Assembly: GCA_035765895.1 (NCBI GenBank)
Contig: DASTWL010000012.1
Location: 1-38,564 of the forward strand
DNA from: Verrucomicrobiia bacterium
Lineage (GTDB): Bacteria; Verrucomicrobiota; Verrucomicrobiia; Limisphaerales; DSYF01
Length of the DNA: 38,564 bases
Direction of reading: 5' to 3'
Made by a program: the position numbers and the translations under genes. The notes under the pieces were generated by a model. That model had not been told where the DNA came from, made no database searches, and saw nothing but the letters and a program-made list of their open reading frames with translations. Below, piece after piece: positions 1-38,564 of this stretch (its first letter is position 1; each line of letters opens with the position of its first letter).

Positions 1-65
1 GCTCGCTGCGTTCATTGGTGGCCGGCAAATCCGTGTTCATCGGCGTCCCTCCGTGGTTGGGGCAG

Positions 66-158
66 GGTTGAGGGTTGAGCGTTGAGGGGGCGGCCAACCC
101 ACCCCTGGCCCCTCCCGGGAGGGGAGCTTCGGTTCGTGTGGTTCGTGTGGTTCGTGGT
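66..158. repeat. Short tandem repeats upstream of vsr
   Basis: Two low-complexity tracts lie just upstream of the vsr start. Positions 66-90 hold three imperfect copies of a GGTTGAG-like heptamer. Positions 131-157 hold three copies of the nonamer GGTTCGTGT, the last one degenerate. No gene is supported in positions 1-170. I see no ribosome binding site before the GTG at 171, so these tracts may be all that is left of the original leader. Confidence 0.6.
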
Positions 159-170
159 TAAACTGTCCCC

Positions 171-731
171 GTGGCTGACGTCTTCAGCAAACGCAAGCGG
201 TCCGAGGTGATGGCGCGCATCCGGTCGCGCGGGAATCGCGACACGGAGCTGGCGCTGGCGAAGTTGTTGCGCGCGCACGGCATCACGGGGTGGCGGAGGC
301 AGAGGAAAATCCGGGTGACATGTGGCGAGTGGCGTGTGACAAGCAAAAGCCCAAAGCCACGCTCATCCCCATTCACTCATCACTCGTCACTGACCGTCAC
401 GCCTGACTTTGTATTCCTCAAACAACGCGTGACGGTATTCGTGGACGGCTGTTTCTGGCACGGTTGTCCGCGGCATGCGACGCAGCCGAAGAACAACGCG
501 GCGTTCTGGCGGCGGAAGCTGGCGGGCAACCGGGCGCGGGACCGGCGGGTGAACCGGGCGTTGCGGCGGGCCGGCTGGCGCGTGGTGCGGATTTGGGAGC
601 ACGCCTTGCGGCGGGCCACCAAGGGCACGCGGCGCGGGGTGCAGAATGCGGCACGCGGCACGCCGGCCGTCGTGCGGCGGATGCGGCGGACCCTGGGCGC
701 GGAGCAACCTGCGGCGGCGCCATTTTCGTGA
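171..731 (+). CDS. vsr: Very short patch repair (Vsr-type) endonuclease with in-frame repeat insertion
   Basis: Vsr endonucleases nick DNA beside T:G mismatches left by deamination of 5-methylcytosine. The GTG at 171 gives the family-typical start MADVFSKRKRSEVMARIRSRG. The catalytic-core signature PDFVF...VFVDGCFWHGCPRHA (about residues 77-101) and the C-terminal RRAGWRVVRIWEH block (about 132-144) are intact. The protein has 186 residues where the family usually has about 140-160. The excess is a Ser/Thr/Pro-rich stretch of about 28 residues between RRQRKIR and TPDFVF, encoded by an inverted-repeat element (316-400). The frame is kept and both flanks align with the family. No cytosine methyltransferase, the usual partner, is visible, although the window starts only 170 bases upstream. 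Whether the enlarged protein is active is unknown; the insertion falls just before the metal-binding Asp. Confidence 0.85.
   Translation: MADVFSKRKRSEVMARIRSRGNRDTELALAKLLRAHGITGWRRQRKIRVTCGEWRVTSKSPKPRSSPFTHHSSLTVTPDFVFLKQRVTVFVDGCFWHGCPRHATQPKNNAAFWRRKLAGNRARDRRVNRALRRAGWRVVRIWEHALRRATKGTRRGVQNAARGTPAVVRRMRRTLGAEQPAAAPFS
316..400. repeat. Imperfect inverted-repeat element inserted in frame in vsr
   Basis: Left arm 316-340 contains GTGGCGAGTGGCGTGTGA. The reverse complement of the right arm (372-400) contains GTGACGAGTGATGAGTGA. These cores match at 14 of 18 positions, and both arms also begin with GTGAC at their outer ends. Between them lie about 30 bases rich in A and C. The element coincides with the only part of the vsr product that does not match the family. 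It adds about 28 codons without a stop or a frame change. Confidence 0.7.
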
Positions 732-903
732 ATGCTGCGGCCCACGTGCGCGGGGTGCGCCTGGAGCCGTTTCATAACTTTCGCAGTCGTGATCGCAGCC
801 GGAACCCCCGCACCCCGACCGCACCCATCCGCTGGAGGTGGCCGAAGGCCGGGTGCGGGGATGCCGATGCGCCGGCCGGCTGCATCATTCATGAACCGCC
901 CGG

Positions 904-1563
904 TCACCCGTGGCGCTTCCGCGTGGTGAGCAAAATGCCGCAGAGGGATCCGGTGCCGGCGCCCAGCAGCATGCCGACCAGCGCCCCGAGCAGAATGTTG
1001 AGCGGCTTGTTGGGCCGGGCGGGGCGCGCGGCCGGCACGGCCGAATCCAGAACCTGAACTTTCAGCGGGCTGTGGATGGAGGCGTTGTAGCCGATGTAGG
1101 CCGCAGCCACGGCGTTGGCCAGTTTGGCCGCCTCGACGGGACTCTCATCCAGCGCGGCAATTTCGACGATGCTCGTTTTGGGAAGCGCCCGCACCTCCAA
1201 ACGCTGCCGCAGCACCGTCACGCCAGCCGAGGCCGGGAGTTTGCGACCGTCGTTGTATCGCCGGCCCCACTGGTCCTCAAGATCGAGATTCGTCACCACG
1301 GTTTGCAGCACGCTTTGGGAGGTGAGCACCTCCAACTCCGTGGGCAGAACGCCGGCCTGCGCGGCTGGTTGCGCCGGACCCGACGGCGATTCGCTGACCA
1401 TGGGTGCATCAATCCGCATCCGCGCGCTGCTCAAATAGCTTTCGGGCAGAATAAATGTGATGAGCGTGGCCGTGATGACAACGAGCAGAAAAACCGCCAG
1501 GCCGACCGGCAAGCCGACGGCCACCGCGGTGCTCCACTCCGAGTTCGGTTGCGACGTGCTCAT
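904..1563 (-). CDS. Wzz/chain-length-determinant-like inner membrane protein
   Basis: This 219-residue protein has the layout of polysaccharide co-polymerases: a transmembrane segment at about residues 14-39, a periplasmic region with the Wzz-type 'ESYLSSARMRID' entry and the 'PVEAAKLANAVAAAYIGYN' helix, a 'LDSAVPAARPARPNKPLNILLGALVG' exit motif, and a second transmembrane helix near 191-216. Family members set O-antigen, capsule or exopolysaccharide chain length. It lacks the C-terminal tyrosine-kinase domain of BY-kinases. I chose ATG 1563 over a TTG 12 codons upstream because the extra residues are not family-like. It follows the permease stop by about 45 bp and may be the last gene of the efflux operon. 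No glycosyltransferase or polymerase is nearby, so its polysaccharide is unknown. Confidence 0.75.
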   Translation of the reverse strand: MSTSQPNSEWSTAVAVGLPVGLAVFLLVVITATLITFILPESYLSSARMRIDAPMVSESPSGPAQPAAQAGVLPTELEVLTSQSVLQTVVTNLDLEDQWGRRYNDGRKLPASAGVTVLRQRLEVRALPKTSIVEIAALDESPVEAAKLANAVAAAYIGYNASIHSPLKVQVLDSAVPAARPARPNKPLNILLGALVGMLLGAGTGSLCGILLTTRKRHG

Positions 1564-1608
1564 ATTCTTCGCTTCGTGCGTTTTGCGGCCTTGAATCAAC
1601 TTTGCCGC

Positions 1609-2868
<1,260 letters not shown>

Positions 2869-2875
2869 ACCAGGG

Positions 2876-4105
2876 TCATTCAGCGCGCAGGGCGTCCACC
2901 GGGTTCAGGCGGGCCGCGCGCCACGCCGGGAGAAAGCCGGATACAATGCCCGTCCCGGCCGCGACCACCAGGGACAGGGCCACAATTTTGGCCGACAACG
3001 TGGCGGGCATCACCTTGGACATGCCCCACGTGGCGGGCCAGGCGATGACCAGTCCGATCAGCCCGCCCAGCACGCAAATGGCCGCAGCTTCAATCAGGAA
3101 TTGAATCAGAATGGTCCGCCGGTTGGCGCCGATGGCCTTGCGGATGCCGATTTCCTTGGTCCGTTCGGCCACGGAGACGAACATGATGTTCATGATGCCG
3201 ATGCCGCCCACGAACAGCGACAGCCCCGTGATGAACAGCCCCACCGCCGCGATGGTTCCGGCCACGCGATGAAACGTGTCCACAATCTGATCCTGCTGGT
3301 TGATGGAAAAATCGTCCTCCACGTTGGGCGCCAGATGCCGCACCTGCCGCGTGTAGTAACGCAGTTCCTCACGCGCCTCGTCGAGGTCCAGGTTGTTCTT
3401 CACCTTGACCTGCAGGGAAACGTCGGGATTGCCGTTGAACGCGACGAGAAACTGGTTCAACGGCACGACGACCTGGCTGTCGGCGCCCCCTCCGCCAAAC
3501 AGGCCGCCCACCGGTTCCAAAACGCCCACCACGTCGAAACTGTTGTTCCCCAGCTTCACGCGGGCGCCGAGGGGCGGATCGGCCTTGAACAGGTTCGAGG
3601 CCACGGTGGCGCCCAGCACGCAGACCGGCCGGCCGCCGGCCGCCTCCGCCGCGGTGAGAAACCGGCCTTGCGCGACGGTGACGCCCGCCGATTGCAGATA
3701 CGCCTCGGAGGTGCCCACCACGCTGACGGTGTCGGACTCGCGGCTTTTGTAGCTGATGGCGCGGCTCGTCTGCGCCACCGGCGCCACCGCCTGCGCGATG
3801 TCAATCTGCCGCATGACGGATTCAGCCTGCGCCACGGTGAAGACGCGCCGGCGGCTCATCCGCAGCCATTCTTCATGCGAGCTGATGATCCAGTCCATCC
3901 GCTGCACGTAGAGCACGTCGGCCCCGATGGAGGAGACGCTTTGCATGAAGGCGCGGTTCAACCCTTCGATGGCCGTGCCCATCAAGGTCACCGTGACGAT
4001 GCCGATGACGATGCCCAGCGTGGTCAGGCAGGAACGCAGCTTGTTCGCGCGGATGGCCGACCACGCGATCAGCAAACCTTCCTTCAGCTCGGTGAAGAAG
4101 TTCAT
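2876..4105 (-). CDS. MacB-like ABC transporter permease, second subunit
   Basis: This 409-residue protein has the same fold as its downstream neighbour: '[20 protein letters not shown]' near residues 17-36, a periplasmic core containing a glycine-rich loop ([11 protein letters not shown]) and the 'NQFLVAFNG' segment, then three C-terminal helices with '[28 protein letters not shown]' and the ending '[10 protein letters not shown]'. Its ATG overlaps the stop of the ATPase gene by 4 bp (4102-4105), which implies translational coupling. The two permeases are clearly diverged paralogues rather than a recent duplication. A likely role is a membrane half of a tripartite efflux or lipoprotein-export pump with the adaptor at 4795-6105. 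Confidence 0.92.
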
Positions 4106-4791
4106 GGCCGGGGGCGCAGTTCATCACTCGCAATCAACCCGTCGCGAATGCGGACGATGCGCCGGGCATGGCGGGCAATGTCCTCCTCGTGCGTCACGAG
4201 AATGATGGTGTTGCCCTTGTTCGACAGCTCTTCAAACAGCGCCATGATTTCCTCGCCCGTGCGCGAGTCGAGATTTCCCGTCGGCTCGTCGGCGAGCAGG
4301 ATGGAAGGCTTGTTGACCAGCGCCCGGGCGATGGCCACGCGCTGCCGCTGGCCGCCGGAGAGCTCGTTCGGCTTGTGCTGCATCCGGTCCGTCAGTCCGA
4401 CGTTCGCCACCGCCGTCAGCGCCAGCTCGCGCCGTTCCGCCGCCGGCACGCCCGCGTAAATGAGCGGAAGCTCGACGTTGTGGAGCGCGCTTGAACGCGC
4501 CAGCAGATTGAACGTTTGAAACACAAACCCGATCTCACGGTTCCGGACTTCGGCGAGCGCGTTGTCGTCCATGTCGCTCACGTCGGTGCCGTTCAGCTCG
4601 TAGGTGCCCGCGGTCGGCGTGTCGAGGCAGCCGATGAGATTCATGAGCGTGGATTTGCCGGAACCGGACGGTCCCATGATGGCCACGTATTCGCCGCGCT
4701 CGATGCGCAACGACACCTCGCGCAACGCGTGCACCGTCTCGCTGCCCATCTGGTAGCGGCGCGAAATCTTGTCCAGTCGGATCAGCGCCAT
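4102..4791 (-). CDS. ABC transporter ATP-binding protein (MacB/LolD family)
   Basis: This 229-residue nucleotide-binding subunit energises the two adjacent permeases. Walker A 'GPSGSGKST' lies near residues 40-48, the Q-loop in 'FVFQTFNLL', the ABC signature '[15 protein letters not shown]' near 144-158, Walker B with the catalytic Glu in '[13 protein letters not shown]', and the H-loop His in '[16 protein letters not shown]'. Its length and the '[22 protein letters not shown]' stretch are typical of the LolD/MacB group. It begins 3 bp after the adaptor stop and overlaps the next permease, so the operon order is adaptor, ATPase, permease, permease. Confidence 0.95.
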
Positions 4792-4794
4792 GCG

Positions 4795-6105
4795 TCAGCT
4801 CTTCTTGTCGGTCTCCGGCTTCTCCGCTCCGCCCTGGTGGATTTTCGAGCCGTCCTCCAGATCGCGCGTCACCGCCTTGAAGCCGCCCGAGACGATTTCC
4901 TCGCCCTCCTTCAGCCCGTCGGTGATTTCCCAGTAATTGTCGTCGCAGATGCCGATTTTCACGGGCGTCTGCTTGACGGTGTCGCCGTTCACCACGAACA
5001 CCACTTCGACGGGTTTAGCCGCCTTGCGTTCGGCCCGGGCGCCGGCCGCGGGCGAGTTGGTCGGCGGATCCAGGCGGGCCAGGGCATTCGTGGCGGCCTT
5101 GGGCAGGCGCGCGGTCACGGCCGAGATGGGAACCGTCAGCACGTTGGTCCGGTAACGCGTTTCAATTTCTGCGGTCACCGACATGCCCGGCAGGAAGTTT
5201 TCCTTTTCCTTGATCCGGATGCGCACTTCGAACTTGGTGGCGTCCTGCGATGCACCGGCCGCGGCCGAGGCGGCACCCGGCAGGGCCGAACCCTTCGCAG
5301 AATTGGCGATTTCGGTGACTTCGCCCTTGAACTTGCGGTCCTTGAACGCGTCCACTTCGAGCCGCGCCACCTGGCCGGGCTGGATGAGCACGACGTCCAT
5401 TTCGCCAATGTCCACCCGCGCCTCCATTTCGTTCAGGTCGGAGACCACCATGATGTCCGTGCCCGCCATCATGGCCGTGCCGACGACGCGTTCGCCGACC
5501 TGCGAAATCAGCCGCGTCACCGTGCCGTCGAGCGGCGCGTAAATGGTCGTCTTGCGCAAGTCCTCCTCCGCCTTGTCGAGCGACGCCTTGGCCATCTCGA
5601 TTTGGTGCCGGGACTGCGTCAACTGGGCCTTCGCGATTTCGTAGGCCGTTTTCACGTCCAGGAAGGCGGATTCGGAAATGAGTTTGCGGTCGAACAACTC
5701 CTGGTTGCGTTTGAATTCGGCCTCGGCCTTGCCGAGGTTCGCTTCGGCGGTGGCTTCGCCCGCCAGCGAAACGGAGTAGCTGGCCTGCGCGGAATTGCGG
5801 CTGGCAACGTAGAAGTCCGGCTTGATGCGGACGAGCAAATCGCCCTTGTGCACGACCTGGCCTTCCTTGACCGGCAGTTCGATGATTTCGCCGCTGACCT
5901 CGGGGCTGATCTTCACCTGGGTCACCGGCTGGATGCGGCCGTTGGCGACGACGATTTCCGTCAAATCGCGCCGCGCGACTTTCTCGGTCTGCACGCGGAT
6001 GAAGTGGTCGCGCTTGCTGAACGCCACCCACGCGCCCAGCCCGGCCAGCAGCAATGCCAGACCGCCCAAGACGATGATTTTTCTGCCTTTCCTTGAACGA
6101 GCCAT
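4795..6105 (-). CDS. Efflux pump periplasmic adaptor (MacA/HlyD family)
   Basis: This 436-residue membrane-fusion protein has an N-terminal anchor 'IIVLGGLALLLAGLGAWVAF' (about 10-29), a first lipoyl half-motif 'VSGEIIELPVKEGQVVHKGDLLVRI', a long alpha-helical hairpin rich in Ala, Lys, Glu and Gln (about 110-190), the second lipoyl half 'IYAPLDGTVTRLISQVGERV', a beta-barrel, and a membrane-proximal domain with 'GDTVKQTPVKIGICDDNYWEITDGLKEGEEIVSGG'. Such adaptors link an inner-membrane ABC transporter to an outer-membrane TolC-like channel; no TolC gene is in view. An Ala/Arg-rich insert near 345-365 (SPAAGARAERKAAK) interrupts the membrane-proximal domain. The gene starts 57 bp after the upstream YIP1-like gene. 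Confidence 0.92.
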   Translation of the reverse strand: MARSRKGRKIIVLGGLALLLAGLGAWVAFSKRDHFIRVQTEKVARRDLTEIVVANGRIQPVTQVKISPEVSGEIIELPVKEGQVVHKGDLLVRIKPDFYVASRNSAQASYSVSLAGEATAEANLGKAEAEFKRNQELFDRKLISESAFLDVKTAYEIAKAQLTQSRHQIEMAKASLDKAEEDLRKTTIYAPLDGTVTRLISQVGERVVGTAMMAGTDIMVVSDLNEMEARVDIGEMDVVLIQPGQVARLEVDAFKDRKFKGEVTEIANSAKGSALPGAASAAAGASQDATKFEVRIRIKEKENFLPGMSVTAEIETRYRTNVLTVPISAVTARLPKAATNALARLDPPTNSPAAGARAERKAAKPVEVVFVVNGDTVKQTPVKIGICDDNYWEITDGLKEGEEIVSGGFKAVTRDLEDGSKIHQGGAEKPETDKKS

Positions 6106-6162
6106 TGATGTTGTTCCTTCCTCAGTTGTGCGCCCGGCGGATCCGCAGGCGGACCGGACGAC

Positions 6163-6972
6163 TCAGTGCGCGCCCGTCAGGGTCGCCACCGCCTTCTGCA
6201 TGCCGAGCGCAAATCCCAGCCAGGCGCCCGTGATGACCACCCAGACGCCGATCACCCACGCCATTCCTTTGACCACGGAAACCTCGCAAAGTTTTGCGAG
6301 GCCGATGGAAACCACCACCAGCGCCCACAGCGTGAAAACGTCCAGGCCAACCAGCGAGGTGTGCAACGGGTTCGTGGGATCGAAGGATTTGAGCAGGAGC
6401 ACGGGACCGGGACTGGCGAAGAGGTTGCCAAGGGCCGCGCCCAGCAGGCCCTTCACCAAGGCGCCGATGGCGAGAATCACCAGCGACAACCCCGAAACCT
6501 CCACCGCCTTCAGGTATTCGACGGGGCGTTTGAAAATGAAACAGGCCCCCACCCACACAATGAAACCGCCCCAAAAGACCTTCACTCCGGCGGCAAACAC
6601 AGGCGCCACAAATCCGCCAATCATCTGCCCGATGCCGGCAAAGCGGGCCGTGCTCGCCTTGATCTGATCCGCCTGCGCCTGCGTCATCTTGCCGGCGTCA
6701 ATCTGCTTCTGGAACTGCTGTTGCATGGCGCGGTCCTGCACGTCGACCATCTGCTGCCGGATGGCCTCCTGCGAAAACAGGATGGCCGCCGCACACCAAC
6801 TGGCGAGGAGGAACAGCGCCGCGGGCACCAGCCAGTTGGCGTGACACAGTGCCATCGCCTTGACTTCGGCGAACACGTCACCCGGCGCGACAAGGACGTT
6901 CAGCAAGCGGCTGGCAAGCCGCGACGAAGGCACGGCGGTGGCGGTTGCAACGGGCGGCGTGTCGGAGTTCAT
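6163..6972 (-). CDS. YIP1-family integral membrane protein (copy 1)
   Basis: This 269-residue protein carries the bacterial YIP1 pattern: N-terminal 'SRLLNVLVAPGDVFAEVKA', a helix 'NWLVPAALFLLASWCAAAILF', a soluble loop of about 55 residues with 'KQIDAGKMTQAQADQIKAS', then four or five hydrophobic segments. Function is unknown in bacteria; eukaryotic YIP1 proteins act in membrane trafficking. The next upstream gene (7094-7918) is a paralogue with the same architecture and the same GKMTQA-ADQ loop motif. The gene lies between that paralogue and the MacA-type adaptor on the same strand, so it may be co-transcribed with the pump. I see no enzymatic motif. Confidence 0.8.
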   Translation of the reverse strand: MNSDTPPVATATAVPSSRLASRLLNVLVAPGDVFAEVKAMALCHANWLVPAALFLLASWCAAAILFSQEAIRQQMVDVQDRAMQQQFQKQIDAGKMTQAQADQIKASTARFAGIGQMIGGFVAPVFAAGVKVFWGGFIVWVGACFIFKRPVEYLKAVEVSGLSLVILAIGALVKGLLGAALGNLFASPGPVLLLKSFDPTNPLHTSLVGLDVFTLWALVVVSIGLAKLCEVSVVKGMAWVIGVWVVITGAWLGFALGMQKAVATLTGAH

Positions 6973-7093
6973 GGCGCGGCTGGGTTGTCGTTGACCTCGT
7001 CATTGGCCGGGCTGGGCACCCCCCAAGGGAATTTCCGGCGGTGGCGGGACTATAAACAGCCCTTGCTGTGAGGCCAATGAAATTGCGCATCGG

Positions 7094-7918
7094 CTACTTG
7101 AGCGCCGCCCCGGCGCCCAGCGCCATCACCAGCAGTTCGGATAACAGCCAGTATCCGAAAACCAGATAGGTGGCGCGAATCCATGGCCGGCCCGTCAGCC
7201 GCGCCAAGCCCGCCCCCAGGACGCCCACCAGCCAGAAGTTCATCAGGTTCAGCGCCACCGCCACCACGGTCTGGGACTGCGGAGAATTGAACTCCACCAC
7301 GGACAGGCCCAGCCCGGACGCCGATCCGGCCGCACCGAAGCGGACCGTCAGCACCAGCAGCACGACGGAACTCAGCACCCCGATCATCGAGGCCAGTCCG
7401 GTGACTTCCAGCGACTTTCCATACGGAATGGGCGCCCGCAAAAAGGCCCGGGCCAGCAACCACATCACGAAGGCCCACCAGAAAATGCGCGCGACCCCGT
7501 AAGCCAGCGCGGCCGTGACCATGACCGCCTGCACCACCTTCGGCCGCGCCATCCGATCCACCATGGCCAGCAACTGGTCCGCGTCGGCCTGCGTCATTTT
7601 GCCGTCCTTGACGGATTGCGCCACCGAACTGGTCTGCGCCTCGCGCACCTTGTCCAGCAATTCATTCACCTGCTTTTGCGCCGTGGGCATGGAAAAGATG
7701 ACGTAGGCGGACAAGGCCAGGGTAAGCCCGCCCAGCAACATCGGCACCAGCCAGTTGCCGGCCGCCCGCCGCGACACCCGCACCTCGTCAAAAACGTGAT
7801 TGGGAATGGCGAATACGTTCAGCAACCGCGCGAGCAGGGACGACGCGGGCGGTGGGGGGGGCGGCGGCGCAGGAATGGTCTCCAGCACCGGAGGCAGTTC
7901 AGGGTCGTTGTCGGACAT
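7094..7918 (-). CDS. YIP1-family integral membrane protein (copy 2)
   Basis: This 274-residue paralogue of the neighbouring YIP1-like protein was probably made by an old tandem duplication. Shared blocks are 'ARLLNVFAIPNHVFDEVR', 'GNWLVPMLLGGL' and 'KDGKMTQADADQLLAMVDR', followed by multiple transmembrane helices. The start is ATG 7918; the frame stays open far upstream, but those residues are antisense to ubiX and not family-like. Residues 14-24 form a proline tract encoded by a run of eight C on the coding strand. It is probably the first gene of the minus-strand operon. It faces ubiX across a 102-bp divergent promoter region. Function is unknown. Confidence 0.8.
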   Translation of the reverse strand: MSDNDPELPPVLETIPAPPPPPPPASSLLARLLNVFAIPNHVFDEVRVSRRAAGNWLVPMLLGGLTLALSAYVIFSMPTAQKQVNELLDKVREAQTSSVAQSVKDGKMTQADADQLLAMVDRMARPKVVQAVMVTAALAYGVARIFWWAFVMWLLARAFLRAPIPYGKSLEVTGLASMIGVLSSVVLLVLTVRFGAAGSASGLGLSVVEFNSPQSQTVVAVALNLMNFWLVGVLGAGLARLTGRPWIRATYLVFGYWLLSELLVMALGAGAALK

Positions 7919-7978
7919 GATCAATCCGGTCACTACGCCGGATGACGAACCTGCCGCAAGCGCGCCGCCTTGTCGAGC

Positions 7979-8007
7979 TTGTCGCTGCGCAACGGCTGCG
8001 CCATAGT
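7979..8007 (+). promoter_or_regulatory. Putative promoter of ubiX
   Basis: TTGTCG (7979-7984), a 17-bp spacer and CATAGT (8002-8007) form a sigma-70-like arrangement ending 13 bp before the GTG at 8021. The same CATAGT hexamer is used in the better padR promoter at 10012-10040. The match is moderate and was found by eye. Confidence 0.3.
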
Positions 8008-8020
8008 TTGCGCGCCGATT

Positions 8021-8578
8021 GTGAAAATTCTTGTCGCCATCACCGGAGCCAGCGGTGCGCTCTACGCCCAGCGCCTGCTGGACCACCTCGACCCGCGCCA
8101 GCACGAAATCCACATCGTGCTCAGCAACTACGCCAATCAGGTCATCCGCGAGGAACTGCCCGCCGGTTTGCAACTCCGGGAGGGCGTGCAAACGCACAGC
8201 CTCAAGAGCATGAATGCCCCGTTCGCCAGCGGCTCCAATCCGCCGGACGTCATGGTCGTCATCCCGTGCAGCATGGGCACCATGGGCCGCATCGCCCACG
8301 GTTACAGCGAGGACGTCCTGCTGCGCGCGGCCGACGTGGTGCTGAAGGAAAAGCGCCGGCTCATTCTCGTTCCGCGCGAAACGCCCTTGAATTTGGTTCA
8401 CGTGAAGAACATGGAACTGCTGCTGCTGGCCGGCGCCACGATTCTTCCCGCCAATCCCTCCTACTACACGCGGCCCAACACCGTCGAGCAGGTCGTGGAT
8501 ACGGTCGTGGCCCGGGTGCTCGATCACATCGGCGTCTCCCATCAGCTCGTCGCGCGCTGGAGCGAGGAGAAGGAATAG
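8021..8578 (+). CDS. ubiX: UbiX-family flavin prenyltransferase
   Basis: UbiX makes prenylated FMN, the cofactor of UbiD-type decarboxylases, from FMN and dimethylallyl phosphate. This 185-residue protein opens with the flavin-binding 'VKILVAITGASGALYAQRLL' and contains 'IPCSMGTMGRIAHGYSEDVLLRAADVVLKEKRRLILVPRETPLN' and 'HVKNMELLLLAGATILPANPSYYTRP', all family hallmarks. GTG 8021 was chosen because translation there begins exactly at the conserved core; a TTG 17 codons upstream adds unrelated residues. The downstream neighbours are a UbiA-type prenyltransferase (9082) and mqnE (11660), which fits a menaquinone gene set of the futalosine type. Its stop is one base before the ATG of the inserted four-helix-bundle gene. 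Confidence 0.93.
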   Translation: MKILVAITGASGALYAQRLLDHLDPRQHEIHIVLSNYANQVIREELPAGLQLREGVQTHSLKSMNAPFASGSNPPDVMVVIPCSMGTMGRIAHGYSEDVLLRAADVVLKEKRRLILVPRETPLNLVHVKNMELLLLAGATILPANPSYYTRPNTVEQVVDTVVARVLDHIGVSHQLVARWSEEKE

Positions 8579-8579
8579 A

Positions 8580-9044
8580 ATGGAAAAACATCGAACACCG
8601 AACACTGAACGCCGAACATCGAACGGGGCAGGTGGACGCGGCACTGGGCGTGTATTCGATTTGGAGGATCGATTGCTGGAATTTGCTTCGGCGGTAATCG
8701 ATGTCACGGAGAAACTCCCGAACTCCCGTTCGGGCAACCATGTAGCGGGCCAGTTGTTGCGCAGCGGCACCTCACCGTTTTCAAATCACGGGGAGGCGGA
8801 ATCCGCTGAATCACCCGATGATTTCATCCACAAGCTGAAGATTTGCTTGAGGGAACTTCGTGAAACCCGGCGGTGGCTTCGGTTGATTTATCGCCAGAGC
8901 TGGCTGCGAACTGACCAGCAACTTCAGGCGGCTCTCATCGAAGTGGAGGAGTTGACGCGCATCTTCGTCGCCAGCATCCGCACAGCTAAACAGAACCAGA
9001 TTCAGAGCAAAACCAACAAGTCAACCCCAGACACTCGAAGCTGA
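8580..9044 (+). CDS. S23-type four-helix-bundle protein within an inverted-repeat element
   Basis: This 154-residue protein has the four-helix-bundle (23S intervening-sequence protein, TIGR02436-like) signature 'GNHVAGQLLRSGTSPFSNHGEAESAESPDDFIHKLKICLRELRETRRWLRLI'. The first ~15 residues (MEKHRTPNTERRTSN) are not family-like; they are the translation of the left terminal repeat. The ATG follows the ubiX stop by one base. A purine-rich GGAGAAGGA from the end of ubiX sits at ribosome-binding distance, so the gene borrows the ubiX translation context. Relatives occur in IVS elements of 23S rRNA genes and as diversity-generating-retroelement accessory proteins (Avd), but their biochemical role is unclear. 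Here the gene lies between two menaquinone genes and inside inverted repeats, which suggests a passenger of a small mobile element. Confidence 0.88.
   Translation: MEKHRTPNTERRTSNGAGGRGTGRVFDLEDRLLEFASAVIDVTEKLPNSRSGNHVAGQLLRSGTSPFSNHGEAESAESPDDFIHKLKICLRELRETRRWLRLIYRQSWLRTDQQLQAALIEVEELTRIFVASIRTAKQNQIQSKTNKSTPDTRS
8582..8624 (+). repeat. Left terminal inverted repeat of the four-helix-bundle element
   Basis: This is a run of GAAC-A-C/T-CG-type units beginning GGAAAAACATCGAACA. It pairs with the reverse complement of 9046-9090, which begins GGAAAACATCGAACATCG. The outer ~22 bases match with one indel and one substitution. Further in, both contain CTGAAC-G/A-CCGAA, offset by a 7-base insertion. 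Confidence 0.85.
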
Positions 9045-9045
9045 A

Positions 9046-9090
9046 ACACTTCGGTGTTCAGTATTCGATGTTCGATGTTCGATGTTTTCC
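9046..9090 (-). repeat. Right terminal inverted repeat of the four-helix-bundle element
   Basis: This is the inverted partner of 8582-8624, containing three tandem units of CGATGTT. It ends at GTTTTCC (9084-9090). The ATG of ubiA (9082-9084) lies inside this arm, so the element reaches into the ubiA coding region by about three codons. Confidence 0.85.
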
Positions 9091-9984
9091 TTAATTAGCA
9101 AATGGGCCGGCTTCGTGCGCTTCTCGCACACCATTTTCGCCCTGCCGTTCGCGCTGGCGGCGATGGCGGTCGCCGCGCGTGACCAGCGCGGCTGGCCCGG
9201 CTGGCGCACGTTTGGATTGATCCTGGCCGCGATGGTCTGCGCCCGCACCTGTGCGATGGCGTTCAACCGCATCGTGGACCGCAAGTTCGACGCGGAAAAC
9301 CCCCGCACGGCCAAACGGCACCTGCCCGCGGGCCAGATCAGCCTCGCCAGTGCCGTCCTGCTGTGCCTGCTGGCCGCCGCCGGCCTGATCGGCGCCGCAT
9401 TCTTTCTGAATCCGCTCTGCTTCCGGCTCTCGCCGGCGGCGTTGATCGTCATTTGCTTCTACTCGCTGACCAAACGGTTCACGGATTTCACCCACGTCTT
9501 TCTCGGCGTCGCGCTGGCGTTGGCTCCCATCGGCGCGTGGCTCGCCGTGAAAGGCGCCCACGTCTCATCGCTGGAAATCCTGCAAATGTCCGTGCTCGCC
9601 GTCGCCGTCATCCTGTGGCTCGTCGGGTTCGACATCATTTACGCCTTGCAGGACTACGATTTTGACCGCACGCGCGGTCTGCACTCGCTGGTGGTGCGTT
9701 GGGGGCCCGATAACGCCCTGGCCGCCGCCTTCCTGGCGCACATGATCATGTGCGGCCTGCTCTTCGCCTTCGGCCAGCTCTGCCGGTTCCGCATCGCCTA
9801 CACGGTGGGCTGGACCCTCATCGCGCTCTGTCTGGCGCTGGAACATTGGATTGCCCGCCGCCGCAGCCTGAACTGGATCAACCTCGCCTTCTTCCGGCTG
9901 AACGCGCTCATCAGCATGGTCTTTCTTGCCGTGACCGTGGCGGAAGTCGTCTTCCACGGCGGATTCCAGCTTGCCGACCACTGA
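9082..9984 (+). CDS. UbiA-family prenyltransferase (menaquinone-type, MqnP-like)
   Basis: This 300-residue integral membrane enzyme transfers a polyprenyl chain to an aromatic acceptor. The first Asp-rich motif 'NRIVDRKFDAENPRT' is near residues 72-86 and the second 'YALQDYDFDRTRGLHS' near 189-204. The N-terminal 'FVRFSHTIFALPFALAAMAVA' is typical of the group that includes MqnP and bacterial 4-hydroxybenzoate prenyltransferases. About eight hydrophobic helices are visible. Neighbouring ubiX and mqnE favour a role in futalosine-pathway menaquinone synthesis over ubiquinone. The start codon is ATG 9082, which lies within the right repeat of the inserted element, so residues 1-3 (MFS) come from repeat sequence. 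No ribosome binding site is seen before it. Confidence 0.9.
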   Translation: MFSLISKWAGFVRFSHTIFALPFALAAMAVAARDQRGWPGWRTFGLILAAMVCARTCAMAFNRIVDRKFDAENPRTAKRHLPAGQISLASAVLLCLLAAAGLIGAAFFLNPLCFRLSPAALIVICFYSLTKRFTDFTHVFLGVALALAPIGAWLAVKGAHVSSLEILQMSVLAVAVILWLVGFDIIYALQDYDFDRTRGLHSLVVRWGPDNALAAAFLAHMIMCGLLFAFGQLCRFRIAYTVGWTLIALCLALEHWIARRRSLNWINLAFFRLNALISMVFLAVTVAEVVFHGGFQLADH

Positions 9985-10011
9985 AGCCGCCCCCCCGGTC
10001 CAACCGCAGGC

Positions 10012-10040
10012 TTGACATGCCTAACACATCAAGGCATAGT
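10012..10040 (+). promoter_or_regulatory. padR promoter with overlapping palindromic operator
   Basis: TTGACA (10012-10017), a 17-bp spacer and CATAGT (10035-10040) make a good sigma-70-type promoter. Between the boxes lies the inverted repeat ATGCCT-N9-AGGCAT (10017-10022 and 10032-10037), where a dimeric PadR repressor could block polymerase. The expected transcription start is about 10047, which is the A of the padR ATG, so the message may be leaderless. Direct evidence is sequence only. Confidence 0.5.
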
Positions 10041-10046
10041 GTCGCT

Positions 10047-10385
10047 ATGCTTGCAAAGGAACTGGTCGCCGCCTCCACCGTGCCGCTCGTTTTGTCCGTA
10101 TTGACCGAGGGCGAAAGCTACGGCTACGCGCTCATCCAGCGCGTGCGCGAATTGTCCGGCGGCAAGATCGAGTGGACCGAGGGCATGCTCTATCCCGTGC
10201 TGCACTGGATGGAGAAGGAGAAGTTGATCGAGGCCGAGTGGCGCGAGGCCGAGACCGGCCGGAAGCGGAAGTATTATCGGCTGCGCAAGGAAGGCCGCAA
10301 AGCTCTGGTGCAGGAAAAACAACAATGGCTGACCGTCCACGAAACCCTGAGCAATCTATGGAAAACTCAACTGCGTTCGACCTGA
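10047..10385 (+). CDS. PadR-family transcriptional regulator
   Basis: This 112-residue winged-helix regulator starts 'MLAKELVAASTVPLVLSVLTEGESYGYALIQRVRELSGGKIEWTEGMLYPVLHWMEKEKLIEAEW', the standard PadR N-terminal domain, followed by the wing 'GRKRKYYRLRKEGRKAL' and a short C-terminal helix (subfamily s1-like). ATG 10047 matches the family start; an in-frame ATG at 10017 overlaps the -35 box and would lie upstream of the predicted transcript. Its 3' end overlaps the next gene by 28 bp. PadR genes coupled to permease-prefix-domain proteins are common in Acidobacteria and Verrucomicrobia, and autoregulation of the pair is likely. Confidence 0.93.
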   Translation: MLAKELVAASTVPLVLSVLTEGESYGYALIQRVRELSGGKIEWTEGMLYPVLHWMEKEKLIEAEWREAETGRKRKYYRLRKEGRKALVQEKQQWLTVHETLSNLWKTQLRST

Positions 10386-11584
10386 ACCTGGCGATTCAAC
10401 GCTGGCAAAATGCGCTGGCCCAATCACCCGCGCTGCAAAGCGAACACCGTGACGAACTGGAATCGCACCTGCGCGATTCCGTCAGCGAGCTGCACGCACA
10501 CGGACTTTCGGAAGAGGAATCCTTCCTCGTGGCGGTTCGCCGGATGGGGCGGCCCGACGCGCTGGGCGAGGAATTCGGCAAGGTGAACACCGTGGCGATC
10601 TGGCGCACCCGCGCCGTCTGGATGCTGGCGGGGATGCTGTTCCTGACCATCGGGTGGGATTTCCTCGAAACGGTTGCGGCGGCGACGGCCTATGTGAGCA
10701 GCGCGTTCAGTTCTGATGGTTTGCTGCTGGGCTGGCTCGGCGGCGCTGCCCGAATGGCGATGTTTGCCGGCATGGCCTGGATGTTCTGGCGTCTCGCGAA
10801 CGGCCGCTGCAGCGGCTTGGGAAGATTCACCCAACCACTCAGTCGGCGTCCTGTTCTGTGCGTGCTGATGGCTGTTTTGGGGTTGGGATTGTTGAGCTTT
10901 ACCCGCCTCGCGTTCCAGATGCTTTACATCCGGAATCTCGCGCCTGTCCCGCTCGGGCAAAGTTACCTCATCCAGCGCTGGTTCACGGCTTCAACCCCCT
11001 TGATCCAGATCGCGCTCATCATTGCGCTGATCGCGAAACTCAGGTCTTGGCGATCCGGCAACCGAACTGGCTCGCGCGTCGCCACGTGGATGCTCATTCT
11101 TACGGTCGCCATCGGGCTGACGCTCGCCCCGGCTTCCGCTCAATCCAATGCCGCTTCGCCAAACAGCGCTCCCTCCGAGAAGCAGGCTCTCGTCACGCTG
11201 GACCACGCCATGACACTCTGGCGCGCGGGCAAGAAGGACGAGGCGGCGGTGCAATTCCTCGCTGTGGACTTCAGCAAGCGGCCGCTCTTTCCCTCCGGCT
11301 CCGTGCTGAACTTCACCGAAGCCCAATTTATCGCCCTGCCCCAAGCTGCCCGCGACAAGATGGCGAAGCCCATGCAGGACGACCTTCAGACCCTCAAGCA
11401 AATCGCCGCCCACGTCCGCGCCGCTGGCGAAGCCGCCAAAACCGCCGGGGATACGACCAAGGCCACGCAGTGCTCCACACAGTTGCAAAAATGCGGCGAC
11501 GCCTTTGACCAGCCAGATTCGCTCGCGCTCCGCAAACTCGTGGGCAAGGCGTTCAAAAAGATGGCAGTCACGGCGCCCAAATGA
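10358..11584 (+). CDS. Permease-prefix-domain membrane protein with C-terminal soluble domain
   Basis: This 408-residue protein starts with a permease prefix domain ('AIQRWQNALAQSPALQSEHRDELESHLRDSVSELHAHGLSEEESFLVAVRRMGRPDALGEEFGKVN', about residues 9-75), usually found at the N-terminus of MacB-like permeases or as a stand-alone partner of PadR. No MacB core follows. Instead there are about five hydrophobic segments, the last ending 'LTLAPASAQSNAAS', which resembles a signal-peptidase site, then a helical domain of about 140 residues rich in Ala, Lys and Gln. That tail could be a secreted domain fused to a membrane protein. The start at 10358 is preferred because the domain begins there; ATG 10325 in frame is an alternative with a weak AGGA. 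Function is unknown, and regulation by the overlapping padR is likely. Confidence 0.8.
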   Translation: MENSTAFDLNLAIQRWQNALAQSPALQSEHRDELESHLRDSVSELHAHGLSEEESFLVAVRRMGRPDALGEEFGKVNTVAIWRTRAVWMLAGMLFLTIGWDFLETVAAATAYVSSAFSSDGLLLGWLGGAARMAMFAGMAWMFWRLANGRCSGLGRFTQPLSRRPVLCVLMAVLGLGLLSFTRLAFQMLYIRNLAPVPLGQSYLIQRWFTASTPLIQIALIIALIAKLRSWRSGNRTGSRVATWMLILTVAIGLTLAPASAQSNAASPNSAPSEKQALVTLDHAMTLWRAGKKDEAAVQFLAVDFSKRPLFPSGSVLNFTEAQFIALPQAARDKMAKPMQDDLQTLKQIAAHVRAAGEAAKTAGDTTKATQCSTQLQKCGDAFDQPDSLALRKLVGKAFKKMAVTAPK

Positions 11585-11659
11585 AGCACGCTGAATCCGC
11601 CTGCCCGCGCGTTTGACGCATTTGCCTTGCCCCGCAATCGCTGCTTTAATGGGCGAGCG

Positions 11660-12979
11660 ATGCATTTTTTTGTTCAACGCAGCGAACTGCGCGACATCTA
11701 CGACAAAGTGGCCGAGGGCCGGCGGATTTCCGAGGCTGACGCGCTCCGCCTTTTCGAGAGCAAGGACCTCAATGCCGTCGGCGCCATCGCCGACCTGGCG
11801 CGCCAGAAGAAAGTCGGCGACCGCGCCAGCTATATCGTCAACCGCTACATCAACTACTCGAATTACTGCATCCTGAGCTGCCAGTTCTGCTCCTTCGCGC
11901 GCAAGAAACGCGACGCCGACGGCTTCCAGTTCACCGTGCCCGAGATGGTCGAGAAGGCGCGCGAAGCGTTGAAGATTGGCATCACCGAACTGCACATTGT
12001 CGGCGGGTTGCACCCCTCGCTGCCGTTCAATTACTACACGGATATGCTCAAAGCGCTGAACGCGCTCAATGATGAATCGTGTAGCACCCGTGTCTCGCGG
12101 GCCGGTTCGGGCGTCTCGCCCGAATCATCGGACGCTGCCAGTTTGGGGGCCGAAAAGTCAGGAGAGGAAGATTTTCGGCGGGACGCCGAAAACAACCCGC
12201 GAGACACGGGTGCTACACGACTTCATTTGAAATGCTTTACTGCGATTGAAATCCTTCACCTGGCGTGGCTGGCCAAGAAATCGGTTGAGCAAACACTGAT
12301 TGAATTGAAAGAGGCCGGCCTCGATTCACTCACGGGCGGTGGCGCGGAAATTTTCCGCAAGGAAGTCCGCAGCGCCATCGCCAAGGGCAAGGAATCCGCC
12401 GAGGAATACCTCGACGTGCATCGCACGTGGCACCGGCTTGGCCAGCGCAGCACCTGCACCATGCTCTTCGGCCACGTGGAATCGCTCGCCGACCGCGTGG
12501 ACCACCTCCGCATGCTCCGCGAATTGCAGGATGAAACGCACGGCTTCGTCGGCTTCATCCCGCTCGCGTATCAGCCCGAGCACAACAACATCCCCGTCAC
12601 GCACCCGCCGACCGGCTACGACGCGCTGCGCACCATCGCGGTCGCGCGCACCTACCTCGACAACTTCGACCACGTCACGGCCTACTGGGTCGGGCTGGGG
12701 ATGAAGCTGGCGCAGGTGGCGTTGAGCTACGGCGCGGACGACATCCACGGGACGATCATCGAGGAACACATCTTCCGCATGGCCGGCGGGCAGGCGCCGC
12801 AACTGCAGGCCGAGGCGGACCTGCTGAAAGCCATCCGCGAAACCGGCCGCACGCCCGTCCAACGAAACACCTTCTACGAGCCCATCAAAGTCTGGGAGCC
12901 GTTGCCGGCAGCGAACAACGGCGGTGAGCTGAAACAGCAACCTTCCGCCGGGCTGGAGAAGAATCTGGCGACAGGGTGA
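11660..12979 (+). CDS. mqnE: Aminofutalosine synthase MqnE (radical SAM) with in-frame repeat insertion
   Basis: MqnE joins 3-[(1-carboxyvinyl)oxy]benzoate and S-adenosylmethionine to give aminofutalosine, an early step of futalosine-type menaquinone synthesis. The 4Fe-4S motif 'CILSCQFCSF' lies near residues 72-81. Other family blocks are 'ITELHIVGGLHPSLPFNYYTDMLKAL', 'HLKCFTAIEI', 'LTGGGAEIF', 'TCTMLFGHVE', 'GFIPLAYQPEHN' and 'GADDIHGTIIEEHIFRMAGG'. The product is 439 residues against a usual ~370-390. The surplus is about 48 residues (roughly 140-187, SCSTRVSRAG to DTGATR), encoded by a palindromic element at 12077-12220. The element is exactly 144 bp, keeps the frame and has no stop. It sits in the loop before the strand 'LKCFTAIEI', outside the cluster motif. 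ATG 11660 follows GGGCGAG. Confidence 0.92.
   Translation: MHFFVQRSELRDIYDKVAEGRRISEADALRLFESKDLNAVGAIADLARQKKVGDRASYIVNRYINYSNYCILSCQFCSFARKKRDADGFQFTVPEMVEKAREALKIGITELHIVGGLHPSLPFNYYTDMLKALNALNDESCSTRVSRAGSGVSPESSDAASLGAEKSGEEDFRRDAENNPRDTGATRLHLKCFTAIEILHLAWLAKKSVEQTLIELKEAGLDSLTGGGAEIFRKEVRSAIAKGKESAEEYLDVHRTWHRLGQRSTCTMLFGHVESLADRVDHLRMLRELQDETHGFVGFIPLAYQPEHNNIPVTHPPTGYDALRTIAVARTYLDNFDHVTAYWVGLGMKLAQVALSYGADDIHGTIIEEHIFRMAGGQAPQLQAEADLLKAIRETGRTPVQRNTFYEPIKVWEPLPAANNGGELKQQPSAGLEKNLATG
12077..12220. repeat. 144-bp palindromic element inserted in frame in mqnE
   Basis: The outer arms at 12077-12100 and 12197-12220 are a perfect 24-bp inverted repeat with core GTAGCACCCGTGTCTCGC. Inside are two perfect hairpins: TTCGGGCG-TCT-CGCCCGAA (12106-12124) and TTTTCGGCG-GGA-CGCCGAAAA (12172-12192). 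The length is 48 codons exactly. The structure resembles a composite REP/BIME-like or MITE-like element. Near-perfect arms inside a conserved gene suggest recent insertion or selection for the structure. Confidence 0.9.
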
Positions 12980-12984
12980 GGACA

Positions 12985-13488
12985 ATGGGTCCGACCACTA
13001 ACAATGCGGAAGCAGAAAGAATGGCAGCTGAGCTACATCATGTGCTCTACGAGATTAAGATGCTTACGCACGCCGTTTTTGCCCTCAGTGAGCGTAATCT
13101 TCGCAACGACTATCGGAATGCGTGGATCGAGTCGTTCGCAATACACGCCCGTAACTTGAACGGGTTTTTCGGGATCAAGAAGAAGCCGAAGGATGGCAAA
13201 AAGGGATACATGAGAGCCGGCCATTTTGTTGAATGGAACAACTCTTATCAAATCAACGGAAAGCTGGATGCTCGTGCTTGCGAGCAAGTGGCTCATATCA
13301 CATTTAATCGCGAAGCCCCGGAAAAGAAGACTGGTTGGGACGTCAAAGGTGTTTATGAATTGCTGCGCGTGCCTTCAATGGAGTTTCTTAAGGCAGTCGC
13401 TGCCGACGAAACTCTCATGGCTTGGGGCGATAATCGGCAGCAGACGGAAGAATTGCTTAGTTTTCTTCCGCGGATCGCAATCGTCTGA
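12985..13488 (+). CDS. Hypothetical protein, lower-GC orphan
   Basis: I do not recognise this family with confidence. The 167-residue product is soluble, with no signal peptide or membrane helix. Its N-terminal half (AAELHHVLYEIKMLTHAVFALSERNLRNDYRNAWIESFAIHARNLNGFF) looks like an all-helical bundle with an ESFAIHARNL motif, faintly reminiscent of HEPN-type proteins; this is inference only. Base composition is visibly less GC-rich than mqnE. ATG 12985 follows GTGAGG and lies 5 bp after the mqnE stop; an in-frame ATG at 13021 (preceded by GGAAG) is also possible. Position right after mqnE suggests co-transcription, but composition suggests later acquisition. Confidence 0.65.
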   Translation: MGPTTNNAEAERMAAELHHVLYEIKMLTHAVFALSERNLRNDYRNAWIESFAIHARNLNGFFGIKKKPKDGKKGYMRAGHFVEWNNSYQINGKLDARACEQVAHITFNREAPEKKTGWDVKGVYELLRVPSMEFLKAVAADETLMAWGDNRQQTEELLSFLPRIAIV

Positions 13489-13730
13489 TTGTATACCCAC
13501 GGCTTTTGAAGCCCGGCGCTGACGGTCCGAGCTGCACGGGCGAGCAACGGCTACGCTGGGTCTGCGTTCCACAATTCTCCGCTACCCTGAAAGGTTTCCA
13601 TCACGCGCAGTTTGGTTCCACGTCCTCCCTCACCCTGACCCTCTCCCCAAGGAGAGGGAACAGCCGTTGCTCGTCTCCTGATTACTCGACAGCGCTCGTG
13701 CCATATACAGCGCACGGGTTTTTCCAAAGA

Positions 13731-13791
13731 GCGACGAGCGTTTCTCCTTCTCCTGGGGGAGAAGGCCGGGATGAGGGCGGGCGTCCACTCG
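13731..13791 (+). repeat. Interspersed direct repeat, intact copy
   Basis: This copy runs from GCGACGAGCGTTTCTCC to GGGCGGGCGTCCACT. It is the uninterrupted copy of the element repeated at 14031-14170. Confidence 0.75.
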
Positions 13792-13799
13792 ATTTGGTA

Positions 13800-13823
13800 G
13801 GGACGCCGCGCTGGCGGCGTCCC
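13800..13823. repeat. Perfect 10-bp GC hairpin
   Basis: GGGACGCCGC (13800-13809), loop GCTG, GCGGCGTCCC (13814-13823). There is no T-run after it, so an intrinsic terminator is not supported. Confidence 0.7.
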
Positions 13824-14030
13824 CGTCGCCGAGCGCAGCGTCAGGCGACGGAATCGGGAGTCGTGCGACTCACCCCACAAGGGAGCACCACCTGACGCTT
13901 CGCTCGGTGGTGCGGACATTGCAGCGCGATGTCTCTACCAGCCGTGGGCTGAGCGAGGAGTATAGCCGCTGGCCGTCTCCGGCTGCCCGATGATCTCCGC
14001 GCGGATTCCGGCGCACAACATTTCCAATCA

Positions 14031-14170
14031 TCGGCGAGCGCTTCTCCTTCTCCCGGGGGAGACTTGAGCCGCTTGGGAAGTGGCGTAAGGAATTCGGCCG
14101 AGCCGAATGCCCGCAGGGCCGAATGAGCGGGAGCGAATGAGTCCACGCCGGGTGAGGGCGGGCGTCCACT
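14031..14170 (+). repeat. Interspersed direct repeat, copy interrupted by ~85 bp
   Basis: Segments 14031-14062 and 14148-14170 together match 13731-13791 closely. Between them are about 85 bases absent from the first copy, which include the hairpin ATTCGGC-CGA-GCCGAAT. This looks like one repeat nested in another. Confidence 0.65.
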
Positions 14171-14249
14171 GGCTTCGTCCCTGCACCGGCTGACCGGCAA
14201 CCTGGCTGCGCGCCCGCCTCAATTTCCCACCGCTCTCCCTCAACCTGCC

Positions 14250-14317
14250 GGAGCGCCGGCGTCCTCGCCGGCTTGGGTCGTGCGCCAGCCGAAAGCCGGC
14301 GAGGACGCCGGCGCTCC
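14250..14317. repeat. Perfect 23-bp inverted repeat (GGAGCGCCGGC family)
   Basis: Arms 14250-14272 and 14295-14317 are perfectly complementary (outer end GGAGCGCCGGCGTCC), with a 22-base centre. The outer GGAGCGCCG is shared with the element at 18081-18149, which defines a family with at least two members in this window. Confidence 0.85.
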
Positions 14318-14410
14318 CATCAGCGCATTCCGGGCGCATCCCGTGACACGCATGGCCAAAAGTGGCGCGTGGACGCATTGCATGCATTGCCGCGAATTGG
14401 AATGCTCACC

Positions 14411-14432
14411 GGACAGGCGGGGACGCCTGTCC
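14411..14432. repeat. Hairpin of the GGACAGGC family
   Basis: GGACAGGCG, loop GGGA, CGCCTGTCC form a perfect 9-bp stem followed by CAC. The same GGACAGGC...GCCTGTCCCAC layout occurs at 18224-18323. It lies about 45 bp past the 3' end of the pectate lyase gene. Confidence 0.7.
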
Positions 14433-14475
14433 CACACACGGGGCGACCCTGCCGGATGAGCTTGGCCGCCGTTGC

Positions 14476-15774
14476 CTATTTCGCGGCGGTCCACTTCGCG
14501 AAATCGCGCAGCAGCTCGCGCGGGTTGCCGGTGAACCAGGCGTAGCCATCGCGGCGTTCGCGTGAGAGGTCGGCGACGTCATCGTGAATGGTCTTGTCGC
14601 GGTCGCCGAAGATCGGCCGGTCGGTGCCGATCTGGTAGAAACGCGCCCACACCGGTCCACTGCCGGGCGTCGGCACGAGCAGCCGTCCCTGCCCGGGCAC
14701 GGTGCGGAACGCTTGGTCGCGGATTTGCGTGCGTTCGAACCACGCCGCCGCCCCGCGCACCGCCGCTTCGACCTCCGCATCCGGCCGGGGTAATTCCATG
14801 AGCAACCGGGCGAGCGCGGCGCTTTCCGCGCTGCACAACGACGACATTTCGAAATTGCGGGCGGCGGTGGGCAGCAGCGTCAGGGCGTCGTGCTGTTGAC
14901 ACCAAACGGTGCGCCGGCCGTTTTCCCGGACCTGGGTGGCGAGCAGACAGGTGACGGCCCGGCGCACGCTCGCGGCGGCCTGCTGGCGCAGTTCGGCGCT
15001 GGTGAATGGATAATCCTCCCGTCCCGCCGCCACTTCCTGCAGAAACTGCATCACGTTCAACATGGCGTTGTCGTTGTAGGTGATGGCGTCGTGGTAGCCG
15101 CCCTGCAACGGCCACACCTGCGGCCAGCCGCCGTTCGGGTATTGCGCCGCGAAGAGGTAGCCGCAGCCGCGCGTGAATGCCTCGCGATACGCCGCCGGCG
15201 CGTTCGAGCCGGCCGCAGCGATGACCTTTGCCAAGAAGCGCAGTTCGCTGGTGGTCGCGCCGTTGTCGATGGTGCCAACGTAACTCCACTGCACCCCGCC
15301 CAACGCGTCGTTGTCGTTCGTGCCCACGAAGCGCGAACGGTTGTCCGGCGCAAAGCTCTCACCCGCCGCGCGCGGATGCCGGGACAGGTCGAGATTTTTG
15401 CTCCAGCCGCCGGCGGGCGTCTGGAAGGAGAGCACAATGTCCGCGAGCCGCCGGGCCTCCGCTCCCGCATACCATTCTGGTGGCCGCGTCAACGGCAGCG
15501 AACGCGCGTTTTTGTCCGCCGGCGGCCGCGTGGATTCCTGCAACCCGCGCCGGGCCAGCTCCTGTTGCAGCGCCAGTTGATCGGTCCGCCGTTGCGCCCG
15601 CGTGCGGGCGAGGTATTCGCGCCAGGCCGGCTGTTCCGCGGCGGGCAGCGCGGCAATGCGCTCCGCCGTCACCGGCCGGGCCGCGACGTTGGTGCCGATG
15701 GCGGAACCCCGCGCCGGCCGGCCGCCGACGCAGACGACGAAGAGCAAGCCAAGGGCGAACGGGTGACGGGTCAT
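14476..15774 (-). CDS. pelA: Secreted pectate lyase, polysaccharide lyase family 10
   Basis: This 432-residue protein starts with a signal peptide (MTRHPFALGLLFVVCVGGRPARG) and matches PL10 pectate lyases along its length: 'ADIVLSFQTPAGGWSKNLDLSRHPR', 'GTIDNGATTSELRFLAKVIAAAG', 'AFTRGCGYLFAAQYPNGGWPQVWPLQGGYHDAITYNDNAMLNVMQFLQEVA', 'RRTVWCQQHDALTLLPTAARNFEMSSLCSAESAALARLLMEL', 'GPVWARFYQIGTDRPIFGDRDKTIHDDVADLSRERRDGYAWFTGNP'. PL10 enzymes cleave polygalacturonate by beta-elimination. Its ATG overlaps the stop of the rhodanese-like gene (ATGA at 15771-15774), so the two are translationally coupled. The gene across the divergent promoter (DUF4838) is also predicted to act on carbohydrate, which suggests a small plant-polysaccharide locus. 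Confidence 0.92.
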   Translation of the reverse strand: MTRHPFALGLLFVVCVGGRPARGSAIGTNVAARPVTAERIAALPAAEQPAWREYLARTRAQRRTDQLALQQELARRGLQESTRPPADKNARSLPLTRPPEWYAGAEARRLADIVLSFQTPAGGWSKNLDLSRHPRAAGESFAPDNRSRFVGTNDNDALGGVQWSYVGTIDNGATTSELRFLAKVIAAAGSNAPAAYREAFTRGCGYLFAAQYPNGGWPQVWPLQGGYHDAITYNDNAMLNVMQFLQEVAAGREDYPFTSAELRQQAAASVRRAVTCLLATQVRENGRRTVWCQQHDALTLLPTAARNFEMSSLCSAESAALARLLMELPRPDAEVEAAVRGAAAWFERTQIRDQAFRTVPGQGRLLVPTPGSGPVWARFYQIGTDRPIFGDRDKTIHDDVADLSRERRDGYAWFTGNPRELLRDFAKWTAAK

Positions 15775-16142
15775 GATTCGACAATCTTGCGCGCCCGGCC
15801 CAGCGAACCCAAGTTAAACACCTGCGTGTAACCCATCGCCCGCAGGCGGCGCCGGGCGATGGCGCTGCGCGTGCCGCTCAAGCAGTGCAACAGCAGCGGC
15901 GCGTTCGGGTCGGACGCCACCGTGCGGATGCGCTCCGCCAGTTCGTCGAGGGGCACGTTGATCGCGCCCCGCACGTGGCCGCCGTTGAATTCGCCGCGGG
16001 AACGGACATCCAACACTTTCGCTCCTTGTTGCAGCCACCGCCGCGCGGCCGCCTCCGAAATCTGGCCCGCTTTTTTGAGCCCGAGCAGCAACAGGAACAA
16101 ACTCACGCCGACGGCCAGGATTACAAAAGAGCTGTTGTCCAT
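15771..16142 (-). CDS. Membrane-anchored rhodanese-like protein
   Basis: This 123-residue protein has an N-terminal transmembrane helix (SSFVILAVGVSLFLLLLGL, about 4-22) and one rhodanese domain: 'AAARRWLQQGAKVLDVRSRGEFNGGHVRGAINVPLDEL' and the active-site loop 'LLLHCLSGTRSAIARRRLRAMGYTQVFNLGS' with the catalytic Cys. Single-domain membrane rhodaneses carry persulfide sulfur, but their substrates are seldom known. ATG 16142 starts directly at the membrane helix; an in-frame start 24 codons upstream gives non-family residues overlapping the divergent promoter. It is coupled by ATGA overlap to the pectate lyase, a partner with no obvious functional link. Confidence 0.88.
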   Translation of the reverse strand: MDNSSFVILAVGVSLFLLLLGLKKAGQISEAAARRWLQQGAKVLDVRSRGEFNGGHVRGAINVPLDELAERIRTVASDPNAPLLLHCLSGTRSAIARRRLRAMGYTQVFNLGSLGRARKIVES

Positions 16143-16227
16143 GGGCACAGATTCGGAGACGATGCGGGGAAAATCCAGCGTGAATCCGGCCGCGCGCCGC
16201 GGCGTCGAACCCACTCAGCCAATTCCC

Positions 16228-18018
16228 ATGAAACCCATCCTGCTCTCCGTCTTGTTGAGTCTTGTGGCCACGTGTCCGGTCCGGGCGGACCTCACCCTCG
16301 CCCGCGACGGCCAGGCCCAATGCGTCATCGTCCGGCAGCCCGGCGCCACGCCTGCCGAGACGAATGCCATCGCCGAACTGGCCGCCACCTTGCATGAAAT
16401 CACCGGCTCCGCATTCGTCATCGTCGAGGCCAGCAACCAACCGCCCGCGCCCGCCATCATTGTTGGGCCGGGACCGGCGGCGCGCGCGGCTTTTCCCAAG
16501 GTGGATTGCGCCAGGCTCGGCGCGGAAGAGATCGTCATTCACACGTGGGGCAATCGCCTGCTGCTGGCCGGCGGGCATCCGCGCGGAACGCTTTATGCCG
16601 TCAGCCAGTTTCTGCAACAGCAATGCGGCGTGCGTTGGTGGACGCCATGGGCCACGCGCATCCCCAAACAGCCCACGCTCAAAATCGGTTCGCTGAACGT
16701 GCGCTACCAGCCGGTGTTCGAAGCGCGCGATCCGTTTTGGTTTCCCGCGTTCGACGCCCGCTGGGCCGTGCGCAACCGGTCCAACAGCCAGTCGGCCAAC
16801 ATTCCGGACGATTGGGGCGGCTGCATTCGCTACAAGGGTTTCGTTCACACGTTCTACTCGCTCGTGCCGCCCGCGGAACATTTTGCCCAACATCCGGAAT
16901 GGTTCAGCCTCCGCAACGGGAAGCGCACGCACGACAACGCGCAGCTTTGCCTGTCGAATCCGGAATTGCGCGACTTCGTTGTCGAACGCGTAAAGCAATG
17001 GCTGCGGGAATCGCCCAACGTGCGGATCATTTCCGTCTCGCAAAACGACTGCCAGGGCTGGTGCGAATGCGCGCAATGCCAGGCGCTGGATGACGCCGAA
17101 GGCAGCCATGCCGGATCGATGATTGCCTTCGTCAATTACGTCGCGGAGAAAATCGAAAAGGATTTCCCGCAGGTCGCGGTGGACACGCTGGCCTATCAAT
17201 ACACGCGGCACCCGCCACGCACGCTCCGGCCGCGTCCGAACGTCATCGTCCGGCTGTGCAGCATCGAGTGCAACTTCCGCGACCCGCTCGACGCGCCGGC
17301 GAACGCGAAATTCGCCGAGGACATCCGCGGCTGGGCGAAGCTCTGCGACCGGCTTTACCTCTGGGATTACACGACCGACTTCGCGCACTACGTCCAGCCG
17401 CATCCGAACTGGTTCACGCTCGGGCCAAACGTGCGGTTCTTTGCGGCGAACCACGTGAAGGGCGTCTTTGAACAGGGCGCCTATCAGGGGTTCGGTGCCG
17501 AGTTTGCCGAACTCCGCGCGTGGGTGCTGGCGCAATTGCTCTGGAATCCCGCGCAGGACGACCGCGCGCTCATCGATGAATTTCTGGACGGCTACTACGG
17601 CCCGGCCGCGCCGCCGATTCGCGCCTATCTGCAATTGATGCACGACGCCTCGGCGGGCTGGAATCTCACCTGCTATTCGCCGCCGAACGCGAAGTTCCTG
17701 AACTTCACCACGCTTGCCGCCGCGGAGAAACTCTGGGCCGAAGCCGAACAGCTCGCGCCGCCGGAAATTCTGCCCCGCGTGCAGCTCGCCCATCTCTGGC
17801 CGCGTTACGTCTGGCTGAGCCAGTGGGACCGGTTGCGCAAGGAATGCACCGCCGCTGGCGCCGTTTGGCCATTGAACGAATCCCGCGTCACCGAAGCGGA
17901 GAGCTGGCTGCGGCTCGCGCAAGGCCAGCCGGGAATGCCGTGGACACGCATTGCGCGCATCAACGAGCCGGGACTAACGCCGGAAAAGTTCGTGGAGCAA
18001 ATCCGCCAGAAAAACTGA
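16228..18018 (+). CDS. Secreted DUF4838 protein, glycoside-hydrolase-like
   Basis: This 596-residue protein has a signal peptide (MKPILLSVLLSLVATCPVRA). Residues ~25-150 resemble the N-terminal domain shared by alpha-glucuronidases and GH20 enzymes ('NAIAELAATLHEITGSAFVIV...IVGPG', 'LLLAGGHPRGTLYAVSQFLQQQCGVRWWTPWATRIP'). The DUF4838 core follows, with 'HTFYSLVPPAEHFAQHPEWFSLRNGKR', 'QLCLSNPELRDFVVERVKQWL', 'SVSQNDCQGWCECAQCQALDDAEGSHAGSMIAFVNYVAEKI', 'NVIVRLCSIECNFRDPLD' and 'RLYLWDYTTDFAHYVQPHPNW'. DUF4838 is common in Verrucomicrobiota and Planctomycetes and is suspected to be a glycosidase, but no activity is established here. It is divergent from the rhodanese/pectate lyase pair (85 bp apart). 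Confidence 0.88.
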   Translation: MKPILLSVLLSLVATCPVRADLTLARDGQAQCVIVRQPGATPAETNAIAELAATLHEITGSAFVIVEASNQPPAPAIIVGPGPAARAAFPKVDCARLGAEEIVIHTWGNRLLLAGGHPRGTLYAVSQFLQQQCGVRWWTPWATRIPKQPTLKIGSLNVRYQPVFEARDPFWFPAFDARWAVRNRSNSQSANIPDDWGGCIRYKGFVHTFYSLVPPAEHFAQHPEWFSLRNGKRTHDNAQLCLSNPELRDFVVERVKQWLRESPNVRIISVSQNDCQGWCECAQCQALDDAEGSHAGSMIAFVNYVAEKIEKDFPQVAVDTLAYQYTRHPPRTLRPRPNVIVRLCSIECNFRDPLDAPANAKFAEDIRGWAKLCDRLYLWDYTTDFAHYVQPHPNWFTLGPNVRFFAANHVKGVFEQGAYQGFGAEFAELRAWVLAQLLWNPAQDDRALIDEFLDGYYGPAAPPIRAYLQLMHDASAGWNLTCYSPPNAKFLNFTTLAAAEKLWAEAEQLAPPEILPRVQLAHLWPRYVWLSQWDRLRKECTAAGAVWPLNESRVTEAESWLRLAQGQPGMPWTRIARINEPGLTPEKFVEQIRQKN

Positions 18019-18080
18019 GGCGCGCGCGAGAACACAGGACGAGGCAGCTCCGGACGAGCCGGCTCCCCCTCACCAAGAAC

Positions 18081-18149
18081 CGGAGCGCCGACTTGCAGTC
18101 GGCTTTGGAGTTATCGAACATCCAAAGCCGGTCACAGACCGGCGCTCCG
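18081..18149. repeat. Imperfect 29-bp inverted repeat (GGAGCGCCGGC family)
   Basis: Arms 18081-18109 and 18121-18149 match at 22 of 29 positions when one is reverse-complemented. Both ends of each arm (CGGAGCGCCG and GGCTTTGGA) are perfect; the changes sit in the middle, where each arm folds on itself. It shares its outer bases with 14250-14317. Confidence 0.8.
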
Positions 18150-18223
18150 CCCGGGCAGTTCAAGGGTTCAAAGCGCGAACCGGTTCGGGAAATTCTCTCC
18201 CGTGAAACCGGAGCCCGCTCCGT

Positions 18224-18323
18224 AGTGGGACAGGCATCCTGCCTGTCCTGTGGCGCGGTCAAACTCGGGGCAACCCTGCTCCCAATGACGGCCTCACCGG
18301 ACAGGCATCCTGCCTGTCCCACT
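18224..18323. repeat. Inverted pair of GGACAGGC hairpins
   Basis: The left unit 18224-18248 (AGTGGGACAGGCATCC...) and the right unit 18299-18323 (...TGCCTGTCCCACT) are inverted. Each also contains its own hairpin GACAGGCA-TCC-TGCCTGTC. The right unit ends 6 bp from the stop codon of the minus-strand gene. Confidence 0.8.
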
Positions 18324-18329
18324 AATCGC

Positions 18330-21023
18330 TCAATCATCGTCGCCCACCAGCTTCACCGCCCATTCAGGATACGGCGTCTGCGGCCCTTTCATCGCGCGCC
18401 AGAGGATGCGATTGAGCGTGTCCTCGGGGCACTGGTCCGGTTCGGTGAGCGGCAATCGCGCACTCACGAGTGCATCACGACGCAATTGCGCGTCGGCCAC
18501 CTTTTTCGGATCCGGATTCATTTCGTCGAGCGGCACTTGATTCGTCACCGCTGTGAATGGCGCGAAGTCGGGCACGTCGGTGAAGCAATCCGCCATCGGC
18601 GTGGCTGTGGCGTCGAGCTGGTTCATCGGCGGCAGGCCGAGGATGAGTTCCATCGTGCGGATCAAGCTCGTCTGGTTGTAACGCGTGTGGATGACTGCGC
18701 CGCGTTTGGTGTAGGGGCTGGCCACGTAGGCCGTCGAACGGTAGCCGCTGACGTGATCCCAGCCGTCCTGCGGATCGTCTTCCATCGCGAACACCACCGT
18801 GTTCGACCAAAATGAACTGTGGCTGAGCGCCTCAATCACCTGCCCCATGGCGAGGTCATTGTCGGCCACCTGCGCGGCAGGCGTGGGCTGGCCGACGCCC
18901 GTGCCGCTGGTGTGATCATTCGGCAAATAAAGAATCGTGAACGCCGGAAGACTGCCGTTGCGTTCACATTCCTGAAGATTGGCGATGAACTGTTGCGCCC
19001 GCCAGACGTCGGGGATTTTCAAATCCCAACCTGCGGTGTTCGTCACGATGTAGGGCTGCAACGAGGCGATGCCGGCTTCGCTCCAGCGCCGAACCGTATT
19101 CGTGCCTTTGGTGAAATCCTCCCAGTGATCGCGGAAGTGAATTCTCCCTTTGCGGGTCGGATCGGCCCATCGCGCCTGGGTGAAGCAAAACTCGCCGAAC
19201 ACGCGCAGCGACCGGCCGTGCGCCAGCAGGTTGTCCCAGATGAAGCCGGCGGGCGAATACGCCAGCGCGTCCACGTCGTCCTCGCCCGCGCCGTCGGGAT
19301 AGCTGCGCGGAAAACCGGCGAAGGACTTTTCCATGTAATCCGTGGCCATCGCGGTCGTGGCCCATTGATGCCCGTCCGCGCTGAGAATGCCCGAGCAGTA
19401 GGTGTTGTCGAGCAGGGCGAATTCACGCACGATCTGGTGCTGGTTCGGCGTCACGCGTTCGCCGAAAATGCAGAGGCTCGGGTCGCCATTGCCGCGCAAA
19501 TCGTCGCCGAGCACCTGATCGTAGGTGCGGTTTTCCTTGATGATATACACCACGTGCCGAAACACGCCGGGCTCGCCGACCCGCTCGGGCACGGGCCGCG
19601 GCGGCTGACCGGGCCGCGCCGGCAACGCCGCCTGACGCAACCGGGGATAGCGCATGTTCGCCAGCGCGATGCCGGTGTATTTCCGCAGGCCCCATTTCGC
19701 GGGCACCGGCACCAGCGAGAGTGAGCCAGTGTATTGATGGGTGTTGAAGCCCACGCCCGGTGCGCGCCGGGCCTGCATGGGCCGGGCGGGCAGGCCCTTG
19801 ATGTTCGCCACGCAAAGCTGATCGCGCCGCGCGTCGAAGACGATGGCGCCCGGAAACCAGCCCACGGGAATCAAGCCCTGCCATTCGGATTTCCCCGGCT
19901 TGAACGCGATGACGGCCACGGCGTTCTGCGTGCCGTTGCACACGAACAACCGCCGGCCGGATTTGTCGAACGCGAGCGCATTCGGTTGCGCGCCGAACAA
20001 ATCGCCGGGGTTTTGCCGCGCCCAGATGGTTTCCACAATCTGGTCCGTGCGCGTGTCGATGACTGAAAGCGTGTCGCTGCCGGCGTTCGCCACCACGAGG
20101 TGACGCCGGTTCGGCGACACCGCCAGCGCGGAGGCGTGCAGGCCGACCAAAAGCTCCGCATTCTGCATTCCGCGCTCCGCGCTTAACTCAATCACGCTGA
20201 CCGAGCCCTCGCTTGCAATGGAGCGCACCGGATCCACGCGCACCACTGTGCCGCGACCGGCCGGACCCGTGAGATCGCCCGGCCCGGGCCGGCGCCCGCC
20301 CCAATTGCTGACGTAGGCTTTGTGCCCCACGAGCACCACGTCGTAAGGCGCCACGCCCACGTCCCACGTGCGCAGGACCTGGCCCGAGGCGGCATCGAGC
20401 TCGAACAGGCGATTGGACAAGTTTCCGCACACGTAAAGTCGCGAACCATCCGCGGACAACGCGAGGCCGGCGGGAATTTCATTCTTCCGGCGCGGCACAT
20501 TGGCCGGCGGCAGCGGCATGGAAAACCGGCCGGAGATTTTCCCATCCTTGGCCACCGTGAACACCTTGACGCTGCCGTTGACGTTGGCGAGGTAAAGCCG
20601 CTTGCCATCGGGCGAGAAAATCAGCCCGGTGTAGCTCAACTGGCCGTCCTGGTCGGGCTCGAGAATGTTCGCCGAAACCGCATCCGGCACTTCGTTGGCC
20701 TGGTCGGAAGGGAGCGCGACGTGCTGGAGGATTTGACCACTGGCCGGGTTGAGCACCAACAGCTCACTCTTCTTGCCGGTGGTTACCAGCAGCCGACCAT
20801 TGGGGCTGAGCGCCAGTGCCTGCGGGCGAAAGCCGGGCAGCGACACGAACCGGCCCACCGGCGTGAGCCGCTGGTTGACCGGCGTCATCCATTCATCCGG
20901 ACCGGTTTGCGCCACCGGGCCCGTATCCGGCAATTCGGCCCGCAGCAGGACGGGACTGAGCAGCAGCAAAGCCAGCACCCGGTGGGCGGCGAAACCTTTC
21001 CGAAACGGCAGGGGGCATGTCAT
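18330..21023 (-). CDS. Secreted YncE-like beta-propeller fused to phosphoesterase (alkaline phosphatase-like) domain
   Basis: This 897-residue protein has a signal peptide (VLALLLLSPVLLRA, about 15-28). Residues ~45-460 form a seven-bladed YncE/lactonase-like propeller with repeats such as 'PQALALSPNGRLLVTTGKKSELLVLNPASGQIL' and 'LVVANAGSDTLSVIDTRTDQIVETI'. Residues ~490-880 match the phosphoesterase family of PF04185 ('HVVYIIKENRTYDQVLGDD', 'NQHQIVREFALLDNTYCSGILSADGHQWATTAMATDYMEKSF', 'FTILYLPNDHTSGTG', 'VFAMEDDPQDGWDHVSGYRSTAYVASPYTKRG', 'TSLIRTMELILGLPPMNQLDATATPM'). Relatives include phospholipase C-like and acid phosphatase enzymes. This fusion is widespread in Verrucomicrobiota and Planctomycetes, and its substrate is unknown. 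It faces the 21103 gene across a short divergent region. Confidence 0.9.
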   Translation of the reverse strand: MTCPLPFRKGFAAHRVLALLLLSPVLLRAELPDTGPVAQTGPDEWMTPVNQRLTPVGRFVSLPGFRPQALALSPNGRLLVTTGKKSELLVLNPASGQILQHVALPSDQANEVPDAVSANILEPDQDGQLSYTGLIFSPDGKRLYLANVNGSVKVFTVAKDGKISGRFSMPLPPANVPRRKNEIPAGLALSADGSRLYVCGNLSNRLFELDAASGQVLRTWDVGVAPYDVVLVGHKAYVSNWGGRRPGPGDLTGPAGRGTVVRVDPVRSIASEGSVSVIELSAERGMQNAELLVGLHASALAVSPNRRHLVVANAGSDTLSVIDTRTDQIVETIWARQNPGDLFGAQPNALAFDKSGRRLFVCNGTQNAVAVIAFKPGKSEWQGLIPVGWFPGAIVFDARRDQLCVANIKGLPARPMQARRAPGVGFNTHQYTGSLSLVPVPAKWGLRKYTGIALANMRYPRLRQAALPARPGQPPRPVPERVGEPGVFRHVVYIIKENRTYDQVLGDDLRGNGDPSLCIFGERVTPNQHQIVREFALLDNTYCSGILSADGHQWATTAMATDYMEKSFAGFPRSYPDGAGEDDVDALAYSPAGFIWDNLLAHGRSLRVFGEFCFTQARWADPTRKGRIHFRDHWEDFTKGTNTVRRWSEAGIASLQPYIVTNTAGWDLKIPDVWRAQQFIANLQECERNGSLPAFTILYLPNDHTSGTGVGQPTPAAQVADNDLAMGQVIEALSHSSFWSNTVVFAMEDDPQDGWDHVSGYRSTAYVASPYTKRGAVIHTRYNQTSLIRTMELILGLPPMNQLDATATPMADCFTDVPDFAPFTAVTNQVPLDEMNPDPKKVADAQLRRDALVSARLPLTEPDQCPEDTLNRILWRAMKGPQTPYPEWAVKLVGDDD

Positions 21024-21102
21024 GGTGGATTGAGACTGCCAAAGGCGGCGGGAGATTCAACTTTGGTTTGCATCCCTTCGGAAGGCGACGCAGCTTTCAA
21101 CC

Positions 21103-22038
21103 GTGACAAATGGAGTGAGCAAATTGAGATCCTTGACTTTTGTGGTGACGATCTTGCTGGTCTCCATGCCTTCCCCCGCTCAAGTCGCAGTTGCAATACC
21201 CGAACACAATGCTCCAGCACTGAAGCGAGTTGAGCTGCTCCATTTGAATGGGAACGGGGCATTCGTTTTCACTCTGTGCCCGACTTCCAGAGATTTGTTT
21301 TTGTCCTTCGATTCGGAGAACAACCGCATTGTTCATCGCTGGAACTTGGATACAGGCCGGAAAATGAATTCGTATTCCCTCCCCAAGAAGTATCGTTGCG
21401 AAGCAGCAATTGTGTCTCCCGATGGCAGAGTCCTGGTCATGGTGGGCTACGACATGCTTCACGACGCCTTGCATTCGACCAACAAAGTCAGGCTGGTTGA
21501 TGTTCAACAGGGCAAACTGATCAAGGATTTAAATTACGATATCACGCCAGCCCGTGTTCAGTTCAGCAAAGATGGCAAGCTAATCCTGACGCGCCAATAC
21601 ACCGAAGAGCACGGCGGTGAGCATGTTTACGATCTCACTGGAAAAGAGCATCGGAACATTGATTTGAAGCTATTCGACGAAATCGAAAAGCCGACAGTCT
21701 GGGAAATATCAAACCGCAAGGGCGGCCCACGCCCAGGGCTATTTTACCGAGACCCAGCGGGCAATGACTTGCGGCTTTATCCTGGTCCAGATACTTACTG
21801 GAGCGATGTTTTCCGGTATGTTGTTTCACCAGATGGCCGCTTCGTCGCCTGTTCCACCGATACGGGCAGACTAAAAATTTGGTGTCTCCCAAAGGCTAAA
21901 CTTGTTTTTGAGGCACAAGTCGGCAAAGGGCCCTTCGGTCTGATGTATGATCCAAAGAACCAGCGTTTCCTCTTCACCGAGGAGAGCCCAGACAAAACGA
22001 CCCGGGTAAAAGCTGTCGAGGTCAAAACGGCGAATTAA
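21103..22038 (+). CDS. Secreted beta-propeller-like (WD40-type) protein, lower GC
   Basis: This is a protein of about 311 residues with an N-terminal signal peptide (LTFVVTILLVSMPSPAQ) and propeller-like repeats: 'LFLSFDSENNRIVHRWNLDTGRKMNSY', 'AAIVSPDGRVLVMVGYDM', 'KVRLVDVQQGKLIKDLNYDITPARVQFSKDGKLILTRQY', 'YVVSPDGRFVACSTDTGRLKIWCLPKAKLVFEAQVGKGPFGLMYDPKNQRFLFTEE'. Four or five blades are visible, so it may need a partner or be shortened. Function is unknown. The start is uncertain: GTG 21103 opens the frame, GTG 21115 is possible, and TTG 21124 has TGGAGTG eight bases upstream. Base composition is plainly lower in GC than the flanking genes, which suggests transfer. Its stop is 17 bp before a partial copy of the topoisomerase leader. 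Confidence 0.75.
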   Translation: MTNGVSKLRSLTFVVTILLVSMPSPAQVAVAIPEHNAPALKRVELLHLNGNGAFVFTLCPTSRDLFLSFDSENNRIVHRWNLDTGRKMNSYSLPKKYRCEAAIVSPDGRVLVMVGYDMLHDALHSTNKVRLVDVQQGKLIKDLNYDITPARVQFSKDGKLILTRQYTEEHGGEHVYDLTGKEHRNIDLKLFDEIEKPTVWEISNRKGGPRPGLFYRDPAGNDLRLYPGPDTYWSDVFRYVVSPDGRFVACSTDTGRLKIWCLPKAKLVFEAQVGKGPFGLMYDPKNQRFLFTEESPDKTTRVKAVEVKTAN

Positions 22039-22054
22039 AGTTTGGCCGCCTAAC

Positions 22055-22130
22055 ACACTTTCCCATTTTCATTCGCCACCGTTTCACCCATTTTCCCCGC
22101 ACGCAAATGGCTGACGACAAGACCAAACAC
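22055..22130 (+). repeat. Copy A: duplicated leader and first codons of the topoisomerase gene
   Basis: These 76 bases align without gaps to 23428-23503, with about ten substitutions, only one of them in the last 40 bases. The copy includes an ATG followed by codons for MADDKTKH, identical to the start of the type IIA topoisomerase gene at 23480, and then diverges. It is a remnant or duplicate of that gene's 5' end, 1.37 kb upstream of the functional copy. Confidence 0.9.
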
Positions 22131-22134
22131 CGTG

Positions 22135-22569
22135 CTATACATCCTCGCCAAACATCCGGTCCAGCGCGTCCGGGTCGGTGATGTAATGCGGGTCAAACTC
22201 GAAGGCGGTGGCCCGACGCGGCAAGCGGAATTCCGCCAGCAACGCGGCTTTGATCTTCGGCGTCGCCAGCATGCGGTCCAGATACACGATAAACCGGTGT
22301 TCGGCTTGCAGGTAAAGCACCCGTCCGCGCGGCACATGGATGTAGTCCGTATCGCGCAGTGCGGGGAACTGGCGTTGAAACCTGGGCCACACCTTGACGT
22401 GATCGCGTCCACCCTGAACCACGCCGCCAAAGGGCACGCCCTCGCTCAACGCCACTGTCTCCGCCAGCAACCGCCCGCGCCACCACCAGTAAATCCCGAC
22501 GCGCGGCGAAATCGTTTTCGTCACGCGGCGTGGTTTGCGTTGCGTTGATCCGGCAGGTTTCTTCGGCAT
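22135..22569 (-). CDS. Conserved hypothetical protein
   Basis: This 144-residue soluble protein has no family I can name with certainty. The stretch 'RVGIYWWWRGRLLAETVALSEGVPFGGVVQGGRDHVKVWPRFQRQFPALRDTDYIHVPRGRVLYLQAEHRFIVYLDRMLATPKIKAALLAEFRLPRRATAFEFDPHYITDPDALDRMF' reads as one compact alpha/beta domain and resembles scattered bacterial hypothetical proteins. The N-terminus is basic (MPKKPAGSTQRKPRRVTKT). ATG 22569 is preferred over a TTG seven codons earlier. It runs opposite to its neighbours and lies between topoisomerase-leader copies A and B. No signal peptide or membrane segment is present. Confidence 0.7.
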   Translation of the reverse strand: MPKKPAGSTQRKPRRVTKTISPRVGIYWWWRGRLLAETVALSEGVPFGGVVQGGRDHVKVWPRFQRQFPALRDTDYIHVPRGRVLYLQAEHRFIVYLDRMLATPKIKAALLAEFRLPRRATAFEFDPHYITDPDALDRMFGEDV

Positions 22570-22681
22570 TGAGCCGCAAGCTACACCCAATTTCGATTCT
22601 GCAAACTTTGGTTCCGTGTGGTTACGTTGAATCCGGTTCGCGTATTTGGCGTGTTTCGCGGTTCCCCCCCCAGCCCGCGTT

Positions 22682-22730
22682 CATTCGGATCACGCGCAAT
22701 TTTCTCATTTTTCCCGGACGCAAATGGCTG
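22682..22730 (+). repeat. Copy B: degenerate topoisomerase-leader repeat
   Basis: Starting at CATTCG and ending ACGCAAATGGCTG, this aligns with copies A and C over about 45 bases, with one or more small indels and several substitutions. Similarity stops two codons after the ATG. It lies 66 bp upstream of the antitoxin start. Confidence 0.6.
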
Positions 22731-22795
22731 GCGGAAACTCATCGCCTCCCGCCGGTTCCCGTGATAATCTGCAACCGCATACGAAAGCCAGAGCC

Positions 22796-23050
22796 ATGAA
22801 CATTACGCTGACCAAAGATTTGGAGAAATTTGTGGCGGTCAAAGTCCGCTCCGGCGGTTACGCGGACGCGAGCGAAGTGGTGCGCGAGGCGTTGCGTGGA
22901 CTCCGCACCCAGGACGATCCGGCGGAATATGACTCGCCGGAACTGGCGGCTTTGCTCCTTCCCGCAGTGCGCGGTTCGCATCGGCCACTGACCGCACAAA
23001 AATTTTCGCAACTGCGGCGGCGTGCTCGCCGCCGTCCCGCCCGGGCGTGA
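22796..23050 (+). CDS. parD: ParD-like antitoxin
   Basis: This 84-residue antitoxin has a ribbon-helix-helix N-terminus: 'MNITLTKDLEKFVAVKVRSGGYADASEVVREALRGL' is a textbook ParD/CC2985-type DNA-binding dimerisation domain. The C-terminal half is expected to wrap the toxin; here it is unusual (LLLPAVRGSHRPLTAQKFSQLRRRARRRPARA), with a very basic tail. ATG 22796 was chosen because the domain starts there; the frame is open 50 codons further but those residues are not family-like. The stop overlaps the toxin start (GTGA at 23047-23050). Autorepression by the RHH domain is expected from the family; I see no clear operator palindrome in the preceding 66 bp. Confidence 0.88.
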   Translation: MNITLTKDLEKFVAVKVRSGGYADASEVVREALRGLRTQDDPAEYDSPELAALLLPAVRGSHRPLTAQKFSQLRRRARRRPARA

Positions 23051-23388
23051 AGCTTGCACTCAAGCATGCCGGTTTCTTCTGGGAGGACATGGCGCGGCAG
23101 GTGGACTGGTATCGCGACGAAGCCAGTCCGGAAGTGGCTGAACGGTTTGTGGACGCGGTTGAAGCGACGCTGAATCTCCTGGCCCGCCAGCCTGACTTGG
23201 GGCGCTCGCGATTCCGCAACTGGCCGGAACTGGCTGGGATTCGTTCTTACCGCGTGCACAAACCGTTTCATCGTTTTCTGATCTTCTATCGTCACGATGG
23301 TTCAAACTTGTTTGCGGAAAGGCTGATCCACGGCGCACGGGATTTGCCCAGACGCCTGCTCGAATTGCCTCGCGTCGAGAAACCGTAA
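23047..23388 (+). CDS. parE: ParE/RelE-superfamily toxin
   Basis: This 113-residue toxin starts at GTG 23047, overlapping the antitoxin stop. Family features are 'EDMARQVDWYRDEASPEVAERFVDAVEATLNLLARQPDLGRSRF' and 'LAGIRSYRVHKPFHRFLIFYRHDGSNLFAERLIHGARDLPRRLLE', the standard ParE fold. Well-studied ParE proteins poison DNA gyrase; others in the superfamily are ribosome-dependent RNases, so the target is not proven. Notably, the next gene on the same strand, 91 bp away, encodes the B subunit of a type IIA topoisomerase. The name parE here means the toxin, not topoisomerase IV. Confidence 0.9.
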   Translation: MKLALKHAGFFWEDMARQVDWYRDEASPEVAERFVDAVEATLNLLARQPDLGRSRFRNWPELAGIRSYRVHKPFHRFLIFYRHDGSNLFAERLIHGARDLPRRLLELPRVEKP

Positions 23389-23427
23389 CGGCAGGAGTGG
23401 TTGACGGTGCTTCGCCTGCATTCAGCC

Positions 23428-23503
23428 GCACTTTCCCATTTGCATCGCGCCGGATTTCTCCCATTTTCCCTGCACGCAAATGGCTGACGACAAGACCAAA
23501 CAC
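23428..23503 (+). repeat. Copy C: leader and first codons of the functional topoisomerase gene
   Basis: This is the reference copy for repeats A and B, covering 52 bp of leader plus the first 24 coding bases of the gene at 23480. No obvious ribosome binding site lies within it. A CCCATTTTCCC motif sits about 10 bp before the ATG. Confidence 0.85.
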
Positions 23504-25312
23504 AATTACGACGAGAGCAAGGTCAAGACCCTCTCCAGCATCGAGCACATCCGCCTGCGCACCGGCATGTATATCGGGCGCATCGGCACCGGCGTGCATT
23601 ACGACGACGGCTGCTACATCCTGCTCAAGGAGGTCATCGACAATGCCATCGACGAATACATCATGGGCTTCGGCAAGCACGTCGAGATCAGCGTCGAGGG
23701 CAACAACGTCTGCGTGCGCGATTACGGCCGCGGCATCCCGCTCGGCAAGGTCGTCGAGTGCGTCAGCCAGATCAACACCGGCGCCAAATACAACGACGAC
23801 GTCTTCCAGTTCAGCGTCGGCCTCAACGGCGTCGGCACCAAGGCCGTCAACGCGCTGTCCAAGGAGTTCATCGTCCGCAGCCATCGCGACGGCGAATTCG
23901 TCGAGGCGCAGTTCAAGCAGGGCAAGCTCAAGAAGCAGGACAAGGGCAAAACCAAGGAGCCGAACGGCACGTTCATCGCCTTTGAGCCGGACCCGACGAT
24001 TTTCAAGGACAGCAGTTTCAAGCCCGAGTTCATCGAGCGCCGCCTGCGGCATTACAGCTACCTGAACACGGGGTTGCGCCTGATTTTCAACGGCAAGGAA
24101 TTCGTCTCGCGCCACGGCCTGATGGATTTGGTCATGGAAGACCTGCAATCCGACGGCGCGGAGCCGATTTATGCGCCGCTGCATTTCACGAGCAAGACGC
24201 TGGAATTCTGCTTCACGCACACGAACAGCCGCTACGGCGAATCGTTCTACTCGTTCGTGAACGGCCAATACACGAGCGACGGCGGCACGCACCTGAGCGC
24301 GTTCCGCGAGGGCCTGCTCAAGGCCGTGAACGAGTATTCAAAGAAGGGCTACGACGGCGACGACGTGCGCGAGTGCATGGTTGGCGCCGTGGCCATCCGT
24401 TTGAAGGATCCGGTGTTCGAGTCGCAGACGAAGAACAAGCTCGGCAACACGGAAATCCGCACCGAACTGGTGAACAAGGTCCGCGAGGAGCTGTTGCACT
24501 TCTTCAACCGCAACAAACCGGTCGCCGACCAGATTCTCGCGAAGGTCGAGGACACCAAGCAGCTCCGGAAGGAATTGCAGGACGTGAAGAAGCTGGCGCG
24601 CGAACGGGCCCGGGCCGTCACGCTGCGCATCCCGCAGCTCAAGGATTGCAAGAACCATTACAACACCGCCAAGGGGCGCGAAAAGAGCTCGATGATCTTT
24701 ATCTGCGAAGGCCAGTCCGCCGCAGGTTCGATCACCAGTTGCCGTGACGTGAACACGCAGGCGGTGTTCACGCTCAAGGGCAAGCCGCTCAACGTCTGGG
24801 ATCTCAAGCGCGACATCGTCTATAAAAACGACGAAATGTATAACCTCATGTGCGCCCTCGACATCGAGGACAACATCGAGAAGCTGCGTTACGAGAAGGT
24901 CATTCTCGCCACTGACGCCGACGTGGACGGCCTGCACATCCGCAACCTGCTCATCACCTACTTCTTCAAGTTCTTCGAGCAACTCGTCCACAACGGCCAC
25001 CTCTACGTGCTGGAAACGCCGCTGTTCCGCGTGCGCAACAAGCAGGAGACCATCTACTGCTACAGCGAGGCCGAACGAGATGCCGCCGCGGCGAAGCTCG
25101 GCAAGAGCTGCGAGATCACGCGGTTCAAGGGTCTGGGTGAAATCAGCCCGAAGGAATTCGCCCAGTTCATTGGCAAAGGCATGAAGCTCAGCCAGGTGGA
25201 ATACGCCCCCAAGCACGACGTCGCGAACATCCTCAGCTTCTACATGGGCAAGAACACGCCCGAGCGGAAGGATTACATCATGGGCAATCTCGTGGTGGCG
25301 GTGGAAGAGTAG
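23480..25312 (+). CDS. Type IIA DNA topoisomerase subunit B (ParE/GyrB family)
   Basis: This 610-residue ATPase subunit of a type IIA topoisomerase changes DNA topology together with an A subunit, which is not in the window. The GHKL ATP-binding fold shows 'LKEVIDNAIDEYIMG' (about residues 49-63), 'VRDYGRGIPLG' and 'FSVGLNGVGTKAVNALS'. The transducer domain has a 'PVADQILAKVEDTK' linker. The TOPRIM domain has 'FICEGQSAAGSI' (about 406-417) and 'ATDADVDGLHIRNLLITYFF' (about 475-494), and the C-terminal 'RFKGLGEISPKEFAQFIG' closes the core. It lacks the long insert of enterobacterial GyrB and is closer to topoisomerase IV-type B subunits. The usual EGDSA is EGQSA here; the metal-binding Glu and DxD are kept. 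Confidence 0.93.
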   Translation: MADDKTKHNYDESKVKTLSSIEHIRLRTGMYIGRIGTGVHYDDGCYILLKEVIDNAIDEYIMGFGKHVEISVEGNNVCVRDYGRGIPLGKVVECVSQINTGAKYNDDVFQFSVGLNGVGTKAVNALSKEFIVRSHRDGEFVEAQFKQGKLKKQDKGKTKEPNGTFIAFEPDPTIFKDSSFKPEFIERRLRHYSYLNTGLRLIFNGKEFVSRHGLMDLVMEDLQSDGAEPIYAPLHFTSKTLEFCFTHTNSRYGESFYSFVNGQYTSDGGTHLSAFREGLLKAVNEYSKKGYDGDDVRECMVGAVAIRLKDPVFESQTKNKLGNTEIRTELVNKVREELLHFFNRNKPVADQILAKVEDTKQLRKELQDVKKLARERARAVTLRIPQLKDCKNHYNTAKGREKSSMIFICEGQSAAGSITSCRDVNTQAVFTLKGKPLNVWDLKRDIVYKNDEMYNLMCALDIEDNIEKLRYEKVILATDADVDGLHIRNLLITYFFKFFEQLVHNGHLYVLETPLFRVRNKQETIYCYSEAERDAAAAKLGKSCEITRFKGLGEISPKEFAQFIGKGMKLSQVEYAPKHDVANILSFYMGKNTPERKDYIMGNLVVAVEE

Positions 25313-25314
25313 CG

Positions 25315-25333
25315 GCGGCCTCCGGAAGGCCGC
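25315..25333. terminator. Possible weak terminator after the topoisomerase gene
   Basis: GCGGCCT-CCGGA-AGGCCGC forms a 7-bp GC stem three bases after the stop codon, followed by TGAAAATCG without a T-run. It may be a weak or Rho-assisted terminator or only a stabilising hairpin. Confidence 0.35.
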
Positions 25334-25460
25334 TGAAAATCGACAGCCAAAGTGCTGGCCGGGCCGGCCTCATTTTTGGTATTCGCAGGGTGGGCGCCTT
25401 CACGGGCGCGGTTCAGTTCGTCGGTTCGCGCGGCCAACCCTGAAAGGAAGGAAATAAAGC

Positions 25461-27292
25461 ATGCACACACGCATTCCCGCCTGGCTCCTCGCGGCCATCA
25501 CGCTCGCCGGCTTGACCTCCACCACGCCGCGGGCCGCGGCACAAGACACGGTGTTCACGTATCAAGGGCGTCTGCTGGACGGTGGCACGCCGGCCAACGG
25601 CACCAATTACGACATGGTGTTCCACCTGTTCGACGCGCCCACCAATGGAACCTCCTGGGGAACGCTCGGCATCACGAATGTGACCGTCAGCAATGGCCTG
25701 TTCACAGTCCCCTTGAATTTTGGCGACGTCTTCGACGGCCAGCCGCGCTGGCTGGAGTCAGCGTCCAGACGAATGGCGGCGCCCCCACCACCCTGACGCC
25801 GCGGCAGCCCATCACCCCGACGCCGTATGCCATCCATGCCTTGCAGGCGGGGGGTGTGACCGACGGTTCGATCACCACGGCCAGCATCGCGCCGGGCGGC
25901 CTCGCCGGCTCGGTGATTCAGTCCGGCACCATCACCTCCAACCTGCTGGCCCCCGGTGCGGTCAACCCCGCCGCCCTGCAATCACCGTATCAATCCGGCC
26001 GCATCGATTTGGGCACGTTCATTCCGCCCGCGCATTTTGGCGCCACCGTCATCAACCAGCCGGTCAGCTTTGCCCAGCCGTTTGCAGTCGCGCCCACGGT
26101 CACCGTGAGCCTGGAAACCAGCTCCCGCGCAGCGGCCGCCGGCGTGCCCCCCCTGCTGGTCAGCAGCAAAACCACCGCCGGCTTCACGGCCACGTTCAAC
26201 GTGAAGGCCACGCCACGCCCCATCGCCCACAACGGCAGCACCTACTTTTACTCGGGCTTCCCGCTGCGCATCGTGAACGGCCGGCCCGCCGCCGTGTTCA
26301 ACGCCTTCAGCATGGGCTACGCCCGCGCGCTGGATGACGTCGGCCAGTCGTGGGGCCCTGTCATCACCCTTTCCCCGGAAGCCGTGCACATGGACCTGGC
26401 CGTCATCAACGGCAATCCGGCGATTGCGTTCATCAGCAGCACCAAGCTCCAGTATGTGCGGGCCAACGACGCGGACGGCGCCAGTTGGCCGGCGCCCGCG
26501 GTTCTGCAAAACTCCACGAACGGCGTCTATACGCCCCAGGTGGTTTCGCTGACGACCATCAGTGGACGCCCGGCCATGGTCCTCTGGAATTCCGCCAGCA
26601 ACACGCTTTACTACCTCCGCGCCAATGACAGCAACGGCAATTCGTGGCCGGCCAATGGCGTGCTGATTGCGCCCCGGGCGTTCGCCGACTTCCAACTGGC
26701 CGAGGTTTCCGGCCGGCCGGCCGTCGTCTATGAGTGGGACAACGGACTGGCCAACAACAACGTGGGCTACCAGACGGAAGTGCGCTACCTGCGCGCCCTG
26801 GACGGCACCGGAACGTCCTGGCCTGCCAGCCCAACCACGCTGGTCAGTTATGGCGCGCTGCAATCCGTTTACAAAGCCCAGTTGCTCATGGTGCAGACCA
26901 ATCCCGCAGTCGCCTTCGGCCACACGGCGGGCTACAACGATTACGAAGTCACCTTTGTGAAGGCCACCGACACGAACGGCTCCACGTGGGGCACGCCCAC
27001 GGTCGTCAGCTTTGATTCCAGCTACCCGCCCGGCGCGCTTTCGTTCGCCCTCGTCAACGGCAACCCGGCCCTGGCCTGGTATGGCGCAACTTGGTATTAC
27101 GCCGAATCCAGCAACGGCGGCACGAGCTTTTATCGATACGTCGTGGGTGACATCGGTGGCTCCCGCTCGTCGCTGGCCGACGTGCAGGGCAAACCCGCCC
27201 TGACCACCTACTACGATGGCGACGTGGTTTATCTGCGCGACACCAACCCCATCGCGGACAGCTTCATCAACTGGATCGCCGTGCAACCGTGA
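25461..27292 (+). pseudogene. Secreted seven-repeat propeller-like protein broken by one frameshift
   Basis: Reading starts at ATG 25461 with a signal peptide (WLLAAITLAGLTSTTPRAAAQ) and a conserved N-terminal module 'DTVFTYQGRLLDGGTPANGTNYDMVFHLFDAPTNG...GLFTVPLNFGDVFDGQPRWLE'. At about 25757 the frame breaks. Adding one G (GAG-GTC instead of GAGTC) continues the domain as VSVQTNGGAPTTLTPRQPITPTPYAIHALQAG, followed by a long intact frame to 27292. The second part holds seven copies of an ~35-50-residue unit (V.GRPA.V....L.Y.RA.D..G.SWP....L), consistent with a seven-bladed propeller. The whole reading would be about 610 residues. Either a real single-base loss or a sequencing error is possible; the downstream frame has no other defect, which favours a recent or artefactual change. 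Confidence 0.82.
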
Positions 27293-27436
27293 TCGGCCCG
27301 ATCGCCACGAACCGGGCCGTGGGGCGTTGGTGTTTTGTGTTTTTCCAGTTCGGCTGGAACACCCCGAATCTGGATCCGCTTGAATTGCTGCGCTGCGGGT
27401 CATCCCTGGCGGCCGGGCTCGCAATGCCGCCCCGTT

Positions 27437-28909
27437 TTATAGCTTCCGCGCGACGCGCCGGAGATGATAGCCCGTGATGGCCAGTTCGATGGCGTGTGGA
27501 AACTGGCGCGGGCGCCGGAGCAGGGTGCCCCAGAACAGCCGCCAGTAGGCGACGCGTCCCGGCTGCCGCACGCCCAGCACCCAGAAGGATTTCAAGAACG
27601 CGATGAAGTCGGACCCGCAGAGGCGCAATTTCGGGCCGGTTGGGCGGTGGTGTTGCAGGAAGGTGCGGATGCGCTGGTAATAATTGGACGGCTCGTAAAG
27701 TTTCCGCATCAGCTCGCGGTAGCCGGCCACCAAGTAGTCGCGGTTGAGCCTGGGTTTGAAGTTCAGCACCGCCTCGGTGTTGTTGCCGGTGCTGCCGGTT
27801 TCGATGCGCCCTTCGCGCTTCAACCGCTGCCAGAGGCGGGTCTGCGGCAGCGCGGTCAGCAACCCGACCATGGCCGTCGCCACACCGGAGTGCTGGATGA
27901 ACTCGAACTGGCGCTTGAAAATGTCCGGTTTGTCGCTGTCGAAACCGACGATGAACCCGCCCATGACCTCGAAGCCGGCGCGCTGCAACACATGCACGGC
28001 ATCCACGAGGTTGCGGTTCCGGTTCTGGCGCTTCTGGCATTCCTCGAGCGATTCGGCGGACGGCGTTTCGATGCCGACGAACACCTTTTTGAACCCCGCC
28101 TGCACCATGAGCGCGCAGAGTTCGGGGTCGTCGGCCAGATTCACGGAGGCCTCGGTGAGGAAGCCCATCTGCGCGCCGGTGCGCTGGCGCCATTCGATCA
28201 GGGCGTGCAACAGCGTGCGCGTGCTCCGGCGGTTGCCGATGAAATTGTCGTCCACGATGAAGACCATGTCGTGCCAGCCGCGCAACCGCAGGGCTTCCAG
28301 TTCGGCGATCAAATGCGCCGGCGGTTTGGTGCGCGGCACCCGGCCGTTCATCACGATGATGTCGCAAAATTCGCAGTCGAAGGGGCAGCCCCGCGAGAAC
28401 TGGACCGCCATCGTGACGTAACGCCGCATGTTCAGCAGATCCCAGCGCGGCACGGGGGTTTGCGCGAGATGGGGCCAGTGGCCCGCGCGGTAGAGCGGCT
28501 GCAACCAGCCGGTTCGCAGGTCTTCGACCAGTTGCGGCATGATTTCCTCCGCTTCGCCCAGCACAAAGTGGCGGATTTCCGGAAACGCTTCGTGGCCCGT
28601 CGTGAACAGCGGCCCTCCGGCGATTACGGTTTTGCCGGCCCGGTCGCAACGCGTGATGATCTCCCGCACGGACGCCTGGTGCACGATCATCGCCCCCACG
28701 AAGACGTAATCGGCCCAGCGCAAGGCCGCGTCGTCGAGCCGTTCAATGTTCAGGTCGAGGAGCCGGAGTTCCCAGTCGCGCGGCAGCATGGCCGCGACGG
28801 TGAGCAGCCCCAGCGGGGGCATGGAGGCGCGTTTTGAAACGAAGCGCAGCGCGTGTTTGAAACTCCAGAACGTATCCGGCGTTTCAGGACTGATGAGCAG
28901 GATTTTCAT
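27437..28909 (-). CDS. B12-binding-domain radical SAM protein with DUF4070
   Basis: This 490-residue protein has an N-terminal cobalamin-binding domain (MKILLISPETPDTFWSFKHALRF, then 'ADYVFVGAMIVHQASVREIITRC...TVIAGGPLFTT'), a radical SAM core with 'RGCPFDCEFCD' (CxxxCxxC, about residues 172-182) and 'MVFIVDDNFIGN', and a C-terminal DUF4070 region ('RLNRDYLVAGYRELMRKLYEPSNYYQRI'). This architecture includes HpnP-type hopanoid methylases and many uncharacterised members, so the substrate is unknown. ATG 28909 starts at the canonical MKILL; upstream residues in the same frame are not family-like. It is convergent with the frameshifted gene and follows the SNF2 helicase on the same strand with about a 108-bp gap. 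No hopanoid genes are nearby. Confidence 0.9.
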   Translation of the reverse strand: MKILLISPETPDTFWSFKHALRFVSKRASMPPLGLLTVAAMLPRDWELRLLDLNIERLDDAALRWADYVFVGAMIVHQASVREIITRCDRAGKTVIAGGPLFTTGHEAFPEIRHFVLGEAEEIMPQLVEDLRTGWLQPLYRAGHWPHLAQTPVPRWDLLNMRRYVTMAVQFSRGCPFDCEFCDIIVMNGRVPRTKPPAHLIAELEALRLRGWHDMVFIVDDNFIGNRRSTRTLLHALIEWRQRTGAQMGFLTEASVNLADDPELCALMVQAGFKKVFVGIETPSAESLEECQKRQNRNRNLVDAVHVLQRAGFEVMGGFIVGFDSDKPDIFKRQFEFIQHSGVATAMVGLLTALPQTRLWQRLKREGRIETGSTGNNTEAVLNFKPRLNRDYLVAGYRELMRKLYEPSNYYQRIRTFLQHHRPTGPKLRLCGSDFIAFLKSFWVLGVRQPGRVAYWRLFWGTLLRRPRQFPHAIELAITGYHLRRVARKL

Positions 28910-29017
28910 GGGCGGCAGACGCACTTCCTGCCTTCTCAATGACCATCCTACTCCGCCCGCGGCCAATTGCACGCAATTTGAACCCGGCACGGCGCCAACC
29001 GCCTGCGGCCACCGGAC

Positions 29018-32000
29018 TTAATCCTCGGAGAACAGATACTCCAGATCCGTCGCGGACAGGCTGCGGGCGAAGCCCTCTTCGCCGAGCACGTCGGCGATCG
29101 TCTTGGCCTTGCTCTGTTGCAGCTCCCAGATCTTCTCCTCGACGGTGCCCGGCGCGATGAGGCGGTAGGCGTTGACAGTCGCGGTCTGGCCAATACGGTG
29201 CGAGCGGTCGATGGCCTGCGCCTCGACGGCCGGATTCCACCACGGATCGTAGAGCACGACGTAGCTGGAGGACGTGAGGTTCAAACCGGTGCCGGCCGCA
29301 CGCAGGCTGAGCAGGAACACGCCCGCATTCGGGTCGCTTTGGAACGCCGACACGACCTGTTGCCGGTCCTTCGTCGCGCCGGTGAGGATGTGCGTGGGAA
29401 TGTTGCGGGTCTTGCACTCCTTCTCCAGCAATTCGAGCATCTGCACGAATTGCGAGAAGACCAGCACCTTCTGGCCCTCGGAGATCAACGGATCGAGCAG
29501 CTCGAACAACGTCTCCGTCTTGCCGGACGCGGAATCGTTGCCGACGAGCGTCGGGTGGCAGCAGATCTGGCGCAGGCGCGTCAGGGCCGCGAGCACGTGC
29601 ATCTTGCTCTTCGCCACGCCCTGCTCCTGCACGATCTTCATCACCTGGTCGCGGCTGCGGCGCAGTTCGGCCAGGTAAAGCTTCCGCTGTTCTTCGCCCA
29701 ACGGACAGTCCATGCGCTCTTCGATGCGGTCCGGCAGATCCTTCGCGACGTGCTTCTTCAAGCGGCGCAGCAGCAGCGGACGCAGTTTTGCGGAAAGCCG
29801 CTTGCGCGCGATCCGCTGTTCGCTCTCGGCATTGGCGCCGCGCGGTTCATAGGTCTCGATGAAATTCTCCTGCGTGCCGAGGTAGCCGGGCTGGATGAAA
29901 TCCACAATGCTCCACAGGTCGAGCATGCGGTTTTCGAGCGGCGTGCCGGTGAGCGCGAGGCGATGCTCGGACTTGATCTGTTTCACGGCGGCGGTGACCT
30001 GCGCGCCGGGGTTCTTGATGAACTGCGCCTCGTCGAGGATGACCGCGCGGAAGGCAAACTTCTGCAATTCCTCCAAATCGCGCCGCAGCAGCGCGTAATT
30101 GGTCACAATGATGTCGTGTTGCGGGATTTGCTTGCGCAAGTTGTGCCGGGCCGCGCCGCTTTCGAGCACGAGCACTTTCGTGCCGGGCGTGAATTTCTCC
30201 GCTTCGCGCCGCCAGTTGTGCAGCACGGACGCGGGGCAGATGACCAGCGAGGGCTTCGGGTTTTTCTTGTTGCGTTCGCGCAACCACGCGAGCCACGTGA
30301 GGGTCTGGAGGGTTTTGCCGAGGCCCATGTCGTCGGCCAGAATGCCGCCCAGCTTCATCTGCGTGAGGTGGCAGAGGAAATCGAAACCGTCCTTTTGATA
30401 CGGTCGCAGCTCGGCGGCCAGGCTTTGTGGCAGCGCGGAACTGGGCACGCCCTTGAAGGTCTTGAGCTTTTCACGCAGCGCCTTGGCCTGCGGCGAATCG
30501 GCGAACCGGCCCAGCGCGGTTTCGTCCATGTGCGCGACCTGTTCCATGCCAATCTTCTGCGCAACGGGAATGAGGCCGTCCACGCCGAGTTCAGCCATCG
30601 TTTCGTGGGCGGACTGCACGGCACTGATGTTGAGTTCCACCCAGCCGGCGTTGGGCAGTTTCACGAAGCGGCCGGTGGCACTGGCGAGGCGTTGCAGGTC
30701 GGCAGCGGACAGCTTCATGCCTTCCTGCTCCCATTCGGCGGAAACGCTCAGCCAGTCGATGCCGCTGCCTTTGACGATGATTTTGGGCTTGAGCTGCCGC
30801 GGCTGCAGAAAGAGCCGGTGGAAACCGGGGTTGCCGAGGAATTCGGCGCCATCGGGCCGCGCCGCCCAGATGTCGGCGAGCGCGCCGAGGAAATTTTCAT
30901 TCGCATCGCCAATCCACAGGCCGGGCTCGGGCGTGAACCAGTCCAGCCGCTTCAGCCACTGGATGGCCGGCTCCAGCCGCGGGTCGTCGAGAATTTCCGG
31001 TTTGTCCGTCGGACGCTTGGCCGGATGGTCAATCGTCCAGGTCTGGCCGGTCCAGACCCACACGCTTTCATCGCGCGCGCTGCGGGCCATCAGGCGCAGG
31101 CGGACGGTGTCGTCGAGCAGTTCGAACACGAATTGGGGTCTGGCCTTGTGCACCACGCAGAGCTGCTCCCAATCCACGCCGCGCGCGGTCTGGGCCTGCC
31201 GCAGGTGCATGAGCAGGCGATGGCTCAACTTGCGCACCGGCACGGACGGGCGGTGGGACCAGTGCTCGATGATGCTGGCGGGCGGGGCATTGCGGAGCAG
31301 GTAAAAGGCGTTGCCGACCAGCACGAGGGGCGGCTGCAGCGAGAAAAAGCGGGCTTCTTCGAGCAGTTTGTTCTCCTCGTTCGGGAGCGCAATCCGGTGT
31401 GTGAACAGGAGCTCGCCATTGTTCTTTTCCAGGCGCGGCGTGAGTTCCGCCATCTGCCCGAAGAACTGGAGATTGCCTTTGCCGTCCGCCAGCTCGATGC
31501 GGGTCGAGGCGCCCCAGCGCGCCAGCCAGTTGAATAATTCCGCGTCGGACAGCATCAACGTCTCACCGTCCTCGGCGCGGCTCTTGTGCACCTGCGTCAC
31601 CCATTCAATGAACTCCCAGTCGTTCGGGTGGAACAACTCGCGCTCGTGGGCGGCGCGCGTGATGAGGTCGTTCAACTCCGCCAGCGATTTGGCCTTTTCG
31701 CCGGTGCGTTGGCGGGAAATCAGCATCTGCACGGCGAGGCGGTGATGCGATGACTGCTGCTCGTCGGCCCGCGGTTCACCCACGACGCGCAGCGAGGCCT
31801 TGGGCACTTCGAGGTGCAGTGGCTTCGAGGGGAACATCCATTCCTCGATCTCGCGCACGAGCCGCTGTTCGTGCTCCTGATCCTGGACCCGGGCGAAGCG
31901 CTCGAAATTGGCGTGCGCCGTCAGTTCGGTGGGAATGGACCGCTTGGCGCGGATGAACAGGAACGCCAGTTCTTCGAGGCGCTCCTGGTTGCGGGCGGCC

Positions 32001-32278
32001 AGCATTTTGGGCCACCAGTCAGTGTCGGGAAAATCCTTCCGCGTGAGCCAGAGTTTTTCGAAGTAGTCCTCGAGCAACAGCCACGCACGCTGCGAATCGG
32101 GGCAGACGGCGAAGTTGCGCAGGATTTCCTCGCGCTCCGCCACGGCCGCCTTGGAATCGGAGAGTTCGCGGCGCAGGTCCGCCAGCGCGCCGTAGGTTTG
32201 CGACAGCACCTTGTGGTGCGCGTCATATTTCGAGGTGCCCGTGGAGCGGCCTGCCATCTTGGTTTTAGCTTTTGCCAT
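29018..32278 (-). CDS. SNF2/SWI2-family DNA helicase-like ATPase
   Basis: This 1086-residue protein has a basic start (MAKAKTKMAGRSTG), a long N-terminal region of about 600 residues without a motif I recognise, and a full SNF2 motor: motif I 'GGILADDMGLGKTLQT' (about residue 645), 'VICPASVLHNWRREAEKF', motif II 'VILDEAQFIKNP' (DEAQ, about 748), motif III 'LALTGTPLENRMLDLWSI', motif IV/V 'VLVFSQFVQMLELLE' and 'LRAAGTGLNLTSSSYVVLYDPWWNP', and motif VI 'DRSHRIGQTATVNAYRLIA' (about 1025). SNF2 enzymes translocate on duplex DNA and remodel protein-DNA complexes; bacterial HepA-type members act on RNA polymerase, others in defence. It ends 'ATDLEYLFSED'. There are no methyltransferase or nuclease neighbours that would mark a DISARM-type system, so a housekeeping role is more likely. 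Confidence 0.93.
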   Translation of the reverse strand: MAKAKTKMAGRSTGTSKYDAHHKVLSQTYGALADLRRELSDSKAAVAEREEILRNFAVCPDSQRAWLLLEDYFEKLWLTRKDFPDTDWWPKMLAARNQERLEELAFLFIRAKRSIPTELTAHANFERFARVQDQEHEQRLVREIEEWMFPSKPLHLEVPKASLRVVGEPRADEQQSSHHRLAVQMLISRQRTGEKAKSLAELNDLITRAAHERELFHPNDWEFIEWVTQVHKSRAEDGETLMLSDAELFNWLARWGASTRIELADGKGNLQFFGQMAELTPRLEKNNGELLFTHRIALPNEENKLLEEARFFSLQPPLVLVGNAFYLLRNAPPASIIEHWSHRPSVPVRKLSHRLLMHLRQAQTARGVDWEQLCVVHKARPQFVFELLDDTVRLRLMARSARDESVWVWTGQTWTIDHPAKRPTDKPEILDDPRLEPAIQWLKRLDWFTPEPGLWIGDANENFLGALADIWAARPDGAEFLGNPGFHRLFLQPRQLKPKIIVKGSGIDWLSVSAEWEQEGMKLSAADLQRLASATGRFVKLPNAGWVELNISAVQSAHETMAELGVDGLIPVAQKIGMEQVAHMDETALGRFADSPQAKALREKLKTFKGVPSSALPQSLAAELRPYQKDGFDFLCHLTQMKLGGILADDMGLGKTLQTLTWLAWLRERNKKNPKPSLVICPASVLHNWRREAEKFTPGTKVLVLESGAARHNLRKQIPQHDIIVTNYALLRRDLEELQKFAFRAVILDEAQFIKNPGAQVTAAVKQIKSEHRLALTGTPLENRMLDLWSIVDFIQPGYLGTQENFIETYEPRGANAESEQRIARKRLSAKLRPLLLRRLKKHVAKDLPDRIEERMDCPLGEEQRKLYLAELRRSRDQVMKIVQEQGVAKSKMHVLAALTRLRQICCHPTLVGNDSASGKTETLFELLDPLISEGQKVLVFSQFVQMLELLEKECKTRNIPTHILTGATKDRQQVVSAFQSDPNAGVFLLSLRAAGTGLNLTSSSYVVLYDPWWNPAVEAQAIDRSHRIGQTATVNAYRLIAPGTVEEKIWELQQSKAKTIADVLGEEGFARSLSATDLEYLFSED

Positions 32279-32425
32279 CGGTCAAAGGGGGATTTGCGGC
32301 GGCCGCGCCGCCGGGTCGGGGAGCAGCTCCGCAACGAAATCCAAACCCGCAGACAGGACCGCTCGCGCCGGTGCGAGACAGTCATGGGGGTTCTGGAGGA
32401 CGGGGTTCATTTCAATGCCGGAGAG

Positions 32426-33469
32426 TCATTCGCTGGCGGCCGGCGTCCCCGCCTCGTTTTTGAGGCCGAGCTTGCGCTCGAGTTCGGCCACCCGCTTGAG
32501 CAGATCGGGCAGGTGCTGGATGGCGATCATCTGGCGCTTGGTCTGGCGGTCGGGCTGCGCGGGCGAGCCGAGCCACTTCTCGCCGTCCTTGATGTTGTGC
32601 ATCACGCCGGATTGCGCGGCGACGGAGACCTTGTTGCCGAGCTTCAAATGGCCGGCAATGCCGACCTGGCCGCCGAGGATGACGTAGTTGCCCAGCTTGG
32701 TGCTGCCCGCGATGCCCACCTGCGACACGAGCAGGCAATGCTCGCCGACGTTCACGTTGTGGGCGATTTGCACGAGGTTATCAATTTTCGTGCCGGCGCC
32801 AATCACCGTCGGCCCCAGCGCGCCGCGGTCCACGCTGACGTTCGAGCCGATCTCGACGTCATCGCGGATGATGACGTTGCCGATTTGCGGCACCTTGCGA
32901 TGCGTGGCGCCGTCCAGCACGTAGCCGAAACCGTCCGAGCCGATGACCGTGCCCGCGTGAATGCGGACGCGGTGCCCGACCTCGGTGTGCGCGTAGAGCG
33001 TGACGTTCGGAAAGAGGTTCACATCGTCGCCCAACTGGCAGCCGGTGCCGATGAAGTTCAAGCCCTGCAACACGCTGCGGGCGCCGACGACGGCGTGCTC
33101 GCCGACCACGCACTGCGGGCCGACGTGCGCACTGGGGTCAATCCGGGCCGACGGGGCGACGACGGCCGTCGGATGAATGCCCGGCGCGAATTGGGGTTCG
33201 GGGAAAAATAGCGGCAGCACCCGCGCAAAGGCCACGCGCGCATCAGCCACGCGGATCACGGTCTTCTTCGTGGACGTGAACGGGCCGGGCGCAATGATGG
33301 CCGAGGCGGCGCTTTGTTCGGCGCGGGCAAAATAATTTTCGTTCTCGGCGAACGTGAGATCGCCCGGCTGCGCCCGGTCGGCGGGCGCGAAGCCCTTGAG
33401 TGCGACGGCGGCATCCCCGAGGACTTCACCTTGAAGTTGGCTGGCAATCTCTGTGGCTGTGAACGGCAT
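32426..33469 (-). CDS. lpxD: UDP-3-O-(3-hydroxyacyl)glucosamine N-acyltransferase LpxD
   Basis: LpxD adds the N-linked hydroxyacyl chain in the third step of lipid A synthesis. This 347-residue protein has the uridine-binding N-terminal domain ('EIASQLQGEVLGDAAVALKGFAPADRAQPGDLTFAENENYF'), then a left-handed beta-helix of hexapeptide repeats with 'IHAGTVIGSDGFGYV' and the catalytic His in 'IDNLVQIAHNVNVGEHCLLVSQVGIAGS', and a C-terminal helical extension. ATG 33469 fits the family start; the upstream 15 codons in frame are not conserved. It shows that the cell makes an LPS-type outer membrane. The rest of the lpx pathway is not adjacent. A promoter candidate lies at 33517-33544. Confidence 0.95.
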   Translation of the reverse strand: MPFTATEIASQLQGEVLGDAAVALKGFAPADRAQPGDLTFAENENYFARAEQSAASAIIAPGPFTSTKKTVIRVADARVAFARVLPLFFPEPQFAPGIHPTAVVAPSARIDPSAHVGPQCVVGEHAVVGARSVLQGLNFIGTGCQLGDDVNLFPNVTLYAHTEVGHRVRIHAGTVIGSDGFGYVLDGATHRKVPQIGNVIIRDDVEIGSNVSVDRGALGPTVIGAGTKIDNLVQIAHNVNVGEHCLLVSQVGIAGSTKLGNYVILGGQVGIAGHLKLGNKVSVAAQSGVMHNIKDGEKWLGSPAQPDRQTKRQMIAIQHLPDLLKRVAELERKLGLKNEAGTPAASE

Positions 33470-33516
33470 GGCTGATTGAACGCTTCGCCTCCGGAAAAGG
33501 CTGCGAAAGCTCAACC

Positions 33517-33544
33517 ATCATAGGGGGCGGGAACTTCAATTCAA
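33517..33544 (-). promoter_or_regulatory. Putative lpxD promoter
   Basis: On the minus strand, TTGAAT (33544-33539), a 16-bp spacer and TATGAT (33522-33517) resemble a sigma-70 promoter, in a locally AT-rich patch between the S46 peptidase and lpxD. It predicts an untranslated leader of about 40 bases. Confidence 0.4.
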
Positions 33545-33609
33545 CATCTAGTTTGAGGTTGTGAACAAAATTTCGCCCGCGACTTTGGCGGAGGAATTCG
33601 GCGGTCGAA

Positions 33610-35703
33610 TCAGCGGGCCTTGCCGGTGACCAGTTCTTCGGCCAGGTCCGGCGCGTCATAAAGTTCGCGCAACGCCTCCACAATCGCCTCCGCATTGACG
33701 GAAACCGCACGGGCCTGTTCGTCCGTGTAGATCGTGTCCAGCACGAGCGATTGCAGGTTGCCGTCGAAAATCAGGCCCACCAGTTCGCCGTTGCGGTTGA
33801 CCACGGGACTACCGGAGTTGCCGCCAATGATGTCGGCGGTGCACACGAAGTTCATCGGCGTCGCCAGGTTGAGCCTCGCCCGGTTGGTGGCCCAGCGCGG
33901 CGGGAGATCGAAGGGTTCCACGGCGCCGTGGTCCTCCGCACGCTGATAGAGGCCGCGGAAGCTGGTTTCAAACGGGATGCTTTGACCGGCCTCGCGATAG
34001 CCGCTCACGACGCCGAAGGCCAGGCGCAACGTGCCGGTGGCATCCGGCGGTTCCGCCAATCCGTGTAGCGCAAGGCGCGCGGCGGCAATGCGGGCGTAGG
34101 CTTGTTCCCGGATTTCGTTTTGCGCTTCCACCAACTTGCGCAGGCGGCGCGCCTCCGGATCGATCAAGCGGGCCAGTTCGATCAGAGGATCGTTCGCGGC
34201 CCGGACGGCGGCGTCACCGCCCGCGTAAAGTTTGCGGCGAACGTCCACGTCCATCAGCCGGCAGCCATCCACCAGTGCTGCGGCACGGTCCTGGGGCGAG
34301 GCGCCGGCGAGCACGCGCTGCACCAGCGGATCAGCGTGCCCGCGCTGTTCGACCAGCCAGGTCAGACTGTCCGCCAGCCGGACCTTTTCGAAGTCCGCGT
34401 AAATGGGCTCGGGCGAAAACAGACCGAGTTCGAGGGACGCGCGGTTGGAATCGCGAAACTCCCGCAGCCGCGTGCCGTTGGGTTTGGAGGATTCCTCCGC
34501 TGCGCGCACCAGCGTCCGGGCGATGCCGAACAATTGCGAATCAAATCCCGTGGCGCCTTCGAGCAAATCATAATCCCGCTGCACCTGCTGGAGCGACTGA
34601 CGGGCGCGGGCGATTTCCGTCCAGGCGGACAGGGTGGGGCGCAGGTCGGTGCGATTTGAGATGGCCGTCTTCAATGCAGCTTCGGCGGTGGTTTTCCGGG
34701 CGAAGATGGCGGGATCCAGCAACCCCGCGAGCATGCCGGTCAGGGCTTTGCGGCCGTTCTCGACGCCGCGCAACAGGGCCTTGGCGCGGCGCGCGTTTTC
34801 CTGGCTGCGCTTCGACCATGTGCCGATGACGACCTCGCGGCGATAAAGCCGTTCGAGGCGGGCCGGAAACTGGACGTCGCGCAGATTCGCCAGTTCGTCC
34901 ACGGTCAGGCTGCGAAACGTCCGGCCGGGATGGCCGGACACAAACACCAAATCGCCGTCGGCCACGCCGGTCGGCGACCAGTGGAGGTGGTTTTGAATCT
35001 TTGCCGGGTGACCGTTTTCGTAAACCCGGAAGAGGCAGACGTCCAAATCAAAGCGCGGATATTCAAAGTTGTCCGGATCGCCTCCGAAGGCGGCGATTTT
35101 CAGTTCGGGCGCCCACACCAGACGCACATCGTCGTAACGCTTGTAGCGGTAGAGATGATACAAGCCGCCCTCGTAGAGTGTCACCACCTCGCTCTTCAAG
35201 CCGGTGCGTTCGAGCGATTCCTTTTCGATGCCGGCCATCACGGCACGCCGGGCTGCGGCGGCTTCGTCCGGCGACAGGCCGGGCCGGACGGCGGCCTGCA
35301 CCTGTTTGGTGACGTCTTCAATCGCGACCAGCGCGTTGACTTCGACGCCCGGGCAGCGCCGTTCCTCCGCGCGCGTGCGGGCATGGAAGCCGTCCCGCAG
35401 GAAATCATGCGTGGCATCGCTGAGCCGGTGCAGCGAGCCGGCGCCCACGTGATGATTGGAGAGCAGCAGGCCATCCTCCGAGACAAACGAGGCGGATGCG
35501 CCGCCGCCGAATTTCACGGATGATTTTTCCAGGTGGTCGAGCCACGCGGGCGTGGGCGTGAAGTGGTGGTGTTGTTCCAGGAGGTTGAGCGGCGGTGCGG
35601 TGTAGAGCCACATGCCTTCGTCCGCGTTCGCCGGGCGGGTCAGGGCCATTACCCAGGCGGCACCCGCCAGAATGGCGCGCCAGGCTTGGTTGGGGAACTT
35701 CAT
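33610..35703 (-). CDS. S46-family dipeptidyl peptidase (DPP7/DPP11-like), secreted
   Basis: This 697-residue serine exopeptidase removes dipeptides from the N-terminus of oligopeptides in the periplasm. It has a signal peptide (MKFPNQAWRAILAGAAWVMALTRPANA) followed by 'DEGMWLYTAPPLNLL'. The catalytic His is in 'DGLLLSNHHVGAGSLHRLS' (about residue 83), the Asp probably in 'FEYPRFDLDVCLFRVYENG', and the Ser in 'TADIIGGNSGSPVVNRNGELVGLIFDGN' (about 629). The helical domain specific to S46 lies between. Length and motifs match the family (about 700 residues). The residue that decides DPP7 versus DPP11 specificity, near the Ser, cannot be assigned without alignment. ATG 35703 starts the signal peptide. 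S46 enzymes suggest peptide scavenging and are frequent in Bacteroidetes and Verrucomicrobiota. Confidence 0.93.
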   Translation of the reverse strand: MKFPNQAWRAILAGAAWVMALTRPANADEGMWLYTAPPLNLLEQHHHFTPTPAWLDHLEKSSVKFGGGASASFVSEDGLLLSNHHVGAGSLHRLSDATHDFLRDGFHARTRAEERRCPGVEVNALVAIEDVTKQVQAAVRPGLSPDEAAAARRAVMAGIEKESLERTGLKSEVVTLYEGGLYHLYRYKRYDDVRLVWAPELKIAAFGGDPDNFEYPRFDLDVCLFRVYENGHPAKIQNHLHWSPTGVADGDLVFVSGHPGRTFRSLTVDELANLRDVQFPARLERLYRREVVIGTWSKRSQENARRAKALLRGVENGRKALTGMLAGLLDPAIFARKTTAEAALKTAISNRTDLRPTLSAWTEIARARQSLQQVQRDYDLLEGATGFDSQLFGIARTLVRAAEESSKPNGTRLREFRDSNRASLELGLFSPEPIYADFEKVRLADSLTWLVEQRGHADPLVQRVLAGASPQDRAAALVDGCRLMDVDVRRKLYAGGDAAVRAANDPLIELARLIDPEARRLRKLVEAQNEIREQAYARIAAARLALHGLAEPPDATGTLRLAFGVVSGYREAGQSIPFETSFRGLYQRAEDHGAVEPFDLPPRWATNRARLNLATPMNFVCTADIIGGNSGSPVVNRNGELVGLIFDGNLQSLVLDTIYTDEQARAVSVNAEAIVEALRELYDAPDLAEELVTGKAR

Positions 35704-35861
35704 GCCGCAGGCTAATCGGTGGCCCAAAATGCGGAAATGCCAAAAACGCCACTGGCGTCGCGGGGCAACTTGACTCCGGCTTGAGCCGCAGTTGTCCTCC
35801 ATTCATGCGACGGGACTTTGCCCAAGTTGATGCGCTATGTTGGGGCGCACGCTGAATCCAG

Positions 35862-38564
35862 ATGACCTTGCAACCCCGACCTGTTTTGAAACCAAACCGC
35901 TCCATGGCAACGATGGCGGGCCGGTTGTGGCAGTGGCTGCTGCTGGGCGCGCTGATGGCCGGCTTCGCGCCGGCGGGGCGCGCGGATTCCGACATGCACA
36001 CGGTGCTCGCCTACACGAGCGGCACCCGCATCACGGCCAACGCGCCGGTGGTGGGCGGCACGCGGTATGGACGCCTCATCCGTTTGCAGCATGCCGGCGT
36101 GGCCAACGGCACGCTGCTCGCGACCTTTGAATGCTGGCCCAATGATTTCCGGTTCTACAAGAGCACCGATGACGGATTCTCGTGGACGCAAATCAGCGCG
36201 CCGGTCTTGAGTTCGCTTCCGGGCTGGGTGATGAAGGTGGAGCCGGACCTGTATGAACTGCCTGCGGCGGTGGGCAATTTGCCCGCCGGCACCATTCTGC
36301 TGGCCGGCAACGGCCGGACGAATGACTTCAACATCAACAGCCACCGGATGGAGGTTTGGTATAGCACCAACGTGGGGGTGAGCTGGCAATTTCGTGGGGT
36401 GGTGGACACCAGCACGAATCAGGGCTTGTGGGAGCCCCGCCTTGATTTGACCAGCGCCGGGCAGTTGGTCTGTTATTACTCCGACGAGCGTTTTCAAGCC
36501 GGCGGCTACAATCAATTGCTCGGCGGACGGGTTTCGCCGGATGGCGGTCTGACATGGGGCAGTGAATTCTACGTTTGCGCGATTCCCGATGGCGTGAAGC
36601 GTCCCGGCATGGCGGTCACGGCCCGGCTGCCGAACGGCCAATACGTGCTGAGTTATGAAGGCGTTGCGTTTGGCGGGTGGAGCCAGGTTTATCTCAAGTT
36701 CTCCAATGACGGCATTCATTGGGGCAGCGGCCCGACCGATCTGGGCACGCCGGTTCAAACCGCGAGCGGCGCGTATGTCGGCGCGTGTCCCTACCTCCTG
36801 TGGAGTCCGGCAGGCGGACCCAATGGAACCCTGATCGTGTCGGGCCAGTTCCTCCGCAACAGTCCCAACACCGACCGTCAGCTTTTCATCAACACCAACC
36901 TCGGCCAGGGCAATTGGACGATGCTCCCCGCTCCGGTCCAATGGCAGGGCGGGGGAAACAATCTTGCCGGCTGGAGCCAGGGCATGATTCCGACCGCGGA
37001 CGGCCAGGGCATCATTCAAATGGTGAGTTCGCAGATTACCGTCAACGGCAATACGAACAACAACGAGATGCTGGTGGGCCGCGCGGAACTGATTCTTCCC
37101 GGTCACACTTACACGCTGGCCAATCAGAAGAGCGGCCTCGCCCTGAACATTCCCGGCAACTCCGCGGCGCCCGGCGTCGGCTTGCAGCAGGACGACGTGG
37201 TCGGCGGGGCCGCGCAGCAATGGCAGTTCAATGACCTCGGCAACAACGTCTGGACGATCATCAATCCCGGAAACCAGCTGGCTTGGGACGATTCGGGCTG
37301 GAGCACGGCCGTGGGGACGAAACTCGAACAATGGGATTACAACGGCCTGCCGGTGCAGCAGTTCAAGCTGCGACCCGTCGGCAACGGCGCGTGGAAATTC
37401 ATCAATGTCAACGCCGGTCTGAACGTGGCCGTCACCAACGCCGCCGCGAATGCCGGGGCGGCCATCGTTTTGTGGACCAACACCGCCACGGCCGAGCAAA
37501 ACTGGTTTCCCTCGCAGCCGAATCATCCGCCGGCCGCGCACTATCCGCTTGAGGGAGACACCCTGGACCACAGCGGCAACGGCAACGATGGCCTGCCCAG
37601 TGCCACCGCCACCAATTACGTGACGGGCCGCTTCGGCGGGCGCGCGCTGCAATTCAATGGCGTGAACAGCTACGTCCAGATTCCCCGCTCGGCGGGCCCG
37701 GGCAGTTATTTGACGCTGATGTTCTGGCTCAAAACAACTTCGCCCGGTGGGTCTGGCCTCAACTGGTTCAATGGCGCCGGGCTGGTGGACGGCGAAGTGG
37801 CAGGCGTGGTGAACGATTTCGGTGTCACGTTGCTGAATGGCCGGGTGGCGTTTGGAGTGGGCAATCCGGACACCACGCTCGTTTCAACCGTGCCCGTCAA
37901 CGACGGCCAGTGGCATCATGTCGCCGTCACCCGCAACAGCCTGGACGGACGGATGGCCGTTTACCTGGACGGGGCGCTGAATACGAAAACCAACGGTCCG
38001 CCCGGCGGCCGGGTGGCGCCGCCGTTTCTGCGGCTGGGCAGCTTGCAGACCGGCGTGGGGAATTTTTTCAGCGGTGTGCTGGACGACGTCCGGCTCTACA
38101 ACAGCTGGCTCGACACGAACACGTTCGCGCAATTGCTCGTGCCGCCGGCGTTGCAGGCCAGGCTGCCCTTTGACGAATCCAGTGGCATCAGTGCGGCCGA
38201 CGCGACGGGCCACGGCTGGAATGGCACACTGGTGAACGGTCCGGCGTGGGTGGCCGGCCACGATGGCAACGCGGTCAGTTTGAACGGCAGCGCGAGCAAT
38301 TACGTGAGCCTGCCGGCCGGCGTTGTCAGCGGGCTGACCCGTTGTTCACTCGCGGCGTGGGTGAAGCTGAGTGCCAGCAGCACCTGGGCGCGGATCTTCG
38401 ATTTCGGGACGGGCAACAGCAACTACCTGTTTCTCGCGCCCATGGGTGCCGGCAACCTCATGCGCTGTGCCATCACCACCACGGGCGGCACCGGAGAGCA
38501 GCGGATCGACTTCAACGGCACACTTCCAGTGGGCGGATGGCATCACGTTACCGTCACGCTGGGC
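35862..38564 (+). CDS. Secreted sialidase-like / ricin-lectin / LamG multidomain protein (3' end cut by window)
   Basis: An open frame of 901 codons runs from ATG 35862 to the window edge without a stop. The start could also be the in-frame ATG 35904, nearer the hydrophobic signal core (LWQWLLLGALMAGFAPAGRA). Residues ~45-410 form a sialidase-type propeller with Asp-box-like units ('KSTDDGFSWTQ', 'YSTNVGVSWQF', 'VSPDGGLTWGS', 'FSNDGIHWGS'). A ricin-type beta-trefoil follows (~415-550; 'SGLALNIPGNSAAPGVGLQQ', then QQWQF, QQFKL and QNWF). Then come two LamG/concanavalin-like domains ('HYPLEGDTLDHSGNGNDG', 'WHHVAVTRNSLDGRMAVYLDG'; second from ~'ARLPFDESSGISAADATGHGWNG'). It probably binds and perhaps cleaves complex glycans outside the cell; a sorting signal would lie beyond the window. 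Confidence 0.88.
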   Translation, partial: MTLQPRPVLKPNRSMATMAGRLWQWLLLGALMAGFAPAGRADSDMHTVLAYTSGTRITANAPVVGGTRYGRLIRLQHAGVANGTLLATFECWPNDFRFYKSTDDGFSWTQISAPVLSSLPGWVMKVEPDLYELPAAVGNLPAGTILLAGNGRTNDFNINSHRMEVWYSTNVGVSWQFRGVVDTSTNQGLWEPRLDLTSAGQLVCYYSDERFQAGGYNQLLGGRVSPDGGLTWGSEFYVCAIPDGVKRPGMAVTARLPNGQYVLSYEGVAFGGWSQVYLKFSNDGIHWGSGPTDLGTPVQTASGAYVGACPYLLWSPAGGPNGTLIVSGQFLRNSPNTDRQLFINTNLGQGNWTMLPAPVQWQGGGNNLAGWSQGMIPTADGQGIIQMVSSQITVNGNTNNNEMLVGRAELILPGHTYTLANQKSGLALNIPGNSAAPGVGLQQDDVVGGAAQQWQFNDLGNNVWTIINPGNQLAWDDSGWSTAVGTKLEQWDYNGLPVQQFKLRPVGNGAWKFINVNAGLNVAVTNAAANAGAAIVLWTNTATAEQNWFPSQPNHPPAAHYPLEGDTLDHSGNGNDGLPSATATNYVTGRFGGRALQFNGVNSYVQIPRSAGPGSYLTLMFWLKTTSPGGSGLNWFNGAGLVDGEVAGVVNDFGVTLLNGRVAFGVGNPDTTLVSTVPVNDGQWHHVAVTRNSLDGRMAVYLDGALNTKTNGPPGGRVAPPFLRLGSLQTGVGNFFSGVLDDVRLYNSWLDTNTFAQLLVPPALQARLPFDESSGISAADATGHGWNGTLVNGPAWVAGHDGNAVSLNGSASNYVSLPAGVVSGLTRCSLAAWVKLSASSTWARIFDFGTGNSNYLFLAPMGAGNLMRCAITTTGGTGEQRIDFNGTLPVGGWHHVTVTLG

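Follow-up and report, generated by a model that had tools for sequence, protein, structure and literature searches.

Why should a gene of the S23 four-helix-bundle type, bracketed by inverted repeats, lie between ubiX and ubiA, and does it travel as a unit or belong to the operon? In the window (the whole stretch of 38,564 nucleotides that was analysed), a first-pass annotation had described an S23 gene within inverted arms, with its ATG one base past the ubiX stop and its right arm ending in ubiA. The ORF coordinates and the arms (8585-8623 and 9050-9088) confirmed that the S23 unit with repeat arms is real.

The S23 unit in the window

The upstream operon neighbour is a ubiX-like flavin prenyltransferase gene (ORF at 7970..8578, forward strand; TIGR00421, E = 1.8e-57; PF02441, E = 8.4e-44), the true start of which may be further in. 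The ATG of the S23 (23S_rRNA_IVP) gene is at position 8580, one base past the ubiX end at 8578. This gene (8580..9044, forward strand) codes for a four-helix-bundle protein of 154 aa that matched Pfam PF05635 (E = 4.1e-13, residues 33-128) and TIGR02436 (E = 2.3e-23), both above cut-off. The closest solved structure is PDB 2RLD (E = 1.9e-16), deposited with five chains. Downstream lies a ubiA-like prenyltransferase gene (9082..9984, forward strand; TIGR01475, E = 3.5e-82). The unit is thus located between two protein genes and not in 23S rRNA.

The inverted-repeat search revealed a left arm (8585..8624, forward strand) of about five 7-nt units (AAACATC, GAACACC, GAACACT, GAACGCC and GAACATC, followed by GAAC), with a period-7 array at 8587-8624. 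The right arm (9050..9088, reverse strand; period-7 array at 9064-9086) is made of reverse-complementary 7-nt units (TTCGGTGTTCAGTATTCGATGTTCGATGTTCGATGTTTT), and enters ubiA for 7 nt, so that the ubiA ATG is within the arm. Over 39 nt (8585-8623 and 9050-9088) the arms are 82% complementary, and 90% over the inner 30 nt. The best inverted match of the left arm scored 22.5, versus a 95th percentile of 10.5 in random 3-kb stretches of the same genome. Residues 1 to ~15-20 of the S23 protein (MEKHRTPNTERRTSN) are the left arm translated, and the S23 domain (residues ~27-140) begins only thereafter.

Neither the ORF list nor the profile search revealed a transposase gene inside the unit, in keeping with its first description as a compact, repeat-bounded S23 unit without a transposase of its own. 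No meaningful Rfam match was obtained, and assignment to a known RNA family was rejected. A GAACATC family dispersed genome-wide was also rejected, since three-unit matches were almost confined to the window locus, with four other weak sites.

Matched heptad arms are a property of S23 genes

To place the unit in its family, 80 S23 loci were gathered across many phyla in GTDB, among them archaea of the Methanophagales, and 77 of these loci were testable. Arms were called when the inverted match between upstream and downstream flanks exceeded the 99th percentile of mismatched pairs. In this set 68% of the loci were above the threshold; the loci had been picked by a conserved peptide, and hence divergent S23 genes such as that of the window are under-sampled. 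A second set of 77 S23 loci, overlapping the first in part, was compared with 188 neighbouring genes of the same loci. Matched inverted arms were found at 68% of the S23 genes versus 2% of the neighbouring genes; at about one third of the S23 genes the arms were not above threshold. The median inverted-arm score was 19.0-19.5 for S23 genes, 8.5 for cross-element pairs, 9.5 in direct orientation and 9.0 for the 188 neighbouring genes. On these values we rejected the idea that S23 had entered a tandem array already in place, because the flanks would then be direct repeats (median 9.5 in direct versus 19.5 in inverted orientation). Both neighbours were co-directional with S23 at 51 of the 77 loci. 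A crude motif search placed none of the S23 loci L148-L227 within 23S rRNA.

The autocorrelation of the arms was high at lags 7 and 14 (0.69 and 0.70, respectively), against 0.21-0.32 at other lags. The heptad word differs between elements, and within an element the left arm is the reverse complement of the right arm, often including unit variants. The heptads of 59 elements revealed a weak left-arm motif that is oriented to S23, roughly (AGtnntC)n or AG[T/G]nnT[C/T], with an information of 2.63 bits versus a null maximum of 2.09; the window's own heptad fits it poorly. Most arms are 4-5 units long (42 of 65 left arms, 48 of 65 right arms); a sharp peak at five units was not borne out, and the 4-5 spread is suggestive only. 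Covariation between heptad and S23 sequence was weak (r = 0.15, p = 0.0035). Hence, arms are matched within an element, differ between elements, have a period of 7 and a weak oriented motif, and are tied to S23 rather than to its neighbours.

The window genome itself carries six PF05635 genes. Arms were above threshold at three of the six, with the words GAACATC (window), GAGTGCG (L005; 32 nt, 94% complementary) and GGAGAAA (L003; 36 nt, 81%), and weak at L001, L002 and L004. A scan from the edges of the profile match overlooks the arms of the window, since the translated left arm falls within that match. The arms are therefore not confined to this site, and the expectation that the same arms would flank other S23 genes was borne out for the arms but not for their sequence: GAACATC is not shared by the other S23 genes, each element has its own heptad, and the GAACATC-like units are one case of a general period-7 design.

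S23 elements appear as clean insertions at operon junctions of cyanobacterial plasmids

Cyanobacterial plasmids carry S23 insertions of 417-428 bp at operon junctions, and the corresponding empty sites are 91-98% identical. In Trichormus variabilis (L230) an insert of 428 bp separates a stop codon from the start that follows it; the site is empty in Aulosira and Tolypothrix plasmids (L235/L236), with both flanks 97-98% identical, and a truncated copy of the insert was found in a Nostoc plasmid. In Nostoc C052 (L231) a 417-bp insert occupies a 3-nt gap that is empty in ~92% identical sister plasmids (L238/L239/L243). Nostoc ATCC 53789 (L242) is without the L231 insert, but at the junction that follows it carries another S23 element, with GGGAAAA as its word, as judged against the empty site in L238. 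The L230, L231 and L240 elements, at three different loci, are 74-76% alike overall and 78-81% over ~419 bp. A possible target-site duplication, GTAA, was seen at L230/L235; other sites are ambiguous. A further S23 element lies between cas6 and cas4 (L233), and another, in antisense orientation, separates nrdB from nrdA (L228); S23 copies are patchy in presence, with up to 16 per genome. These results show that S23 elements appear as clean insertions at gene junctions of operons. Carriage by phages was rejected, with no match in 50,697 phage records.

At the cas6-cas4 site of Anabaena sp. 90 pANA02 (L233:1629-1991), in a type I-D CRISPR-Cas operon, the left array extends over >300 bp (AGGTGAC/AGGGAAC) and is absent from an otherwise 98.9% identical Dolichospermum.

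The element at ubiX-ubiA is old and vertically inherited

The order ubiX-S23-ubiA, arms included, was found in ~20 genomes of the order. At this locus S23 distances correlate with UbiA distances (Mantel r = 0.52, p = 0.0005), and the S23 orthologues have a median dN/dS of ~0.10 (57 pairs), which indicates purifying selection. A member of the same family (G002, L038) retains an apparent decayed S23 remnant at ubiX-ubiA, and elsewhere the junction is tight and without S23, among others in a genome of the same genus (G001, L020). From the recurrence of order and arms, the tracking of UbiA by S23, the low dN/dS and the losses, we infer that the element is old and vertically inherited here. A recent insertion at ubiX-ubiA is not supported. 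The first-pass annotation had proposed a search for empty sites in relatives: precise presence/absence was found on the cyanobacterial plasmids but not at ubiX-ubiA, where empty sites have diverged flanks.

At 17 of the 20 orthologous loci the S23 frame begins with an ATG adjoining the ubiX stop and includes the left arm, so that the reading of the first ~15 residues as translated repeat holds beyond the window. Orthologues at the locus carry arms, of GAACATC, CAACATC, CAACATT or AACCTTG types, and a G-to-C change is present in most units of both arms, i.e., it is concerted. Neither of the two outcomes that the first-pass annotation had named as refuting, armless S23 orthologues at this locus or arms at this locus alone, was observed. 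Pairing was 0.745 within an element and 0.713 across genomes (permutation p = 0.009); the difference is slight, and selection for pairing at the ubi locus is thus modestly shown. In short, the element has been kept vertically with its protein under purifying selection, and its arm words change in concert yet stay complementary.

RNA folding of the window locus predicted 27 arm-arm base pairs and pairing probabilities of 0.90, 0.94 and 0.16 for the three bases of the ubiA start codon (median of 1.0 over the 20 orthologues). The element of the window looks domesticated, with the ubiA start codon covered by a predicted stem. An apparent in-frame heptad insertion within ubiA of G067/G051 was inspected and is not a heptad.

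Heptanucleotide arrays occur in genomes with S23 genes

In 721 kb of the window genome we detected 19 strong period-7 arrays, versus none after codon shuffling, and no strong arrays at periods 5, 10 or 11. Heptad arrays occurred once per 380 kb in five PF05635-free genomes versus 16 times per 380 kb in five genomes with 5-14 copies (p = 0.0003), a comparison in which all ten genomes are from the order and the arrays are partly clustered. Within the window, a solo 7-nt array (AGGGTTGAGGGTTGAGCGTTGA; 64..86, forward strand) has no adjoining S23 gene and is probably a remnant of the same repeat class, and a weak solo array (GCATTCTGCATTCCGCGCTCCGCGCT; 20158..20183, forward strand) is likewise without S23.

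Hairpins without S23 were also observed near S23 elements. A short inverted GAGTGCG-type hairpin (G000:C80:74965-75045; L131) adjoins the L005 S23 element (75545-76036) and, sharing its word, looks like a non-autonomous derivative. At L271:11953-13280 (G073), an S23 element with long TCAGAGA-type arms has an S23-less hairpin of similar word ~600 bp off (11953-12078). Solo heptad arrays were seen inside coding sequences at G000:C12:98615-98640, C39:45023-45049 and C33:90553-90578 and at L015:1481-1530; by eye, the host genes are an ileS-like gene, a U32-type peptidase, another enzyme and a histidine kinase.

Comparison with known elements

Heptanucleotide repeats are a known feature of bacterial genomes, and include the cyanobacterial STRR. 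Long simple sequence repeats with a 7-nt unit are described by Mrazek (2007), cited in PMC4679880. The heptads of the window genome are tandem direct 7-nt units, mostly intergenic, as in TAACTGA-type repeats. The TAACTGA repeats of Beggiatoaceae, cyanobacteria and Bacteroidetes (PMC4679880) share the 7-nt unit and the intergenic position, often just 5′ of start codons, and the reverse complement of TAACTGA (MacGregor 2015), read as the rotation AGTTATC, fits the left-arm motif. They were described as solo direct repeats, whereas here the heptads form the two matched arms of an S23 element or are probably left over from one; PMC4679880 makes no mention of S23, four-helix or intervening sequences. 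A literature search, outside the scope of which lay preprints and most subscription journals, found no paper linking S23 genes to heptad arms outside rRNA. The insertion of S23 elements at gene junctions may explain the commonness of 7-letter repeats in bacterial genomes.

The closest likeness is with the S23p-bearing intervening sequences (IVS) of 23S rRNA in Leptospira, Coxiella and others, which have an S23/PF05635 ORF of similar size inside complementary, stem-forming termini, a similar total length and a patchy distribution taken as horizontal spread. The Coxiella IVS is 428 nt long, carries the S23p ORF, has a 28-bp terminal stem cut by RNase III, and has GACAGAT heptameric direct repeats ahead of the ORF (PMC4990558). 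The IVS sit in rRNA helices, whereas the elements analysed here sit between protein genes of operons and have tandem heptads in both arms. Furthermore, Coxiella S23p is thought expendable (PMC4990558), whereas S23 at ubiX-ubiA is under clear purifying selection. REPINs/RAYTs and other MITEs are likewise short, repeat-bounded hairpin units without a transposase of their own, but the S23 arms conserve period and mutual complementarity rather than sequence, and the gene inside is S23.

A proposed mechanism

Our preferred explanation, which we consider somewhat better than even, is that the window unit belongs to a large, old class of insertion elements in which an S23 gene lies within complementary arms of ~4-5 tandem 7-nt units each. 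The class would be the protein-operon counterpart of the S23-bearing 23S rRNA IVS, with arms that form an RNA stem and are bound by an S23 ring, and its member at ubiX-ubiA would be domesticated. The S23 protein XCC0516 of Xanthomonas forms a pentameric ring, as cited in PMC4990558. Given such pentameric rings and the same build of the Coxiella rRNA IVS, the arms may be read as forming an RNA stem and offering a binding site of period 7, and the S23 pentamer probably binds them. The homopentameric ring could contact the heptads with one unit per subunit, and might assist an enzyme, of the host or acting in trans, in moving the DNA. Slippage would keep the 7-nt period, and the arms would stay matched if pairing as an RNA (or single-stranded DNA) stem is required. 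The stem in the transcript is probably a substrate of RNase III, as it is in rRNA, and would make an insert tolerable within operons. The elements would inhabit rRNA helices or operon junctions, sites that can accommodate a cleavable stem. At ubiX-ubiA the element would now be part of operon expression: translation of S23 from the ubiX stop through the left arm may open the stem, which when closed would mask the start codon of ubiA. The locus suggests that an S23 element was recruited into a quinone-pathway operon.

A bolder version can be offered only tentatively. S23 pentamers and matched heptad arms would constitute a novel type of mobility system, self-contained and domain-wide. Each subunit of the ring would recognise one of the tandem 7-nt units on an unpaired strand, and the ring would direct insertions to gene junctions of operons. 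The ends could drift as long as they stay complementary and period-7, and the system would be the source of most prokaryotic heptanucleotide repeats. The preferred explanation itself would tie three loose ends, namely what S23/IVP four-helix-bundle proteins do, where the rRNA intervening sequences come from and why heptanucleotide repeats are in excess in bacterial genomes. It predicts a simple, assayable protein-repeat interaction, and a mobile element for which period and complementarity, and not a given sequence, define the ends.

Alternative explanations

The most serious alternative, to which we give about one chance in four, is a non-autonomous element moved in trans by a Y1/RAYT or other transposase, with S23 as a passenger or accessory protein. 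The unit is without a transposase, and S23-less hairpins with the same heptad near S23 elements (C80:74965-75045; L271 of G073) are expected of trans-mobilised derivatives. The first reading of the locus had proposed a search for a Y1 (REP-associated) transposase, and Y1_Tnp genes are indeed present in the window genome (5 matches). However, a heptad array was near only one of the four RAYT loci read, a weak one, and no Y1 transposase was seen beside an S23 gene; no Y1-S23 link was thus shown. The array concerned (L017/L107; G000:C39:150775-151318) lies ~190 bp from the Y1 transposase gene, among REP-like palindromes.

It is rather unlikely that S23 is only a domesticated regulator, i.e., that it encodes a cellular RNA-binding protein and is retained in operons, with the arms as an autoregulatory site and without present or recent mobility. 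Long vertical retention, purifying selection, the coupling of the S23 ATG to the ubiX stop and the burial of the ubiA start codon in a predicted stem agree with it. Clean plasmid insertions against near-identical empty sites argue otherwise, as do the elements at cas6-cas4 and, in antisense orientation, at nrdB-nrdA, and the patchy presence with up to 16 copies per genome.

Passive slippage, by which the polymerase would favour 7-nt repeats at any palindrome with S23 genes as bystanders, is already disfavoured and appears improbable. Among repeats with units of 5-11 nt, heptanucleotides had been reported as the commonest class in most of the genomes studied, with polymerase slippage as the suggested origin (Mrazek 2007, cited in PMC4679880), and solo arrays without S23 do occur. 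Against slippage stand the matched arms at S23 genes rather than at their neighbours, the near absence of arrays from S23-free genomes of the same order, and a heptad motif oriented relative to S23.

Avd of the diversity-generating retroelements (DGRs) belongs to the same Pfam family as S23 and shares its fold, but an orphan Avd locus is highly improbable, since the whole window assembly (96% complete) has no match to the PF00078 reverse transcriptase, which refutes it, and the arms are 7-nt repeats in operons and not a template/variable repeat pair, of which none was seen. The proposal of a lifestyle outside rRNA and DGRs thus stands, and the first-pass interpretation as a whole is partly supported.

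Other repeat arrangements were also noted at these loci. The ubiX-ubiA gaps of L023 (G028) and L041 (G010) hold other inverted-repeat hairpins with ~10-nt units (GAACGCAGAT and ACACGGATGA), possibly of a different repeat class. At L265:8221-8700 (G028) the heptads are nested, with two direct CTCAACC arrays enclosing an inverted AAATGCA/ATTTTG pair.
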